Source: Bradyrhizobium sp. CB82 (lineage in GTDB: Bacteria; Pseudomonadota; Alphaproteobacteria; Rhizobiales; Xanthobacteraceae). From it: 64,000 bases of DNA. How positions within the stretch are numbered: the first letter of the stretch is position 1; each line of letters starts with the position of its first letter. The translations under genes and the position numbers were made by a program. Below are positions 1 to 64,000 of this stretch, piece by piece. The stretch is taken from positions 1,803,001 through 1,867,000 of the forward strand of contig NZ_CP121650.1 of the NCBI RefSeq assembly GCF_029714405.1, read 5' to 3'. The notes under the pieces are model-generated. The model saw only the letters and a list, made by a program, of their open reading frames with translations. It made no database searches and was not told the origin of the DNA.

Positions 1-2200
1 GCAGCTTTCTATAGGTCTCGACCGTGTTCTTCAGGATCTCCGGACCGATGCGCTGATCGTCGGTATAGTCGCAGGCCGCGACCCAGAGTCTGAGGATGTC
101 CGCTCCGGATTCCTTGATCACGGCCTGCGGCTCGATGGTGTTGCCGAGCGACTTCGACATCTTGCGGCCGTGCTCGTCCTGGGTGAAGCCGTGGGTCAGC
201 ACGATGTCGTAGGGCGCGCGTGCGCGCGTGCCGCAGCTCTCGAGCAGCGAGGAGTGGAACCAGCCGCGATGCTGGTCCGAACCCTCGAGATACATCACCG
301 TGTCCGTGCCGCCGTCGACCTTGCGCTTGATGCCGGCGAGGCCGGGGAAATGCACGGGATCTTCCAGCACGAAGGCGTGCGTCGAACCGGAATCGAACCA
401 GACGTCGAGGATATCGTCGACCTTCTTCCAGTCCTCATTGGCGCGACTCCCGAGGAAGCGCTCGCGGGCGCCGTCCATGTACCAGGCGTCGGCGCCCTCC
501 TTCTCGAAGGCCTCGCCGATGCGGGTGTTGACGGCCTCGTCCTGGAGAATCTCAGCCGAGCCGTCGCCTTTCTCGCGCACGAACACTGCGATCGGCACGC
601 CCCAGGCGCGCTGACGCGAGATCACCCAGTCGGGGCGCGCCTCGATCATGCCGTTGATGCGGTTCTCGCCCGACGGCGGCACCCATTGCGTCACCGAGAT
701 CGCGTGCAGCGCGCGGGCGCGCAGCGTGTCGCCGGACTTCGGCTTGCTGCTCTGCGCAATGTCCATGGCCCCGGGTCTGCCCGGGGCGCCCTCGATAGGC
801 TTGTCCATCGCGATGAACCATTGCGGCGTGTTGCGGAAGATCACCGGCTTCTTGGAGCGCCAGGAGTGCGGATATTGGTGCTTCAGCCGGCCGCGTGCGA
901 GCAGCTTGCCGGCATCGACCAGCGCCTTGATCACGGCGTCGTTGGCGTCGCCCTTCTCGCCCTTGTCGTTGATGACGCGCTTTCCGGCAAAACCCGGTGC
1001 CTGTTCGGTATAGGCACCGTTCTCGTCGACGGTGTAAGGGATCGCGGTCGGGATGCCGCGCGCATCCAGCTCGCGCGTATTCGCGGTCCAGACGTCAAAA
1101 TCCTCGCGGCCGTGGCTCGGCGCGGTGTGCACGAAGCCGGTGCCGGTGTCGTCGGTGACGTGATCGCCGGACAAGAGCGGCACGGTAAAGCCGTAGCCGC
1201 CGCCAAGCCCCTTCAGTGGATGGGCGCATTCGATCGCGTCCATGGTGTCGCCGGGGATGTCACGGACCTTCTCGTATGCCGTCACGCGCGCCTGCTTGAA
1301 CACCTCTGCGGCGAGCGCGTCGGCGAGGATCAGCAGATCGCCGGTCCTGGCCCAATTGTCGCTAGGCGCGTCCGTGACCTTATAGAGGCCGTAGGCGATC
1401 TTCGGCGAGAACGAGATGGCGCGGTTGCCGGGCAGCGTCCACGGCGTGGTGGTCCAGATCACGATGCTTGCGGAGGCGAGCGCGCCATGCGCGGGCGAGG
1501 TGACCGGAAATTTCACCCAAACCATGTCCGAGGTGAAGTCCTCATATTCGACCTCGGCTTCCGCCAGCGCGGTCTTCTCGACCACGCTCCACATCACCGG
1601 CTTGGAGCCGCGGTAGAGCGTGCCGTTGGCGGCGAACTTCATCAATTCGCGCGCGATCTGGGCTTCGGCCGGATAGCTCATGGTGGCGTAGGGGTGGGCC
1701 CAGTCGCCGATCACGCCGAGACGCTTGAACTCGTCGCGCTGCACGTTGAGCCAGTGCGTCGCATAGGCGCGGCATTCCTTGCGGAAGTCGACCATCGCCG
1801 CAGAGTCGCGGAAGTCGGGCTTCTGCTTGCCCTTCTTGCGATAGTGCTCCTCCTCGACCTTCCACTCGATCGGCAGGCCGTGGCAGTCCCAGCCAGGCAC
1901 GTAGTTGGAATCGAAGCCGAGCATCTGCTGGCTCTTGGTGACGAGATCCTTGAGGATCTTGTTCAGCGCCGTGCCGATGTGGATGTTGCCGTTGGCGTAG
2001 GGCGGGCCGTCATGGAGCACGAATTTGTCGCGGCCCTTCGCGGTCTCGCGCAGCTTCTCGTAGAGGCCGATCTCGTACCAGCGCTTGAGGATCTCCGGCT
2101 CGCGCTGCGGCAGGCCGGCGCGCATCGGGAATTCCGTCTGCGGCAGGAACAGGGTTTTGGAATAGTCTTTGGCTTCGGGCTTTTGCGGCTTTTCGGACAT
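1..2200 (-). CDS. ileS: Isoleucyl-tRNA synthetase, 3' end beyond the window
   Basis: Class Ia aminoacyl-tRNA synthetase that charges tRNA-Ile in the cytoplasm and edits misactivated valine. The first ~733 codons are present; the family is about 1000 residues, so the C-terminus lies left of base 1. The start ATG (2198-2200) gives [13 protein letters not shown]. The ATP-binding HIGH-type motif reads GNIHIGT near residues 71-77, and the second signature KMSKS is read near plus-strand bases 141-165. A long open frame on the opposite strand is a GC-driven shadow. The gene runs in the same direction as ribF, about 200 bases upstream. Identification is secure. Confidence 0.95.
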
Positions 2201-2400
2201 GAATGGTCTGGCTCGGAAGGGGCGCGGCAGGAATGCGATCACGATCGCGGGGTGAAACGACGAAATCCCGGTCTTGCGCCGAGCCAAAGCTCAGACGGAA
2301 GCCGGGCCGCTAATCCCTATGATGCACCGCGCAAACATGGGCTCTCCTTAGCAGCCGGGCGGCCAAATCGCAAAGGGCCGGAAGGGGCCGTTTTGGGGCC

Positions 2401-3372
2401 TCAGTCGAGGCTCCCCAGCTTCGGGAAGGCGTTGGGGGCGGCCGCCAGCAGGACCCGCGCGCGGGCGGAATCCTCGTCCATCTGGCGGATCAGCGGCTCG
2501 ATTCCGTCGAACTTCAGCTCCTCGCGAATGAACCCGACGAACGCGCAATCGAGCTCTTGCCCGTAGAGGTCGCCCTGGAAGTCGAACAGGAAGATTTCCA
2601 GGAGCGGCGCGCCATTATCGAATGTCGGACGCCGCCCGAAGCTCGCCACCCCCTCGAGCCGCTCAGCCCCGCACCCGATCCGGACCGCATAGATGCCGTG
2701 CTTGAGGGCGCAATTGGCATCCAAGCGGATATTGGCGGTGGGATAGCCGAGGTCGCGGCCACGCTTCTCGCCATGGATGACCTCGCCGGTCACGAACCAC
2801 GGCGCGCCCAGCATGGCGCTGGCCTCGTCGAGCTGGCCTTCGGCGAGCGCGGTGCGGATCGCACTGGAGGAGACCGGCCGCTCGTCGATATCGACATGCG
2901 GCTGGACGTCGACCTCGATACCGAGCCGGGGCGCCTCATTGACGAGCAGGCTCGGCGAGCCGACCCGGCCCTTGCCGAAATGAAAGTCGTAGCCGACCGC
3001 GATCCCGCTGACCCCGAGCCGGCCGATCAGGTCATGGTGAATGAAATCCTGTGCCGACGTCCCAGCGCGGATCTTGTCGAAGGTCATGACCACGGCCCCG
3101 GCAAGCCCGGTGCCGGCCAGAAGTCGCAGCTTGGCCCGCTCATCGGTGAGGCGGAATTGCGGGGTGTTGGGGCTGAAAAACCGTCGCGGATGCGGCTCGA
3201 AGGTCAGCGCAAATGCCGGCCGGTTATGCGTCCGGCCCATCTCCAGTGCAGCCGCAATCACCGCCCGATGGCCGAGATGAACGCCGTCGAAATTGCCCAT
3301 GGCGACCACGGCACCCCTTGGGATCGCCGAGGCGAGCGTGGAATCGCGGATAACGGTAAAATGCGGAGCCAT
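2401..3372 (-). CDS. ribF: Bifunctional riboflavin kinase / FAD synthetase
   Basis: Cytoplasmic enzyme that phosphorylates riboflavin to FMN and adenylylates FMN to FAD. The N-terminal nucleotidyltransferase domain shows GNFDGVHLGH near residues 27-36. The C-terminal flavokinase domain shows GEKRGRDLGYPTANI. At 323 residues it has normal family length. I start at ATG 3372 (MAPHFTVIRDST); the frame stays open for 22 more codons upstream, but these are not RibF-like. Upstream of ileS in the same direction, a common alphaproteobacterial arrangement. A second riboflavin gene (ribH2) lies at 27.6 kb under an FMN riboswitch. Confidence 0.95.
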   Translation of the reverse strand: MAPHFTVIRDSTLASAIPRGAVVAMGNFDGVHLGHRAVIAAALEMGRTHNRPAFALTFEPHPRRFFSPNTPQFRLTDERAKLRLLAGTGLAGAVVMTFDKIRAGTSAQDFIHHDLIGRLGVSGIAVGYDFHFGKGRVGSPSLLVNEAPRLGIEVDVQPHVDIDERPVSSSAIRTALAEGQLDEASAMLGAPWFVTGEVIHGEKRGRDLGYPTANIRLDANCALKHGIYAVRIGCGAERLEGVASFGRRPTFDNGAPLLEIFLFDFQGDLYGQELDCAFVGFIREELKFDGIEPLIRQMDEDSARARVLLAAAPNAFPKLGSLD

Positions 3373-3601
3373 CAGGGGAATTCTCTGGGGCGGGCGGATC
3401 GACGCGGGACCGTGACGTGACGCGCCAGGCGAAGTCAAGCCGGGGAAGCGACGCCATTGGGCAGGATTTCGGGGCTTTTCGGCAAGGCCCGATTAACGCG
3501 CTGTTTAACGCCTTGGTGCTAGTCCTTTGGAAATGGAACTGTGGGCGTCGGGCCCGGCAGTTCGATCGTTAATATTTCCTGTTGCGTTTGGGGGAGTCGA
3601 G

Positions 3602-3997
3602 ATGGCGGTTGATTTGTCGATGCCGGTTCTGGTGGTGGATGACTACAGCACCATGATCCGTATCATTCGGAATCTGCTGAAGCAGCTTGGCTTCGAGAAC
3701 ATCGACGATGCCAGCGACGGTTCGGCGGCGCTGAACAAGATGCGCGGCAAGAAGTACGGGCTCGTGATCTCCGACTGGAACATGGAGCCGATGACGGGCT
3801 ACGACCTCCTGCGCGAAGTGCGGGCCGATCCCAACCTCGCCACCACGCCCTTCATCATGATCACGGCGGAATCCAAGACCGAAAACGTGATCGCGGCGAA
3901 GAAGGCCGGGGTGAACAACTATATCGTCAAGCCGTTCAACGCGGCGACGCTGAAGACCAAGATCGAGGCGGTCTTCCCGGACATGGCGAGCGCGTAA
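3602..3997 (+). CDS. CheY-like single-domain response regulator
   Basis: A 131-residue protein that is only a receiver domain, so it probably acts by protein-protein contact (chemotaxis or a phosphorelay) rather than by binding DNA. The acidic pocket is VVDDYS, the phospho-acceptor aspartate lies in ISDWNM, and the conserved Thr and Lys lie in MITAES and YIVKPF. The start ATG 3602 is preceded by GGGGGAGTCGAG; an upstream in-frame extension from 3527 looks non-coding. It is closest in feel to chemotaxis CheY, but no che genes are nearby, so I give no symbol. Confidence 0.9.
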   Translation: MAVDLSMPVLVVDDYSTMIRIIRNLLKQLGFENIDDASDGSAALNKMRGKKYGLVISDWNMEPMTGYDLLREVRADPNLATTPFIMITAESKTENVIAAKKAGVNNYIVKPFNAATLKTKIEAVFPDMASA

Positions 3998-4025
3998 GGC
4001 GCGCCATCATCATCAGAGAAATTCG

Positions 4026-4153
4026 AATGCCCGGGCTTATCCCGGGCATTTGCGTTCTTCGACTGTCATTCCGGGGCGCCCGAAGGGGCGAAACCGGAAT
4101 CCCGAGATTCCGGGTTCGGTGCTGACGCACCGCCCCGGAATGACGACGAGAGG
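4026..4153. repeat. Rhizobial intergenic palindromic repeat
   Basis: A perfect hairpin (ATGCCCGGG, loop, CCCGGGCAT, 4027-4049) is followed by a second imperfect inverted repeat containing TCATTCCGGGGCGC and CCCCGGAATGACG. Both modules recur at 24.47-24.86 kb. The first hairpin sits just after the CheY-like gene and could end transcription, though it lacks a clean T run. Confidence 0.7.
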
Positions 4154-4161
4154 TCAGACCG

Positions 4162-5016
4162 TCACCACTTCAATTCGCGCATCAGCGCCTTCGGCGGATG
4201 GCCGAACAGCTCCAGCACCGAGGCCGGATCGAGCTGGTCGAGCCCCTCGAACTCCTCGGAATGGATGCCGCGGGTGACGAACAGGCAGTCGATACCGAAC
4301 TCGCGCGCGCCGGTTAAGTCGGTGCGCACGGAATCTCCGATCGCCAGAACGCGTCTGCGGTCGATCTGATGGCCCTGGCGCTCGCCGGCGAGCGCCATCG
4401 CGCGCTCGTAGATCGGCCGATGCGGCTTGCCGTAGAAAATGACCTCGCCGCCGAGCTCGCGGTAGAGCTCGGCGATGGCGCCGGCGCAATAGATCAGCCG
4501 GTCGCCGCGCTCGACCACGATGTCAGGATTGGCACAGACCAGCGTGAGCTTGCGCTCGCGCGCCTTCAACATCATGCCGCGATAATCCTCCGCCGACTCG
4601 GTCTCGTCGTCATAAAGGCCGGTGCAGACGATGTAGTCGGCCTCCTCCAGCGGCGCGAGCACTGGGTCGAGCCCGCGATGGATCGAGCTGTCGCGTTCGG
4701 GGCCAAGCCAGAACAGCTTGCGGCCGGGATGATCGGCGACATAGAGCCGCGTCAGATCGCCCGAGGAGACGATGGCGTCATAGGTCTCGTCGGCAACGCC
4801 GAGCTTGCGCAATTGCCGCTGCACCGAATCCGCCGGCCGCGGCGCGTTGGTGATCAGGACGACCGTACCACCCCGCTGCCGGAAATTGTGCAGCGCCTCG
4901 CAGGCTTCGGGGAAGGACTCGAGCCCGTTATGGACCACGCCCCAGATGTCGCTGAGCACGACGTCCACGCCCGCGACGAGCTCGCGCAGGCTCTCGACGA
5001 AATGCAGCGCGGTCAT
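4162..5016 (-). CDS. HAD-superfamily class IIA hydrolase (TIGR01459-like)
   Basis: A 284-residue aspartate-nucleophile phosphatase-type protein. Motif I reads LSDIWGVVHNG near residues 21-31: the nucleophile Asp is present, but Trp stands where most HAD phosphatases have the second Asp. Motif II is VLITNAP, the motif III lysine lies in FYGKPH, and motif IV is AIGDSVRTDL. The closest family I recognise is an alphaproteobacterial class IIA group of unknown substrate. NagD-like sugar-phosphate activity is possible but not shown. Confidence 0.85.
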   Translation of the reverse strand: MTALHFVESLRELVAGVDVVLSDIWGVVHNGLESFPEACEALHNFRQRGGTVVLITNAPRPADSVQRQLRKLGVADETYDAIVSSGDLTRLYVADHPGRKLFWLGPERDSSIHRGLDPVLAPLEEADYIVCTGLYDDETESAEDYRGMMLKARERKLTLVCANPDIVVERGDRLIYCAGAIAELYRELGGEVIFYGKPHRPIYERAMALAGERQGHQIDRRRVLAIGDSVRTDLTGAREFGIDCLFVTRGIHSEEFEGLDQLDPASVLELFGHPPKALMRELKW

Positions 5017-5031
5017 GACACGGATGGCCGG

Positions 5032-6456
5032 TCAGATGCGGCGCGCGAGCGCCGCATTGCCGGTGATGCGCTGTGGCGGCGGCGCGGAAGCCGTTTCGCC
5101 TGAGCTGGACGGGGCAAAGCCATTGGATCCCTGTTGCTGCGCCTGGTCCGGCGCGGCTCCGGCGGTAGCAGATGCACCTTCCGGCCGCAATGGCCGGGGT
5201 GGGGCGAACAGGAAACCCTGGCCGAATCGTACGTCGTAGTCGAGCAAGTCAACCACCGCGCGCTCGCCCTCGATCCGCTCGGCGATGAGGTCGATGCCGA
5301 AGCGGCCGAGCAGGTCGGACAGGTCGGATGGATGGATGTCCGAGGTGGAGGCCTGTTTGGGATCGAGCAGCAGCGCTGCCGGCACCTTGATGAAGCGTAC
5401 GCCGCGGTCGGCGAGCTCGCGCGGCTCGATGCGCAAGTCCGTGAAGTGGTCGATCGAGAAGCGGAAGCCGCGCTGGGCGAGAGCTGCGAGGTTCTCTGTT
5501 TCGGCCGGGCCAAGGTTGCGGAATGTCGACTGCTTGAATTCGAGCACCAGCGAGGGCGCGAGCGCCCGGTTGGCCTCGAGGAAGTCGAGGCATTGCGCAA
5601 ATGTCGTGGAGTTGCCGAGTGTGGAGGCCGCGATGTTGCAGAACACGCCGACGTCCTTGTTGCGTACCATCAGCCGGCGCAGTACCTGCACACAGCGCAA
5701 CATGACCATGTTGTCGATGCGTCCGATGAGCCCCGAGGCCTCCGCGATGCTGATGAACTCCTCGGCCGCGATGAACTGGTCGCGCTCGTCGCGCACCCGC
5801 GTCACCGCCTCGTAGAAGCGGACCTTGCGCTGCGGCAGCGTCACCATCGGCTGGAGGAAGATGTCGATACGGTTCTCGTCGATCGCGTTACGCAGCGCCG
5901 CGAGCAGTTGCGTCTGGTTGCGGACACCAGCGGTCGCGACGGGAGCAGTCGGGGATGCCGGCGGAACCGGGGGCGTCGCGGCCGGCCTGGCCTCCGGCGC
6001 TGCCAGCATTTCATGCGCCGTCCCGGCTTCCGGCTGCGCGGCGGGCGCGCCCGTCGCCAGCAGGTCATCATGCGTCGCCACGGTGGCGGCGAGCTGCTTG
6101 ACGAGGCCGCCGAGCTCATTGATCTCGCCGACCACCGACTGGACGCGGTCTGCGTTGGCGGAATTGGCGGATGCGACGCGCCCTTCGACCGCCGCGAGGC
6201 GGCGGCCGAATTCGGCGACCTGGCGGGCCAGATCGGCAGTTCCGCGCGACAGATCGGCGATCTGGTTGCCGACGTCGCTGCGGTCGCGCAGGCGCATCGA
6301 GACCGCGTTGTACAGGATCAGGCAGGTCAGCGCGGTCAGCGCCACGATCGCGGATTCGGTTCCGTTGATGCCGGCCACCGAATGCAGGACGAGGCCGAGC
6401 GAAGCTGCGACCAGCACCATGCAGATGGCGATGAAGATCGTAGAAATACGGATCAT
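5032..6456 (-). CDS. Membrane-anchored protein with a degenerate EAL domain
   Basis: A 474-residue protein with two N-terminal hydrophobic segments (residues ~4-50), a probable coiled coil (~65-120), an Ala/Pro-rich linker (~140-180) and an EAL domain (~190-430). EAL enzymes hydrolyse cyclic di-GMP using a metal site. Here the signature reads FYEAVTRVR, the ELTE-type motif reads LEFKQS, the DDFG-type motif reads SIDHFTD and the KID-type motif reads IKVPA. Several metal ligands therefore appear lost. I infer a c-di-GMP-binding or scaffold role rather than phosphodiesterase activity. Confidence 0.85.
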   Translation of the reverse strand: MIRISTIFIAICMVLVAASLGLVLHSVAGINGTESAIVALTALTCLILYNAVSMRLRDRSDVGNQIADLSRGTADLARQVAEFGRRLAAVEGRVASANSANADRVQSVVGEINELGGLVKQLAATVATHDDLLATGAPAAQPEAGTAHEMLAAPEARPAATPPVPPASPTAPVATAGVRNQTQLLAALRNAIDENRIDIFLQPMVTLPQRKVRFYEAVTRVRDERDQFIAAEEFISIAEASGLIGRIDNMVMLRCVQVLRRLMVRNKDVGVFCNIAASTLGNSTTFAQCLDFLEANRALAPSLVLEFKQSTFRNLGPAETENLAALAQRGFRFSIDHFTDLRIEPRELADRGVRFIKVPAALLLDPKQASTSDIHPSDLSDLLGRFGIDLIAERIEGERAVVDLLDYDVRFGQGFLFAPPRPLRPEGASATAGAAPDQAQQQGSNGFAPSSSGETASAPPPQRITGNAALARRI

Positions 6457-6538
6457 GGCGCGTCAGTTGCTCCCCCAAGCGGCACGACCTTAGCATCAAT
6501 GTTGATTCGCGGGGCAGTGATCTTGCGACAGGCTCGAC

Positions 6539-7669
6539 TTAGCTCGGCGCGGCTGCGCCGACCGTATCGGCCGAGACGGCCTGCCTGCTGCCGAGCGGCT
6601 TGGGCTTGCCCGTGGTGGTATCCCGCAAGGTCTGCCGCTCGATTTCCGAGTTCAGCTCGGCTCCGAACATGATGACGATGGCGGACATCCACATCCACAT
6701 CATCAACCCGATCGCTGCGCCCAGCGAACCGTAGGTGGCGTTGTAGTTGGCGAATTCCGAGAGATACCAGGAGAGCAGTGCCGAGCCGGCGATCCACAGG
6801 ACGGATGCCGTTACCGCGCCGATGCTGAGCCATTCCCAGCGCGCGGCGTCGCGGCTGGGCGCGAAGCGGTAGAGGATGGCGAGCGCGACCAGCAGGATGA
6901 CGAACAGCAGCGGCCATCGCGCCATCGCGACGATCAGCTTGCTGTCCGGCGCGAGCCCGAGATGGTTCAGCGCGAGCGGGAATGCGACCACGGCACCGAC
7001 CATCAAGAGGAGCGCGGCAATGCCGCCGACCGTGAAAGCCAGCGACACCAGATTGAGTCGGATGAAGCTGCGCTTTTCGCGCTCCTCATAAGCGACGTTG
7101 AGCGCGTCGATGATCGATTTGACGCCGGCATTGGCACTCCAGATCGCCAGCACCAGACCGAACAGAAAGGTGGCGCCAAGCGCCGTGTTGCCCTTCGACA
7201 CCACCCGCCCGATCTGGTCCTCGATGATCTGGAACGTGCCCTCGGGCAGCATCATCGCGAGCGTCTGGAGGTTGGCGCTGATGGTGGAGGGGTTGGCGAA
7301 CAGCCCATAAAAGGAGACGAGCGCGGTGACGGCGGGAAAAATCGCGAGCAATCCAAAGAAGACCACGCCGCCGGCGGTTGCGAGCAGGCGATCCTCGTCG
7401 ATGCGCTGGTAGGTACGCCAGAGAATGTCCTTCCAGCCGGCGAAGGGAATCTTGAACGGGCTTCTGGACCGGCGGCCACGGCCGGGCTGCAAGGCGGCGC
7501 GAGCGGGATTGGTTTCGGGCGAGTTGCCTTCCGCGTTGCGGCGGTCCTCGACAGCGGCGGATCGCGACGAAACGTAGTCCTGAAAGTAGCGTTCCGCCGT
7601 CAGCACCAACACCGTCGTGGCGCCGACGAGCAGCCAATCGTCGAGCTGCTCGCGCCGTGGCGTCATCAT
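6539..7669 (-). CDS. YihY/BrkB-family inner-membrane protein
   Basis: A 376-residue polytopic membrane protein of the YihY (virulence factor BrkB) family, with about six hydrophobic segments after a hydrophilic N-terminal ~80 residues. The family landmark FFGLLAIFPAVTALVSFYGL is visible near residues 103-122. These proteins were once misnamed ribonuclease BN; their function is not established. The start codon overlaps the stop of the upstream holin-like gene by four bases (7666-7669), so the two are co-translated. Confidence 0.9.
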   Translation of the reverse strand: MMTPRREQLDDWLLVGATTVLVLTAERYFQDYVSSRSAAVEDRRNAEGNSPETNPARAALQPGRGRRSRSPFKIPFAGWKDILWRTYQRIDEDRLLATAGGVVFFGLLAIFPAVTALVSFYGLFANPSTISANLQTLAMMLPEGTFQIIEDQIGRVVSKGNTALGATFLFGLVLAIWSANAGVKSIIDALNVAYEEREKRSFIRLNLVSLAFTVGGIAALLLMVGAVVAFPLALNHLGLAPDSKLIVAMARWPLLFVILLVALAILYRFAPSRDAARWEWLSIGAVTASVLWIAGSALLSWYLSEFANYNATYGSLGAAIGLMMWMWMSAIVIMFGAELNSEIERQTLRDTTTGKPKPLGSRQAVSADTVGAAAPS

Positions 7670-8253
7670 GCGTCCAATCGATGGCTGTGGCGCCTCCGGC
7701 GCGCCGCGGTCAAACCCAATAGGCCGACGGCTGCGAGCATCAGGCCGAGCTGCACCGAGCGGTTGCCCCGGACCGGCGAACCGCTGTTGCGATGGCCCTT
7801 TTCGCCCGGCGCGAGCGGCACCAGCGGGATCGTGGTTGCGACCTCCTTCACGGCCTCCTTGACCGTTCCACGCGGAATCCGGGGCGTGGCAATCGCAACC
7901 CGCAGCCGGCTTGCGAGCGGAACGACCGCTTTGGGCCGGCGCTTCATCTGGGCCATTGCGAAGCCGGCACAGATCGCCGCCAGCCCCAGAAGCACCGCGC
8001 CGACGGCGCCGAAGGCCCAGAACATTCCGTAGGTGAGCTCGACCCAGCGGAACAGCGCCATCAGCCCGACGAAAAAGGCCGCGATGACGAACAGGCCTGC
8101 CACCGCGAAGAGGCCGGCGGCCACCGCATAGGACGTCGCCTTGCCGGTGGCCTGGCTGGTGCGATCGCGCAAATACGACCGCGTGACGCGCTTGAGGTGG
8201 TTGAGCTTGAGCGCCATTCCGGCGCGCAGCAATTCGCCCGATGGCGCAAGCAT
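7666..8253 (-). CDS. Holin-superfamily-like small membrane protein
   Basis: A 195-residue protein with two adjacent hydrophobic segments at about residues 40-90 (AVAAGLFAVAGLFVIAAFFV and AVLLGLAAICAGFAMA), a basic tail and a further short hydrophobic stretch before the C-terminus. It resembles the phage-holin-family membrane proteins that often pair with yihY in rhizobia. The start was set at ATG 8253, which has GGAGG nine bases upstream; a longer frame to 8340 would touch prmB. It is not evidence of phage here. Confidence 0.75.
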   Translation of the reverse strand: MLAPSGELLRAGMALKLNHLKRVTRSYLRDRTSQATGKATSYAVAAGLFAVAGLFVIAAFFVGLMALFRWVELTYGMFWAFGAVGAVLLGLAAICAGFAMAQMKRRPKAVVPLASRLRVAIATPRIPRGTVKEAVKEVATTIPLVPLAPGEKGHRNSGSPVRGNRSVQLGLMLAAVGLLGLTAARRRRHSHRLDA

Positions 8254-8339
8254 GCGAAACATCCTCCAGCGGCCGAGGCTTACGGTATTATTGGTGGATG
8301 AACGTGGAGGCGTTTGACTTGTTCCGGCCGCGGCTCGCA

Positions 8340-9299
8340 TCAGCCGAGATCGGCGGCCGCGATCCAGAACACCTCACCCTCGCTGTCCTCGGTGTCGAGC
8401 CAGAGCAGCGGCAGTTCGGGGAACGCCTCATCGATCCGGTCGCGGCCGCGGCCGATCTCGCACAGCAGTCCGCCCTCGGGCGTGAGGTACCGAGGTGCCT
8501 GGTGCAGGATGCGGCGCACGACATCGAGCCCGTCGGCGCCGCCATCGAAGGCGAGTCTTGGTTCGGCGCGGCATTCCGGCGGCAGTGACGCCATCCCTTC
8601 CGCATCGACGTAGGGCGGGTTTGAGATGATCAAATCGTAGCGCGCGTTGCCGAGCGGCGCGAACAGGTCACCGCGATGGAGCGTGACGCGATCCTCGAGG
8701 GCATAGTCGGCAACGTTGCGCGCGGCAACTTCGATCGCCCCCTTGGAAATATCGACGGCGTCGACTTGCGCATTCGGGAAGTGCTGCGCAGCGAGGATCG
8801 CAAGGCAGCCGGAGCCGGTGCAGAGATCGAGCACGCGCTCGACGGCAATCGGATCGTCGATCAGCGAGCCGGCCTCGCCGTCACCGCCGAAATGCGAATC
8901 CAGGAGCTCGCCGATGAAGGAGCGCGGTACGATCACGCGCTCGTCGACGTAGAAGGGCAGGCCGCGCATATAGATCTTGTTGACGAGATAGGCGGTCGGC
9001 TTGCGCGTGGTGACGCGCGCATTGATCAGCGCAAGGATGGACTTGCCTTCGGCCGCGGTGACGCGAGCATTGGTAAAGGTCTCGAGCTGCTCGGGATTGA
9101 GGTGCAGGGCTTCGCAGACCAGGAAGGCAGCCTCGGCCACCGGATCGGTCGTGCCATGCGCGAAGGCAAGCTTGGCCTCATTGAAGCGGCTCACCGCATA
9201 GCGGACGAAATCGAGCAGCGTCACGAGCTCGCCGGTTGCGACCTTCGCAAGCTCCGGTATGGCGCGCCCGCGCGTGGTCTTCCTGGATGCTTTTGCCAT
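8340..9299 (-). CDS. prmB: 50S ribosomal protein L3 N5-glutamine methyltransferase
   Basis: A SAM-dependent methyltransferase that modifies a glutamine of ribosomal protein L3. The catalytic NPPY motif (IISNPPYVDAEG) and the SAM-binding DLCTGSGCLAIL stretch are both present in the expected order. The helical N-terminal domain (LDFVRYAVSRFNEA) points to PrmB rather than PrmC. Length (319 residues) is normal. The ATG overlaps the moaE stop by one base (TGATG type), so it is the last gene of a moaE-prmB unit. Confidence 0.93.
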   Translation of the reverse strand: MAKASRKTTRGRAIPELAKVATGELVTLLDFVRYAVSRFNEAKLAFAHGTTDPVAEAAFLVCEALHLNPEQLETFTNARVTAAEGKSILALINARVTTRKPTAYLVNKIYMRGLPFYVDERVIVPRSFIGELLDSHFGGDGEAGSLIDDPIAVERVLDLCTGSGCLAILAAQHFPNAQVDAVDISKGAIEVAARNVADYALEDRVTLHRGDLFAPLGNARYDLIISNPPYVDAEGMASLPPECRAEPRLAFDGGADGLDVVRRILHQAPRYLTPEGGLLCEIGRGRDRIDEAFPELPLLWLDTEDSEGEVFWIAAADLG

Positions 9300-9766
9300 C
9301 AGGATTTGGTCCAGCGTGCAGCCGCCTGGTCGTCGCGGGTGTTAGCCTCGACCCAGCCGGCACCGGTGGCGCTCTCTTCCTTCTTCCAGAATGGCGCGCT
9401 TGTTTTCAGGTAGTCCATCAGGAATTCGGCCGCCTGGAACGCAGCCTGGCGATGCTGCGAGGCCGTCACCACCAGCACGATGTTTTCGCCGGGCGTGAGC
9501 CGGCCGACGCGATGTATGACGGTGATGCCGTCGAGCGGCCAGCGCGAGATGGCCTCATCGACGTGGCGCTTGATCTCCTCTTCCGCCATGCCCGGATAGT
9601 GTTCCAGCGTCAGCGCCGAAATCTTCGCGCTGCCCTCGTCGCCGCGGCAGATGCCGGAGAAGCTCACGACCGCGCCGATGTCGGTGCGATCGTTCGTCAG
9701 CGCAGCGATCTCGCGCGCGACGTCGAAATCGTCTTGCTGGATGCGGATGGTGACGGGGCCCGACAT
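9299..9766 (-). CDS. moaE: Molybdopterin synthase catalytic subunit
   Basis: The large subunit of molybdopterin synthase, which transfers two sulfurs from thiocarboxylated MoaD to cyclic pyranopterin monophosphate in molybdenum cofactor synthesis. Family signatures are VSFSGICRGDE, LEHYPGMAE, IHRVGRLTPGE and the lysine-bearing PFWKKE near the C-terminus. It has 155 residues, which is normal. moaD lies 10 bases upstream in the same direction, so the two subunits are made together. Confidence 0.95.
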   Translation of the reverse strand: MSGPVTIRIQQDDFDVAREIAALTNDRTDIGAVVSFSGICRGDEGSAKISALTLEHYPGMAEEEIKRHVDEAISRWPLDGITVIHRVGRLTPGENIVLVVTASQHRQAAFQAAEFLMDYLKTSAPFWKKEESATGAGWVEANTRDDQAAARWTKS

Positions 9767-9776
9767 GCGCGTGACG

Positions 9777-10028
9777 CTAGCCGCCGGTCATCGGCGGGAA
9801 AAACGCGATTTCGCGGGCGCCGGCGATCACCGCATCCGGCCTGACATGGGCGTGGTCGATCGCGGCGCGGATCACCTTCGGCCTCTCGAACGCATGGGCA
9901 TAGGCTTCGCTCCGGCCGGAGAGCCAGGCGATCAGCTCCTCGACGGTGCGCACGCCGGCCGGCGGCTCGATCGTCTCCTCCGCCTTGCCGATGCGCTCGC
10001 GCACCCAGGCAAAATATTTCACCTTCAT
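9777..10028 (-). CDS. moaD: Molybdopterin synthase sulfur-carrier subunit
   Basis: A ubiquitin-fold sulfur carrier of 83 residues. It ends in the required Gly-Gly (FFPPMTGG), which is adenylylated and thiocarboxylated before docking into MoaE. Its start overlaps the pgsA stop by four bases (10025-10028), so the transcript probably runs pgsA-moaD-moaE-prmB. The gene is intact. Confidence 0.95.
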   Translation of the reverse strand: MKVKYFAWVRERIGKAEETIEPPAGVRTVEELIAWLSGRSEAYAHAFERPKVIRAAIDHAHVRPDAVIAGAREIAFFPPMTGG

Positions 10029-10642
10029 CCCTCATCCTCCTTGATGAGGTGATGGATGCCGGCGCGGAAATAATCGTAGCCCGTATACATGGTCAGCAGC
10101 GCGGAGGCCCACAGCAAGAGCAGGCCGATCTGGGTCACCACCGGCACCACCTGGTCGCCGGCCTCGCCCGCGAGCAGGAAGCCGATCGCGACCAGCTGGA
10201 CCGTCGTCTTCCATTTGGCGAGCTTGGTCACGGGGACGCTGACGCGCAGCGCCGCCAGATATTCGCGCAGGCCCGACACCAGGATCTCGCGGCACAGGAT
10301 CACGATGGCGGCCCACAGCGACCAGCCGTGGATGATGCCGTCGGCGGCCAGCATCAGAAGGCACGAGGCGACCAGGAGCTTATCGGCGATCGGATCGAGC
10401 ATCCGGCCGAAGGCCGACTGCTGGTTCCAGATCCGCGCGTAATAGCCGTCGAGGTAATCCGTCACCCCCGCCGCGATGAAGATGGCAACCGCCACCCAGC
10501 GCAGCCATAGCGGCCCATCCATGATCGACTGGGCGTAGATGCAGCCCACCACCACCGGGATCGCGGCGATCCGGGCATAGGTCAGGATGTTCGGAAGGGA
10601 CATCGAGCTCTTGGCGGCCCCCCGTGTCGTGGCGATGTTCAT
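10025..10642 (-). CDS. pgsA: CDP-diacylglycerol-glycerol-3-phosphate phosphatidyltransferase
   Basis: An integral membrane enzyme that makes phosphatidylglycerophosphate, the committed step to phosphatidylglycerol and cardiolipin. The CDP-alcohol transferase motif D-G-x2-A-R-x8-G-x3-D-x3-D reads DGYYAR...FGRMLDPIADK. There are several hydrophobic segments over 205 residues. I start at ATG 10642 (MNIATTRGAAKSS); an in-frame start at 10714 is possible but adds atypical sequence. uvrC lies just upstream. Confidence 0.92.
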   Translation of the reverse strand: MNIATTRGAAKSSMSLPNILTYARIAAIPVVVGCIYAQSIMDGPLWLRWVAVAIFIAAGVTDYLDGYYARIWNQQSAFGRMLDPIADKLLVASCLLMLAADGIIHGWSLWAAIVILCREILVSGLREYLAALRVSVPVTKLAKWKTTVQLVAIGFLLAGEAGDQVVPVVTQIGLLLLWASALLTMYTGYDYFRAGIHHLIKEDEG

Positions 10643-10736
10643 TCGTTCTACCAATACCGCTGCGGCATCAAGGTCAACCGTCCCGGCCTCATGAGGTGCG
10701 GACACGACGACCATATGACCGCTGGTCCCCTTTAGT

Positions 10737-12797
10737 TCACCCCGGCTGGGGATGGAAATACTCGAATATCTTGCGGGCGCTTTCCGCGCTCACCCCCGGA
10801 ACCTTGCCGAGATCGGTGATCGACGCCCGCTCGATCTCCTTCAAGGTTCCGAAATGATGCAGCAAGGCACGTTTGCGTGACGGGCCGATGCCCGGAATTT
10901 CCTGCAAACCGGCCTCACGGATGTCCTTCTTGCGCAGCTTGCGGTGCGAACCGATGACGAAGCGGTGGGCTTCGTCGCGCAACCTCTGAATGAAATAGAG
11001 TACGGGATCGCGCGGTTCGAGCTTGATCGCCTCGCGGCCGGGCATGAACAGCGTCTCGCGGCCGGCATCGCGGTCCGGCCCCTTGGCCACCGACATCAGC
11101 GACACCTGGGTGAGCCCGAGGCCCTCGAAAATCTCCCTGATAGCGTTGAGCTGGCCGCGGCCGCCGTCGATGATCACGAGGTCGGGCCATTGCGGAAAGT
11201 CGTCGTCCTTGGCTTTCGTTGTCTCTTCGGGCGGACTGAGCAACCGCTTGAAGCGGCGCTGCAAGACTTCCCGCATCATCGCATAGTCGTCGCCGGGCGT
11301 GAGCCCTTCCGACTTGATGTTGAACTTGCGGTACTGGTTCTTCACGAAGCCGTCGGGCCCCGCGACGATCATGGCGCCGACCGCGTTGGTGCCCTGGATA
11401 TGGCTGTTGTCGTAGACCTCGATGCGCTTCGGGGGATGAGGCAGGGCAAGAGTCGTGGCCATCGCTTCGAGCAGCCGGCCCTGTGTCGCGGTGTCCGCGA
11501 GCTTCCGCCCCAGCGCCTCCCGCGCGTTGGTCAGCGCGTGGGTGACGAGCTCCTTCTTCTCGCCGCGCTTGGGCGTGGAGACCTCGATCTTGTGGCGGGC
11601 CTTGATCGACAGTGCGTTGGCGAGCAGCTCGCTCTCCTCGATCTCGTGCGAGAGCAGGATGACCTTCGGCGGCGGCTTGTCGTCGTAGAACTGGGCGAGG
11701 AACGAGCCCAGTACCTCTTCCGGCGTGAACGTCTTTTCCGCGCGCGGAAAATAGGCGCGGTTGCCCCAGTTCTGCCCGGTGCGGAAGAAGAACACCTCGA
11801 CACAGGAGAAACCACCCTCCTGGTGGATCGCGAACACGTCGGCTTCTTCCACGGTGCGCGGATTGATGCCCTGCTGCGACTGGATCGCCGACAGCGCGGC
11901 GAGACGGTCGCGATAAAGCGCGGCGCGCTCGAATTCGAGCTCGCCCGAGGCTTTCTCCATCTCGCCCGCCAGCTCCTGCTTCACGGCGTGGCTCTTGCCG
12001 GAGAGGAAGTCGGTCGCTTCCCGCACCAGCGTCGCATAGCCCGGGAAGTCGATCTCGCGGGTGCATGGGCCGGCGCAGCGGCGGATCTGGTGCAGAAGGC
12101 AGGGCCGGGTGCGGCTTTCGAAAAACGAATCGGTGCAGGAGCGGATCAGGAACGCGCGTTGCAGCGCGGTGATGGTGCGGTTGACGGCGCCGGCGGAGGC
12201 GAACGGGCCGAAATAGCGTCCGGGCCGGGTCTGCGCGCCGCGGTGCTTGAGGATCTGCGGCGCCCAATGGTCGCCGGTGATCAGGATGTAGGGAAACGAC
12301 TTGTCGTCGCGGAGCTGCACGTTGAAGCGTGGCCGGAGCTGCTTGATGAGGTTGGCCTCGAGCAGCAGCGCCTCGGTCTCGGTCGTGGTCGAGACGATCT
12401 CGACCGCGACGGTCGCCGCGATCATGCGCAAAATCCGCGCCGGCTGCGGCGCACCCACGCGCGCGTAGTTGGAGAGGCGCTTTTTGACGTTCTTGGCCTT
12501 GCCGACATACAGCACGTCGTTGTTCGCATTGAGCATGCGATAGACGCCCGCCGAGGTGGGCGCGAGCCGCACCGCGCGCTCGATCGCGTCATGTCCGGTC
12601 GCAAGCGGACCTTCGCCGACCGCGCCGGCCTCTTCCAGGATATCCGGCAGCCGCGCCTCGTCCTCGTCGTCGCTGCCATTCGTCGCAGGATCGACGTCGG
12701 GCGGCGTCAGCTCCTGCGGCGGGGCGTCCGGCGCTGCGCCGCGCCGCGCCTTCCGCGCGCGTGCGGTGTCCGGGGTGTCGGAGGTATCGTGATCCAT
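10737..12797 (-). CDS. uvrC: Excinuclease ABC subunit C
   Basis: The dual-incision nuclease of nucleotide excision repair, acting on the UvrB-DNA complex. The GIY-YIG domain is recognised by [20 protein letters not shown] (residues ~80-99). It is followed by a UVR helix pair ([16 protein letters not shown]), the RNase H-like second nuclease domain ([10 protein letters not shown]) and C-terminal helix-hairpin-helix repeats ([13 protein letters not shown]). The protein has 686 residues including a low-complexity acidic N-terminal extension of ~60 residues, common in rhizobia. Confidence 0.96.
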
Positions 12798-13051
12798 GGT
12801 GCGAATTTAGGCGCTGGGAGTGCCGATTTGAAGTTTCGCCCGGGCCGGCTGCGCGGACTGCGCGCGGTGTTCCCGGTAACGCTTCCTTAAGACTGTTAAG
12901 CGGGCGGTAACCGCGCTTAATAACCCTTTAACTTAAAACTCTCGATAAATCCTACGCGAAAAGTTCTTGGTTCCGTAACCATGCGGTTTTGCCTTGCGCG
13001 GCGGCGCATGCAGATCGTGATGGCCTTGCGGCAGTTGCGTTGGAGTGAGTG

Positions 13052-13675
13052 ATGAAGAGGCTCGTTATGGGCGCTGCGGCTCTGGTTGCCGCGGGCTGGA
13101 GCACTTCGGCAGGGGCCGCCGATCTCAATTACGGACAGCGTGCGCCCTACACCGTCAACCAGCCGCTCAATGCCTATAGCTGGGCCGGTCCCTATCTCGG
13201 CGGCAATCTGGGCTATGAATGGGGCTCGGTGAGCAACAATCCCGCCAAGCCGGCCGGCTTCGTCGGCGGCATCCAGGCCGGCTACAATTTCCAGAACGGC
13301 CCGTGGGTGTTCGGCATAGAGGGCGATATCCAGGCGGCCGGCGCCGACGATACGTTCGCACCATGGAAGTTCTCCAATCCCTGGTTCGGCACCGTGCGCG
13401 GTCGCGCCGGCTACGCCTTCAACAACATCCTGTTCTACGGCACCGCCGGTCTTGCCTTCGGCGAGCTGCGTGCGGAGACTTTTGGCTGGACGGAATCGCA
13501 CACCACGGCGGGCTGGACCGCAGGTGTCGGCGCCGAGTTCGGCATCGCGCAGAACTGGAGCGCCAAGATCGAATATCTCTTCCTCGATCTGTCCTCGAGC
13601 CAGTTCGCGATCACCGGCGTGTCGAATGGTTATAGCGCCAGCGTGGTGCGCGCCGGCGTGAACTATCACTTCTGA
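13052..13675 (+). CDS. Outer-membrane beta-barrel protein (Omp25/Omp31-like)
   Basis: A 207-residue secreted protein with a signal peptide ending near AGAADLNYG (cleavage about residue 23) and a barrel domain. The typical features are WAGPYLGGNLGY, a repeated GGIQAGYNFQ pattern, alternating hydrophobic strands and a C-terminal NYHF whose terminal Phe is the outer-membrane assembly signal. Rhizobia carry many such paralogues with structural roles. The true start is ATG 13052; GTG 13049 directly upstream is an in-frame alternative. The 250-base upstream gap holds no gene. A terminator follows. Confidence 0.88.
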   Translation: MKRLVMGAAALVAAGWSTSAGAADLNYGQRAPYTVNQPLNAYSWAGPYLGGNLGYEWGSVSNNPAKPAGFVGGIQAGYNFQNGPWVFGIEGDIQAAGADDTFAPWKFSNPWFGTVRGRAGYAFNNILFYGTAGLAFGELRAETFGWTESHTTAGWTAGVGAEFGIAQNWSAKIEYLFLDLSSSQFAITGVSNGYSASVVRAGVNYHF

Positions 13676-13706
13676 TAGCCAAGAAGAAAATACCGGACCT
13701 AAACCT

Positions 13707-13732
13707 CCCGGCCTCGCGGCCGGGACTTTTTT
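13707..13732 (+). terminator. Rho-independent terminator
   Basis: CCCGGCC, TCGC loop, GGCCGGG followed by AC and six Ts. It lies 31 bases after the outer-membrane protein stop and 15 bases before the end of the convergent cold-shock gene. Confidence 0.85.
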
Positions 13733-13746
13733 GCGTCAGGCTTCGC

Positions 13747-13962
13747 CTAAGAGAGGATCACCAGGTTGACCGCCTTGGGTCCCTTGCCCTTCTTGTCCGG
13801 CTCGACTTCGAAAGTGATACGCTGTCCTTCGGTGAGGTCCTTCAGTCCCGCCCGCTCCACCGCCGTGATGTGAACGAAGACGTCGCGACCGCCATCGTCC
13901 GGCTTGATGAAGCCGTAACCGCGCTCGCCGTTGAAAAATTTAACCGTGCCCGTCATGGCCAT
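13747..13962 (-). CDS. Cold-shock domain protein
   Basis: A 71-residue single-stranded nucleic-acid-binding OB-fold protein. RNP1 reads GYGFIKPD and RNP2 reads VFVHITAVE; the start is MAMTGTVKFFNGERG. I start at ATG 13962 because GGAGG lies just upstream; ATG 13956 is also possible. Such proteins act as RNA chaperones, not always cold induced; rhizobia have several copies, so no numbered symbol is given. Confidence 0.93.
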   Translation of the reverse strand: MAMTGTVKFFNGERGYGFIKPDDGGRDVFVHITAVERAGLKDLTEGQRITFEVEPDKKGKGPKAVNLVILS

Positions 13963-14212
13963 CGGGACTCCTCCCCCGCATTGCTCCTCCGCCGTGATGC
14001 ACACCCGCACCTCGGCATGACCCGACATACGAGCCCCGGAGCTGGCCACCCTTGGGCGGACGTATCAGTCCGCCTGGATCCTTCTTAGGCCCTCACTCCG
14101 CCGCAACCATTCGCGGAAGCGGAACGTAAAGCCAGTCACGGGGCACAGCATAATACGGTTCTTTGCAGATTGACTACCATTCATGCATACTTTTCCCGAT
14201 AGGCGTACTACT

Positions 14213-15073
14213 TTAGGGCTTCGGTGCCTCCAGGCGGAAACGGGCCGCGCCGCCCTGGCCGAGCGGCTTTTCGAGCTCCGGCAGAATGGTCTTGAGCTCG
14301 CCCTGCAGCGTAAACGGCGGATTGACGATCAAAAGCCCTGTCGTGACGAGTGGTGCGTCGGCACTTTGCGGTGCGACGCTGAATTCGAGCCGCAGGCATT
14401 TCCCCTGGGGTGTGGCTGCGGCTGTGGCCCGCGCCACCGCTTGCGCGAGCGCGTCGGTGGCGCGCCTGGATTTGGCGGGATACCAGATCACGTAGATGCC
14501 GGTCGGCCACTTGGCGAACGTTTCGGAGAAGACCTCTCCGAGCCGCTCGAACTCGTCCTTGGCCTCGAAGGGCGGGTCGATCAGCACCAGACCGCGTCGC
14601 TCCTTCGGCGGCACGAAAGCCGGCAGCGCAACCCAGCCGTCGAGATCGACGACGCGCGCCTGCGTGTCGCGGCGTAGCACATCGATCAGCGCCCTGCGCG
14701 CCTTCGGCTCGAGCTCGCAGGCGACGAGGCGGTCCTGCGGTCGCAACAGGCCGCGCGCGATCAGCGGCGATCCGGGATAGGTCTTCAATTCGCCGCGCGG
14801 ATTGAAGGCGCGGACGATGTCGAGATAGGGCTTTGTGAGCGCGACGACCTCGTTGGACAGGCGTGCCTGCATGACGCGGGCGATGCCGGTCAGCCACTCG
14901 CCACCGCGCCGCGCTTCGTCGCTTTCGAGATCGTAGAGGCCGGCGCCGGCATGAGTGTCGATGACGCGGAACGCGGCCGGCTTCTCCTGGAGATAGGTCA
15001 GGATGCGCGCCAGCACGATGTGCTTGATGACATCGGCGAAGTTGCCGGCGTGAAAGGCGTGGCGGTAGTTCAT
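14213..15073 (-). CDS. rlmJ: 23S rRNA (adenine-2030-N6)-methyltransferase
   Basis: A SAM-dependent methyltransferase acting on free 23S rRNA. The signature N-terminus MNYRHAFHAGNFADVIKH is present, with the SAM site DTHAGAGLYDL and the catalytic N6-adenine motif DPPFE. At 286 residues it is full length. Losing it is usually mild. It is a monocistronic gene between the cold-shock protein and RNase T2. Confidence 0.95.
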   Translation of the reverse strand: MNYRHAFHAGNFADVIKHIVLARILTYLQEKPAAFRVIDTHAGAGLYDLESDEARRGGEWLTGIARVMQARLSNEVVALTKPYLDIVRAFNPRGELKTYPGSPLIARGLLRPQDRLVACELEPKARRALIDVLRRDTQARVVDLDGWVALPAFVPPKERRGLVLIDPPFEAKDEFERLGEVFSETFAKWPTGIYVIWYPAKSRRATDALAQAVARATAAATPQGKCLRLEFSVAPQSADAPLVTTGLLIVNPPFTLQGELKTILPELEKPLGQGGAARFRLEAPKP

Positions 15074-15171
15074 GTCGGACAGTTACGACATCGGGCGATG
15101 AAAGTAACTGGCGTCGTTGCGGGATGGTGTCTCGCGCCGTCCCGGAATCACGAGGATGTAGACCTGCGACT

Positions 15172-15864
15172 TCAGCCGCCGCGGATCGGGGGCATCGTCA
15201 CCTGGTCGCGGCGGCAGGCGCGGCGGTCGAGTTCCTCACAGGAGCGGAATTGCAGGTCCTTGTTCAGGCAGATGCGCACCTCCGACAGACGTGTCCGGTT
15301 GCAGGTCACCGAAACGGCCGAGCTGCTCAGCCCCGGATTGGCCTTGATGAAGGCCTCCTCGACCTCGGCGGGCGCCACGGTCTTGGCCTGCGACAGATCG
15401 AGATATTCGGCCGGAATCTTGATGACAGCGCGCGCTTTCCGGATGGTCTCGAAGTAATTGCGGTCCGACAGGCCCGAGCAGGTGCCGTGCTTGTCCCATT
15501 CGTTGAAGATCAGCCCCGGCGCCGGCATCAGGTCGAGCATGGAGGAGACGATGTTGCGGTTCAGCCGCGGCGCCGGCCGCTGACAGTATTCCGGAAAGCC
15601 GTTCTCATATTGCGGCCACAGCCCGTGCACCACGAAGGCGTAGGGCCGTCCGCCGCACTGGATCTGGGAGCGGCCGCCACGCTCGGCTGCCTCCTCACAG
15701 AACGAGGGCGACCAGGACAGCGACAGCACGTAGAAATCGAATTCGCCGGGCGCATTCTGCCGCCTGTCCTGCGCCATTGCATTGCCTGCGAGCGCAACGA
15801 GGCCGGCCATGAGCATGAGACAGATCAGCAAGCGGGACAGGGAATGCAATCTGAAATGAAACAT
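15172..15864 (-). CDS. Secreted ribonuclease of the T2 family
   Basis: An endoribonuclease using two histidines. The two conserved active-site segments are visible: CAS I as FVVHGLWPQ and CAS II as EWDKHGTCSG. A signal peptide (LLICLMLMAGLVALAGNAMA) predicts export to the periplasm. Many cysteines suggest disulfides. The start ATG 15864 gives MFHFRLHSLSRLL; a start five codons upstream is possible. About 230 residues, normal for the family. Confidence 0.92.
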   Translation of the reverse strand: MFHFRLHSLSRLLICLMLMAGLVALAGNAMAQDRRQNAPGEFDFYVLSLSWSPSFCEEAAERGGRSQIQCGGRPYAFVVHGLWPQYENGFPEYCQRPAPRLNRNIVSSMLDLMPAPGLIFNEWDKHGTCSGLSDRNYFETIRKARAVIKIPAEYLDLSQAKTVAPAEVEEAFIKANPGLSSSAVSVTCNRTRLSEVRICLNKDLQFRSCEELDRRACRRDQVTMPPIRGG

Positions 15865-15969
15865 GGCGACGCCCCTCAACTAGACTGTGCAAGAGAGCCT
15901 AGCAGGCGACGAGAACATTTCAAGAACAAAATGAAGCGCCGCCGGCTTTGGCGCGACAAATCGCACGAA

Positions 15970-16437
15970 TCAGGGTTTTGCCGACCGGCAGGCCGGGTTG
16001 TAGGCCCAGTTGCGGTCGAGGCCGACCACGCACCATTCGACGCCCTGGCCGAAGCCGGCAAAGCCGCCGTCCTCGATGATCGAGAAATGCACCGGGCGCA
16101 CCTTGCCGTCGTTGAGCATGGCTGAGCCCGTGCAGTAGCGGCGCGGAATGTTGTCGGACTGCCAGGGCCGGAAGGCGGTTTCGTGGATGCCGGCGAAGCC
16201 CGTGATCTTCAACGAGGAATTCCAGAACGAGCTTTCTTTCTCCCAGAACTGGGTGGCGATCGTCGGCAGTGCCTTGTCGCAATCGGCGACGCGGCCGTCA
16301 TAGCGCGGCCCATCCAGCCAGAAGTTCAGCTCCAGCGGATTGGCGGCCTTGGCCTCGGTCAGCGACAGCGCCCCCAGAACGAGGCCGAATACCGCGGCAA
16401 AGCGGAGCGATTTCAGGGCGGTGGCGAGGTCGCGCAT
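15970..16437 (-). CDS. Predicted exported protein of unknown function
   Basis: A 155-residue protein with a signal peptide (FAAVFGLVLGALSLTEAKAA, mature start near ANPLELNF). The mature part is rich in Trp and Cys (WLDGPRYDGRVADC, CTGSAML, EWCVVGLDRNWAYNPAC), compatible with two disulfides. I do not recognise a named domain. Start chosen at ATG 16437 (MRDLATALKS), which gives the best signal peptide; the frame extends 11 codons further upstream. It runs in the same direction as the RNase T2 gene. Confidence 0.75.
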   Translation of the reverse strand: MRDLATALKSLRFAAVFGLVLGALSLTEAKAANPLELNFWLDGPRYDGRVADCDKALPTIATQFWEKESSFWNSSLKITGFAGIHETAFRPWQSDNIPRRYCTGSAMLNDGKVRPVHFSIIEDGGFAGFGQGVEWCVVGLDRNWAYNPACRSAKP

Positions 16438-16617
16438 GGGCAATCCAGGAGACATGGCTGCAAGCATCAACCGTGCCGCGAAGGTGGGGAGAGGTCAAGT
16501 GCAGGGCGGCAACACTCGTCGGCGAGTTGCACGCAACGTCGCACCTGGCAGGCCTTCCGTTCTTTTCAGCACGTCCGCGGCAACGTAAACTGGCGCCAGC
16601 CAAATGGAGTGACGGGA

Positions 16618-16923
16618 ATGCGAATCATTGCGGCCGCGAGCCTTCTTGCCAGCCTGGTTGTCTCGGGACTGTTGGCGGGCGTGCCGGCGCGCGCCGACAT
16701 CCTTCCGGTGCCGCCCTTCAAGGGCAACGACACCGGCGGCATCATTGCCTATTCGATGGCGACGCAGGTCGATGCGCGGCAGACCGCGGTCGACCACTGC
16801 GCCCGTTACGGCAAGGTGGTGAAATTCCTCGCTGTGCAGCCCTATGACGGCGGCTACATCTCCTTCGCCTGCCGCTGGGTGCCGTATGGCGCGGCCGAGC
16901 AGCCGCTGCGCACGCTGTACTGA
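16618..16923 (+). CDS. Small exported protein of unknown function
   Basis: A 101-residue protein starting at ATG 16618 (MRIIAAASLLASL) with a signal peptide cleaved near ARADILPVPP. The mature part of ~75 residues contains two cysteines (VDHCARYGKV, SFACRWVPYG) that could pair. Only the signal peptide is informative. It is followed after 36 bases by another exported protein in the same direction. Confidence 0.75.
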   Translation: MRIIAAASLLASLVVSGLLAGVPARADILPVPPFKGNDTGGIIAYSMATQVDARQTAVDHCARYGKVVKFLAVQPYDGGYISFACRWVPYGAAEQPLRTLY

Positions 16924-16959
16924 TCCTCTAGACCGCAAGCGATGACCGGGAGTTGGCGC

Positions 16960-17496
16960 ATGACGCAACGGCCTGTTGTTTTCTGCGCGAGCCTGCTCGC
17001 GCTCGCGATGTCGGCGACGACGGCTGCGCATGCGGTGGATCTGCCGGTGCGCAAGGCCGGCCTCTGGGAGATGAAGATGCTCCGGACCGGCGGGCCGATG
17101 CCGGAAATGACCATGCAGCACTGCACCGACGAGACCGTCGACAAGGAGATGAACAACAACGTCTCCCCGATGGCCAAGCAGATCTGCACCAAGCAGGACA
17201 TCCAGAAGACCGCGACCGGCTATGTCAGCGATTCCGTCTGCAACGTCGCGGGCACCACTACGACCTCGCATGCCGAGATCACCGGTGACTTCAACACTGC
17301 CTATACGGTGAAGAGCACCGCGCACATCCAGGGTGGCGTTGCCGGAGCTGCGGGGCGCGACTCGGCCACGACGATCGAGGCCAAGTGGTTGGGGTCGTGC
17401 AAGGCGGACCAGAAGCCCGGCGACATCGTGATGCCCGGCGGCTTCAAGATGAACGTCAAGGACGCCGCGAAGCTGAAGGACCTGCTGCCGAAGTAG
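16960..17496 (+). CDS. DUF3617-family exported protein
   Basis: A 178-residue secreted protein with a signal peptide (FCASLLALAMSATTAAHA). The mature N-terminus VRKAGLWEMKM and pairs of cysteines (QHCTDETVDK, ICTKQD, VCNVAG) fit the DUF3617 family of periplasmic proteins of unknown function. The start is ATG 16960, with GGGAG upstream; ATG 16942 is an alternative. Probably co-transcribed with the preceding small exported protein. Confidence 0.82.
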   Translation: MTQRPVVFCASLLALAMSATTAAHAVDLPVRKAGLWEMKMLRTGGPMPEMTMQHCTDETVDKEMNNNVSPMAKQICTKQDIQKTATGYVSDSVCNVAGTTTTSHAEITGDFNTAYTVKSTAHIQGGVAGAAGRDSATTIEAKWLGSCKADQKPGDIVMPGGFKMNVKDAAKLKDLLPK

Positions 17497-17518
17497 GCCC
17501 CATCCGGGCTACGAATGC

Positions 17519-18907
17519 TTACACCGGTATCCGCACCGTTGCGCGCAGGCCGCGCATCGGGCTGTCGCCGAGCGTGATGTCGCCGCCATGCGAGCGGGCG
17601 ATGTCGCGGGCGATCGCAAGGCCGAGGCCGGTGCCGCCTTCGTCCTGGTTGCGGGCGTTGTCCAGCCGCAAAAACGGCTTGAACACTTCTTCGCGCAAAT
17701 GCGCAGGGATGCCCGGTCCGTCGTCGTCGATGGTGACGGTCAGGTAGCGGTGATCGCGAGCACCGGCGATGGCGATCGTCTTGCCGTAGCGCGCCGCATT
17801 GGTGACGAGGTTGGCCAGGCAGCGCTTGAACGAGGCCGGCTTCACCGTCACCACGGGCAGGCCGTGGAACGCGACGGTCGCGGTATGACCGTGACGTTCG
17901 GCGTCACTGCGCAGCTCTTCCAGCGCCTGCGCCATGTCGGTCGGCTGCGACTGCTCGCCGGAATCGCCGCGCGCGAAGGCGAGGTAGTCCTCGAGCATCA
18001 TCGACATCTCGTCGACGTCCTTGCGCATGCCCTCGAGCTCGGGATTGTCGCCGATCAGCGCCAGCTCCAGCTTGAAGCGGGTCAGGATGGTGCGCAGATC
18101 GTGGCTGACGCCGGCCAGCATCGCGGTGCGCTGCTCGATCGAGCGTTCGACCCGCGATTTCATTTCCAGAAACGCCATCGCTGCGCGGCGGACTTCGCGT
18201 GCGCCGCGCGGGCGGAAGTTGGGCGCATCGCGGCCCTTGCCAAAGCTTTCCGCGGCGTCCGCGAGCTTCAGGATCGGCTTGATCTGGTTGCGCAGGAACA
18301 AGACTGCGACGATCAGCAGGATCGAGGAGGTGCCGACCATCCAGAACAGGAAGATCTCCGAATTCGAGGCGTAAGCCGCGCTGCGCTGCGCGAACACGCG
18401 CATGATGGCGTCGTCGAGCTGGATGCGGATCTCGACCACGTTGGAGCGGCCGACGGTGTCGATCCAGAACGGGCGTCCGATCTGGCGGCCAAGCTGCACC
18501 GAGAGCGTCTGGTCGAGCAGCGAGAAGAACGGCTTTGGTCCTGGCTGCGGCATGTCGCCGGCGGGCAGGAAATCGACCACCAGGCCAAGGCGCTGCTGGG
18601 CGATGCGCCGGATCTGGTCGCGGTCCTTGTCCTGCGGATAGCCCTTATAGACGTCGATCAGCGCGGCGATGTCCTGCACCACCGCGGCCGACAATCTTCG
18701 CGTCACCGTGTTCCAGTGCCGCTCCATGAACACGAAGGCGACGACCGATTGCAGCACCACCATCGGCACGATCATGATCAGCAGCGCGCGGGCATAGAGG
18801 CCGGTCGGCATCCAGCTCTTGAACGCATTGCCCATCCAGCCATTGGCGGCGGACACGCGGTCGGCGGCGCTTCTGAGCAGCGTCAGGCCGGTGTCGATCG
18901 TACTCAT
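17519..18907 (-). CDS. Membrane sensor histidine kinase (EnvZ-type)
   Basis: A 462-residue inner-membrane kinase: transmembrane segment ~35-55, periplasmic domain ~56-185, second transmembrane segment ~190-210, HAMP linker, HisKA with phospho-acceptor in VSHDLRT, then an ATPase domain with N box NLVTNAARYG, G1 DDDGPGIP and G2 GTGLGLAIA. It lies 21 bases after petR and is the natural partner of that regulator. The stimulus is unknown. It is intact. Confidence 0.93.
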   Translation of the reverse strand: MSTIDTGLTLLRSAADRVSAANGWMGNAFKSWMPTGLYARALLIMIVPMVVLQSVVAFVFMERHWNTVTRRLSAAVVQDIAALIDVYKGYPQDKDRDQIRRIAQQRLGLVVDFLPAGDMPQPGPKPFFSLLDQTLSVQLGRQIGRPFWIDTVGRSNVVEIRIQLDDAIMRVFAQRSAAYASNSEIFLFWMVGTSSILLIVAVLFLRNQIKPILKLADAAESFGKGRDAPNFRPRGAREVRRAAMAFLEMKSRVERSIEQRTAMLAGVSHDLRTILTRFKLELALIGDNPELEGMRKDVDEMSMMLEDYLAFARGDSGEQSQPTDMAQALEELRSDAERHGHTATVAFHGLPVVTVKPASFKRCLANLVTNAARYGKTIAIAGARDHRYLTVTIDDDGPGIPAHLREEVFKPFLRLDNARNQDEGGTGLGLAIARDIARSHGGDITLGDSPMRGLRATVRIPV

Positions 18908-18928
18908 CGCGTCCGCTTCATCCGGTCT

Positions 18929-19657
18929 CTATGGCGAGGCCACCAGCCGGTAGCCGATGCCGCGCACCGCCTGCAGGAACAGGGGATTGGCGGGATCGCG
19001 CTCGATCTTGCGGCGCAGGCGGTTGATCTGCACGTCGACGGCACGCTCGTTGACGCTGCCATTGCCGGTCAGCGCGGCGCGCGGCACCGTCTCGCCCTGG
19101 CTGTCTGCGAGAATACGCAGCATCTCGCGCTCGCGGTCGGTCAAGTGGATGACCTCCTCGCCCTGGCGCAATTCGCCGCGATCGAGATGGTAGACGTAGG
19201 GGCCGAACGCGATCTTCTCGATCGTGGTGACCTGCGGCGGAGCGGTGCGCTTGAGGATGTTGTTGATGCGCAGCGCAAGCTCGCGCGGCTCGAACGGCTT
19301 TGCCACATAGTCGTCGGCGCCGATCTGCAGGCCCTCGATACGGGCTTCCGCCTCGTGGCGCGCCGTCAGCATCACGATCGGCACCGAGGAAGATGTCCGG
19401 ATGAAGCGGGCGAGGTCGAAGCCGGTCTCGCCGGGCATCATGACGTCGAGGATCAACAGATCGAAATGCAGGCCCATGAGCTTGGCGCGGGCATCGCTGG
19501 CGCTGGCTGCGGTCGAGACGCGATAGCCTTCGGCGGCGAGAAAGCGCGACAAGAGATCGCGGATGCGGCGATCGTCGTCGACGAGGAGGATATGCGGGGC
19601 GTCGTCGGCGGGCTCCACCGGCGGACGGGCGAGCGTGGCAGCGAGTGGCACGGTCAC
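18929..19657 (-). CDS. petR: OmpR/PhoB-type response regulator, PetR-like
   Basis: A 242-residue DNA-binding regulator. The receiver domain shows the acidic pair in LLVDDD, phospho-acceptor in LLILDVMMPGE and the conserved Lys in VAKPFEP; the winged-helix domain shows VDVQINRLRRKIE. It starts at GTG 19657, overlapping the petP stop by four bases. In Rhodobacter the petP-petR pair lies beside the cytochrome bc1 genes and is needed for their expression; here the neighbours are a kinase and aminotransferases, so the target set is uncertain. Confidence 0.88.
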   Translation of the reverse strand: MTVPLAATLARPPVEPADDAPHILLVDDDRRIRDLLSRFLAAEGYRVSTAASASDARAKLMGLHFDLLILDVMMPGETGFDLARFIRTSSSVPIVMLTARHEAEARIEGLQIGADDYVAKPFEPRELALRINNILKRTAPPQVTTIEKIAFGPYVYHLDRGELRQGEEVIHLTDREREMLRILADSQGETVPRAALTGNGSVNERAVDVQINRLRRKIERDPANPLFLQAVRGIGYRLVASP

Positions 19658-20196
19658 TCCTTTGTGGCTTGGTTGACGTTGGCGAAGATCGTCTCCAGCA
19701 CCTTGTCGGGATCCTCGCGGTCGATCATGGCGCGCAGGAAGCGTTTCACGGTCTCGGCGTCCTCCGGGCCGATCTCGGCGAGCGCCCGGTTGATTCGCGT
19801 GGTCTGGAGCCCGGCGAGCTTTTGCACCAGCGCCTCGCCCTTCGGCGTCGCATAGAGCAGGCGCTGGCGGCGGTCGTTGTCGCCGGTCTTCTGCACGATA
19901 TAGCCCTCATCGAGCAATTGCTTGAGCACGCGCCCGAGCGACTGCTTGGTGATGCGCAGGACGTCCAGGAGGTCGGCGACCTTGAGGCCGGGATAGCGGT
20001 AGACGAAATGCATGACGCGGTGATGGGCCCGGCCGAAGCCGAACGCCTCCAGCTCCTGGTCGGGATCACCTACGAAATCGCGATAGGCGAAGAACAGGAG
20101 CTCGATGATATCCCAGCGCAAATTGTCCCTTTCGGGAACGGCGGACTTGGCCGCGGCCGCGTCAGGTGAGGGATTCGCGAAATTTATGTCAGGCAT
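19654..20196 (-). CDS. petP: MarR-family regulator, PetP-like
   Basis: A 180-residue winged-helix protein. The DNA-binding core is LKVADLLDVLRITKQSLGRV with the wing NDRRQRLLYATPKG. Position directly before petR with overlapping codons matches the petP-petR pair of alphaproteobacteria. The start is ATG 20196 (MPDINFANPS); a TTG seven codons upstream is less likely. Ligand unknown. It reads toward petR and the kinase, divergent from the aminotransferase gene. Confidence 0.85.
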   Translation of the reverse strand: MPDINFANPSPDAAAAKSAVPERDNLRWDIIELLFFAYRDFVGDPDQELEAFGFGRAHHRVMHFVYRYPGLKVADLLDVLRITKQSLGRVLKQLLDEGYIVQKTGDNDRRQRLLYATPKGEALVQKLAGLQTTRINRALAEIGPEDAETVKRFLRAMIDREDPDKVLETIFANVNQATKE

Positions 20197-20540
20197 ATTG
20201 ACGTATCTTAGGTTCAATGTTACAAAACGATCGGCCCGGACGAAATTTTAGATCGCTTCGGTCGGGATTGACATTGTCCAAGGCGGCCGGGGGAAGTGCC
20301 GGACAGGCAGCGCCGGCCGGACCAGATCTACCGTGCGATTGTCGAGCGGCATATCGGCAAAACATACTGGACTTCCGCCCTCCGCAAAAGCATGTCCTGT
20401 CGCGACATGCTGGCCACGGGAAACCGGCCGTAACAAGGCTGGTCACGGTCGGGGCCAGACTTGGTTAAGTTATCAAGCCCGAAAGAGGCAGGCCGGCGCG
20501 ATTCCGCGCGCCGATTGCGACAGCGGGAGGCAAGGGAAAA

Positions 20541-21623
20541 ATGAGTCTGAAATTCGAAATCCAGCCTGCCACCAATCCGACCCCCGAGAAGGAGCGCACG
20601 GCAAAGCTCGCAAATCCTGGCTTCGGCCGGGTCTTCACCGACCACATGGCCGTGGTCCGCTACAGCCAGGCCAAGGGCGGTTGGCACGACGCGCACGTCG
20701 AAGCCCGCGCCAATTTCCAGCTCGATCCGGCCGGCGCCGTGCTGCATTACGCGCAGGAGATCTTCGAGGGCCTGAAGGCCTATAAGCGCGAGGACGGCGG
20801 GGTCAATCTGTTCCGCCCCGACGCCAATGCGCGGCGCTTCAAGAATTCCGCCGAGCGCATGGCGATGGCACCGCTGCCCGAGGACGTCTTCATCGAGGCG
20901 GTCGAGCAGCTCGTACGGATCGACCGCGCCTGGATCCCGGGCGGCGAGGGCAGTCTTTACTTGCGGCCCTTCATGATCGCGAGCGAGGTCTTCCTCGGCG
21001 TGAAGCCGTCGGCGGAATACATCTTCGCCGTCATCGCATCGCCGGTCGGCTCTTATTTCAAGGGCGGCCCCGCGCCCGTTTCGATCTGGGTGTCGGAGAA
21101 CTACACGCGTGCCGCGGTCGGCGGCACCGGCGCCGTCAAATGCGGCGGCAACTACGCCGCGAGCCTGCGCGCGCAGGCCGAGGCCATCGAGCATGGCTGC
21201 GACCAGGTCGTCTTCCTCGATGCGGTCGAGCGCCGGTATATCGAGGAGCTCGGCGGCATGAACATCTTCTTCGTGCTCGATGACGGCTCACTGATCACCC
21301 CGCCGCTCGGCACCATTTTGCCGGGCATCACCCGCGACTCCATCATCGCGCTGGCCAAGGACGCCGGCACGCCTGTGCGCGAGGAGCCCTACACGATCGA
21401 GCAATGGCGCAAGGATGCGGCCAGCGGCAAGCTGAAGGAAGCTTTTGCCTGCGGCACGGCGGCCGTCATCTCGCCGATCGGCAAGGTGTGCTCGGCGAGC
21501 GGCGACTTCCTCATCAGCGGCGGCGCCGCGGGCCCCGTCGCCATGGGGCTGCGCAAGCAGCTGGTCGACATCCAGTACGGCCGGACCAACGACCCGCACG
21601 ACTGGATCAGAAAGGTCTTTTGA
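20541..21623 (+). CDS. ilvE: Branched-chain amino acid aminotransferase
   Basis: A PLP fold-type IV enzyme that transfers amino groups between glutamate and the keto acids of leucine, isoleucine and valine. At 360 residues it belongs to the longer bacterial/eukaryotic-type BCAT subgroup. Visible features are LHYAQEIFEGLKAY, the PLP-lysine region GAVKCGGNYAAS and the late CGTAAVISPIGKV. Start ATG 20541 follows GGGAGG. A second, shorter aminotransferase of the same fold follows 125 bases later. Confidence 0.93.
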   Translation: MSLKFEIQPATNPTPEKERTAKLANPGFGRVFTDHMAVVRYSQAKGGWHDAHVEARANFQLDPAGAVLHYAQEIFEGLKAYKREDGGVNLFRPDANARRFKNSAERMAMAPLPEDVFIEAVEQLVRIDRAWIPGGEGSLYLRPFMIASEVFLGVKPSAEYIFAVIASPVGSYFKGGPAPVSIWVSENYTRAAVGGTGAVKCGGNYAASLRAQAEAIEHGCDQVVFLDAVERRYIEELGGMNIFFVLDDGSLITPPLGTILPGITRDSIIALAKDAGTPVREEPYTIEQWRKDAASGKLKEAFACGTAAVISPIGKVCSASGDFLISGGAAGPVAMGLRKQLVDIQYGRTNDPHDWIRKVF

Positions 21624-21748
21624 CCGGCGGCGGACTCTTTCCGCCGTTCCTGTGACGTTTTCTTAGGTTGAGCACGGCCAGCACGCGCCTCGCGAGGACG
21701 CGCGCGTGGGCACGTGCGCGCAAAATTCAACAGCACCGGGAGAGAGAC

Positions 21749-22735
21749 ATGGGCGTTTCATTCGACAACATCGACGGCGTCATCTGGTATGACGCCAGGC
21801 TGGTGCCGTGGAAGGACGCCAACGTTCATTTGCTGACCCATGGCCTGCATTATGCGAGCTGCGTGTTCGAGGGCGAGCGCGCCTATGGCGGCAGGGTGTT
21901 CAGGAGCACGGCCCATTCCGAACGGCTGAAGGCGTCGGCCAACATCCTCGATTTCGAGATCCCGTTCTCGGTCGCGGAGATCGACGCGGCGAAGCAACTC
22001 GTGATCGACACGAACAATTTGCCGGATGCCTATCTGCGCCCGATCGCCTGGCGCGGCTCGGAGATGATGGGCGTCTCCGCCCCGAACAACACGATCCATC
22101 TCGCGATCGCCGCCTGGCAATGGCCGAGCTATTTCGATCCCGCCGAGAAGCTGAAGGGGATCCGTATCGACCTCGCCGAGTACCGAAGGCCCGATCCGCG
22201 CACGATCCCGGCGCTTGCCAAGGTAAGCGGCCTCTACATGATCTGCACCATCTCCAAACATAAGGCCGAGCGAAAAGGCTATGCGGATGCGATGATGCTG
22301 GATTGGGAGGGGCGCGTCGCCGAATGCACGGGCGCCAACATCTTCTTCGTCCGCGATGGCAAGCTCCACACCCCGATCGCCGACTGCTTCCTCGCCGGAG
22401 TCACCCGCGCCACCGCGATCGAACTCGCAAGGCGACGCGGCATCGAGGTGATCGAGCGACGGATCATGCCGGAGGAGCTCGACGGTTTTGCCGAATGCTT
22501 CATCACCGGCACCGCCGCCGAAGTGACCCCGGTCTCCGAGATCGCGGAGTGGACGTTTACTCCGGGCGCGATCTCGGAGCAGTTGATGCGGGACTACGCG
22601 GCCGAGGTGCAGCCCGGGGCAAGCGGGAAGCGGCGTAACGGGCGACGGGCACGTCGGTACGCACCCTCGCCCCGTTTTTTCCCGGGGAGAGGGCGGGGTG
22701 AGGGGTTCTCTCGGCCCTCATGTGTTTATCGATAG
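21749..22735 (+). CDS. Second class-IV aminotransferase with a repeat-derived C-terminal tail
   Basis: A PLP fold-type IV enzyme of the IlvE/D-amino-acid aminotransferase group: LLTHGLHYASCVFEGERAY at the N-terminus, the PLP lysine in CTISKHKAER, and TGTAAEVTPVSEI near the end. The family part ends around MRDYAAEVQP (about residue 290). The remaining ~35 residues (GKRRNGRRARRYAPSPRFFP and on) are encoded by the left part of an intergenic inverted repeat. The start is ATG 21749, after GGGAGAGAGAC. The substrate may be branched-chain, D- or 4-amino-4-deoxychorismate-like; branched-chain is the best guess. Confidence 0.85.
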   Translation: MGVSFDNIDGVIWYDARLVPWKDANVHLLTHGLHYASCVFEGERAYGGRVFRSTAHSERLKASANILDFEIPFSVAEIDAAKQLVIDTNNLPDAYLRPIAWRGSEMMGVSAPNNTIHLAIAAWQWPSYFDPAEKLKGIRIDLAEYRRPDPRTIPALAKVSGLYMICTISKHKAERKGYADAMMLDWEGRVAECTGANIFFVRDGKLHTPIADCFLAGVTRATAIELARRRGIEVIERRIMPEELDGFAECFITGTAAEVTPVSEIAEWTFTPGAISEQLMRDYAAEVQPGASGKRRNGRRARRYAPSPRFFPGRGRGEGFSRPSCVYR

Positions 22736-22806
22736 ACCGGTACCCCCTCACCCGAAATTCGCTACCGCGAATTTTCGACCTCTCCCCGCAAGCGGGGCGA
22801 GGTAAA
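22664..22806. repeat. Large imperfect inverted repeat, intergenic mosaic type
   Basis: The left arm (CCTCGCCCC...GGGGAGAGG then GGGTGAGGGG) is mirrored by the right arm (CCCCTCACCC then CCTCTCCCCGC...GCGGGGCGAGG) about 60 bases later. The RNA or single strand could fold into one long hairpin. Such elements are abundant in Bradyrhizobium genomes. The left part is read as the tail of the preceding aminotransferase. Confidence 0.75.
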
Positions 22807-22851
22807 GAGAGGCATTTGCCGGCCGAGTGGCTGAAAGCTCGACGTTTGTGT

Positions 22852-22892
22852 TGTAAGTCAACGTGTATGTTGTAAGTCAACGTTGACTTACA
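22852..22892. promoter_or_regulatory. Operator-like cluster: 22-base perfect palindrome plus a third half-site
   Basis: The half-site TGTAAGTCAAC occurs at 22852-22862 and 22871-22881, and its exact reverse complement fills 22882-22892, making a perfect 22-base palindrome. It ends 18 bases before the hisS start codon. The size and symmetry fit a dimeric repressor of the TetR or a similar family; the protein is not identified in this window. Confidence 0.6.
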
Positions 22893-22910
22893 GAGCTTAC
22901 GACGAGCGAC

Positions 22911-24455
22911 ATGGCCGAAAAACCCAAAAAACCCCAGAAACTGAAGGCGCGCCTGCCGCGCGGGCTGGAGGATCGCGATCCCGCCGCGATCAAGGCCACG
23001 CGCCAGATGGTCGAGAAGATCCGCGCCGTCTACGAGCTCTTCGGATTCGAGCCGGTGGAAACGCCGGCGATGGAATATACCGACGCGCTCGGCAAGTTCC
23101 TGCCCGACCAGGATCGCCCCAATGAGGGTGTGTTCTCGTTCCAGGACGATGACGAGCAGTGGATCTCCCTGCGCTACGACCTGACCGCGCCGCTCGCGCG
23201 TTACGTCGCGGAAAATTTCGACACGCTGCCGAAACCCTATCGCAGCTACCGCGCCGGCTACGTTTTCCGCAATGAAAAGCCCGGCCCCGGCCGCTTCCGC
23301 CAGTTCATGCAGTTCGATGCCGATACGGTCGGCTCGGCGACGCCGGCGGCGGACGCCGAGATCTGCATGATGGCGGCAGACACGATGGAAGCGCTCGGCA
23401 TTGCGCGCGGCTCCTACGTGGTGAAGGTGAACAACCGGAAGGTTCTAGACGGATTGATGGAGAGTATCGGTCTCGGCGGCGAGGAGAATGCGGGAAGGCG
23501 CCTTACAGTACTTAGAGCGATCGACAAGCTTGATAAATTTCCGATCGCCGAGGTAGCCAAACTTCTTGGACCCGGACGTTGGGACGGCGGCGAAGAAGGA
23601 AAGGGCGATTTCACAAAGGGAGCCGGGCTTTCTGATTCAGATATGGCACGCGTCATCAATTTCACCGGCTGGGGCGCCCCTGATTCAGGCTCAATGAGCG
23701 AGCACGCCTCTAACGAAGTCACGTTGGCCAACTTCGAGAAGATCGTCGAAGGAAATGCGCTGGGACTTGAGGGCGTGGCTGAACTCTCACAGATGAGAGA
23801 TTTAGTCGCTGCCGCAGGCTATGACGACGGCCGCGTCGTTATCGATCCCTCCGTCGTGCGCGGCCTCGAATATTACACCGGGCCCGTTTACGAGGTCGAA
23901 CTCCTGCTCGATACCAAGGACGAGAAGGGCCGTCCCGTACGCTTCGGCTCCGTCGGTGGCGGGGGTCGTTATGACGGCCTCGTCTCGCGCTTTCGCGGCG
24001 AGCCGGTGCCGGCGACCGGTTTCTCGATCGGCGTGTCGCGCTTGCAGGCCGCGCTGACGCTGCTCGGCAAGCTCGCCACGCGGCCCGAATTCGGGCCCGT
24101 CGTCGTCACCGTGTTCGACCGCGACCGCGTCGCGGACTATCAGAAGATGGTCAGCGCCTTGCGCACCGCGGGCATTCGCGCCGAACTCTATCTCGGCAAC
24201 CCCAAGAACATGGGCAACCAGCTCAAATATGCCGACCGCCGCAATTCGCCTTGCGTGATCATTCAGGGCTCGGATGAAAAGGCGCGCGGCGAGGTGCAGA
24301 TCAAGGATCTGATCGAGGGCGCCAAGGCTGCGGCCGCGATCGCCTCCAATCAGGAATGGCGCGAGACACGCCCGGCGCAGTTCTCGTGCAGCGAGGCTGA
24401 CCTCGTCGCGAAAGTGCGCGAGGTGCTCACGCGCCATGACGTGAGCTGGGGTTAG
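22911..24455 (+). CDS. hisS: Histidyl-tRNA synthetase with a compositionally distinct central block
   Basis: A class II synthetase charging tRNA-His. Motif 1 lies around [13 protein letters not shown], motif 2 reads [20 protein letters not shown], the histidine-binding segment is [12 protein letters not shown], and motif 3 ends in GFSIGVSRL; the anticodon domain follows ([12 protein letters not shown]). At 514 residues it is normal for alphaproteobacteria. Codons from about 23,437 to 23,815 are of a visibly less GC-rich type (CTA, AGA, ACA, TTA, CTT) than the rest of the gene, suggesting recombined DNA. The frame is intact. Confidence 0.95.
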
Positions 24456-24473
24456 CCATTCGCGAGAGCCGTC

Positions 24474-24496
24474 ATGCCCGGGCTTGTCCCGGGCAT
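24474..24496. repeat. Palindromic intergenic hairpin
   Basis: ATGCCCGGG, loop CTTGT, CCCGGGCAT, nearly identical to the hairpin at 4027-4049. It follows the hisS stop by 18 bases and may also work as a transcription end. Confidence 0.65.
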
Positions 24497-24556
24497 CTGC
24501 GTCCTGTTTGATAGGCCATCGTGATTGGCCCGTCCGGCCGCAAGGGAGAGAACAAG

Positions 24557-24760
24557 ATGCCTGAGATCACCATCAGCATGGCCGAAGGCCGCACCGACGA
24601 ACAGAAGGCCGGCATGATGCGCGACATCACGCAGGCGCTGGTGACGAATCTCGGCGTCGATGCCGAGGCCGTCGTCATTCAGATCAACGAAGCTCCGCTT
24701 CGCCACAAGATGAAGGGCGGCAAGACCTTCGTGGAACGCGCGGCTGCAGCGAAGAAGTGA
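24557..24760 (+). CDS. 4-Oxalocrotonate tautomerase-family protein
   Basis: A 67-residue tautomerase whose catalytic residue is the proline exposed after methionine removal (MPEITISMAEG). That fixes the start at ATG 24557, preceded by GGGAGAG. The family assembles into hexamers of small subunits. The native substrate cannot be told from sequence; no aromatic meta-cleavage genes are nearby. Confidence 0.88.
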   Translation: MPEITISMAEGRTDEQKAGMMRDITQALVTNLGVDAEAVVIQINEAPLRHKMKGGKTFVERAAAAKK

Positions 24761-24774
24761 CGCGTGAGCGTCAC

Positions 24775-24855
24775 AGCCCGTCAGGGCTGAACCCGGAATC
24801 TCGATCCACGACCTCTGGATTCCGGGTCCGCGCTTCGCGCGTCCCCGAATGACGA
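24775..24855. repeat. Second-type rhizobial intergenic inverted repeat
   Basis: Contains CCCGGAATC and GATTCCGGG arms plus the terminal CCCCGAATGACGAGCAAG block, matching the 4060-4150 copy in plan. It separates the tautomerase and thioesterase genes. Confidence 0.6.
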
Positions 24856-24865
24856 GCAAGATCCC

Positions 24866-25267
24866 ATGGACGCACGTGAGTTCATCAAGATAGGCATGAG
24901 CGCGGAGCGTACCCTCGTGGTGCCGCCGGAGCGCACGGTCGGCCACTTCGTGTCCGACATGCCGCTGGTCTATGCGACGCCGATGATGATCCTGGAAATG
25001 GAGATGACATCGGGCGATGCGATCGCAAAACATCTCGCGCCGGGGTGGATCACGGTCGGCACCGAAGTCGACGTCCGGCATCTCGCGGCGACGCGTGTCG
25101 GTGCGACCGTGCGCACCACCGCGCGCGTGATCGAGGTCGAGCGCCGCGTCATCCGGTTTGAAGTGGAAGCCTTCGATGGCGAGCGCAAGATCGGCGAGGG
25201 CAAACACGCGCGAGGGCTCGTGAACTACGAGCAGTTCACCAAGCGGTTTGGTGTGCCAAAGTCGTAG
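24866..25267 (+). CDS. Hotdog-fold thioesterase (FlK-like)
   Basis: A 133-residue single-domain hotdog protein. The helix region YATPMMILEMEM and VGTEVDVRHLAATRVG resemble the fluoroacetyl-CoA thioesterase FlK and related thioesterases. Members hydrolyse acyl-CoA thioesters; the acyl group is unknown. Start ATG 24866 is the first good codon after the repeat. Confidence 0.8.
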   Translation: MDAREFIKIGMSAERTLVVPPERTVGHFVSDMPLVYATPMMILEMEMTSGDAIAKHLAPGWITVGTEVDVRHLAATRVGATVRTTARVIEVERRVIRFEVEAFDGERKIGEGKHARGLVNYEQFTKRFGVPKS

Positions 25268-25271
25268 GGCG

Positions 25272-25372
25272 ACGGTGCCGTAGGTTGGGCAAAGGGAAGC
25301 GTGCCCACCACTTTTCAAGTAAGGCGCAACATGGTGGGCACGGCGCTACGCGCCTTGCCCACCTACTTCGCC
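25272..25372. repeat. Intergenic inverted repeat (GTAGGTTGGGCAAAG type)
   Basis: GTAGGTTGGGCAAAGGGAAG...GTGCCCACC is mirrored by GGTGGGCACGGCGCTACGCGCC...TTGCCCACCTAC. A sibling occurs at 30,814-30,908. The right arm overlaps the last codons of proC (stop near 25363). Confidence 0.65.
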
Positions 25373-26190
25373 AATTCCTTCGAGCGTTTCGTCGCGGCCG
25401 CGATCGCGCGGGTCATCAGGTCGCGCAGGCCCGGCTCGCCCATCAGCACTTCGAGCGCGGCGGCAGTGGTGCCGCCGGGCGAGGTGACGTTCTGGCGCAG
25501 TGTGCTCGATGCAAGCTCCGAGCGGTGCAGCAGCTCGCCCGCGCCTGCGACCGTCTCGCGCGCGAGTTTGGTGGCGAGCGCCTCCGGCAGACCCGCCTCG
25601 ATGCCGGCGCGTGCGAGCTCTTCGGCGAGCAGGAAGACGTAAGCGGGGCCCGAGCCGGAGACGGCCGTGACCGCATCCATCAGGCCTTCATCCTCGACCC
25701 ATTCGACCAAGCCGGTGGCGCGGAGCAGCGCGTCGGCCACCGCGCGCTGCTTGTCGCTGACATTGTTCGCGGCCACCGCGACCGTGATGCCGCGGCCGAT
25801 CGCAGCCGGCGTGTTCGGCATGGCGCGCACCACGGCGCCGCCGCAGATCTCTTGCAACGAGGCGATCGTGGTTCCCGCCATGATCGAGACCACCGAGGTG
25901 CCTGCGGAAACATAGGGCTTCAGCTTCGCGCCGGCCTCGCGGAAGGATTGCGGCTTGACCGCGACGACGAGCGTCTGGACGGTGCCGGCGCTCGTCACAT
26001 CCGGATTGAGCGCAACGCCTTTCGCAGCGAGCGCGCTGATCTCGGGTGACAGATGCGGCTCGATCACGGCGACGCGGCGCGGATCGAGGCCTTGTGCCAG
26101 CCATCCGGTCAGCATCGCGCCGCCCATCTTGCCCGCGCCGGCGAGGAGAATGGTGCCGGTGATGTTCTTCAAGGTGCCGTCGTTCGCCAT
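25363..26190 (-). CDS. proC: Pyrroline-5-carboxylate reductase
   Basis: A cytoplasmic NAD(P)H-dependent enzyme for the last step of proline synthesis. The Rossmann motif reads LLAGAGKMGGAML (near residues 15-27), the signature SGSGPAYVFLLAEELARAG is complete, and TSPGGTTAAALEVL follows near the C-terminus. It is 275 residues from ATG 26190; the open frame continues four codons upstream from a GTG. Confidence 0.95.
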   Translation of the reverse strand: MANDGTLKNITGTILLAGAGKMGGAMLTGWLAQGLDPRRVAVIEPHLSPEISALAAKGVALNPDVTSAGTVQTLVVAVKPQSFREAGAKLKPYVSAGTSVVSIMAGTTIASLQEICGGAVVRAMPNTPAAIGRGITVAVAANNVSDKQRAVADALLRATGLVEWVEDEGLMDAVTAVSGSGPAYVFLLAEELARAGIEAGLPEALATKLARETVAGAGELLHRSELASSTLRQNVTSPGGTTAAALEVLMGEPGLRDLMTRAIAAATKRSKELAK

Positions 26191-26381
26191 CGCTGTTGCC
26201 ACTCACTTGGTGTCGTCCCAGCGAAAGCCAGGACCCCCGCGCGAGCGCTTGCGCTCGCCGCGTTACCACAGGCGTTTTAGTGGATGGAGATGCTGGCAAC
26301 AAGCATCGTGCACTAAGGGGGAGATCACGCGGTTGGGGCCCGGGCTCGCGCTGTGCGCGTCCCGGGGACGACGAGCGAGCC

Positions 26382-26882
26382 TTACGCCTCGCCTGCCGTG
26401 TCGAACATGGCGGCGTCCATCGCCTCGGTGGTCGATTTGCCCGCCCACACCACGAACTGGAACGCGGGGAAATAGCGCTCGCAGGCGTGGATGGCGCCGG
26501 CGAGCATGGCCTCGCATTGCGCGGTCGAGGCGGACAGCCCGCCCGGCAGCATCAAGGCCTGGCGGTGCATGATCATGCCGGTGTGGGTCCACAGATCGAA
26601 GTGACCAACCCATAATTGCTCGTTGATGGCGGCGACGAGCCGCTGCACCTCGGACCTGCGCGCGACCGGAATCTTCATGTCGAACGCGCAGGCCAGATGC
26701 AGCGCCTCGATCTCACCCATCCAGGTGAAGGAGAGCTGATAGTCGGTCCACTGCCCCTTGGAGACGATCGTGATCTCGTCGTCGCCGGAACGTTCGAATG
26801 CCCAGTTGTTGGTGGCGGCGATGTCCTCCACCACCGAGAGCGGGTGGCTGCGGGAATCGATATTGCTTTCGAGCAGGGACAT
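26382..26882 (-). CDS. YbjN-domain protein
   Basis: A 166-residue protein with the YbjN fold (a type III secretion chaperone-like sensory domain). Features include NWAFERSGDDEITIVSKG, the LHLACAFDMKIP strand region and MLPGGLSAS. YbjN relatives influence motility and stress responses in Escherichia coli; the mechanism is unclear. The start is ATG 26882 (MSLLESNIDSRSHP). In alphaproteobacteria it commonly sits next to proC, as here. Confidence 0.85.
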   Translation of the reverse strand: MSLLESNIDSRSHPLSVVEDIAATNNWAFERSGDDEITIVSKGQWTDYQLSFTWMGEIEALHLACAFDMKIPVARRSEVQRLVAAINEQLWVGHFDLWTHTGMIMHRQALMLPGGLSASTAQCEAMLAGAIHACERYFPAFQFVVWAGKSTTEAMDAAMFDTAGEA

Positions 26883-27389
26883 GCCGTCTCGACCTCTTGC
26901 CTTCTTGTTTCTCTTGATACGCACGCGGTTGGCCCGGCGCGCGCTCCCTTAACGTCGCTGACGGCGATCCTCTCGGATCGCGCGGGCCTGTCGGGGATCA
27001 ACTGATGTGATTTGCGGAATCTGCGCAACTCCGTCGCGAGTCCGTCCACAAGCTCGGACCTGCTCGTCCACAGCTCATCTCGGTCACAATTATTAATTTG
27101 AGAACAAATCGGAATCGGATCGAGCGACCGGCGCGCCAATCGTTAATGCCGTCCCAAATTCCGTCCCACGGGGGGCCGGACCGCCCCGGCCGCATGGAGC
27201 AATGCGCTTTCCCATGCGGAACGCGCTTGCCGGGACCCCACCGCGGCGTCATATTTCCAGACAGGCCGTTCATCCCGAACGGCTGCGCGTATTCCGCAAA
27301 AGTGGGTACCGGTTTTGCGACAAGAGTACGCGCATCTTAAATCTGAGCATTTTTCCACGGCAAACCGGTTCCCACTTTGCCTGAAAAAT
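26883..27389. other. Gene-free leader region before the FMN riboswitch
   Basis: About 500 bases with no convincing gene on either strand. It must hold the divergent promoters for the ybjN gene and for the riboswitch transcript; I cannot point to clear -10/-35 boxes. The right end holds an inverted repeat listed separately. Confidence 0.5.
27296..27380. repeat. Inverted repeat of the GCAAAAGTGGGTACCGG type
   Basis: Left arm GCAAAAGTGGGTACCGGTTTTGC (in part; 27296-27318) is mirrored by GCAAACCGGTTCCCACTTTGC-type sequence (27360-27380). This is a widespread rhizobial intergenic mosaic. It ends 11 bases before the riboswitch. Confidence 0.7.
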
Positions 27390-27391
27390 GC

Positions 27392-27540
27392 TCGCGTTCT
27401 CAGGGCGGGGTGAAAGTCCCCACCGGCGGTAAGGGTCGTAAGGTCCAAGCCCGCGAGCGCCTTCCTCCGCAAAGGGGAAGGGTCAGCAGATTCGGTGCAA
27501 CTCCGAAGCCGACGGTTAAAGTCCGGATGAAAGAGAACGG
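27392..27540 (+). promoter_or_regulatory. FMN riboswitch (RFN element)
   Basis: Conserved blocks appear in order: TCTCAGGGCGGGGTGAAAG, CCCCACCGGCGGTAAGGG, AAGCCCGCGAGCGC, GGTCAGCAGATTCGGTGCA, CCGAAGCCGACGG and the terminal GTCCGGATGAAAGAGAACGG. A hairpin CCGCATC-GCGAG-GATGCGG (27552-27570) follows without a T run, so control may be on translation or by another fold. It precedes ribH2 by 80 bases and should lower its expression when FMN is abundant. Confidence 0.95.
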
Positions 27541-27619
27541 TCGGTGGCGGTCCGCATCGCGAGGATGCGGTCGTTCGTCGTTCCGTATGCCCTGATTCTG
27601 GTCCTTAAGAAGGAAAGCC

Positions 27620-28183
27620 ATGAATCAGATGTTGCAAGACCCGCAAGTCGAAACCTCCCAGCCAACCCAACATCCGCCGGTTCCACCCGAGCCGCCGTCA
27701 CCCGAGCATCCCCGCTTCGCTAAGCCGCAGCGGGTCGCTTTCGTCGAGGCCTGCTGGCATCACGACGTCGTACAGGAGGCGCGCTTTGCCTTCCTGAAGG
27801 AGGCCGAGGCGCGGCACCTCACCCATGTCGACGTGTTCCAGGTGCCGGGCTCGTTCGAGATCCCGCTGCACGCGCAGATCCTCGCCAAGACGCGGCGCTA
27901 CACCGCGATCGTCGCGGCCGGCCTCGTCGTCGACGGCGGCATCTACCGCCACGAGTTCGTTGCCGATACCGTGATCAAGGCGCTGATGGACGTGCAGTTG
28001 CGCACCGAGGTGCCGGTGTTCTCCGCCGTGCTGACGCCGCAGCAATTCCACGAGACCGAGGTGCACTACGACTTCTTCCGCAAGCACTTTGCGATCAAGG
28101 GCGTGGAGGTCGCCGAGGCCTGCGCCAACACGCTGCACGGGTTGGAGCGGCTGCGCGGCCAGGTCGCGGCGGGGATCGTGTAA
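27620..28183 (+). CDS. ribH2: 6,7-dimethyl-8-ribityllumazine synthase, type 2
   Basis: Condenses 5-amino-6-ribitylaminouracil with 3,4-dihydroxybutanone phosphate in riboflavin synthesis. Signatures are the substrate-loop VPGSFEIPLHAQ and the GLVVDGGIYRHEFVADTVI segment. The VDGGIYRHEF form, rather than the usual GETxHFD, fits the decameric RibH2 type of rhizobia and Brucella. A Pro-rich N-terminal extension (~30 residues) is present. Start ATG 27620 has AAGGAAAG upstream. Controlled by the upstream FMN riboswitch. Confidence 0.93.
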   Translation: MNQMLQDPQVETSQPTQHPPVPPEPPSPEHPRFAKPQRVAFVEACWHHDVVQEARFAFLKEAEARHLTHVDVFQVPGSFEIPLHAQILAKTRRYTAIVAAGLVVDGGIYRHEFVADTVIKALMDVQLRTEVPVFSAVLTPQQFHETEVHYDFFRKHFAIKGVEVAEACANTLHGLERLRGQVAAGIV

Positions 28184-28284
28184 CCTCGCGCCACGCACGC
28201 CGCTGATTGTCATTTCCGCCGCCGCGTCGATAAACTCGGCGGCGGGAGGAGGCGCTCCGTGGGGACGGAGCGGCCGGCAAGATC

Positions 28285-28443
28285 ATGTTCGAAGGACACG
28301 ATCCCTATCTCGTTGCGCTCTCCGTGGCGATCGCGAGCCTGGGCGGCTATACCGGCTTTGCGCTTGCGGCGCGCATCCGCAACACGCCGGGCGTCAGTAA
28401 CCGCGTGCAAGGCGTCGGCCGGGGCTCGACCTCGGCGCCATAA
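28285..28443 (+). pseudogene. N-terminal fragment of an MHYT-domain membrane sensor
   Basis: Fifty-two codons starting MFEGHDPYLVALSVAIASLG and ending in an early stop. The first ~38 residues resemble the first transmembrane segment of MHYT-type signalling proteins (LVALSVAIASLGGYTGFALA), then similarity stops. What remains is too short for a functional sensor. It abuts a fragment of an unrelated gene in another frame, as expected after a deletion. Confidence 0.55.
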
Positions 28444-28545
28444 CGCCGGAGGAGATCGCGATGTCGATCCTCGCCGAGATCACGCAAGCGCGCCGCCGCG
28501 GGCAGCGCGCGGCCAACCCGCTCACGGACAAGGAGAAGACCGACC
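28425..28545 (+). pseudogene. C-terminal fragment of an XdhC/CoxF-family protein
   Basis: In a frame different from the MHYT fragment I read LDLGAITPEEIAMSILAEIT followed by QARRRGQRAANPLTDKEKT. This is the typical C-terminal signature of XdhC/CoxF-like proteins, which mature molybdenum hydroxylases. The N-terminal ~250 residues are absent. Confidence 0.6.
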
Positions 28546-28677
28546 GACGCCCAGATCGGCGGCAAGCTTGCCCAGCTCGGGGCGCGGCTGATCAACTCCA
28601 CGGCGACGAAGCTGGCCGGCGAATTCTTTGCGTCATTTGCCCAGATCGTCAGCGCCAGGGCCGGGGCGGACATCTGA
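28546..28677 (+). pseudogene. C-terminal fragment of a CoxG-family protein
   Basis: A third frame reads DAQIGGKLAQLGARLINSTA, then TKLAGEFFASFAQIVSARAG and a stop. It matches the C-terminal helix of the CoxG (SRPBCC) family, a carbon monoxide dehydrogenase accessory protein. The upstream domain is missing. Together with the XdhC fragment it marks a deleted cox-type cluster. Confidence 0.65.
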
Positions 28678-28678
28678 C

Positions 28679-29251
28679 TCACGCGATCGGCTGCTCCGGC
28701 TTGAGCAGCCGGTAATGCAGCCGCGCGTAGCCGCCGAGCCATCTGACGGCGGCATTGAGTCCAAGCAGCAGCAATGCACCGAAACCCGCGCCCGTGGTCA
28801 CCAGCGCGATGCCCGCAAGCCCGCGCAACACCAGCTCGACGATCCGTCCGTCGCCCAAATGCTTGTAGAGGCTGATCAGCAATCCGATGCCGACGATCCC
28901 GAGGACGAGCATCACGAAGGCGATGATGAGCAGGATCAGCATGACGACGAGCAGCAACGGCAAGAGCAGGATGACATCGACCACGGCGAGGCCCCCGAGC
29001 GCCAGCAGCGCGGCCGTGGAGTTTTGCAGCGAATGATGATTTTCCCATCGGCGAAGCCCCGTCTCGGCACGCAGCTCGCGCGCCAGCCGCCGCGGGTCGC
29101 CAAGCGCTTCCGCGACCTGCTCCTCGGCCCGGCCGGAGGCGCGCGCCTCCTCGAAATGGGCGCTGTAGTCGGCGAGGATGTCGTCGATCTCCTCTGCGGG
29201 AAGCCCGGCGAGCCCGTCGCGGAGGATGCGGAGGAAATCGGCACGTTTCAT
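28679..29251 (-). CDS. DUF1700/HAAS-domain membrane protein
   Basis: A 190-residue protein with an N-terminal HAAS-type helical domain (MKRADFLRILRDGLAGLPAE, then IDDILADYSAHFEEA) and a hydrophobic region with several membrane segments from residue ~80 to 175 (LLLPLLLVVMLILLIIAFVM). HAAS/DUF1700 genes are typically paired with PadR regulators, exactly as here: its start overlaps the padR stop by four bases. Its role is probably to transmit the PadR-controlled response at the membrane; the details are unknown. Confidence 0.85.
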   Translation of the reverse strand: MKRADFLRILRDGLAGLPAEEIDDILADYSAHFEEARASGRAEEQVAEALGDPRRLARELRAETGLRRWENHHSLQNSTAALLALGGLAVVDVILLLPLLLVVMLILLIIAFVMLVLGIVGIGLLISLYKHLGDGRIVELVLRGLAGIALVTTGAGFGALLLLGLNAAVRWLGGYARLHYRLLKPEQPIA

Positions 29252-29577
29252 CTGGTGTCTCCGAGCAACTCGTTGACGGCGTCCGCGAATGTTCGCCACT
29301 CGCGCTTCTGCGCAGCCAGGGCGGCGCGGCCCGCCGGCGTCAGCCGGTAGTATTTTCGCGGTGGCCCGCTGCTGGATTCGGCGAGGCGGGTGTCGACGAG
29401 TCCGTCATCCTGCATGCGTCGCATCAGCGGATAAATCGTGCCTTCGCCCATGCCGACACTGGCCGCCAGCGTCGAGGCGATCTCGTAGGCATAGCTTTCG
29501 CCGCGCGCGAGCAGCGCGAGCACGCAGAGTTCGAGCGCGCCCTTCTTGAGCTGAATTTGATTCGCGGAGTCTGCCAT
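29248..29577 (-). CDS. PadR-family transcriptional regulator
   Basis: A 109-residue winged-helix repressor. Features: QLKKGALELCVLALLARGE, the recognition region GEGTIYPLMRRMQDDGLVDT, and the wing PPRKYYRLTPAGRAAL. It is transcribed divergently from the serine hydrolase and upstream of its DUF1700 partner. The intergenic space carries a promoter and repeated motif listed next, consistent with autoregulation. Confidence 0.9.
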   Translation of the reverse strand: MADSANQIQLKKGALELCVLALLARGESYAYEIASTLAASVGMGEGTIYPLMRRMQDDGLVDTRLAESSSGPPRKYYRLTPAGRAALAAQKREWRTFADAVNELLGDTR

Positions 29578-29609
29578 TCCTCCACTTGACTACACCGCCT
29601 CGAAGTGAA

Positions 29610-29643
29610 CTTATATAGCAAGGTACTATGCATTGCAAGGTAC
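29610..29643 (-). promoter_or_regulatory. Predicted padR promoter overlapping a 9-base direct repeat
   Basis: On the minus strand TTGCAA (29633-29638) and TATAAG (29610-29615) stand 17 bases apart, a near-consensus sigma-70 promoter about 33 bases ahead of padR. The plus-strand motif GCAAGGTAC occurs at 29618-29626 and again at 29635-29643, overlapping the -35 box and spacer. I infer this is the PadR operator and that it also controls the divergent serine hydrolase. Confidence 0.6.
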
Positions 29644-29676
29644 CTGTTTATATGCACTCTGATGGGAGACGCGACC

Positions 29677-30771
29677 ATGAGCCATCTTGATCGCCGCCGC
29701 CTTTTGGCTGTCCTTGGCGCCGGCCTCGCCGCGCCGCGTACATTGCTTGCTGCCGCACCATCCGAAGCGATCGCGCAGCGCCTCGCGGACGCCGAGCGCG
29801 ATGGCAAGGTGTTCGGCCTGCACGTGCTGCTCGTGAGCCAGGGCGGCAGGCTCGTGTTCGAGCATTATGGGCGGGGAGAGGATGAGCGGCTGGGGCGTCC
29901 GCTCGGTAACGTCGTGTTCGGTCCGGACGTGTTGCATGACCTGCGCTCGGTCTCCAAGAGCGTGGTCGGTCTCGCTTATGGTGTTGCACTTGCGGCCGGT
30001 AAGGTGCCGCCGCCCGAGGCCAAGCTCTACGAGCAGTTTCCGGAGTACGCCGATCTCGCCGGGCAACCTGGCCGCGACCGGATCACGATTCATCACGTGC
30101 TCTCCATGACGCTCGGCTTTGAATGGGACGAGCTCACGATTCCCTATGGCCAGCCCGGCAACAGCGAAGGCGCGATGGAGGCGGCCCCGGACCGCTATCG
30201 CTTCATCCTCGGTCTCCCGATCATCGGTGAGCCCGGTGTCAAATGGACCTATTGCGGCGCCGCCACTGCGCTGCTCGGCCGCCTGATCGCCAAGGGCACG
30301 GGTGAAGCGCTGCCGGCCTATTGCCGTCGCGTCCTGTTCGATCCGCTCGGCTTCGGCCCCACCGAGTGGAATGTCGGCAGGGACGGCGAGCCGCGCGCCG
30401 CCTCAGGCCTGCGCCTGCTGCCACGCGATCTCGCGAAGATCGGCCAGCTCATGCTCGCTGACGGCACCTGGAACGGAACGTCCGTCGTTCCCGCCGATTG
30501 GGTGAAACGCGTGACCACGCCCGTGGTCCCGACCAGCGCCGTCCGCAACTACGGCTATCACTGGTACATGGGCGACTACAACGCAGCTCAGGGCCAGCCC
30601 TTGCATTGGTTCGGTGGTGTCGGTTGGGGCGGTCAGATTCTCACGGTCATTCCCGCGCGCGATCTCGTCCTGGTGATCCACTGCGGGAACTATCCAAAGG
30701 CAGGCGCCGAACAGTTTGGCGTAATCCGCACCATCATGGGCGATGTCGTGCTTCCGAGTTTTGCGTCGTGA
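29677..30771 (+). CDS. Serine hydrolase, class C beta-lactamase / penicillin-binding-protein fold
   Basis: A 364-residue exported protein. The N-terminus (SHLDRRRLLAVLGAGLAAPR) has the twin-arginine look of a Tat signal. The catalytic SxxK is SVSK (in LRSVSKSVVGLAYG). The second motif region reads WTYCGAATALLGRL, with Tyr kept and Gly where Asn or Ser is usual. A late GGVGWGGQIL provides the third motif. Such proteins include esterases and peptidases; beta-lactamase activity should not be assumed. ATG 29677 has GGGAG upstream; ATG 29662 is the alternative. Confidence 0.82.
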   Translation: MSHLDRRRLLAVLGAGLAAPRTLLAAAPSEAIAQRLADAERDGKVFGLHVLLVSQGGRLVFEHYGRGEDERLGRPLGNVVFGPDVLHDLRSVSKSVVGLAYGVALAAGKVPPPEAKLYEQFPEYADLAGQPGRDRITIHHVLSMTLGFEWDELTIPYGQPGNSEGAMEAAPDRYRFILGLPIIGEPGVKWTYCGAATALLGRLIAKGTGEALPAYCRRVLFDPLGFGPTEWNVGRDGEPRAASGLRLLPRDLAKIGQLMLADGTWNGTSVVPADWVKRVTTPVVPTSAVRNYGYHWYMGDYNAAQGQPLHWFGGVGWGGQILTVIPARDLVLVIHCGNYPKAGAEQFGVIRTIMGDVVLPSFAS

Positions 30772-30813
30772 GGCGTGTGAGAACGCTGGCACCTCGCCCC
30801 GAAAGGCAGATAC

Positions 30814-30908
30814 TAGGGTAGGTAAAGGGCGGAAGCGTGCCCGCCGCTTGTGTCGCGCAAAGAAAAGGCGGGCGCGGTGCTACGCGCTTTTGCCTGTCTG
30901 CAAATCCT
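30814..30908. repeat. Intergenic repeat of the GTAGGT...GCAAA type
   Basis: Related to the copy at 25,272-25,372: TAGGTAAAGGGCGGAAGCGTGCCCGCC...GGCGGGCGCGGTGCTACGCGC...TTTGCCTGTC. It lies between the convergent serine hydrolase and prs genes. Confidence 0.55.
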
Positions 30909-30914
30909 GGCGGT

Positions 30915-31868
<954 letters not shown>

Positions 31869-32060
31869 GGACGCTTCCTCCCGCGCCTTTCTGGATACGA
31901 CGTTCAGCATCTCGAAATACCCACGGAGCACGGTTTCGACGGGCGAGGCAATATCAGGCCGAAGGCTCCACTGGCAACCCGGGAAGGTACGATATCCTGT
32001 CGAAAATCCTGAGTCCGGCCAAGAGTTTGGCCGCCAGTTGGGATGAGGGTTTAGCGGTGG

Positions 32061-32678
32061 TTATCGGTCGGCATAACCGAGCGCCGTGGCGGGCATCTCC
32101 GCGTTCGGCGCGGGCGACGAGACGCTTGCGACCGCCGGCCCCCGCAGGCCCGGGACGGTGTCCGGCGCATCTGGCGGCGTGCCGTTGATCATATTGGAAA
32201 GTCCTCTGAATCCGGCCTGCGCGATCTTCCTCAGGACCAGGTCGTCGGCTGCCGACCAGGGATCGCGCCCACCCTTGCCGGCCGGTTCCTCGCCGGACAG
32301 GCGCAGCGCCCGCTGCTGGTTGGCGTCGTAGACGTCCCAGACCCAGGCGATCATGGTCTTGCCGCGGACGACCTGCGCGGAGAGGTAGCTGCGCACGCGA
32401 TAGGCAGCCTGGCCCTCGCGGGACACGACGGACAGGCTACGCAGCTTCGATTCGCTGTCGAGCACGCCGACCATGCGGTCGAACACCTGCGGCGGCGGCC
32501 CGTCGACGGATTCGAAGGCCACGGTCGTCCCGCTGCCGCCGCTCGGCGGTGCCATCGCATAGGAATTGTTCGCCGCACCGCCGCCGGCACAGCCGCCAAG
32601 CGCGCACGATGCCGCCAGCAGCATGGCTGCCAGCACGCGCGTGCCCGCGCGGCGCAAGATTGATGACGCTTCCCTCAT
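32061..32678 (-). CDS. Predicted lipoprotein of unknown function
   Basis: A 205-residue protein with a lipoprotein signal: MLLAASCALGGCAGGG, where LGGC is the lipobox and Cys ~30 the lipidated residue. The mature protein starts with a Gly/Ala/Ser-rich linker and has a compact region (FESVDGPPPQVFDRMVGVLD, YLSAQVVRGKTMIAWVWDVYD). I recognise it as a type conserved in rhizobia but know no function. It is separated from prs by about 190 gene-free bases. Confidence 0.8.
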   Translation of the reverse strand: MREASSILRRAGTRVLAAMLLAASCALGGCAGGGAANNSYAMAPPSGGSGTTVAFESVDGPPPQVFDRMVGVLDSESKLRSLSVVSREGQAAYRVRSYLSAQVVRGKTMIAWVWDVYDANQQRALRLSGEEPAGKGGRDPWSAADDLVLRKIAQAGFRGLSNMINGTPPDAPDTVPGLRGPAVASVSSPAPNAEMPATALGYADR

Positions 32679-32932
32679 TATGGAGGGCAGCGATATCGTT
32701 AAAACCGATTAACGTCTAGGGCAGCGGCGCCACATCTCGCCAACCAAACGAATTCGCTTGTTGTCACTTGGGCTTGCGTCATGTGGAAGTCTCGTGTCCC
32801 GGACGCGCCGCGGCGGCGTAGCGCTGTTGAGCGGAGGCGGACCCACAACACGCCCCGCAGACCCGCTGCAGACTGGGCCCCGGTTCTGCAGCGCATCACT
32901 GCGTGCTGCGCCGCGTCCGGGAAACGAGACCG

Positions 32933-33700
32933 TTACCCTTCGAGCGAGATTGCGTGGATGTGGCGGCCGTAGTCGGGCTCGTTGCGATGCACGGATCGGC
33001 GATAGCTGAAAAAGCGCTCGTCGGCGTAGGTGTCGAGGCCGAGGTCGTCGATCATCAGAATGCCGGCGGCTTCCAGCCGCATGCGGATGAAGCCTGCGAG
33101 ATCGAACATCGCGTGGCCCTCGCGCACCGAGGGAATGAAGAATACCGCATTGTCCGCGTCCGCCTCGATGAAGCGCGCGACGAATTCGTTGCCGACTTCG
33201 TAGCTCTGCTGGCGGATCAGGGGGCCGATCGCGGCGATGATGCGGCCGCGCTCGGCGCCCAGCTTTTCCATCGCCAATATCGTGGACTCCAGCACGCCCG
33301 TCAGCGCGCCCTTCCAGCCGGCATGCGCGCCGCCGATCACCCGCGCGTTGGGATCGACGAACAGTACCGGTCCGCAATCGGCAGTGGAGATGCCGAGCGC
33401 GAGGCCGGGCGTGCGGGTGACGAGCGCATCGCCCTTCGGCCGCGGGCCGCTTGGCCAGGCGCCGTCGGCGACGAGCGCATCAGGCGAGTGGATCTGGTGC
33501 AGGCTGATGAAACGCTCAGCCCGAACGCCGACCTGCTCGGCCATGCGGCGGCGGTTCTCTGCGACATGGGCCGGATCGTCATTGGAGCCAAGCCCGCCAT
33601 TGAGCGCGGCATAGATACCGTTGGAGACGCCGCCCTCGCGGGTGAAGAAGGCGTGGCGCAGGCCAGGCACGGCCGAGAGCAGCGAGGAGCCGAGAGTCAT
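32933..33700 (-). CDS. pgeF: Peptidoglycan editing factor / laccase-domain purine nucleoside phosphorylase family
   Basis: A 255-residue YfiH-family protein. Members have been shown to act as purine nucleoside phosphorylases with a Cys/His metal site and, in E. coli, to remove wrongly built muropeptide precursors (PgeF). Conserved: FFTREGGVSNGIYAALNGG, QIHSPDAL, STADCGPVLFVDP and GGAHAGWKG, with metal residues His, Cys and His in the last three. The start overlaps the midA-like stop by four bases. Confidence 0.9.
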   Translation of the reverse strand: MTLGSSLLSAVPGLRHAFFTREGGVSNGIYAALNGGLGSNDDPAHVAENRRRMAEQVGVRAERFISLHQIHSPDALVADGAWPSGPRPKGDALVTRTPGLALGISTADCGPVLFVDPNARVIGGAHAGWKGALTGVLESTILAMEKLGAERGRIIAAIGPLIRQQSYEVGNEFVARFIEADADNAVFFIPSVREGHAMFDLAGFIRMRLEAAGILMIDDLGLDTYADERFFSYRRSVHRNEPDYGRHIHAISLEG

Positions 33701-34818
33701 GACGCGTCGTCACCTTCCTCAACATGGTCGCTCAAGGCCGCGAGCGAGGTGAGCCGCGGCTCGGAGATGGCGAGCACCTTGAACATCGAGCCCATGCCGC
33801 CGCGGCCCGTATCGGTCAGCCGTTTCAGCGCTGCGGCGATGTCGGCGGAGACATCTGGCGTCGCCTTCTGCATCAACGCGGCCGCGCGGGTGTCGACGCC
33901 GAGGCGCTTCAAAAACTCCCCCTGCATCACCGGGCCATGAACGCGGGCGCCGACATCCTCGGCGGCGCGCGACAGCGCCTGGAAGTCGACATGGGCGGTG
34001 ACGTCGGCCTGGCCTGGCGTCTTCAGCGGATCGGCAAAGGTGTGGCGCGCGATCGCCTGAAAGGTGTCTCCGGCATCGCTGCGCAAATGGCCGTAGTCGA
34101 TGATCAGCGCCGCGCCATCCTGGTCGCGCACGCGGGCGGCGAGCTTCATGATCTCGGCATCCGGCCGCCATTCGAACACCGCGCCGACCGGTGCCGCCCG
34201 CACCAACGGCGGCAGCAGCACGTCGAAGCGCGGGGTCGCATCAGCGGCGGCGCCGAATTGAAGGCTGCCGTTCGCATCAATGTCGACGACGCGCTCGTGC
34301 CAGCCGTTCTCGCGCTTCACCATCTGGTGGATCGGCAGCACGTCGAAATATTCGTTGGCAAGGATGATCGAGGGGCCTTCGGGCACGTCGTCGATCGTGT
34401 CGTGCCAGGTGATGTTGCGCACGCCGGACAGCGTCGTCTTCTGCCGCCCCCGCAGCACCGGATTGACCTCGACCATGTGGACCTGGAGCGCCTGGTAGAG
34501 CGGCGGCAGTACCCGCAGCGCGCGCAGTGCATCCGCCATCATGGTGCCGCGGCCGGGCCCGAGCTCGATCAGCCGCAACTGAGGCGGCGAGCCCATCTGC
34601 TTCCACACCGATGCCGTCCATAACCCCAGGAGCTCTCCGAACATCTGGCTGACTTCCGGCGCGGTGGTGAAGTCGCCCTCACGCCCGAGCGGATCGCGCG
34701 AAACGTAATAGCCGTGACGCGGATGCATCAGGCACAGCTCCATGTACCTCCACACCGGCATCGGGCCGGAGGATTTGATCAGCGCCTTGATCTCGTTCAG
34801 CAGCGGCGATTCGGTCAC
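33697..34818 (-). CDS. MidA/NDUFAF7-family SAM-dependent methyltransferase
   Basis: A 373-residue protein of the family whose mitochondrial member NDUFAF7 methylates an arginine of complex I. The signature GREGDFTTAPEVSQMFGELL and the SAM loop IELGPGRGTMM are present. It starts at GTG 34818 (TESPLLNEIKALIK). It is located between lgt and pgeF with minimal spacing, a widespread alphaproteobacterial order. Whether the bacterial protein acts on NADH dehydrogenase is inference from the family. Confidence 0.88.
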   Translation of the reverse strand: MTESPLLNEIKALIKSSGPMPVWRYMELCLMHPRHGYYVSRDPLGREGDFTTAPEVSQMFGELLGLWTASVWKQMGSPPQLRLIELGPGRGTMMADALRALRVLPPLYQALQVHMVEVNPVLRGRQKTTLSGVRNITWHDTIDDVPEGPSIILANEYFDVLPIHQMVKRENGWHERVVDIDANGSLQFGAAADATPRFDVLLPPLVRAAPVGAVFEWRPDAEIMKLAARVRDQDGAALIIDYGHLRSDAGDTFQAIARHTFADPLKTPGQADVTAHVDFQALSRAAEDVGARVHGPVMQGEFLKRLGVDTRAAALMQKATPDVSADIAAALKRLTDTGRGGMGSMFKVLAISEPRLTSLAALSDHVEEGDDAS

Positions 34819-34839
34819 AGCCTGTCTTCTCGAAATGAA

Positions 34840-35682
34840 TTAACGAATGGCCTCGAGCGGTTCGGGCGCACCGCGCCGCACTGCAAATACAATAAGTATG
34901 GCGCCGACGATAAGCATGGGGATCGACAGCAGCATGCCCATGGTTAACCCGCCCCACAAAAATCCGAGTTGCGCATCCGGCTCGCGAAAATGCTCGCCGA
35001 TGATCCGGGTGAGGCCATAGATCAGGATGAAGCTGCCGAGGATCATCCCCGGCCGCTTCAAGGCGCCGAGGCGGATCATCACCGCGAGCACGGTGAACAG
35101 CAAAATTCCTTCCATGCCGGCTTCGTAGAGCTGGCTCGGATGGCGCGGGATGTTGCCGCCGGTCGGAAAGATCATCGCCCAGGGCAGGCCTGGATCGGCG
35201 GCGCGGCCCCACAGCTCGCCATTGATGAAATTGGCGAGCCGCCCCAGGAACAGGCCGATTGGCCCCACAGCGGTCGTGATGTCGCCGAGCGACAGGATCG
35301 AGATGCCGTTCCGGCGCGCAAACCACATCACCGCGACGACGCACCCCAGGAAGCCGCCATGGAAGGACATGCCGCCTTCCCACAATTTGGGGATCGCGGA
35401 GGGGTGCTCCATGAAGAAGGGCAGGTTGTAGAACAACACATAACCGGTGCGGCCGCCCAGGATGATGCCGAGCGTGGCCCAGAGGATGAAATCGTCGAGC
35501 TGGACCAGCGAGATCGGCGCCGGTCCGCTCCACAGCCTGTCGGTCTTGACCAGCGCGCGGGCGTAGATCCAGCCGAGCACGATCCCGCCGATATAGGCAA
35601 GCGCATACCAGCGGATGGCGAACGGCCCGATCGCTACCGCGATCGGGTCGAAGGAGGGGAAGTTGATCAGAAGAAACGGCAT
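34840..35682 (-). CDS. lgt: Prolipoprotein diacylglyceryl transferase
   Basis: An inner-membrane enzyme that attaches diacylglyceryl to the lipobox Cys of prelipoproteins, the first lipoprotein maturation step. Features: seven or so hydrophobic segments, [25 protein letters not shown], and the signature region [14 protein letters not shown]. It is 280 residues, normal. First gene of the lgt-midA-pgeF run. Confidence 0.95.
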
Positions 35683-35694
35683 CGCGCCTTGGTT

Positions 35695-36426
35695 CTAGAC
35701 AAGATTGCGGCGATAGAGCGCCAGGAGGCGCTCCCAATGCCGCTCGGCGGCGTCGCGGTGATAGACCGGGCGCTTGGGGAAGGCGAAGCCGTGATGAGTG
35801 CCGGGATAGATCTCGACTTCGGCCTTGGCGCCTTTCATGCTCTCAGTCACCTTGTCGATGATCTCCTGCGGTGCGTAAATGTCGGTCTCGGCACAGGCGA
35901 AGTAGAGCTCGGCCTTGGTCTTGCTCGCCGCGAGATGCGGGCTGTCGGCTTGGTCGGTGGCCAGATGCGTGCCGTAGATCGAGGCCGCAGCCTTCACTCG
36001 ATCGGCAAAGTGCGTGGCAGCGTTGATGGCGTAACGGCCGCTCATGCAATAGCCGACGGTGCCGACCAGCTTGGTGTTGGCGGCCGCCTGGCCCTCGGCA
36101 TAGGCGAGCAGCGCGCGGGTATCGTCCATGATCAGGGGAATGTTGATCGAGCTCATCAGCTCGTACATGCGCTTGCGCTCGGGCGCATTCGGGTCCGGTG
36201 GCACCGGCCCGATCTCCATCACGCCGGAGCGGTAATAGAGGTTCGGCAGCATCACGTAGTAGCCGGACGTAGCCAGCCGGCGCGCCATGTCGCGCAGCTC
36301 CTCACGGATCGCCGGCGCATCCATGTAGAAAATGATGACGGGAAACGGGCCGCCGCGCTCGGGATGGGAGATGAAGGTGGTGGTCGAGCCGTCCTTGGTC
36401 GGGATCTCGATCTGCTGGTCGATCAT
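35695..36426 (-). CDS. Dienelactone hydrolase-family alpha/beta hydrolase
   Basis: A 243-residue hydrolase. The nucleophile elbow GYCMSGRYA carries the cysteine typical of dienelactone hydrolases, and the late GTHHGFAFPKR carries the catalytic His. The substrate is unknown; without a chloroaromatic pathway nearby it is probably a general esterase/lactonase. Located 12 bases before lgt in the same direction, so possibly co-transcribed. Confidence 0.88.
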   Translation of the reverse strand: MIDQQIEIPTKDGSTTTFISHPERGGPFPVIIFYMDAPAIREELRDMARRLATSGYYVMLPNLYYRSGVMEIGPVPPDPNAPERKRMYELMSSINIPLIMDDTRALLAYAEGQAAANTKLVGTVGYCMSGRYAINAATHFADRVKAAASIYGTHLATDQADSPHLAASKTKAELYFACAETDIYAPQEIIDKVTESMKGAKAEVEIYPGTHHGFAFPKRPVYHRDAAERHWERLLALYRRNLV

Positions 36427-36598
36427 GGTCTCGCGCTTCGCTTTCTGATTCTTGTTATGCCCGGCCGATCAATACGATGGCAAGGAAACCAGGGCATGAC
36501 AAGGACGGCTCAGGCGCGCGCGGCCCTTGATCGGCGGTGTCCGGATTGCCATTGTCTTCCCAACCTCTAGTTTCGCACAAAGGCATCCGGAGAGCGCC

Positions 36599-36862
36599 AT
36601 GACACAGACCACCAACCGGTTCTTCGACGAGATCGGACGCCTCATGAATGACGCTGCCGGCGCCGCTCAGGGTGTCAAGCGCGAGTTCGACACGGTCATG
36701 CGCACCCAGGCCGAGAAATTCCTGCGTGACATGGACCTCGTGAAGCGCGAGGAGTTCGAGGCGGTCAAGGACATGGCGCGCCTCGCCCGCGAGGAGAACG
36801 AGGCCCTGAAGACCCGGATCGCGGCGCTGGAGGCCAAGCTCGGCGGAACGCCCGGGGCATAA
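36599..36862 (+). CDS. ubiK: UbiK/BMFP-family accessory factor
   Basis: An 87-residue helical protein: an amphipathic N-terminus (MTQTTNRFFDEIGRLMNDAA) and a C-terminal coiled coil (LAREENEALKTRIAALEAKL). The family (DUF526, BMFP) includes UbiK, an assembly factor for aerobic ubiquinone synthesis in enterobacteria. The function in this organism is inferred from family only. Start at ATG 36599; an upstream open stretch is not similar. Confidence 0.8.
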   Translation: MTQTTNRFFDEIGRLMNDAAGAAQGVKREFDTVMRTQAEKFLRDMDLVKREEFEAVKDMARLAREENEALKTRIAALEAKLGGTPGA

Positions 36863-37030
36863 GCGGGCTACCCGGTATCGGCCGGCAGCCCATTCTCCTT
36901 GTCATTTCCGCAGCTTCCGGCTAAAAGCCCGCCACGTCCGCGGCCCCCGCACCCCTGGAGGCTTGCTGCGGCGAAAACCATGGGCCGCCTTGCGGCCCAT
37001 TAACTTTTGCAAAAACAAGGACTTACGACT

Positions 37031-37759
37031 ATGGCGACCGTCAAGGAATTGAAGGCGACCGCACGTCCGAAGAGCGGCAAGGGGGCCGCCCGGGCTGAGC
37101 GTCGCGCCGGGAGAGTGCCCGGAGTGATCTATGGCAACAACCAGCCCCCGCTCCCGATCTCGGTTGACGATCGCGAACTGCGCCAGCGCATCCTCGCGGG
37201 CCGGTTCCTGACCACCCTTGTCGACATCGACCTCGAAGGCAAGAAGCACCGCGTGATTCCGCGCGACTACCACCTCGATCCGGTCAGGGACTTCCCGATC
37301 CATGTCGACTTCATGCGGCTTGGTGAAGGCGCCACCATCCGCATCAGCGTGCCCCTGCACATCGTGAAGGCGGAAACCTCCCCTGGCGTAAAGCGCGGCG
37401 GCACCGTCAACATCGTCGCCCACGCCATCGACCTCGAATGCTCGGTCGAAAACATCCCGCAATTCATCGAGGCGGATGTCGGCCAGCTCGAAATCGGATA
37501 CTCGCTGCATCTGTCTGACGTGAAGCTGCCGACCGGCGTGAAGGCGCTGACGCGCGAGGACGCAACGCTCGTCACCATCGTGCCGCCCTCCGGCTACGCC
37601 GAAGAGCAGAGGGCGGCGGCTGCGGCTGCAGCGGGTGCGGCTGCTCCGGGCGCTGCGCCCGCGGCTGCGGCTCCGGCGGCTGGTGCGGCAGCTCCCGCAG
37701 CTGGTGCTGCTCCGGCAGCGGCCGCCAAGGCTCCGGCCGGCGGCGACAAGAAGAAGTAA
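37031..37759 (+). CDS. rplY: 50S ribosomal protein L25 (long CTC type)
   Basis: A 5S rRNA-binding ribosomal protein of 242 residues. The N-terminal L25 domain shows GKGAARAERRAGRVPGVIYG; the C-terminal TL5/CTC domain includes VKAETSPGVKRGGTVNIV and SLHLSDVKLPTGVKAL. The last ~45 residues are an Ala/Pro/Gly-rich tail ending in GGDKKK, a low-complexity feature usual in rhizobia. Start at ATG 37031. pth follows after 60 bases. Confidence 0.95.
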   Translation: MATVKELKATARPKSGKGAARAERRAGRVPGVIYGNNQPPLPISVDDRELRQRILAGRFLTTLVDIDLEGKKHRVIPRDYHLDPVRDFPIHVDFMRLGEGATIRISVPLHIVKAETSPGVKRGGTVNIVAHAIDLECSVENIPQFIEADVGQLEIGYSLHLSDVKLPTGVKALTREDATLVTIVPPSGYAEEQRAAAAAAAGAAAPGAAPAAAAPAAGAAAPAAGAAPAAAAKAPAGGDKKK

Positions 37760-37819
37760 TCTCTCAAGGCGCTGGCGCGCGGCTTCTCACCGCGCGCCAG
37801 GCGAGGGGCGCGCCGCGTC

Positions 37820-38425
37820 ATGCGACTCTTTGTTGGGCTCGGCAATCCCGGCGCGAGATACGCACGCAACCGGCACAATATCGGCTTCATGGCCGTCGAC
37901 GAGATCGCGCGGCGTCATGGTTTCGCATCATGGCGCCGCAGATTTCAGGGCGAGACATCGGAGGGCACGCTCGACAGTGAGCGCGTCATCCTGCTCAAGC
38001 CCACGACCTACATGAACGAGTCGGGCCGCAGCGTTCAGGAAGCATCCAGCTTCTTCAAGATCGCCCCGGGCGACGTCACCGTATTCCAGGACGAGCTCGA
38101 GCTGCCGCCGGGCAAGGTCAGGGTGAAGATCGGCGGCGGCATCGCCGGGCACAACGGGCTGCGCTCGATCTCAGCGCATATCGGCAATGACTATCGCCGG
38201 GTGCGGCTCGGCATCGGTCACCCCGGCGTCAAGGCGCTGGTCCACAGCTACGTGCTGGCGGACTTCGCCAAGGCCGACGACGAATGGGTAAGGACGTTGT
38301 GTGAGGCCGTCGCCGAGCACGCCGCACTGCTTGCCAAAGGCACGGACGCGACCTTCGCCAACAAGGTGCATCTCGCCATGCTGGCGAAGGGATTTTTGAC
38401 CAAGGACGACAACGGCAAAGAGTGA
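37820..38425 (+). CDS. pth: Peptidyl-tRNA hydrolase
   Basis: Releases tRNA from peptidyl-tRNAs that drop off the ribosome. Signatures: [20 protein letters not shown], including the catalytic His, then [15 protein letters not shown] and [13 protein letters not shown]. It is 201 residues, full length. It forms the conserved rplY-pth-ychF group with its neighbours. Confidence 0.96.
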
Positions 38426-38479
38426 TGCTCTTCATCGCCGGACTTGACCCGGCGATCCATCGCTTCGACGAGGATGGAT

Positions 38480-38597
38480 GCGTAGGGTGGGTGGGTTAGC
38501 CCCTGCGGCTGTGCCAAGCGCAGTCCGCTCCGCGCAACCCACCTGGTCACGACAATGAAATTGGTGGGTTACGCTTCGCTAACCCACCCTACGAGGA
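38480..38597. repeat. GTAGGGTGGGTGGGTTAG-type inverted repeat
   Basis: GTAGGGTGGGTGGGTTAGC on the left is mirrored by GCTAACCCACCCTAC on the right, with an inner GCGCAACCCACC / GGTGGGTTACGC pair. It separates pth and ychF, and half of the same motif recurs just after ychF. Confidence 0.7.
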
Positions 38598-38601
38598 CAC
38601 G

Positions 38602-39699
38602 ATGGGATTCAAATGTGGGATTGTCGGGTTGCCCAATGTCGGCAAGTCGACCTTGTTCAATGCGCTGACGGAGACGGCGGCTGCGCAAGCGGCGAACTAT
38701 CCGTTCTGTACCATCGAGCCGAATGTCGGCGAGGTCGCGGTGCCGGATCCGCGGCTCGACAAGCTGTCGGCGATCGCGAAATCCGCGCAAATCATCCCGA
38801 CCCGGCTGACCTTCGTCGATATCGCAGGCCTCGTGCGCGGCGCCTCCAAGGGCGAAGGCCTCGGCAACCAGTTTCTGGCCAACATTCGCGAGGTCGATGC
38901 GATCGCGCATGTCGTGCGCTGCTTTGAAGATTCCGACATTACCCATGTCGAGGGCAAGATCGCGCCGCTCGCCGACATCGAGACCATCGAGACCGAGCTG
39001 ATGCTCGCCGACCTCGACAGCCTCGAGAAGCGCGTCGACAACCTCACCAAGAAGGCCAAGGGCAACGACAAGGACGCCAAGGAGCAGCTCGACCTTGTCA
39101 ACCGCACGCTCGTGCTGCTTCGCGACGGCAAGCCAGCGCGACTCGTCGAGCGCAAAGCAGAGGAAGAGCGCGCCTTTTCGATGCTCGGACTGTTGTCGTC
39201 GAAGCCGGTGCTCTATGTCTGCAACGTCGAGGAAGGCTCGGCTGCCACCGGCAACACCTTCTCCAAGGCGGTCGAGGAGCAGGCCGCGAAAGAGGGTGCC
39301 GTCGCTGTCGTCATCTCCGCCAAGATCGAGTCCGAGATCGCGACGCTGTCGCGCGAAGAGCGCGCCGACTTCCTGGAGACGCTGGGCCTCGAAGAGGCCG
39401 GCCTCGATCGCCTGATCCGCGCCGGCTATCGGCTGCTCGACCTCATCACCTATTTCACGGTCGGGCCGAAGGAGGCGCGCGCCTGGACCATCCATCGCGG
39501 CACCAAGGCGCCGGCGGCGGCTGGCGTCATCCACACCGATTTCGAGAAGGGTTTCATCCGCGCCGAGACCATCGCCTATGACGACTACGTCGCACTCGGC
39601 GGCGAGGCTGGCGCCCGCGATGCCGGCAAGCTTCGCCTCGAAGGCAAGGACTACACCGTCGCCGACGGCGACGTGATGCATTTCAGGTTCAATACGTAG
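38602..39699 (+). CDS. ychF: Redox-sensitive ATPase/GTPase YchF (OLA1 family)
   Basis: A 365-residue Obg-related P-loop protein that prefers ATP and binds ribosomes. G1 reads GLPNVGKST, the G3 region [18 protein letters not shown], the G4-equivalent LYVCNVEE, and a C-terminal TGS domain ([15 protein letters not shown]). Start ATG 38602 directly after the intergenic repeat. The gene is intact. Confidence 0.96.
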
Positions 39700-39716
39700 A
39701 TTCTGCGGGACTCGCA

Positions 39717-39785
39717 GAGTGGGTCAGCGAAGCGTAACCCACCACTTCTCCCGGTGATGGAAGCGGTGGGTTACGCCTTCTCATC
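39717..39785. repeat. Partial GTGGGTTACGC-type repeat
   Basis: GTGGGTCAGCGAAGCGTAACCCACC followed by GGTGGGTTACGCC. It matches the 38,480-38,597 element and lies just before the interrupted DUF4282 gene. Confidence 0.6.
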
Positions 39786-39808
39786 CACCGTACGCACCTG
39801 CGCTTGCT

Positions 39809-40066
39809 TCACCGCATCCCGCCCTGGTCGCGGATGGCGCCGAGGTGCTCGTTGATGCGGAACACGATCAGGATGAACTCCGCGACGATGCGCGAGAACA
39901 CGATGCCGACGACGACGCTCGCAATCGAATAGAGCACCACCAGGAATCCTGCGAACGGGCTGATGGCCATTGCTGCCAGGCCCGAGAAGATGCCGGAGAT
40001 GCCGAACAGGCAGATCAGCGCTATCACCAGCCAGTAGAAGGACTTGATGATGGTCGGTGTGATGAA
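39809..40066 (-). pseudogene. DUF4282 membrane protein interrupted by the integrated element
   Basis: The C-terminal 85 codons of a small membrane protein: FITPTIIKSFYWLVIALICL, then FGISGIFSGLAAMAIS, a second hydrophobic segment (GFLVVLYSIASVVVGIV) and the DUF4282 ending EFILIVFRINEHL. Directly upstream in frame is a TAA (40067-40069) belonging to the element. The missing N-terminal ~10-20 residues should lie at the other end of the insertion, which I do not see in this window. The 3' half has no start of its own except Met-Ile at 40027, too short for both membrane passes. Confidence 0.8.
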
Positions 40067-41742
40067 TTACGCCTGCCTGTACCGATACGCCTAACCCCTT
40101 CATTTGCAATGACTTCTTCGGTCGTCCTTTTCGTGGGGAATAGATCGATGCCGCTCTCGATTGCGGAATAACGCGCATACAGACTGATCTCGTAGGGCGC
40201 GCCCGGGGCCGTCGGATGGACTACCAAGCTACCGACGACGTTTTGGAAGGCTAGCCGGGCCTCCGGATCGGCGCGGTCCTCGATCAGCTTGGCGTGGAGG
40301 AGATCGACGCTCCGGCTGAAGCTGGCGAGCGCCGCCGGGTGGAGGGTCATGACATTGCCGCCCGGTAGATGGCGGATGCGCTCCTGTAGGGCCGCCCGCT
40401 CGATCTCCTTCGCCTTGATCGCGTCGGTCAATTCCCTAACCGATCCGTCGCACTCGGCGATAGCGTCGACCAGCCGCTTGATTTGGAGATTGAGCCGATC
40501 GAGTTGCTTTTGTGCGGCCCGCCGCTCATCGCCTTCCTCACGGGCGAGTTTTGCCGCCTCGACCGCCTTAGCCTTGGCTTTCTCTTTCAGAAATTCGGGG
40601 TCGGTCAGATGCGCGTGCATGTGCTTGATCGCGCCGGCCGTCAATTCGTTGAGGTCGTAGCTTTTGGTGTGGGTGCAGGTCTTACGATAGAGCGCGCCGG
40701 AGCAGCCAACCCGCTGACCATTGCGCGAGGAAGCCATGACCGTCATCGGGCCATGGCATGCGCCGCATACGATCAGACCTGACAGCAAACCTTGCTTACG
40801 CGGGATCGTCGCCCGCTTGACATAGCCGCTCGCGCCGAATTTTTCGTGCTGGCGTTTGAGGCGGACCGCATGCGCGGCGTTCCAGAGTTCATCGGAGATG
40901 ACGCGGAGATCGGGCATATCGACTGTGATCAAATCCTCCGGATCGAGGGCGCGGACTTCGCGCTTGCCAGTGGCTGGATTTTTTGGCGCGGTGAAACGGT
41001 TCTTAACGTACTTGCCGATATACAGTTGGTTGTGGAGCAAGCCGCGCTTGGCACCCTTACCTCCGACGATGCCTTGATAATTCCACGCCGGTTGTCCGCT
41101 CGGCGATGGGATTTTGTCTTTCGCGAGGCCGGCAACGATTTGGCGCGGCGTCATCCCGCTCGCGTATTCGGTGAAGATGCGCCGGACGATCTTTGCCTCT
41201 TGCTCATTGATGGCGCGCTTGCCCGGCTGATGCTCGACGCAATCGTAACCATAGGCGGCGCATGTAGTGATCCGCCCTTTCAACGCCGCTTGGTCATGGC
41301 CGCGCTTGACGCGGATGGCAAGTTTTTTGATGAAGTCTTCGTTGCTATGCCCCTCGAACAGCAATTGAAGGTCGCTGACTTCGCCGCTCATGTTGAAGAT
41401 GCGGATGCGGTGAAACTCAAAGCGATCGGCGAGCCAGAACATATCGGCCTTGCGGCGCGATAACCGGTCGGTTGCTTCAACCAAGACCGCAGCAAATTCG
41501 CCGCGCTCAGCGGCCACGAGCAGATCGCGCGTCAAGCCGGGGCGCTCGAAAAGAGAACTGCCCGAGACGGCTCGGTCTGCGTAGTAATGGCGCCTGTCAA
41601 GCTGGAGATTGAGCCGCTTCGCGGCTTTCTCCAGCATCGCGAATTGATCTTCGATCGAGGTGTCCTTTTGCAAGTCGCTGGAATAGCGGGCATACAGCGC
41701 AGCTTTCAGCGGCTTGGCGTCCCGATGGTGATGCTTTGACAT
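40024..41742 (-). CDS. Large serine recombinase (integrase)
   Basis: A 572-residue site-specific recombinase. The resolvase-type catalytic domain contains the nucleophile serine in ALYARYSSDLQKDTSIEDQ; the recombinase domain (KGRITTCAAYGYDCVE, GMTPRQIVAGLA), a zinc-ribbon region (GLIVCGACHGPM ... CSGALYRKTCTHT) and a coiled coil (ARLAREEGDERRAAQKQLDR-like region, residues ~390-460) follow. Such enzymes integrate and excise phages and islands without a large repeat. The reading frame crosses the junction at 40,066 so the last ~14 residues and the stop codon come from the DUF4282 gene. Confidence 0.93.
   Translation of the reverse strand: MSKHHHRDAKPLKAALYARYSSDLQKDTSIEDQFAMLEKAAKRLNLQLDRRHYYADRAVSGSSLFERPGLTRDLLVAAERGEFAAVLVEATDRLSRRKADMFWLADRFEFHRIRIFNMSGEVSDLQLLFEGHSNEDFIKKLAIRVKRGHDQAALKGRITTCAAYGYDCVEHQPGKRAINEQEAKIVRRIFTEYASGMTPRQIVAGLAKDKIPSPSGQPAWNYQGIVGGKGAKRGLLHNQLYIGKYVKNRFTAPKNPATGKREVRALDPEDLITVDMPDLRVISDELWNAAHAVRLKRQHEKFGASGYVKRATIPRKQGLLSGLIVCGACHGPMTVMASSRNGQRVGCSGALYRKTCTHTKSYDLNELTAGAIKHMHAHLTDPEFLKEKAKAKAVEAAKLAREEGDERRAAQKQLDRLNLQIKRLVDAIAECDGSVRELTDAIKAKEIERAALQERIRHLPGGNVMTLHPAALASFSRSVDLLHAKLIEDRADPEARLAFQNVVGSLVVHPTAPGAPYEISLYARYSAIESGIDLFPTKRTTEEVIANEGVRRIGTGRRNSSHRPSSSPSTGW
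40055..40075. other. Left attachment junction (attL) in the DUF4282 gene
   Basis: The host-like frame (minus strand FITPT...) breaks exactly at 40066/40067, where element sequence begins. The crossover core of a serine recombinase can be as short as 2-10 bases; candidates lie in GGTGTGATGAATTACGCC. Without the other end the core cannot be fixed. Confidence 0.55.
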
Positions 41743-41948
41743 TGGTTGCGTCGTTCTTTCTTAAGTTGCCTTTGGCGATGTTCCTCCCGGGCTTCCGCCC
41801 GGCCTAGCGCCCTCGCTAATTCGAGCCACTGCTCGCGATGACTTGGATGGTCGAGGTTTCGGGGATCAGCAGGATCAAGCGGTCGGACGGTGCCCTTTAA
41901 CTGCCTCTTGCGCCCTTCGGATTTCCGGGAGGCTACTCGGGAATGCAT
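41706..41948 (-). CDS. Small conserved protein overlapping the recombinase start
   Basis: An 80-residue basic protein (MHSRVASRKSEGRKRQLKGT, then LDPADPRNLDHPSHREQWLELARALGRAEA). The HPxHRExWLxLARALGR stretch recurs, as I recall, in small proteins encoded just ahead of serine recombinases in Bradyrhizobium. It overlaps the recombinase start by 37 bases. A role as accessory or excision factor is inference from position only. Confidence 0.65.
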   Translation of the reverse strand: MHSRVASRKSEGRKRQLKGTVRPLDPADPRNLDHPSHREQWLELARALGRAEAREEHRQRQLKKERRNQCQSITIGTPSR

Positions 41949-42069
41949 TACTGAAACTCTGTCGGACCTGCGGGAGAATCGCAAAAAAGGCAACAATCCC
42001 GCTATCTAGCGATAGTCCCGACATTTTTTGGGTCGGGTTTCGGCCCCTTTCGGCCGGGGCCCGTTTCAC

Positions 42070-42318
42070 TCAAGCTGATTTGCCGGGGCGCCCCGGTCGG
42101 GTCAGCCCGGCCAGGCGGCCCTCCCGCCGATATCTTTGGCTATTCCGAACCACGCGGGCCTTATGGCAAGCCTTGCAGACCCGCATGCGGCGCGGCTTAT
42201 AGCCGTCGCGCGCTTGCATGTAGAATTCGGTCTCGGGCTTCTCCACGTTGCACGCCTTGCAAGTCAGTGTGGGGATGTCTGCCAGGGCGGGTTGGCTTCG
42301 GGTACTCTCATCACTCAT
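42070..42318 (-). CDS. Small zinc-finger-like phage protein
   Basis: An 82-residue protein with two CxxC pairs 22 residues apart (TLTCKACNVEK and MRVCKACHKA), enough for one zinc site, and a basic C-terminus. Start at ATG 42318, which overlaps the stop of the upstream gene by four bases like its neighbours; ATG 42342 is possible. A DNA-binding or HNH-like role is plausible; no HNH histidines are clear. Confidence 0.7.
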   Translation of the reverse strand: MSDESTRSQPALADIPTLTCKACNVEKPETEFYMQARDGYKPRRMRVCKACHKARVVRNSQRYRREGRLAGLTRPGRPGKSA

Positions 42319-42689
42319 GAACGCCACTTTCGTTTCGGCCATCGCGATCGGTGCAGCGCCCGCTGATCTTTCGGCGTGAGCATGCGGCGCCGGAATTCCT
42401 CCTCAGCCGCCGAGACGCGCCGGATTTTCGCGATCTCGGGGATGTCCCGCTTGGCCGTCTTTTCGCGATGGCCCGGAATCAAGCGCGGGTCCAAATTCCA
42501 CGGCTCGGTCGGCCCGCCGGCCTCGGCGCGGATCGGATAGTGGTCAAACTGGAATAGCGAGATGATTTGGTCCGCGGTCATCTGTTTCGCGTGCTCGTGC
42601 GGGACCAGCCGCTTCCCGCGCTCGTCGGTTAGCGCCAGCAGCGCGGCGGCGCATCTGATCCGGAGGTTGGGCGAGCGCGCAGTCCTCAT
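42315..42689 (-). CDS. HNH-endonuclease-like phage protein
   Basis: A 124-residue protein. The segment LFQFDHYPIRAEAGGPTEPW then NLDPRLIPGHREKT resembles the central part of HNH-type nucleases (DH...GG...N...H), which bind one metal. It lacks the zinc cysteines of many HNH proteins. The start ATG 42689 overlaps the preceding gene by four bases (ATGA). It could be a nicking enzyme for replication or packaging, but this is not certain. Confidence 0.65.
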   Translation of the reverse strand: MRTARSPNLRIRCAAALLALTDERGKRLVPHEHAKQMTADQIISLFQFDHYPIRAEAGGPTEPWNLDPRLIPGHREKTAKRDIPEIAKIRRVSAAEEEFRRRMLTPKDQRALHRSRWPKRKWRS

Positions 42690-42898
42690 AACCAGCCATT
42701 CTCCCGCAGCATCTCTCGGCCCTGCTCGGACAGTCGCAGCCGCTTCAAATGGATCGGCCGACCGTCTTTGACGGTCTCGATCAAGCCGCGCCTGAGCAGA
42801 CGCGTGCGCATCGAATGCCCAGGCGCGGTGCGATCGAACCAGCCGACCTCGCCGCGCGAAGCGAACCAGCGCAGGGCCTTGATCGTTGCTGGCGTCAT
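42686..42898 (-). CDS. Small winged-helix-like protein of unknown function
   Basis: A 70-residue protein: MTPATIKALRWFASRGEVGW, then MRTRLLRRGLIETVKDGRPI and LRLSEQGREML. The pattern (helix, LxRRGLIE, beta wing, LSEQGREML) is that of a single winged-helix domain. Overlapping ATGA junctions on both sides show tight translational coupling. No target is known. Confidence 0.65.
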   Translation of the reverse strand: MTPATIKALRWFASRGEVGWFDRTAPGHSMRTRLLRRGLIETVKDGRPIHLKRLRLSEQGREMLRENGWL

Positions 42899-43182
42899 TG
42901 CACCCGCTCCTTGACCTCGCTCTCGATAATCGATCGCGTATAGGCTGCCCACTCGTCGTACTCGGCGAGCGCATCCGCCGGATCGAGGTAAGGCACGGCG
43001 CGAAAGACAGCGACGGCTAGATTGCCGATCACGTTGTAGGCGACGCCGACCGGGATGCCGTCGAGTTGGCTTAGGATGATCTCGGCGGCCTCGCGGCCGA
43101 CATCCGCATCACGCTGGGATTGCTCTGGCGTGCGGCCGAGAGCGTCGCGGTTGTCTGCCATGGGGATCTGAAACTTCAGCAT
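42895..43182 (-). CDS. Small phage protein of unknown function
   Basis: A 95-residue acidic protein (MLKFQIPMADNRDALGRTPE ... EYDEWAAYTRSIIESEV). Mostly helical by eye, with no domain I can name. Its ATG overlaps the upstream stop as TGATG and its own stop overlaps the next start as ATGA. Confidence 0.6.
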   Translation of the reverse strand: MLKFQIPMADNRDALGRTPEQSQRDADVGREAAEIILSQLDGIPVGVAYNVIGNLAVAVFRAVPYLDPADALAEYDEWAAYTRSIIESEVKERVQ

Positions 43183-43379
43183 CACGCGGCCTGCGCCTGC
43201 GATGGCTGCCCCCTTGGCTTGCGCTGGCGCTTCTCGCCTTCGAGCACGCTGGAGAACGACTTGATCGCCGCCGCCAGTTCATTCGCCTGCGTCTTGGTGG
43301 TGATCGCCGCCGTGATGTGCAATTCCACCAGTTCGTTGCTGGTGTCGACGCGGATATCGGTGCCCTTCGGAATTTTCAT
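43182..43379 (-). CDS. Small phage protein of unknown function
   Basis: A 65-residue protein (MKIPKGTDIRVDTSNELVEL, then HITAAITTKTQANELAAAIK) with a basic Gln-rich tail. Alternating hydrophobics in the first half suggest a small beta sheet followed by one helix. No family recognised. Confidence 0.55.
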   Translation of the reverse strand: MKIPKGTDIRVDTSNELVELHITAAITTKTQANELAAAIKSFSSVLEGEKRQRKPRGQPSQAQAA

Positions 43380-43436
43380 TTGTGCTCTCCCAATAATCTC
43401 AGATGCGGACGGCGTGAGTGTCCTGCGCCGCTCGCG

Positions 43437-43646
43437 CTATTGTGCGATCTTTCGCCGGAGTTGAGACCGGAGCATGCCGGCATATCGCTTGCTGACATCG
43501 GTGCCGCGATGAATGAGCAGACAGGCGTGGTAGCCGCGCCGCGTGGTGAAGTGCACCCGGGTATGGCTCCCGCCCTCGGTGATCCGCACATCCGACCCGC
43601 CAGCATCGCGGATGTCGCCAACGATGTCCCGCACCAGCTTGCGCAT
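43437..43646 (-). CDS. Small HicA-like or dsRBD-like phage protein
   Basis: A 69-residue basic protein (MRKLVRDIVGDIRDAGGSDV ... GSHTRVHFTTRRGYHACLLI ... KRYAGMLRSQLRRKIAQ). The order helix, two or three strands, helix with GGSHTRV resembles the double-stranded-RNA-binding fold of HicA-type proteins, but no antitoxin partner is apparent. Start ATG 43646. Confidence 0.6.
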   Translation of the reverse strand: MRKLVRDIVGDIRDAGGSDVRITEGGSHTRVHFTTRRGYHACLLIHRGTDVSKRYAGMLRSQLRRKIAQ

Positions 43647-43650
43647 GGGA

Positions 43651-44052
43651 TCACCCGCCGATCGCGGCGCGGATCGCGTCCGCATACTTGCCGCAAGCGT
43701 AGGAGACCGCCGAATGGTTGCGGTTAAAGACGCGGCCGATCTCACTGAATTTTGCGCCGGTTATCACGTAAACGAACGCCATGATCTTGTGGCGGACTTC
43801 CGCATTGTCGGCGTCACGAGTAGTGGACTGCAAATGGTCAATGCTGGTCTCGAAAGCGCGCGCGGCGACATCGCGCGCCACTACGCAATGGTTGAGGTAA
43901 GGCCGCGCCGCGCAGATGCGACGAAACTCGCGGGCCATGTCGGCGTAGCTTGGGCGCGAGAAAACGCGCCGCGCGATGTCCAGACCGTGCGCCATCCCGC
44001 ACAGAAAGTGCGTATCTCCCGACCGCGGTATTCCCATTGCAGGCATTCCCAT
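43651..44052 (-). CDS. DnaA domain IV-like DNA-binding protein
   Basis: A 133-residue protein. The C-terminal part KIMAFVYVITGAKFSEIGRVF then NRNHSAVSYACGKYADAI is like the DnaA box-binding domain (domain IV), whose signature has D/N-H-S/T-V. It lacks the AAA+ domain. Phage copies may bind host DnaA boxes or the element's own origin. The ATG overlaps the recT stop (TGATG). Confidence 0.75.
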   Translation of the reverse strand: MGMPAMGIPRSGDTHFLCGMAHGLDIARRVFSRPSYADMAREFRRICAARPYLNHCVVARDVAARAFETSIDHLQSTTRDADNAEVRHKIMAFVYVITGAKFSEIGRVFNRNHSAVSYACGKYADAIRAAIGG

Positions 44053-44996
44053 CACTTGTCGTTTTCCATTGGCCGATCGCCCGGGAAGTCGGACCCGGAG
44101 GGCACGGCGGGAGGTTCTTTGCTTTCCGGCTTGGACTTGCTTTTCGGTGATGCGGAGGCCTGCGCGTCGATCGCGTCGATTGCGGCTTGACCGAGCGCGG
44201 ACGATGATCCGCGCAGCCGCGCGGTCAGTCCGGGGGAAACGTCTCTTGCGTGGTCGGAGGCGACGGTGAAGCCGGCATCCTCCATTTCATCGCGGCCATA
44301 CATGCCAGCGATGATGTCGGGGCAATACATGCGCGCCCAATCGCGCGACATGTTGTAGAACAGTTGAAGGTCAGGCTTGAGGTCCCACAGCGGCGAGCCC
44401 TTGATCTTGCCTTTGTCGTTGCGGCCCGGCCGCAGCTTGCCGAGCGTGAATTGATCGGGATCGGCGTCGAGCGGCGGGAAATAGCGCGGCTCGGCCTCGC
44501 CCTTGAAGGTCGCCCAAACGCGGCACTTGCGGGCGTCGCCTTGCCCCTCGTAGCCGACTTGCAAGCGGGTGGTGATCGGCGCCCGGGCCTCGATGATCGC
44601 GTGAAAGAACTGGCTTTCATATGCGACTTGCTCGATCTTCTGGCCGTTCTGCCATTGCTCGACGATATAGGTCCATGCCGCGAGCGCGAGCGGCGAAACG
44701 CCGAGTTCCTGCGCGCGCAGACAGATCGCGAAGCACCCGCCGACATTGCCTTGCAGCCACGGCTTGAGCATCGGGCCGGCCGACGCGAGAAGCTTGGCCG
44801 CATCGACCATATCGCGGAGGTTGGAGTAGTCGACGCCGCCGCCCTTGAACAGTGTCACGGCCTCAGTGCGCTCGGTGACGACCTTCTCCGCGTTACCCTC
44901 GACTAGATCGCGGCGGGTCACGCGCTCCGTGCCGGCTTGCTGTAGGGGCGGCGGCGCATCTTGCGGGCGGTCGATGGTCTCGGTTTGCTCAGACAT
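44052..44996 (-). CDS. recT: RecT-family single-strand annealing protein
   Basis: A 314-residue recombinase that anneals complementary single strands. The family core is seen in LASAGPMLKPWLQGNVGGCF, LRAQELGVSPLALAAWTYIV, the TTRLQVGYEGQG region and MSRDWARMYCPDIIAG. It is preceded in the operon by the nuclease expected to make its substrate, with overlapping codons (TGATG at 44996). The C-terminus is a hydrophilic tail with no domain. Confidence 0.85.
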   Translation of the reverse strand: MSEQTETIDRPQDAPPPLQQAGTERVTRRDLVEGNAEKVVTERTEAVTLFKGGGVDYSNLRDMVDAAKLLASAGPMLKPWLQGNVGGCFAICLRAQELGVSPLALAAWTYIVEQWQNGQKIEQVAYESQFFHAIIEARAPITTRLQVGYEGQGDARKCRVWATFKGEAEPRYFPPLDADPDQFTLGKLRPGRNDKGKIKGSPLWDLKPDLQLFYNMSRDWARMYCPDIIAGMYGRDEMEDAGFTVASDHARDVSPGLTARLRGSSSALGQAAIDAIDAQASASPKSKSKPESKEPPAVPSGSDFPGDRPMENDK

Positions 44997-45919
44997 CACG
45001 CGGCCTCCCGCAATTCGTATTTCGCCCGGTCATCGACCGACTTGCGCCACCAATCCGGCATGTCGACATATTCGGCGTCGGGCCGGTCGTCGCCAGGACC
45101 CGGCCATTCGCCGCTCTGGTAGCACTGCCAAAAGGTCTTGGCAGCCAACTCATTCAGATTGTGCCCGCGCGCCAAATCCTCGTCCTTGAGCGTCTGAGCA
45201 CGCACGCAATGCGGCTTCTCGCTCTCGACCCAAAGCAAGGTGAAGGTATTCGCGACCATGCCGATCGCGCGGGCACCCTCCATCACCAGCGCGGCTTGCT
45301 GCATGTAGCCGTATTCGGCGATCGAGTATTGCGTGTCGCGGTACAGGACCGAGGCGGTGGTCTTGAGGTCGACGAAATCGCCGCTGTCGTTCGGCATCTC
45401 GTCCGGCCGGGCTTTCTTCCAAAAGCCGCGCGGGTCTTTCCAGATCAGCGAGCGCTCGGGCGCGCCGCCGAGCATGCCCTGCTGCACCAGCGGGAATTTG
45501 CCGAGCGCGATGATCATGCCTTTGGCGCGCGTAGCGAGCGATGGCGTGATGACGTATTTGCCGGCAGCTTGCTGCTCGTCGCGCCAGTCCTGCCAGACCT
45601 TCAAGCGCATGTTGTACGGCTTGCCGCCGACTTCCGGCGGGCAGAGCACGCAATCGTCGTCGAACGGCTCGCCGGCCACCGCCTTGTGCACAAACCGGCC
45701 GAGCGCCATGCTCTCGGTCTGCGGCTCACCGTCGCGGTGTGGATTGAGCGAAGAATTCGCGAAAGCGTGCGCGGGCGACTTACGGATGATGTTGCGAAGC
45801 ATCGACGACGAGACGCTGACCGCATCGCACAAATCGTGACGATGGTAGTCCCCGAGCGGAATGTTGCGATAGAGTCCTGGCCGAGTGATCGGCTTGCCGT
45901 CCCATGAAATTGATTGCAT
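44996..45919 (-). CDS. PD-(D/E)XK exonuclease, RecE/Exo VIII-like
   Basis: A 307-residue nuclease. The catalytic core has the expected order: ALGRFVHKAVAGEPF, a conserved Asp in GDFVDLKTTAS (the D...LKT motif) and the following YGYMQQAALVMEG helix. Such proteins resect double-stranded ends to feed RecT. First gene of the minus-strand early operon; its start lies beside the divergent control region. Confidence 0.85.
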   Translation of the reverse strand: MQSISWDGKPITRPGLYRNIPLGDYHRHDLCDAVSVSSSMLRNIIRKSPAHAFANSSLNPHRDGEPQTESMALGRFVHKAVAGEPFDDDCVLCPPEVGGKPYNMRLKVWQDWRDEQQAAGKYVITPSLATRAKGMIIALGKFPLVQQGMLGGAPERSLIWKDPRGFWKKARPDEMPNDSGDFVDLKTTASVLYRDTQYSIAEYGYMQQAALVMEGARAIGMVANTFTLLWVESEKPHCVRAQTLKDEDLARGHNLNELAAKTFWQCYQSGEWPGPGDDRPDAEYVDMPDWWRKSVDDRAKYELREAA

Positions 45920-46361
45920 TGCACTGCACCGCGCTTTTCATTCCCGAAGCCCCGTTCGCTCGAAACAAAATCCTCCCGTGCTCTGCGAAACTGCCGTTTC
46001 GCAAAGGTGATGCTCGGAACCATTCGATCTTTGGTGGTGCCGCCCGCTACTATCGGCGGCCGGTGACGCCTCGCGCCGGGCTGTTATTTGTTTGTTGGAT
46101 CGCCCGTCCTACGCACGTAAATTTTCATGCCGCTTCGCGCCCGATGTCAACATAGGGTCATGAAAAAATCCGGCAGAGTGAAACTTTCGACTTTCGGTAG
46201 CAGCAAAAAGTTTTCTACTCACGCGCGGATGCACCGCGCGCTAGCCGCAAAAATGCCGTTTACGAAATTGCCCGGCAAAGATCGCGTTTTTCAGATGACG
46301 CGCACGCAAATTATTGCCTATTCGATGTGGCTGTCTGCTTCGCGACCAAAGGCAGCGTGCG
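45920..46361. other. Divergent early control region of the element
   Basis: About 440 bases between the leftward recE-like gene and the rightward gcrA-like gene, less GC-rich than its surroundings. It contains the palindrome listed next. No repressor gene of cI or Cro type lies beside it. A short rightward open frame (46160-46387) is listed separately at low confidence. Confidence 0.6.
45984..46003. promoter_or_regulatory. Perfect palindromic operator-like site
   Basis: TGCGAAAC, spacer TGCC, GTTTCGCA: eight-base arms, perfect. It lies 65 bases upstream of the leftward recE-like start, a good place for a repressor of the leftward early operon. Confidence 0.6.
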
Positions 46362-46387
46362 ATGGCTCATTCGAACGAATGGTCTGA
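46160..46387 (+). CDS. Possible small basic protein before gcrA
   Basis: A 75-codon open frame (MKKSGRVKLSTFGSSKKFST ... QIIAYSMWLS) in the control region, overlapping the gcrA-like start by 26 bases. It has no recognisable domain and no clear ribosome-binding site; coding is doubtful. Confidence 0.25.
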   Translation: MKKSGRVKLSTFGSSKKFSTHARMHRALAAKMPFTKLPGKDRVFQMTRTQIIAYSMWLSASRPKAACDGSFERMV

Positions 46388-46781
46388 CAAGGCCGAAATC
46401 ACCCTGCGACAATTGTTCAATGCCGGCGCGTCGGCCGCGCTGATCGCCGAGGCGGTCGAGAAAACGCGCAGCGCCGTCTGCGGCAAGATCAAGCGGCTAA
46501 GACTCCATCGCGAGAGCGGGCCGATCATGACGAAGTTCGGGCGATCGAGCTGCCCATCGAAGAAAACGCCGCCGGCACCGCTCCCGAAATTCATCGCGGA
46601 GGCGGTCTCCGAGCCCGTGTCGATCTTGCGCGCGAAACCGCATCACTGCCGCGCGGTGCTCGACGAGCGCGATCCGAAAGGGCTGGCGATGTTCTGCGGC
46701 GCGCGCAAGGTGCCGGGATCGCCATGGTGCGCGAAGCACAAGCGCAAGTTCGTCGTCACCGCTTACGTCGGGAGGGCGTGA
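46362..46781 (+). CDS. GcrA-family cell-cycle regulator
   Basis: A 139-residue protein. The N-terminus EWSDKAEITLRQLFNAGASA, then LIAEAVEKTRSAVCGKIKRL is the GcrA HTH. The C-terminal part with CRAVLDERDP...MFCGARKVPGSPWCAKH matches the sigma-70-binding part of the family. GcrA recruits RNA polymerase to promoters carrying methylated GANTC. Host and phage copies exist; this one lies inside the element as first gene of the right arm. Confidence 0.88.
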   Translation: MAHSNEWSDKAEITLRQLFNAGASAALIAEAVEKTRSAVCGKIKRLRLHRESGPIMTKFGRSSCPSKKTPPAPLPKFIAEAVSEPVSILRAKPHHCRAVLDERDPKGLAMFCGARKVPGSPWCAKHKRKFVVTAYVGRA

Positions 46782-46885
46782 TGGGCCGCCCACGCGCGGC
46801 CCGGCGATCGATCCCAATTCGCCGAGGCCCCGTCAATCGAAAGGGAAAGCCGAATGGCAAAGCAAGCAGCGCAGCAGACGAATGA
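46781..46885 (+). CDS. Possible 34-residue basic peptide
   Basis: ATG 46781 overlaps the gcrA stop as TGATG and encodes an Arg/Lys-rich peptide (MGRPRAARRSIPIRRGPVNR). It overlaps the next gene. The overlap style fits the operon, but composition alone could produce it. Confidence 0.25.
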   Translation: MGRPRAARRSIPIRRGPVNRKGKPNGKASSAADE

Positions 46886-47237
46886 GTTTGACCCGGAAGT
46901 GGTGCAGGAGGTGCTCGGCAAGATCGACGGTTTCGAGGCCGATCTCGCGAGCGAGCGTGGGTCATCGATGGCCCGGTGCCGCAACATTCGCGAGAGCATC
47001 AATACCGTTTTCAAGGAGGCCAAGGCGCGCGGCATTCCCACGAAGGAATTGCGCTCGCTCGTCAAAATTCGGAAGAACGAGAACAAGAACCGCGAGATTT
47101 ACGAGGAGCTTGAGCAGGATCAGCAGCAAGTGCTCTCGATGCTCGCGACCGCCGAAGGCGTGAAGGACTTGCCGCTGTGGCGGGCGGCGGCCATGGAGGC
47201 CGCGAACGCGGCGATGGGCAGCACCGCGCACCACTGA
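46854..47237 (+). CDS. GapR-like (DUF2312-type) protein
   Basis: A 127-residue helical protein. The part IDGFEADLASERGSSMARCR, then NIRESINTVFKEAKARGIPT, KELRSLVKIRK resembles GapR, a chromatin protein that binds overtwisted DNA and aids replication and topology in alphaproteobacteria. It is longer than host GapR by a C-terminal ~45 residues. Start ATG 46854, with AAAGGGAAAG upstream. Confidence 0.75.
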   Translation: MAKQAAQQTNEFDPEVVQEVLGKIDGFEADLASERGSSMARCRNIRESINTVFKEAKARGIPTKELRSLVKIRKNENKNREIYEELEQDQQQVLSMLATAEGVKDLPLWRAAAMEAANAAMGSTAHH

Positions 47238-47249
47238 TCGGGTGCGCCC

Positions 47250-47792
47250 ATGCCGTACAATCCGCGCATCCTGGCGCTCGACCTCGCGTCCCGCACGGGC
47301 TGGGCTGTCGGCTACCCCGCGGACGAAAAGCCGCGCTCCGGCTCGGTACGCTTCGCGCGCGAGGGCGCGAGCATGGGCGCGGTCTTTGCCGGATGCCGGC
47401 AATGGCTCAACGATCGCCTCGCGACCGAGAACGATATCAAGCTGGTGGTGTTCGAGGCGCCGATGACGCCGCAGCACATGGCCGGCCGGACGCGCGCGGA
47501 AATCATCCGCGTGCTGATCGGCCTTTGCGCGGTCGTTGAGGAGCTAACCTATGCGCGCGGCTATGACGTGCGCGAGGCGCGCGTGTCCGACGTCCGCGCC
47601 CATTTCATCGGATCGAACCGACACAAGCGCAAAGAGGCGAAGTCGCTCACGATGGACGCCTGCTATCGCTTGGGCTGGACGCCGAACGATGACAACGCGG
47701 CCGACGCGCTTGCGCTCTGGCACTACCAAGCCTCGATCCTCGACCCATCGGTCGCGGTGCAAACCTCGCCGCTATTCCGCCGGAGGGTGTGA
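47250..47792 (+). CDS. RuvC-like Holliday-junction-type endonuclease
   Basis: A 180-residue RNase H-fold protein. The first acidic residue is in ILALDLASRTGWAVG, the second in LVVFEAPM (Glu), and the last pair in DDNAADALALWHY. This is the RuvC-type triad plus one. Phages use such enzymes to resolve replication junctions. It is followed by DUF1376 with a TGATG overlap. Confidence 0.85.
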   Translation: MPYNPRILALDLASRTGWAVGYPADEKPRSGSVRFAREGASMGAVFAGCRQWLNDRLATENDIKLVVFEAPMTPQHMAGRTRAEIIRVLIGLCAVVEELTYARGYDVREARVSDVRAHFIGSNRHKRKEAKSLTMDACYRLGWTPNDDNAADALALWHYQASILDPSVAVQTSPLFRRRV

Positions 47793-48574
47793 TGGTCGAG
47801 TGGTTCAAGCACGACATTCCCGATTGGATGGACGGCACCGAGGGTCTCGATGATGGGCCGTATCGCGTTTATCACGTCGTCTGCCAACTGATCTATTTGC
47901 ACGAAGGCCCGATCGCTCTGCACGAGCAGGGGCTCGCCGGCCGGTGCAATCAGCACATCCTCACATTTCGCCGCAACCTCAAGGCGCTGCTCGATGCCGG
48001 TAAGCTGCGGATCATCGACGGCCGACTGACCAACGACCGCGCCGAAACCGAGCTTCAACTGGTGCAGGACCGGCGCTCAACCTCGGCCAAAGGGGGGAGA
48101 GGTAGCCGCGGGGTTCGCAAGGGGTCTGGCCGGGGCCAGGGCGAGGTTGAGCAAAGGTCGAGCGGAGATGTTCCAGACAAGGCATTGAATTCTAACGGGT
48201 CGGTATCAAGCCCACTATCCGAACAGCAACACCATAAGAGTAGAGGAGAGGAGAGTAGAGGAGAGAAGAGTAGAGAAGAGAAGAAAGATGCCGCGCCTTA
48301 CGGCGCGCGCTCGGGTTCGCTCGATCTAGGCGAACCGGAACCGCCGCGATCCAAACCGCCACCCAGCGATCCCGAGGCCGAGCTGTTCCGGCGAGGGCGC
48401 GAAATCCTCGGCGACAAAGCCGGCGGGATGATCTCGCAATTGCTCAAGGCGAAAGACCGCAACGTCGCGCTCGCGCGCGCGGCGATCGAGCAAGCGTCGA
48501 CGAAGGAAAATCCCCGCGAATTCATCGGCCGCATCATTCGCGGCAACGAACCGACCACGGTGGTGCAGCCATGA
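47792..48574 (+). CDS. DUF1376/YdaU-type replication-associated protein
   Basis: A 260-residue protein. The N-terminal ~95 residues (WFKHDIPDWMDGTEGLDDGP, then YRVYHVVCQLIYLHEGPIAL) are the DUF1376 domain found in phage replication modules. The middle is low complexity, with a purine-rich tract coding SRGEESRGEKSREEKKD; a conserved C-terminal part follows (LFRRGREILGDKAGGMISQL). Start ATG 47792. It probably loads the helicase encoded two genes on; this is inference from order. Confidence 0.75.
   Translation: MVEWFKHDIPDWMDGTEGLDDGPYRVYHVVCQLIYLHEGPIALHEQGLAGRCNQHILTFRRNLKALLDAGKLRIIDGRLTNDRAETELQLVQDRRSTSAKGGRGSRGVRKGSGRGQGEVEQRSSGDVPDKALNSNGSVSSPLSEQQHHKSRGEESRGEKSREEKKDAAPYGARSGSLDLGEPEPPRSKPPPSDPEAELFRRGREILGDKAGGMISQLLKAKDRNVALARAAIEQASTKENPREFIGRIIRGNEPTTVVQP
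48236..48289 (+). repeat. Purine-rich tandem tract inside the DUF1376 gene
   Basis: AGTAGAGGAGAGGAGAGTAG continuing as GAGAGAAG units: an almost pure A/G strand of about 54 bases with G-A-G-A and T-A-G-A-G periodicity. It is the only such tract in the window and keeps the frame open. Confidence 0.7.
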
Positions 48575-48888
48575 CGCGGCGCTATTCCATCGACGAGGCA
48601 TTGCGACTGCTGGCGAGCGTCGGCGCCGATCCGCGCGATTTTCGCGGCACGCGGTTTTCGCGCTGCCCCATCTGCTCGCCGCATCGCCGGAAGAAATCCA
48701 ATAAATGCTTGTCGATCCGCTCCGAGAGCGACGAGATCTTTTTCCGCTGTTTCCACTGTGACGACTTCCACGGGAGCTATCGCTATGAACACGCTGGCGC
48801 CGCAGCACGTCGAGTTTTTCGTTCAAAGGGGGATATCGCCAGAAACAGCGACGCGGTTCGAGGTCTATACGGGTGCAGTCGTCGGTAA
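48571..48888 (+). CDS. CHC2-type primase zinc-finger protein
   Basis: A 105-residue protein: CPICSPHRRKKSNKCLSIRS and FFRCFHCDDFHG form the Cys4 zinc ribbon of DnaG/T7 gp4-type primases. The last ~35 residues overlap the next gene in another frame and are not conserved-looking. It would recognise primer start sites for the downstream Toprim-helicase. ATG 48571 overlaps the previous stop by four bases. Confidence 0.7.
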   Translation: MTRRYSIDEALRLLASVGADPRDFRGTRFSRCPICSPHRRKKSNKCLSIRSESDEIFFRCFHCDDFHGSYRYEHAGAAARRVFRSKGDIARNSDAVRGLYGCSRR

Positions 48889-50293
48889 ACCGGGCGAGCG
48901 GCACGTCGAGCCGAGCGCGCGCGGCAACGTCATCGCGTATCCGTTTTTCGAGCACGGCCAAGTCGTCAACGAAAAGTATCGCGCCGAGCGCGACGGCGAA
49001 AAGTTCTTTTGGCACCGCAAGGGCGGCAAGCGGACGTTCTGGAATTCGGACGTCCTCGACGATCCGCAGCTTGAGGCGGGCACGCAAGCGCTGGTGATCG
49101 CTGAGGGGTTCGAGGATGCGATGGTCGCGATCGATTGCGGCTGGCCGCTAACCGTCTCAGTGCCCGATGGTGCGCCGCCCGTGCCGAAAGATGGGCGAAT
49201 GGCGCCGCTCGATCCGGAGACCGAGCACACGGGCAAGTTTGAATTTCTCTGGCTCAATCGCGATCGGCTGCGGCGTATCAAGCGGTTCATTCTCGCGGTC
49301 GATGACGACGGGCCGGGCCAGCGCTTGGCGGCCGAGATTGTCCGGCGCCTTGGCGCGGCGCGGTGCATGTTCGTCACCTATCCCGAGGGATGCAAAGACT
49401 TGAACGACGTGCTGCGCAAGCACGGGCGCGAGGCGGTGCATGACGTGCTGCGCACCGCGAAACAATACCCGGTGCGTGGGCTTTACCGGCTGTCGGAGTA
49501 TCCGGCGCTGCCGGCGCTGCAGCCCATCTCGATCGGCTGGCCGCTGTTCGATGGCAGCGTCCCGGGCAACGGATGGATGAAACTGTTCGCGGGTGAGTTC
49601 ATGGTGGTTACCGGCATCCCGAGCCACGGCAAATCGACTTGGGTGCTCAACATGCTTTGGAATACAGCGCGCGACTACGGCTGGCGCGCAGCGATCTTCT
49701 CGCCCGAGATGCCGACCGTCCCGTATCTGCGCGACAAGCTGCGCCGGATCATCGGCGGCGATGACGCCGACCGCCTGATCGAGAGCAATTTCGTTTTCAT
49801 CGACAACGATCCAAACGACGCGGACGAGGACGATATCACGCTGGAATGGATCATCGAGAAAGCCCGCGACGCGGTGCTGCGCGATGGCATCAACGTGCTG
49901 GTGATCGATCCGTGGAACGAGATTGAGCACGCGCGCCTCCGCGACGAAACCACGACCGAATACGTCGGTCGGGCGATCCGCCGGCTAAAGCGCTTCGGCC
50001 GGCAATACGAGGTCGCGGTGATCGTCCTGGCGCACCCGACCAAAGATGTTTTCGAGCACGGCAAGGCTCGTACCGCGACCCTGTACGACATCGAGGGGTC
50101 TGCGCATTGGTTCAACAAGTGCGATCACGGCGTGGTCATCGAGCGCGCGCCGGAGGGCGATCAAGCTACCGTGCATATCGCGAAAGTTCGTTTTGACGAG
50201 ACCGGCTTTAAGGGTGCGATCAGAATGCAATTCGAGGTTCGATCGCAGCGATATCGGCAACTGAGCGAGCAACAGGAGTTTCCGTATGGGTGA
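48785..50293 (+). CDS. Toprim primase-helicase (T7 gp4/Twinkle-like)
   Basis: A 502-residue replicative protein. The Toprim domain shows the Glu motif VIAEGFEDAMVAIDCG and the DxD motif ILAVDDDGPG. The RecA-like helicase has Walker A TGIPSHGKST and Walker B VLVIDPWNEIE, with VIVLAHPTKD after it. It starts at ATG 48785 with GGGAG eight bases upstream. The usual N-terminal zinc ribbon is encoded separately by the upstream gene in the other frame, overlapping by 104 bases. Confidence 0.9.
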   Translation: MNTLAPQHVEFFVQRGISPETATRFEVYTGAVVGKPGERHVEPSARGNVIAYPFFEHGQVVNEKYRAERDGEKFFWHRKGGKRTFWNSDVLDDPQLEAGTQALVIAEGFEDAMVAIDCGWPLTVSVPDGAPPVPKDGRMAPLDPETEHTGKFEFLWLNRDRLRRIKRFILAVDDDGPGQRLAAEIVRRLGAARCMFVTYPEGCKDLNDVLRKHGREAVHDVLRTAKQYPVRGLYRLSEYPALPALQPISIGWPLFDGSVPGNGWMKLFAGEFMVVTGIPSHGKSTWVLNMLWNTARDYGWRAAIFSPEMPTVPYLRDKLRRIIGGDDADRLIESNFVFIDNDPNDADEDDITLEWIIEKARDAVLRDGINVLVIDPWNEIEHARLRDETTTEYVGRAIRRLKRFGRQYEVAVIVLAHPTKDVFEHGKARTATLYDIEGSAHWFNKCDHGVVIERAPEGDQATVHIAKVRFDETGFKGAIRMQFEVRSQRYRQLSEQQEFPYG

Positions 50294-50807
50294 CGTGATG
50301 CTGACGCGGCGCGAACCGCTGAAATTCAATCCGCTTGAGGACGCGGTGATGGATGACGTCCCGCCGAACGTTTGGGATGGCCCGCATGTCGGCAAGCGAT
50401 TGGCCGAGGCGATGCGGACGCTGCGGATGATCCCGATGTCGGCGGTCGCCGGCTTTGGCGGATCATGGCCCGCCTATAGCTACGAATTCGAGGACTTGAT
50501 CGCGCAACAGAAGCAAGGCGAGTTGGAAAAAACGCAACGCATGCAGAACCGCACGCGGTTGCTGCCGTCCTACAGCGACGTGACGCGCATGGAGACGGCG
50601 ATCATTTGGCCGGCGCGATATCTGCGCGGGATCGATCATCTCCTGCTTGCGGTCAATGCGGTTGCATTGGCGCACTCGTTAGAGCGCGACGCGGGGTGGG
50701 TTGCTGTCAAGCGCGGCGGCTACGCCGACACGTGGCGAGCGAATCATGATCGCGGGTGCGATGTTATCGCTGCTGGTCTCCGCGCCGAACATGTTCCGGT
50801 TTTTTGA
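50286..50807 (+). CDS. Phage protein of unknown function
   Basis: A 173-residue protein (MGDVMLTRREPLKFNPLEDA ... IIWPARYLRGIDHLLLAVNA ... WRANHDRGCDVIAAGLRAEH). Recognisable as a type of small phage ORF downstream of replication genes in rhizobial elements, but I cannot name a domain. Its start overlaps the helicase stop by eight bases. Confidence 0.65.
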   Translation: MGDVMLTRREPLKFNPLEDAVMDDVPPNVWDGPHVGKRLAEAMRTLRMIPMSAVAGFGGSWPAYSYEFEDLIAQQKQGELEKTQRMQNRTRLLPSYSDVTRMETAIIWPARYLRGIDHLLLAVNAVALAHSLERDAGWVAVKRGGYADTWRANHDRGCDVIAAGLRAEHVPVF

Positions 50808-51434
50808 ATGATGGACTTTGAAATTCCCCGTGGTGCTCATCGGGAGTACCTGATCGTTTTCGGCGTCGCCGCGATCTATGTCGGCACGATCCCGCGCGGC
50901 GAGCCGTGTATCGTCGGCGCCTCGCGCGATCTCGAAAAGACCTATGAGGCCATGCACGAACGCTGGCCGTGGTCGGAAATCTCTTGCGCGTTTTGGGTGA
51001 AGGATCGCGACACCGCCGAGGCGATAGCGAACGAGGTCAATGGCGTGCTGCCGCATGATCTCGATGGCCGGCTCGCCGTGCGGGCGGAAACCGCGTGCCG
51101 GCTGATCGAGCAAGTCGCCCGCGATTGGAAAATATCGCTGACCAACCACGACGCGGCGATGGCGCGGGTGCGATCGGCGGTGCGGCGGGTCGAGGAAACG
51201 ATCAGCGAAGCAAATGCGCGCGGGGAACTAGCGTGGTTCAATGCCACATACCGGGATTGGCGGATCGAGGCAAAAAAAATCGGCCGCGTCATGAGCTACG
51301 CAGAAGCGCTCGCGCGATTGCGCAAAGAAGTCACTAAGCGACTCATTACACTCGACATTCTCGATTTCGGCACTGATTTACTCCCAGCGATCTTTCCCGA
51401 TTTACGCAAAGCGGCCCGGAAAAATTTACGTTGA
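50808..51434 (+). CDS. Phage protein of unknown function
   Basis: A 208-residue protein with an N-terminal globular part (YLIVFGVAAIYVGTIPRGEP, CIVGASRDLEKTYEAMHERW) and a helical C-terminal half. The N-terminal pattern is GIY-YIG-like in outline (IYVGT), but the conserved catalytic residues are not clear, so I leave it unnamed. It directly abuts the preceding gene. Confidence 0.6.
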   Translation: MMDFEIPRGAHREYLIVFGVAAIYVGTIPRGEPCIVGASRDLEKTYEAMHERWPWSEISCAFWVKDRDTAEAIANEVNGVLPHDLDGRLAVRAETACRLIEQVARDWKISLTNHDAAMARVRSAVRRVEETISEANARGELAWFNATYRDWRIEAKKIGRVMSYAEALARLRKEVTKRLITLDILDFGTDLLPAIFPDLRKAARKNLR

Positions 51435-51531
51435 CGGGCCGGAATTTGGACGGTTTTCTACGCGCGCACGCCCGATGTGCACAGCTATGCCCGCATCGAG
51501 GACGCTTCACTACGCGAACGAAACACTTTGA

Positions 51532-51562
51532 ACCGATCTCGGCGGCGAGGTCGGTCTTTTTT
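51532..51562 (+). terminator. Rho-independent terminator
   Basis: ACCGATCTCG, loop GCGG, CGAGGTCGGT followed by CTTTTTT. It stands after the second unknown protein and eight bases ahead of the tail-type gene, so it would end the replication operon. Confidence 0.8.
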
Positions 51563-51569
51563 GTGCCCC

Positions 51570-52154
51570 ATGATCCAAGTCGAATTTGACACGGCTGATT
51601 TCACCGGTCGCGCGATGGAGCTCGGCGCGGTTGCGGATCAACTGCCGTACATCCTCGCGCGCTCGCTCAACGATGCGGCCGATAGAACGCGGTCGTATCT
51701 GATCGAAAAGACGTGGCCGACATCGATCAGTGCAAAGAACCGCTCATTCATCGGCGCCGCGCTGACCACCCGTGGCGCCAGGGCGAACAAGTACGACTTG
51801 CGCGTCGAGATTTACGACAAGCTCGGGCGGGGCAATCTGATGCTGCATGCGAAGGGCGGCACGCGGCGCGCCAAGGGCGCTAATCTCGCGATCCCGTCGT
51901 CCGCGAACGTCAAGCGCACCGCGAGCGGCGCGGTCTCGCGTAGTCAAACGCCGCGCGCGCTCGGTGACAAGGCGGCCCGGCGTGGCCGTTTCCTGTTCGC
52001 AAAAGGCAAGATGGTCTACACGCTCGATCCGGCCGTGCCGATCAAGCGCGATGTGCCGTTCTATCAGGATTTCACCAACACCATGCGACGAGCGATCCTC
52101 GAAAGCTTGCCGCGAAACGTCGCGCGCGCGATGGCAACGCGGCGCCCTCGATAG
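51570..52154 (+). CDS. Minor tail/head-tail connector-type phage protein
   Basis: A 194-residue basic protein: LPYILARSLNDAADRTRSYL, ISAKNRSFIGAALTTRGARA, LRVEIYDKLGRGNLMLHAKG, ending VPFYQDFTNTMRRAILESLP. The pattern matches a family of phage minor tail or tail-completion proteins (lambda Z-like in style). It is the only virion-type gene in the window. Start ATG 51570, directly after the terminator. Confidence 0.7.
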   Translation: MIQVEFDTADFTGRAMELGAVADQLPYILARSLNDAADRTRSYLIEKTWPTSISAKNRSFIGAALTTRGARANKYDLRVEIYDKLGRGNLMLHAKGGTRRAKGANLAIPSSANVKRTASGAVSRSQTPRALGDKAARRGRFLFAKGKMVYTLDPAVPIKRDVPFYQDFTNTMRRAILESLPRNVARAMATRRPR

Positions 52155-52165
52155 GAGCGCGCAAC

Positions 52166-52654
52166 ATGGAAATGCACGTCTATCACCACATCGTTGTGGA
52201 TGATCCGATTGGCCGGCTGATCGTGGCGCATCTGGCCGACATCAACGACCGTATCGCCGCGCTCGCAACCAAAGTAACCAGATCGGAGAATGCAATGGCA
52301 CTCAGCATCCGAGACCTTCAAGACCAAGCCGCCGCCACCTTGCAGCAATTGCAGGCGGAAACCGATGTCGCCAACGCGGTCAAGAAAGTGGTCGATGATC
52401 AGAACGCGACGATCGACTCGCTCAAAAAGCAGGTCGATGATCTTGTCGCGGCCGGCGGCGCGAGCCCAGCCGACTTGCAGCAGCTTTCGGACACGCTGCT
52501 GTCGATCAAAAATCTCGATACGTCGAACGCGCAGATCGTGGCGTCTGCGGTCACGGCCGGCACTCAGCCGCCCGGGCCGCCGCCGGGCACGACTACCGGC
52601 ACTGAGACTGGCACGAGCACCGATCAAACCAGCACGGGGCCTCAAGCCGGCTAG
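52166..52654 (+). CDS. Coiled-coil phage protein
   Basis: A 162-residue protein with a probable coiled coil (~45-115: LQDQAAATLQQLQAETDVAN, AVKKVVDDQNATIDSLKKQV) and a Pro/Thr/Gly-rich tail. A stalk- or fibre-like or lysis-associated function would fit the position; there is no direct evidence. Confidence 0.6.
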   Translation: MEMHVYHHIVVDDPIGRLIVAHLADINDRIAALATKVTRSENAMALSIRDLQDQAAATLQQLQAETDVANAVKKVVDDQNATIDSLKKQVDDLVAAGGASPADLQQLSDTLLSIKNLDTSNAQIVASAVTAGTQPPGPPPGTTTGTETGTSTDQTSTGPQAG

Positions 52655-52773
52655 CGAGGCCGCCCTCCCAACGATCGCGCGGGACCGTGCCATCAATCGG
52701 CTCGCTCCCGCCCATCTCGCACAACGGCGCGACTACTAGACAGAATTCTCCTGCGCTAGCGTGCGGTGGGAAC

Positions 52774-52998
52774 ATGACGATTATCGAACTGCTCGAATAC
52801 GTCAAAACGGCTGGTGGTCTTGCAGCGCCGATCTTCGCCATCCTATTTTGGCTTGAGCGGAACGAGCGGCAGGACGCGCAACGGGAACTGAAAGAGGTCG
52901 CCGAGAACTCCGTGGTCGCCATGATCGAACTCAAGGCGGTCGTCGCGCAACTGTCAGCGATATTCGATCCTCACGCGCAATATCGGAACAGGCGATGA
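52774..52998 (+). CDS. Small single-pass membrane protein of the phage lysis-type region
   Basis: A 74-residue protein: MTIIELLEYVKTAGGLAAPI, hydrophobic AAPIFAILFWL and a helical tail. The stop overlaps the next start (ATGA at 52995). Position and topology resemble phage spanin or holin accessory proteins. Confidence 0.55.
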   Translation: MTIIELLEYVKTAGGLAAPIFAILFWLERNERQDAQRELKEVAENSVVAMIELKAVVAQLSAIFDPHAQYRNRR

Positions 52999-53219
52999 CC
53001 CTTTTCGTGCGCTTGATGGAAAAGTTGAGCGGCAAGCCACACCAGCACTACACCGCACAGAAAGTCTCGGAAGCGGCGAGCGATCTCCGGCAAGACGTGC
53101 ATTCGCTTGCGACGAAAATGCGCCCCTATGTCGAGGCCGATGATCCTCTGGTTGCGCTCATGACCGACGTGTTCAACCAGCGGCAAATGCGGAACGGCAA
53201 TGATATACGGTCCGATTGA
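52995..53219 (+). CDS. Small hydrophilic phage protein
   Basis: A 74-residue helical protein (MTLFVRLMEKLSGKPHQHYT ... DLRQDVHSLATKMRPYVEAD). Overlaps both neighbours (52995-52998 and 53200-53219). No domain recognised. Confidence 0.55.
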   Translation: MTLFVRLMEKLSGKPHQHYTAQKVSEAASDLRQDVHSLATKMRPYVEADDPLVALMTDVFNQRQMRNGNDIRSD

Positions 53220-53634
53220 CGTGAATTTCTATCTGGAAACCGTCAACGGGACGATCGTCATTCTGCTTGCGACCGCCCTTGCGTTCCTCTCGCTCTACAT
53301 TGTCCAGCAAAAGCAGGCGCTCAAGCTGGCGTGGTGGAAATGCCTAACCGATCCACCACCCGGAATCGCGCTGGCGCTGCCCATGGCTGCGATAAAGGCC
53401 GGGCTTGTCCTCACGCGCGGCACGCTTTGGGCGTGGCGAGAATTCGGCGGCGAGCAAATGACCGGGTGGCAACTCGATCTCGTGCTAACCGGCACTGCCG
53501 TCACGGCGCTGGGCGCATTGTCGTTGGTTCGGGTGCTGTCGCGCGCAAGGTTTGGCGATTGGCCGTGGATCATAAGTGCGATGTTGGTGGTGATTTACAT
53601 CACCGAGAAAAGCATCGAGCAATGCCTGGCATGA
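53200..53634 (+). CDS. Phage membrane protein (holin-like)
   Basis: A 144-residue protein with three hydrophobic segments (TIVILLATALAFLSLYIV, LDLVLTGTAVTALGALSLV, WIISAMLVVIYIT). A three-segment small membrane protein at the end of the right arm suggests a holin or similar, but no endolysin is present nearby to support it. Confidence 0.55.
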   Translation: MIYGPIDVNFYLETVNGTIVILLATALAFLSLYIVQQKQALKLAWWKCLTDPPPGIALALPMAAIKAGLVLTRGTLWAWREFGGEQMTGWQLDLVLTGTAVTALGALSLVRVLSRARFGDWPWIISAMLVVIYITEKSIEQCLA

Positions 53635-53751
53635 TCCAGCACCGGCCGGGTCGGCCCCTGACAGGACAGGAAACTAAAACATATGCGAGCTCGCCCACGG
53701 CGGCCGTTCACGGCCGGAGAACAACGCAAGTAGTCCTTGCTCTTCATTGTT

Positions 53752-53949
53752 TCATCTTGGCGGCTGTAGCCCGGGCGAGGTCAGCCACTCCGTCATATGG
53801 GCTGCGGTTTCGGCGTATCGCGCCCTGCGGAGCAAAGCCTCTCTTTCGGCACCTGGGGGAAGTTGTTTAGCCCGTTGGCGTAGCTCTTGGGCTTCATCGG
53901 CGAGTCGCACTTCAAGTGCCTGTGCATGTTTCACTCGACGTCGTTCCAT
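53752..53949 (-). CDS. Small conserved rhizobial protein
   Basis: A 65-residue helical protein: MERRRVKHAQALEVRLADEA, QELRQRAKQLPPGAEREALL, RRARYAETAAHMTEWLTSPG. I recognise this as a frequent small protein of Bradyrhizobium genomes (ends SPGLQPP). No function known. It is unlike the phage genes beside it and marks non-phage cargo. Confidence 0.75.
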   Translation of the reverse strand: MERRRVKHAQALEVRLADEAQELRQRAKQLPPGAEREALLRRARYAETAAHMTEWLTSPGLQPPR

Positions 53950-54381
53950 ATCCCTTCTCCAGGCTCAGACCCTGCCCGGGACGGACTCTTAACGGTACAC
54001 GACATAGCGGAGTTCCGGGAACATTCTCGAACCGGCCGGACAGCGCCCAGCTGGACCCTAGCGGGAATTTCGGTGGTTCCCCTAGGGTGCAAAAATTAAA
54101 TGCGGGTACGCGGGACCGCCCGCCTTTAGCGTATTTCGGGGTCGCGTTTTTGGCCTTTGGTTCCTCGCAAAATCCCCCGTCAGCGGGGCTAGCCAGGGCA
54201 TGTATATCGACCGTTCGGCCTCGCCCTTCGAGCTGGGGCGGTCGGGGATCCTCCTTTGTATTCGCGAAGAATGATCGCCGAGGCATCCACTCGATAGCTT
54301 CAGGCGAGCGGTTCGTTTTCTTAGGAGCGCGGTCCAGCTCCAAAGGGGCCCAGCTCTAAGCTAAGCTACACTCAATCCCGC
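53950..54381. other. Gene-poor stretch without recognised features
   Basis: About 430 bases. A minus-strand open frame exists but its protein looks artefactual (Pro/Arg-rich, no domain). I see no RNA gene or clear repeat. Confidence 0.4.
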
Positions 54382-54813
54382 CTATCCCATTGCAGGGGCG
54401 ATGCCCAGTTGTTGCAACATTCCAAGCGTATCCCAAATGTTCCAGCTCTCCACGATCTTGCCGGAAGAAAAGCGATATATCCATATTCCTGGAACCCTCA
54501 CCTTCTTGCCCGTCGCGCGGATACCAGGGAGGTCAGATGTGTGCGTACCCACGCCGGTCCAACGCGCCACAACCGTCTCTCCATCCTCGGCGAGAAGCAT
54601 GGCATCAATGCTCCAATGGGCGTCGGGGAAGCCCGTTTGATAGGTGGAGATCAGTTGCTTCATCCCCTCAGGACCTTGTCCAACTGAGGGATTAGAGGGA
54701 TCGTGATGGGTGTGGTTGGTAGCAAACAGCTCGTCTGCTACACCTAATTTTCTTTCATTACAGACCTCTTCAAAAAGGCGTCGGACGAGGGCCTTATTGT
54801 CTTCTGCTGACAT
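54382..54813 (-). CDS. SnoaL-like ester cyclase/NTF2-fold protein
   Basis: A 143-residue protein: LVRRLFEEVCNERKLGVADE, LFATNHTHHDPSNPSVGQGP, ETVVARWTGVGTHTSDLPGI, GIWIYRFSSGKIVESWNIWD. These are SnoaL/ester-cyclase-family features (NTF2-like fold). Members include polyketide cyclases and many proteins of unknown substrate. Start ATG 54813 with GAGGAG upstream. It runs opposite to the phage right arm and looks like an insertion. Confidence 0.85.
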   Translation of the reverse strand: MSAEDNKALVRRLFEEVCNERKLGVADELFATNHTHHDPSNPSVGQGPEGMKQLISTYQTGFPDAHWSIDAMLLAEDGETVVARWTGVGTHTSDLPGIRATGKKVRVPGIWIYRFSSGKIVESWNIWDTLGMLQQLGIAPAMG

Positions 54814-55013
54814 GGAGGACACTCCTCTGTTAAAGGAATAGGGCAAGTAGGCTAGGGTGCCGGTTTGATCGAGGTCTCGGGGCAGAACGGAAAGCTTGTT
54901 CTTAGCGGAGAACCAGTCAACTGATATTTGAATTCCTGCCGTTACCATCATCGCAGGCCCCAAAGCTCAGAAACCGACAGGGACGCTGACCCTAGCTGCG
55001 GGAAAACCAAATC

Positions 55014-55643
55014 ATGGATGCACTGGCGAGCAAGCCGGCCGTGGAAAGATGGCCGGTTGACCGTTTACGGCCATATGAGCGCAATGCGCGCCGGCATTCG
55101 CCCGAGCAAATCGAGCAGATCGCGGCGTCGATCCGGCAATGGGGCTGGACGATGCCGATTCTCGCGGCCGATGACGGCATGGTGCTCGCCGGCCATGGCC
55201 GATTAGCCGCCGGCAAACTGCTCGGGATGGCTGAGGTCCCCGTCATCGTCGCGCGCGGATGGGGCGATCAGCAAAAGCGCGCTTATGTCATCGCCGATAA
55301 TCGGCTCACCGACGCCAGCGATTGGGATGACGAGATGCTGCGGCTCGAATTGGCCGACCTCGTGGAAGGCGGTTTCGAGATCGCGCTGACCGGCATTACC
55401 GAGGACGAGCTATCGCGGCTGTCTGTAGGGGTCGGCGAGCTTGAACAGATGCCCGAATTGCCGGACGGCGATCGGTCGCCTTATCGGGACATGACGTTCA
55501 TTCTGTACGGGGAGCAATTCGGGATCGTCGAGCGCGCTATCGCCAAGGCGACCAAGCCGCGCGAGGCGAGCAATCCCAATCGCTCGCCGCAAGGCAATGC
55601 GCTCGCCGCGATCTGCGCAGAATATCTAGAGCGCGTCTCATAA
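55014..55643 (+). CDS. ParB/Srx-fold domain protein of phage type
   Basis: A 209-residue protein. The ParB N-terminal domain reads VDRLRPYERNARRHSPEQIE, SIRQWGWTMPILAADDGMVL, AGHGRLAAGKLLG. The nucleotide-binding box has GHGR rather than the partition-type GERR. In phages this class often lies beside DNA methyltransferases or Mom genes and is not involved in chromosome segregation. The Mom-like gene lies 1.9 kb downstream, with inserted DNA between. Confidence 0.85.
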   Translation: MDALASKPAVERWPVDRLRPYERNARRHSPEQIEQIAASIRQWGWTMPILAADDGMVLAGHGRLAAGKLLGMAEVPVIVARGWGDQQKRAYVIADNRLTDASDWDDEMLRLELADLVEGGFEIALTGITEDELSRLSVGVGELEQMPELPDGDRSPYRDMTFILYGEQFGIVERAIAKATKPREASNPNRSPQGNALAAICAEYLERVS

Positions 55644-55898
55644 ATCGAGTTTGATTGGTGCGGCTTACTCGATGTCCGCTACGGCCCGATACCCACCAAA
55701 TACCGCAGCGAAGCGAAACGACGCGATGGGCCCATTTCCGGACTCATGCTCTGCAACAAGCGATGTCCAGCATGATTTGCTCGAGCCGCTTGGCTTCCAA
55801 AAAGCCTCTATCTTATTTGCTACCGATCGCTGCCAATTGGTGCAAAAGTACGCTTGACTGTGCCTGGCCTCAACGCAAACACACGGGAGGGGGAATCG

Positions 55899-56305
55899 AT
55901 GATTGACGAACGGACCGTGCCTTATGCCGCTCTTCTTCTTCGGATCACGCTGGGTTTGCTCGCACTGGCCCACGCGGGACTAAAGATCTTCGTGCTTACA
56001 CCGGCAGGCTTCATCAAGTACTTCGGTGGCCTTGGGCTGCCGGAATGGTTTGCGTACGCAATCATCGTGTTCGAGGTACTCGGCGGTGCAGCTCTAATAC
56101 TTGGGGTTTTGGTTCGCTGGATAGCCCTTTTGTTTGCTGGAGAACTTGCCGGGACCATCGTCATGGTGCACGGCGCCCATCACCGATAAGAGCCAGAGCA
56201 ATGGCTGATACGGCCCAAAGCGCGGGAAACTCCCAGCCGCCCCTCGGATTGTAAAAAAGAAATCCCATGGCGCCCTATGCCCTCGTTCGCTCATGGAATC
56301 GGTAA
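55899..56305 (+). pseudogene. DoxX-family membrane protein gene broken by a short internal inversion
   Basis: The N-terminal part is normal DoxX: VPYAALLLRITLGLLALAHA, FVLTPAGFIKYFGGLGLPEW, LGGAALILGVLVRW, GTIVMVHGA. After 56177 the frame breaks and stops (56187-56189). The missing C-terminal part is on the opposite strand of 56178-56268 (MGFLFYNPRGGWEFPALWAV, SAIALALIGD), and after 56275 the plus strand again reads YALVRSWNR and a stop at 56303-56305. Putting the 91-base segment the other way round gives a normal-length DoxX of about 134 residues apart from single added bases at the two junctions. Confidence 0.85.
56172..56274. repeat. Invertible-looking segment between two GGCGCC sites
   Basis: GGCGCC at 56172-56177 and 56269-56274 bound a 91-base segment in reverse orientation relative to the DoxX gene. 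Each GGCGCC is followed by an additional C compared with the reconstructed frame. Six-base palindromic ends are too short for most known invertases. Confidence 0.7.
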
Positions 56306-56354
56306 GGTCCCCCATCTCGCCGCGAGAGCGCGCCTCCGCTGAGCGCCCATGAGA

Positions 56355-56564
56355 TCAGGTCGCCGCAATACTGATCTGGAATAGCTGCACCCCATTCCCG
56401 TCGAGGACCAGCAGCCGAAAGCCGGTGGAGGGCTCCAATTCGTCCTTCACAAGTTCTCCGCAGAGAGTCGTGGCTTCTCGCCACGCGGTAACGTCGGTCG
56501 GCAATTCGAGGAGGACGGGTTCGAAGCCTGATCTCCCTTCTATGATGAACTTGTAGGCGGCCAC
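56355..56564 (-). CDS. DUF6894-like small protein
   Basis: A 69-residue protein (AAYKFIIEGRSGFEPVLLEL, PTDVTAWREATTLCGELVKD, LLVLDGNGVQLFQISI). The strand-helix-strand pattern with a late LDxxGxxLFxI is that of the DUF6894 family, very common in Bradyrhizobium; function unknown. It starts at GTG 56564 and is nine bases from the Crp-family gene. Confidence 0.75.
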   Translation of the reverse strand: MAAYKFIIEGRSGFEPVLLELPTDVTAWREATTLCGELVKDELEPSTGFRLLVLDGNGVQLFQISIAAT

Positions 56565-56572
56565 AACAATAC

Positions 56573-57283
56573 CTACTGCTTTAGATGAAGATAGTCAGGC
56601 ACAAACTCAGCAATCCGTTCCAGTTCCTTGCGGTTGAGCACTGCCAGCTCTCCTCCTTCCCAAACAATTAAGCTTCGACGTCTTAGTTCCTGAAGCGTGC
56701 GATTGACGTGGACAATCGAGAGGCCGCAAGCGTCGGCCACGTGCTTCTGCGTGAAGGGAAGCTGGATCCTATTATCCTGCGCTAAGCTGACGACCTCCAA
56801 GCGAGCAAGAAGCTCGCAGATGAGGTGCGCGATTTTTGCAATTGCGTCGTGCCCGCCTAAGTTGGCTACCCATTGGCGGTAAATCGCAGCATCGATCAGG
56901 GTTTCGCGCCAGAAGGCGTGCGTAAGCCTTGGAGACTCGTCCAGCATCTGGCTTAGGAACCGGTGAGGCACTAAAGCGACGGTGGATCGCCCGATGCTTA
57001 TCAGGTCGTGGTCCATCTCTGGCAGGTGCAAGGTGTTTAGATCAGGCATGTCGCCAGGCACGTGAAAGGACAAAATTTGGTCCCGCGTTTCTACAATCTT
57101 GTGGCGGCACAGAAACCCGCTGACCAAGATGGCGCAGTGCGACGCAACATCGCCTTCTCGCGAAAAGTACTCCCCGTCGGCCAATGATCTGATCGTTCTC
57201 GGTATGTCAGCCAGCGAGCGTCGCTCTTCATCTGATAGGCCGCCGGTCGCCTGCAGACGTGCAATCAGTTTTTGATGAGGCAT
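56573..57283 (-). CDS. Crp/Fnr-family transcriptional regulator
   Basis: A 236-residue regulator with a cyclic-nucleotide-binding-type N-terminal domain (GEYFSREGDVASHCAILVSG, FLCRHKIVETRDQILSFHVP GD) and a Crp-type HTH (FTQKHVADACGLSIVHVNRT). It has no cysteine cluster of FNR. The effector is unknown. It and the DUF6894 gene are transcribed together and lie in the cargo between the ParB- and Mom-like genes. Confidence 0.9.
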   Translation of the reverse strand: MPHQKLIARLQATGGLSDEERRSLADIPRTIRSLADGEYFSREGDVASHCAILVSGFLCRHKIVETRDQILSFHVPGDMPDLNTLHLPEMDHDLISIGRSTVALVPHRFLSQMLDESPRLTHAFWRETLIDAAIYRQWVANLGGHDAIAKIAHLICELLARLEVVSLAQDNRIQLPFTQKHVADACGLSIVHVNRTLQELRRRSLIVWEGGELAVLNRKELERIAEFVPDYLHLKQ

Positions 57284-57564
57284 GGTGGCCCCCTACGAAG
57301 ACTGAAGGATACGCGAAGAGCGTATCCATTGGCATCATGCAGGGCAATTGCCGAAGTTGCGGCGACGTATCGACAAGCGTCCGCCTTGGGTCATTCTCGA
57401 ACGGGTCGAGCCAGCAGCAAGTCCGGCAATATTCGCTATGCCCCGAAAGCGGAAGTAAATCCAGAGCGTTGGCGGCTCTGCGACGGGCTGTTGTGGGTTG
57501 GTGGTACCGCCGTGACTCCCGCACCGGAGCCTCGAATGATGCGCTACGAACTCAGTGACTAGCC
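57284..57564. other. Intergenic mosaic including a rhizobial PKADI-type repeat
   Basis: Contains AATATTCGCTATGCCCCGAAAGCGGAAGTAAA-type sequence, split here only to note its class: the frequent Bradyrhizobium motif that reads CCCCGAAAGCGGA. It belongs to the inserted cargo upstream of the Mom-like gene. No gene is supported. Confidence 0.4.
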
Positions 57565-58302
57565 ATGGGACAGGCTAAAGCAATCCGCGTCGCGCCGATC
57601 TCGAAGAAAGATGCAGACGCGCTGATCATCCGGCTGCACTACAGCCACAAGACCGTCAACAATGCTTTCCTCGCGCTCGGCGTCTTTTTGAACGGCCGGC
57701 TTGAAGGCGCGATGACGTTCGGCCCGTCGATGGATAAGTCGAACATCCTTGGGCTCGTGCATGATACCGCATGGAACGGTTTTCTCGAATTGAACCGGCT
57801 GGCGTTCTCGGAAGCGCTGCCGCGCAACAGCGAAAGCCGCGCGCTCTCGATCGCGCTGCGCATGATCAAAAAGCACTATCCGCACATCGAATGGGTGATC
57901 TCGTTCGCCGACGGATGCCAGTGCGGCGATGGGACAATCTATCGCGCGGCCGGCTTCACCTTGACCGGGGTCAAGTTGAACAAAAGCTTGCTCCGATTGC
58001 CCGATGGCTCGGTCACGCACAAGATGACGCAAGTAACCGGAAAGAACCGCGCGGCACATTTCGCCAAAACCGGCGGGTCATGGTCGGGCCAGGGCATGCC
58101 GCTCGACGGCTACCAGATGCGGTATATCTATTTTCTCAATCCCGACGCGCGTGCGCGGCTCGCCTGCAAAGAAATCCCATATGCGGAGATCGAGCGGCGC
58201 GGCGCCAGCATGTATCGCGGGATTGCGCGTGGCAAGCAGGCGATGGCCGAAGCCCCCTCGGCACAGCGGCGCGGCAGCGGCGACCGCCACGCTCCAAATT
58301 GA
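57565..58302 (+). CDS. Mom-like phage DNA-modification protein
   Basis: A 245-residue protein of the Mom family (GNAT-like fold). In phage Mu, Mom changes adenine to N6-carbamoylmethyladenine, protecting phage DNA from restriction. Features: [80 protein letters not shown]. The C-terminal ~45 residues are hydrophilic. A second truncated copy lies 0.5 kb downstream. The start is ATG 57565. Confidence 0.82.
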   Translation: MGQAKAIRVAPISKKDADALIIRLHYSHKTVNNAFLALGVFLNGRLEGAMTFGPSMDKSNILGLVHDTAWNGFLELNRLAFSEALPRNSESRALSIALRMIKKHYPHIEWVISFADGCQCGDGTIYRAAGFTLTGVKLNKSLLRLPDGSVTHKMTQVTGKNRAAHFAKTGGSWSGQGMPLDGYQMRYIYFLNPDARARLACKEIPYAEIERRGASMYRGIARGKQAMAEAPSAQRRGSGDRHAPN

Positions 58303-58471
58303 GGATACACAAAGCCTGGGGCTATCGCCCAAGGTCAGCTTTCGAGGCGACGCAGACGTGAATCGGCAAGGCGCCAATTTGTCGCAGCGATCTGTGCACT
58401 AAGAGACGGACCGGATCGCTGAAAAGTATAGACTTGCCCTTCGAGCAGTGTCGGCCAGTCGGAGGGTGACG

Positions 58472-58714
58472 ATGTTTGTCACCGTGGTCGCCGTGATGTG
58501 CCGCTTGATGGTCACCGGCCACCATGACTGCGTCGAGGAGATCATCACCAATTCGTCACTCGACAAGGGTGTGACCCTTCAGAGTTGTATGAGGTCTGGC
58601 CAGGCTGGCCTCGCTCATTGGAAATCAAACCATCCAATTTACCGATCCGACTCGTGGCGAGTTGATCGATATAAGTGCGTGCCAGGTCATTACGAGGTCA
58701 AGGGCGGCACCTAA
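58472..58714 (+). CDS. Small exported Cys-containing protein
   Basis: An 80-residue protein: a hydrophobic N-terminus ([15 protein letters not shown]), then [50 protein letters not shown] recognise the WKSxHPIYxSDxWRVxRxKCVPG pattern from small conserved proteins in rhizobial phage regions. The start ATG 58472 is preceded by GGAGGGTGACG. Function unknown. Confidence 0.65.
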
Positions 58715-58793
58715 ATCTTGAAACGATGGGAGGGCCGCCATGCACGTGTATCCCGATGCGGACGGTGCTGGTCGCAGGAGCAATAGCCGGGGT

Positions 58794-59032
58794 CGCGCTC
58801 TCGATCGCGCTGCGGATGATCAAAAAGCACTATCCGCACGAATGGATCATCTCGTTCGCCGATGGATGCCAGTGCGGTGAATAGCGCGTGGTAAGCAGGC
58901 GATGGCCGGGGCCCCTCTCGGCACAGCGGCGCGGCAGCGGCGACCGCCACGCTCCAAACTGAGGGCAAAAAATGCCTCGGGGCTTGTCGCCCCGGCGTCA
59001 GGTCAGCTTTCGGGGGCGACGCAGACATGAAC
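58794..59032 (+). pseudogene. Second, internally deleted mom copy
   Basis: 58,794-58,880 repeats the intact gene's segment coding [14 protein letters not shown]...[12 protein letters not shown], then jumps straight to the part coding ARGKQAMAGA, the 3' end (AGCGGCGACCGCCACGCTCC) and the downstream flank. Compared with the intact copy, about 290 bases of the middle are missing and a TAG follows the junction. The start of the gene is also absent. Confidence 0.85.
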
Positions 59033-59160
59033 CTGGAAGCAAAACCGGTTGAACCGGTCGAGAATGACCCAAATCGGACGAGACCAGCGGTCCTTTCACT
59101 CGCGAGCACTCGGAGATTGCGATAGTCTAGCCACTGAATGGCAGCCTCCAGCGAGGTCAG

Positions 59161-60132
59161 GTGAGACGACGCGGATTCATTGGGCTTATTACAGGAGCAA
59201 TAAGTTGGCCGCTCGTTGCCCACGCCCAAAAGCTGGCTGCAACGCCGCGCGTTGTCCAACTGGGACCAGTCAACATTCCTGGGCAGACTGACGCAACCAG
59301 AAAGCTTCTGGCCGAGCTTGGTTACGTTGAAGGGCGGAATATTCAGCTTGAATTTCGTAACACGGCCGGGAATGCCGACGCGCTGCCGGCACTTGCAGAG
59401 GAAATCGTGCGAGAGGGCCGCGCGGACGTGATCATCGCGATTAGCACACCTGCTGCTCTGGCGGCCTGCAAGGCAACTCAGACAATTCCGATCGTGGCCT
59501 TTGCCGCAGTTGATCCAGTCGTGTCGGGACTAGCCGATAACCTCGCCCGTCCGGGTCGCAACGTGACCGGCATCGCGGTTTTTTCTGAAGAAACCACCGT
59601 CAAGCGGGTCGAGCTAATGCGGGAAGTTCTCCCGCAGGCCGTCCGCCTTGGGACTGTGACGACAAAACTCACGAGCGGCGCAACGAGCCTTGCGCCCGTT
59701 TTGGAGACCGGCCGGAAGCTGGGTTTCGAGGTTGGAGCGATCAACATCGATGATCCCGCCAATATCGCGAAAATCCTCAGCCCGGAACTCCTCGCCCGAT
59801 TTGACGGGCTTGTTTTTGTTCCGGATGCCATACTCAATGCTCACATGGCCGAAATCATTAAGATGGTGGGCCTAAGCAAAAAACCTGCGATCTTTGCTGC
59901 ACCGGACTGGGTCGCCAACGGCGGCCTTATGTCGTTTGGACCGGACTTTGCAGACGCAACGCGTCTCTTGATTGCACAAGTTGATCGCGTTCTGAAAGGC
60001 GCAAAGCCAGGCGACTTGCCTTTCGAAAGGCCCACTAAGTTCGATCTCAGGATCAATCTGCGGATCGCCAAGGCTCTAGGTCTCACGTTGCCCCCGACCG
60101 TCCTCGCCCGTGCGGACGAAGTGATTGAATAA
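59161..60132 (+). CDS. ABC-type substrate-binding protein (PF04392 type)
   Basis: A 323-residue periplasmic protein beginning at GTG 59161 with RRRGFIGLITGAISWPLVAH, a signal peptide with RR motif. Features: GYVEGRNIQLEFRNTAGNAD, LPALAEEIVREGRADVIIAI, VDPVVSGLADNLARPGRNVT, and the terminal DLRINLRIAKALGLTLPPTV. This is the ABC_sub_bind family, massively expanded in Bradyrhizobium and usually without permease or ATPase nearby, as here. The ligand is unknown. Confidence 0.92.
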   Translation: MRRRGFIGLITGAISWPLVAHAQKLAATPRVVQLGPVNIPGQTDATRKLLAELGYVEGRNIQLEFRNTAGNADALPALAEEIVREGRADVIIAISTPAALAACKATQTIPIVAFAAVDPVVSGLADNLARPGRNVTGIAVFSEETTVKRVELMREVLPQAVRLGTVTTKLTSGATSLAPVLETGRKLGFEVGAINIDDPANIAKILSPELLARFDGLVFVPDAILNAHMAEIIKMVGLSKKPAIFAAPDWVANGGLMSFGPDFADATRLLIAQVDRVLKGAKPGDLPFERPTKFDLRINLRIAKALGLTLPPTVLARADEVIE

Positions 60133-60164
60133 GTAGTAAAGCGACTTCTGCTCACGGCCCAGCC

Positions 60165-60314
60165 TGTGTGAAAAGTCAGGCGCCGCGAGTTTCGCTAGAA
60201 TATCTTGCTAACCGAAGGGTTATGTCGGCTCATCTGAAGAACAACAACATGCAAGGCGACTCATCAAAAGGAATTTGATTCTCTCGATGCCCGCGAACTT
60301 CGACTTTTCACACA
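60165..60314. mobile_element. MITE-like element with 13-base terminal inverted repeats
   Basis: TGTGTGAAAAGTC (60165-60177) is mirrored exactly by GACTTTTCACACA (60302-60314); the inside (~124 bases) has no gene. The total of 150 bases fits a miniature inverted-repeat element or the internally deleted remnant of an IS. No clear target duplication is visible. Confidence 0.65.
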
Positions 60315-60379
60315 TGGGGTAATTCCGGGCCGGAGCCATACTGAAGCTCTGAGAATCAGCTCTCCAAGAATCGATGAGG

Positions 60380-61720
60380 CTCACCTCTTGGGCCTTGCAA
60401 TGATAGGAGAGCTGCAATGGAGCGCTATGTCGGACTTGACGTTTCTTTGAAGCTAACAGCGATCTGCATCGTTGATCGGACGGGAAAGATTGAGCACGAA
60501 GGCGTTGTTCGTTCCGACCCCGAAGCGATCGCAGCATTCATCAAGTCAAACGCGCCGCATGTCGCGCGGATTGGACTCGAAACAGGGGCAACGTCGACAT
60601 GGCTGTGGACCGAGTTGAATAAGCTGGGGCTGCCCGTCATCTGCATCGACGCCAGGCACGCCAAGGCGGTGTTGAAAATGCAGATCAACAAGAGTGACCG
60701 CAACGATGCCGTAGGCATCGCCCGCATCATGCAATGTGGATGGTATAAGGAGGTGTGCGTCAAAGGCCTCGACAGTCATGCGGTAAAGGCTCTCCTCGTC
60801 AGCCGGGCTCTGCTCGTCAAGATCAAGCGGGATCTCGAGAACCAAATCCGCGGGCTCTTAAAGAACCTCGGGCTGGTTATTGGTCCGGCAAAGATGAACG
60901 TATTCGCATTGCGTGCTGCGGAGCTCACCAAAGAGCGGCCGGAACTCGCCCTTGCGGTAACGCCGCTACTCAGCGCCCGAGCAGCCATCGAGCAGCAGAT
61001 TGCTGATCTCGACCGTAAGGTCATGAAGCTCGCACGCAGCAATGCCCAAGTGCGACAGTTCATGACGACACCTGGCATCGGCCCTGTTACGGCTCTTTGC
61101 TTTCTTGCAACGATCGACGACCCTACGCGCTTCAAAAGGTCAAGAAGCGTCGGAGCCTATGTCGGACTAACGACCCGACGCTACGCATCCGGCGAGATCG
61201 ACTGGACGGGTCGAATCTCGAAGTGCGGCGACAAAATGTTGCGCGGCTATCTCTATGAGGCAGCCAATGTGCTGCTCACACGCGTAGCAAAATGGTCAGC
61301 GCTCAAAGCCTGGGGCATTCGGCTTGCAAAGCGAACTGGGCTACGCAAGGCCAAAGTTGCGGTCGCGCGAAAGCTCGCGGTCATTCTGCATCGGATGTGG
61401 ATCGATGGTACCGAATTTAGATGGTCGTCAAAGGAGACCGCCGTGCAAACAGCATAGCAGATAGCGAATTCCCGCCGAGCACCGGCGGGATCCAAGGTCC
61501 CTGCCGGGACGTTGGCGTTGGTGCGATCGCCCCAGGCTTTGCGATGCTCAAAAGGCAAGCGCGCTTCACACATTGATCCGCCAGCGTCATCCTACGCCAT
61601 CATGCGGAGGGCATGCCCCTACCGCGGAGAGAACCATGAACCCGGCAAGGATGTGTTTGGAGAGTCTTGACCGCAGGCCCGGAATTAGAGAACAGCCTAG
61701 GCCCGTCGCGTCAGTGAGCG
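60380..61720. mobile_element. IS110-family insertion sequence, extent approximate
   Basis: The transposase plus the non-coding flanks. The 3' flank (61458-61772) is the longer one and contains short inverted repeats (GAATTCCCGCCGAGCACCGGCGGGATC). IS110 elements are known to encode a bridge RNA in a non-coding end; the borders given here are estimates. Confidence 0.4.
60417..61457 (+). CDS. IS110-family transposase
   Basis: A 346-residue DEDD transposase. The N-terminal RuvC-like domain: YVGLDVSLKLTAICIVD (first Asp), ARIGLETGATSTWLW (Glu), NKSDRNDAVGIARIM (Asp-x2-Asp). The C-terminal PF02371 domain has TTPGIGPVTALCFLATI and the serine-bearing SVGAYVGLTTRRYASGE. The gene is complete. IS110 elements have no long terminal repeats, so the ends cannot be placed by eye; a non-coding flank of ~315 bases follows the gene. 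Confidence 0.94.
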   Translation: MERYVGLDVSLKLTAICIVDRTGKIEHEGVVRSDPEAIAAFIKSNAPHVARIGLETGATSTWLWTELNKLGLPVICIDARHAKAVLKMQINKSDRNDAVGIARIMQCGWYKEVCVKGLDSHAVKALLVSRALLVKIKRDLENQIRGLLKNLGLVIGPAKMNVFALRAAELTKERPELALAVTPLLSARAAIEQQIADLDRKVMKLARSNAQVRQFMTTPGIGPVTALCFLATIDDPTRFKRSRSVGAYVGLTTRRYASGEIDWTGRISKCGDKMLRGYLYEAANVLLTRVAKWSALKAWGIRLAKRTGLRKAKVAVARKLAVILHRMWIDGTEFRWSSKETAVQTA

Positions 61721-61772
61721 CAGTGCAACGAAATGTCCGAAGTTAATGGGAGACCGGTCGCCCCTGGGGGGA
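61458..61772. other. Non-coding flank of the IS110 transposase
   Basis: Contains the hairpin CCCGCCG-AGCAC-CGGCGGG (about 61473-61491) shortly after the stop. No open frame worth annotating. Part of it may be the IS right end. Confidence 0.5.
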
Positions 61773-61976
61773 CTACGTGAACAAGCGATCGGTCGCTTTA
61801 TCGAGCAGCTTGTCCGAACCGCTCGCGTCATTTAGATGACCAACCAACTCTCCGGACAGCCGGTAGATGTTGATCCCTTTGAGGTCATACAGCTTCGTAC
61901 CATTACGGTCGAAAATTTCTCGGCCTACTATAACGCCGACGTGAACACCCTTGCTGTTGAATATATTGCCTTTCAC
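61773..61976 (-). CDS. Small beta-flower-like repeat protein
   Basis: A 67-residue protein starting at GTG 61976 with AGGAGG six bases upstream. It shows three or four short internal repeats: NIFNSKGVHVGVIVG, EIFDRNGTKLYDLKG, NIYRLSGELVGHL. This spacing (IF/IY-x2-x-G-x2-hydrophobic) is that of the 4-fold beta-flower family. Function unknown. Confidence 0.65.
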   Translation of the reverse strand: MKGNIFNSKGVHVGVIVGREIFDRNGTKLYDLKGINIYRLSGELVGHLNDASGSDKLLDKATDRLFT

Positions 61977-62104
61977 AAGAGCCTCCTTGCTTGAGGTCGA
62001 GCCGTGCGCATCGGTGCGCTCTTTCGCGGGTGTGCAGAGCCTTTATGGGACGGCTTCAGTTCGCCGCTGCGCTGCCTTTGCCGTGCACAAGGCTGGCCAA
62101 TGGC

Positions 62105-62362
62105 TCATTGAGCTGGCTTCGTTGAGCCCACGCCGGGATCAGCAATCGTCTCCCAGTCGTTGCCGCAAGCAGAACACCGCCATTCGTTGACAACCCCCGT
62201 GGGCAAATAGGTTGAACTGACCGGGGCAGTAACGAGGTGTCCGCAGATACAGGTATTGGTCCCTCGTGCTGGAGAACGGCGCGGCTCGTCGCTGACCATT
62301 CTAGAGGCCCAGCGGCGCTCGAAGCTTCGATGAAAATGCAATGGATAGATGATGGAACTCAT
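62105..62362 (-). CDS. Small zinc-ribbon protein conserved in Bradyrhizobium
   Basis: An 85-residue protein: MSSIIYPLHFHRSFERRWAS, then NTCICGHLVTAPVSSTYLPT, EWRCSACGNDWETIADP. The CxC ... CxxC arrangement is a zinc ribbon. Start ATG 62362; an ATG ten codons upstream is less likely. Function unknown. Confidence 0.75.
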   Translation of the reverse strand: MSSIIYPLHFHRSFERRWASRMVSDEPRRSPARGTNTCICGHLVTAPVSSTYLPTGVVNEWRCSACGNDWETIADPGVGSTKPAQ

Positions 62363-62650
62363 GGGCTCCCTCCTGTTGGGCGGCGGGAGCACAGTACGGT
62401 CTCTCAGTCACTGAAGACCTTTTTACGATCAGTGATACTAACAATATAGGGCTTGAGCTATCCTATGGCTAGTTCGAAGCTCTTAGAAACTTTCGCGCCC
62501 GCTGTGGGGAACGATGTTGATTAACCGCCTCAAGCGGATCGGCCAGCCGACGCTCGTTTGCGTGCTACACGCTCGCAGTCATTAGAGCACATAGAGCGTC
62601 GCTAACCCCGACAGCAGCACTTCCCCATGCGCGGCTCGCGCCGCGCGGTT

Positions 62651-62933
62651 CTATCGCGGCTTTCGGAAATCGATGCTGCGTAGGACAATGCCGGGCGGCG
62701 TGCCCTCGAACTCGGTCGGCCTGGTATTTGCCGTCGGCGCAGGCTTCGATCTCGCGCATTCGCATGAACTGCGCCTCGCGCTGGCTCGTTCTCGCTCGCA
62801 CCACACCTTCCATGTCATCCATGGCTGAAGTGGAAATCGCGCAGTGGATCTCCTTCTCGCCGTCGAGCATCTAGAACAGGACGACCATCCTGTCGTATTC
62901 GTAGCTGATGAAGCGCCCCTGTGTGAGCGTCAT
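62651..62933 (-). pseudogene. DUF1488-like gene with a nonsense codon and a frameshift
   Basis: From ATG 62933 the frame reads MTLTQGRFISYEYDRMVVLF, then TAG, then MLDGEKEIHCAISTSAMDDM and on to ADGKYQAD; there it shifts frame and continues EFEGTPPGIVLRSIDFRKPR and a stop at 62651. Related rhizobial genes read straight through both points. Two independent lesions make it a pseudogene; a protein from the internal Met at 62870 would still lack the correct C-terminus. Confidence 0.75.
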
Positions 62934-62963
62934 GTGACCAACTCCTTCGAAGCAGCGCAGCAA

Positions 62964-63266
62964 TCATGCACAGCCCTGCTCGGTCAGCCGGTCAAACTCC
63001 TCGAGGATGGCTGCGACGAGATCACGATGCCTTGTGTCTTCCGGCGCCAGTCCTGCGGCGTACAGCTTCAGGACGTAGCGCGCCTTGGCGGCCGCCTCCG
63101 GCCACGACGCGGCGGGGAACGACAGCAGGTGATGCTCGATCTCGGCCCGCCGCTCGCGCAGCTCCCTCGCATGGCTCTCGACCTCCGCGACCGCACGGCG
63201 GAGGTCGGTCGCTTTCTGTGCCGCCATGCCGCGGTGGCTGTCGAGGTCGAGCGGTTCGTCAGCCAT
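62964..63266 (-). CDS. Small helical protein conserved in Bradyrhizobium
   Basis: A 100-residue protein: MADEPLDLDSHRGMAAQKAT, DLRRAVAEVESHARELRERR, EAAAKARYVLKLYAAGLAPE, DTRHRDLVAAILEEFDRL. Helical with a probable coiled coil. It overlaps the end of the next upstream gene by eight bases (63259-63266). No known role. Confidence 0.75.
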   Translation of the reverse strand: MADEPLDLDSHRGMAAQKATDLRRAVAEVESHARELRERRAEIEHHLLSFPAASWPEAAAKARYVLKLYAAGLAPEDTRHRDLVAAILEEFDRLTEQGCA

Positions 63267-63528
63267 CGGAAGCACTCGCATCGATGCGCTGCGCGTCTGC
63301 AAGATCCACCGAGCCGATCGAGACTATCTCGGTCACCAATCCGCGCGAGCCTTCCGCGGGCACGCTGATCATAGTGGCGACACGGCGGAAAGCTTCGAAC
63401 GAAAGCCCCTCGATCGTCTCCTCATCGGTAATGACCTCGTAGTCGCCTGCGGGCAACAGGCGATCGATGCCCCTGATCCGGAACGGATGTTTGAAGGTGA
63501 CAACTTCACGTCGGGAGCGGATGGTCAT
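63259..63528 (-). CDS. Small conserved rhizobial protein (MTIRSRREVVTFKHPF type)
   Basis: An 89-residue protein: MTIRSRREVVTFKHPFRIRG, IDRLLPAGDYEVITDEETIE, GLSFEAFRRVATMI. Beta-rich, conserved in Bradyrhizobium by my recollection. It precedes the helical protein as a two-gene unit. Start at ATG 63528. Confidence 0.75.
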   Translation of the reverse strand: MTIRSRREVVTFKHPFRIRGIDRLLPAGDYEVITDEETIEGLSFEAFRRVATMISVPAEGSRGLVTEIVSIGSVDLADAQRIDASASDG

Positions 63529-63808
63529 CCGCGCATTGCCTTTCGCGAAAACGCCTTGCGCCGGCGCAAGCCCCGGAAGGCAGCATGCGCCCCTTAAGCC
63601 GCAATAGCCACCGCTTTCTTGCCGCACGCCGCGAACAAGCCGCCGCTGGTCTCTTCCTGCTCGCTCTTGCCCCCGTCCGATGCGAAGCGCTTTTGCGCTC
63701 GCTATTCCCAGGACATCGGCGTAGGGTTGGCCATCACCGCATTTTCCAAGGCATCCACCGGTGACTGAGGGCCGCGCGCTCCCGCCGCAAAGAGCAGGAG
63801 CAATTCCC

Positions 63809-63898
63809 TTGCGGCAATTTCACCTGGCCGAGTGGATCGTGCCGCCGGTCATCGTCCCATTATTCCTGGTGATCGCGGTCGCCGTCTTCAATGCCTAG
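63809..63898 (+). CDS. Putative 29-residue membrane peptide
   Basis: TTG start with AGCAGGAG upstream, then RQFHLAEWIVPPVIVPLFLV and IAVAVFNA. The WIVPPVxVPLFL stretch recurs in tiny rhizobial membrane peptides as I recall. Low confidence because of its size and the TTG codon. Confidence 0.4.
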   Translation: MRQFHLAEWIVPPVIVPLFLVIAVAVFNA

Positions 63899-63908
63899 GC
63901 GGACGCAA

Positions 63909-64000
63909 ATGAAATACCTGGTCTGCGGCAACCATGAAGGGGCCCGCGAAAATCTCACGCGCGCCACGGCAGCGGCCGCGCTGAAGAAGGCCAGGCAGCT
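63909..64000 (+). CDS. Small conserved protein, cut by the right edge
   Basis: Begins MKYLVCGNHEGARENLTRAT, AAAALKKARQ and runs off the window. I recall the same N-terminus in small Bradyrhizobium proteins of about 60-70 residues with no known function. It follows the tiny membrane peptide by ten bases. Confidence 0.6.
   Translation, partial: MKYLVCGNHEGARENLTRATAAAALKKARQ

Follow-up and report, generated by a model that had tools for sequence, protein, structure and literature searches.

A doxX gene of Bradyrhizobium sp. CB82 carries part of its C-terminal coding sequence on the opposite strand, and the locus raises the question of whether this order is one state of a switch or the mark of a single event. 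The initial annotation of this DNA had left both readings standing, a small on/off switch or a rare precise micro-inversion. Here, the gene was examined in its window, i.e., the whole stretch of 64,000 nucleotides that was analyzed, and was compared with its relatives in other genomes.

An inverted segment truncates one of two doxX genes

The gene is laid out in three pieces. Residues 1 to 93, ending in MVHGA, are encoded in frame on the plus strand at 55899..56177; they align with P0001, an uninverted DoxX protein of 134 amino acids that a protein search found on one 1001 bp contig, and they belong to the DoxX family by their match to PF07681 (E value of 1.2e-16, 61.6 bits against a cut-off of 23.6). 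Residues 94 to 123 follow on the minus strand, where translation of the 91 bases at 56178..56268 gives the 30 residues MGFLFYNPRGGWEFPALWAVSAIALALIGD; unlike that of intact relatives, the C-terminal part of this DoxX has no shared frame. The plus strand resumes at 56276..56305 with the uninverted tail YALVRSWNR and a stop codon, recognized by identity to the end of P0001. Taken in order, the pieces are identical to P0001 at 92/93, 30/30, and 9/9 residues, an agreement with one separate protein that goes beyond chance, and the coordinates that the initial annotation had given for all three hold. By this comparison, which is at the protein level only, the inner segment is the exact reverse complement of the ancestral one.

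The flip had also been described as ending in GGCGCC on both sides, and such a site does border the segment at 56172-56177 and again at 56269-56274. With the one extra C that follows each, the plus strand presents two copies of GGCGCCC, a left scar at 56172..56178 and a right scar at 56269..56275. As inverted arms, the two sites match over the 6 bases of GGCGCC, and the adjoining bases differ.

In its present frame, the gene runs past residue 93 into HHR and a stop codon at 56187-56189, giving a product of 96 residues (the list of open reading frames also gives this frame from a possible start further upstream). The Pfam DoxX region (residues 11 to 92) is retained; since HHR has replaced the final 41 residues, the truncated protein is predicted to be probably nonfunctional. 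A second doxX gene, intact and 61% identical to P0001, is located at C1:2531509-2531895 of the same genome. Two doxX genes of this subfamily were thus found in the genome; the inversion truncates one of them, and its effect on the organism is probably minor because the other is intact.

Relatives carry the uninverted order

The initial annotation had proposed that homologues would fix the ancestral orientation, and P0001, all DNA relatives, and all loci that could be compared agree on the uninverted one. In each of the 23 relatives with a DNA match (23 of 29 match rows, the remaining 6 being the window itself and 5 matches to other parts of the query), the middle piece and the N-terminal part matched on opposite strands, with the middle match no more than about 20 bases downstream. 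The normal order was found in all 108 motif-fitting loci among the 171 fetched; the other 63, not every one of which was read individually, are duplicate DNA, the locus of the window itself, short matches elsewhere, or misfits to the motif. Moreover, 37 of 37 translated loci, chosen from 80, are open and uninverted.

At the protein level, the motif of the uninverted C terminus fits 116 of the 120 proteins listed (of 200 found), and three more carry it with one substitution when read by eye. The odd one, P0021, proved by eye to be frameshifted and uninverted. Homologues with the same apparent inversion, which had been named as evidence against a flip, numbered zero among the 120 listed proteins and the 108 loci, and the inverted form occurs in one genome only among those searched. 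Judged by sequence, the inversion is derived, because homologues, loci, and DNA relatives carry the uninverted order, and it is recent, because one difference separates the strain from P0001 in 132 aligned residues. The uninverted order of the relatives supports the micro-inversion branch of the earlier reading.

The closest named relative found is in a Bradyrhizobium assembly whose locus (L030) shows 71% identity and has the same contig coordinates as G348, which is listed under the genus that the window's genome belongs to. Searches of 146, 295, 265, 397, and 391 genomes (overlapping sets) returned no DNA relative closer than G348 with its 73% protein identity. The viral contigs searched held no doxX relative, and the one stretch matched there encodes none. 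Two plasmid searches gave 2 and 56 records with a match, the best being 64.8% identical among the rows listed in the 56-record search.

The two scars are together longer than an in-frame ancestor allows

To read the junctions, the bases that stood there before the event must be considered. Directly before YALVRSWNR, P0001 has Gly-Pro rather than Gly-Ala; among the 20 top-ranked proteins, 15 have Gly-Pro here, as do 24 of the 120 listed, and Ala occupies the second position in 5 of 20 and 70 of 120. Since P0001 has Gly-Pro, the form nearest to the strain would have had GGN CCN as its right arm before the event. In that case, GGCGCC on the right probably arose through the event and did not cause it; an ancestral right arm of GGCGCC, encoding Gly-Ala, appears less likely in view of P0001. 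The earlier count of one added base per junction holds for an ancestor in which GGCGCC stood on both sides; it assumes Gly-Ala on the right, where P0001 has Gly-Pro.

The scars are identical, and jointly they exceed by 2 bp the length that an in-frame ancestor spaced like the relatives would have had. This excess is fixed by reading frame and spacing and would fail for a direct ancestor already frameshifted at its tail; P0001 attests the in-frame form only for a very close relative. We then set up 32 hypothetical in-frame right arms, combining any Gly codon with any Pro or Ala codon and keeping the left arm at its present bases, for all of which the 2-bp excess holds by construction. Each was tested for whether it can be divided into a prefix, a reversed segment, and a suffix with no foreign bases. 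Eight arms, those with CCC or GCC as the second codon, were solvable, GGCGCC among them. Seven of these entail the duplication of 3 to 6 left-arm bases and the loss of 1 to 4 right-arm bases, and the eighth, GGG CCC, can be cut with 2 left-arm bases duplicated and none lost on the right (solution 2,0).

Two candidate causes at the DNA level were also weighed. GGCGCC as a signal was rejected by its frequency, which is that of chance (72 sites found versus 75.47 expected; standard deviation, 7.86), and a hairpin-driven origin found no backing in the present strand, whose folding is no stronger than that of shuffled sequence (z = −0.66, equaled by 49 of 200 shuffles).

A template switch is the favored origin

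We regard a one-off intragenic micro-inversion, made by a template switch or an equivalent microhomology-primed repair, as the probable origin of this locus. Inverted order, derived state, scars, and net gain over an in-frame ancestor are read from the comparisons above, and from them we infer the route. A replicating or repairing strand would leave its template inside the left GGCGCC, prime on the opposite strand through a 1- to 3-base match in the Gly-Pro codons some 90 bases ahead, copy backward through the segment as far as the left arm, and rejoin the original template at a 2- to 3-base match. One arm would thereby be partly copied twice and the other usually partly lost, leaving two identical scars and 2 bases more than before. 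The combination found for 7 of the 8 solvable arms, duplication on the left and loss on the right, is the trace expected of two template jumps, and the scars with their 2-bp excess would fit short-homology, nonconservative ends. The match lengths of 1 to 3 bases were worked out by hand and agree with the computed solution counts.

Intragenic inversions of the spacers of inverted repeats are attributed to template switching in yeast in the excerpted text of PMC8604942. Primate micro-inversions, according to the part of PMC8755829 at hand, are flanked by short inverted repeats, 61% of them with 8 or fewer bases per flank; the same part holds template switching to be hard to imagine with arms of 3 to 4 bases and prefers microhomology-mediated break-induced replication, which is counted here in the same class as template switching. 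Several points weigh against a template switch at doxX: matches of 1 to 3 bases are very short, the present strand folds no better than usual, and for the eighth arm, GGG CCC, end joining offers a simpler cut.

End joining, assembly error, and reversible inversion

That last point leads to the strongest competitor, in which two double-strand breaks about 95 bp apart released a fragment that Ku/LigD end joining put back in reverse, with a 2-base overhang filled in at the left break and a blunt right break. An ancestral right arm of GGG CCC would give both scars in this way, by a 2-base duplication on the left with no loss on the right. The route is available in this genome, since four Ku matches over the Pfam cut-off and one match to the LigD polymerase domain were found. 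Codon usage cuts both ways: GGG accounts for 3 of the 16 Gly codons in the gene's own pieces, whereas in relatives it is the rarest Gly codon at this position (3 of 108 loci, none of them among the 6 with Gly-Pro), and with any other Gly codon, fill-in plus nibbling is needed. Furthermore, two breaks so close together are argued to be unlikely in the portion of PMC8755829 consulted, there for distances of about 20 bases. Template switching is favored, and we consider end joining a tentative second, unlikely on balance. As a separate observation, one of the Ku matches lies in an unusually long frame of 645 amino acids (318 to 381 for the other three), and the single LigD polymerase-domain match lies about 2 kb away, in a region outside the window (G000:C1:2305064-2305609 on the minus strand and 2307587-2308339 on the plus strand).

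The occurrence of the inverted form in a single genome would also be expected if the order were an assembly or consensus error. The source genome of 10.14 Mb is, however, assembled into 2 contigs with a completeness of 100, and assembly errors do not, in our judgment, usually produce a flip bounded by two identical 7-base scars; we deem this explanation improbable.

The switch proposed in the initial annotation, a site-specific inversion turning DoxX on and off, fares worse. Its boundaries do carry exact 6-base inverted arms, intragenic invertons are a known class (as cited in the accessible part of PMC11868660), and the genome holds 20 resolvase-family and 42 phage-integrase-family matches. 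One of these, a serine recombinase, is in the window, a resolvase-family match at 41272-41703 on the minus strand in a 578-amino-acid open frame; no further match of either family was found in the window, and this one is 14 kb from doxX, with no serine or tyrosine recombinase match any closer. Against the switch stand also the arms of only 6 bp, the chance frequency of GGCGCC, and the absence of inverted copies among the relatives searched. The added bases had already been taken to argue against a simple reversible exchange, and the arithmetic bears this out: an exchange by a conservative invertase keeps length, whereas the scars are 2 bp longer than the in-frame ancestor, so such an exchange is not supported. 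We regard a reversible switch as very improbable. Continued low-frequency flipping through the very short palindromic arms, with no dedicated recombinase and with two forms of the DoxX C terminus in the population, is likewise very improbable.

Genomic surroundings

A family scan of the surroundings covered ten open reading frames between 48758 and 61457, two of which have no family. They include a DnaB-like helicase with a Toprim domain (48758-50293), a ParB-like protein matched weakly, below the Pfam cut-off (55014-55643), a gene of the Mom family of phage DNA modification (57565-58302), and an IS110 transposase (60417-61457) about 4 kb downstream of doxX, besides SnoaL, DUF6894, a Crp-type regulator, and an ABC substrate-binding protein. 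With its helicase and weak ParB-like match, the stretch at 48758-55643 looks phage-like and is perhaps a prophage remnant, of which the serine recombinase may perhaps be the integrase. The Mom-family gene is followed by a degenerate partial copy at 58794-59039, in which blocks of 25 to 69 bases are repeated at 84 to 98% identity about 660 or 950 bp downstream. No tRNA was found in the window, and no evidence ties either the serine recombinase or the IS110 transposase to the doxX site, where a role for either would be speculative. doxX appears to sit in a mixed, mobile-looking region, where the loss of a redundant gene would be unsurprising.

Discussion

Intragenic invertons, inverted segments inside bacterial genes, were reportedly described by Chanin et al. 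in 2024. The doxX segment likewise lies inverted inside a bacterial gene, and it differs from them in lacking long arms, a length-conserving exchange, and evidence of two orientations. Other parallels are found in eukaryotes. The human/chimpanzee micro-inversions of PMC8755829 share, in the text available, a short, exactly reverse-complemented segment, edges with a few bases of inverted similarity, and a one-off character; they measure 17 to 33 bp and mostly come with no other changes, whereas the doxX inversion, in a bacterial gene, spans about 90 bp and added 2 bp on balance. Like the yeast inversions in the excerpt of PMC8604942, it is intragenic and would arise when a polymerase jumps between short near-repeat arms that become alike; those inversions gave amino acid replacements, whereas this one truncates its gene.

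The literature search returned no paper whose title or abstract opening concerns this doxX locus, which is no proof of absence. Taken together, the inversion represents a known kind of mutation, a clean bacterial example that is ordinary in function. In our judgment, precise micro-inversions are easily overlooked in bacterial genes because annotation shows merely a short open reading frame. Here, a near-identical uninverted protein, P0001, exists, and the scars can therefore be read to within a few bases; set against sister DNA, they could discriminate between template switching and end joining.
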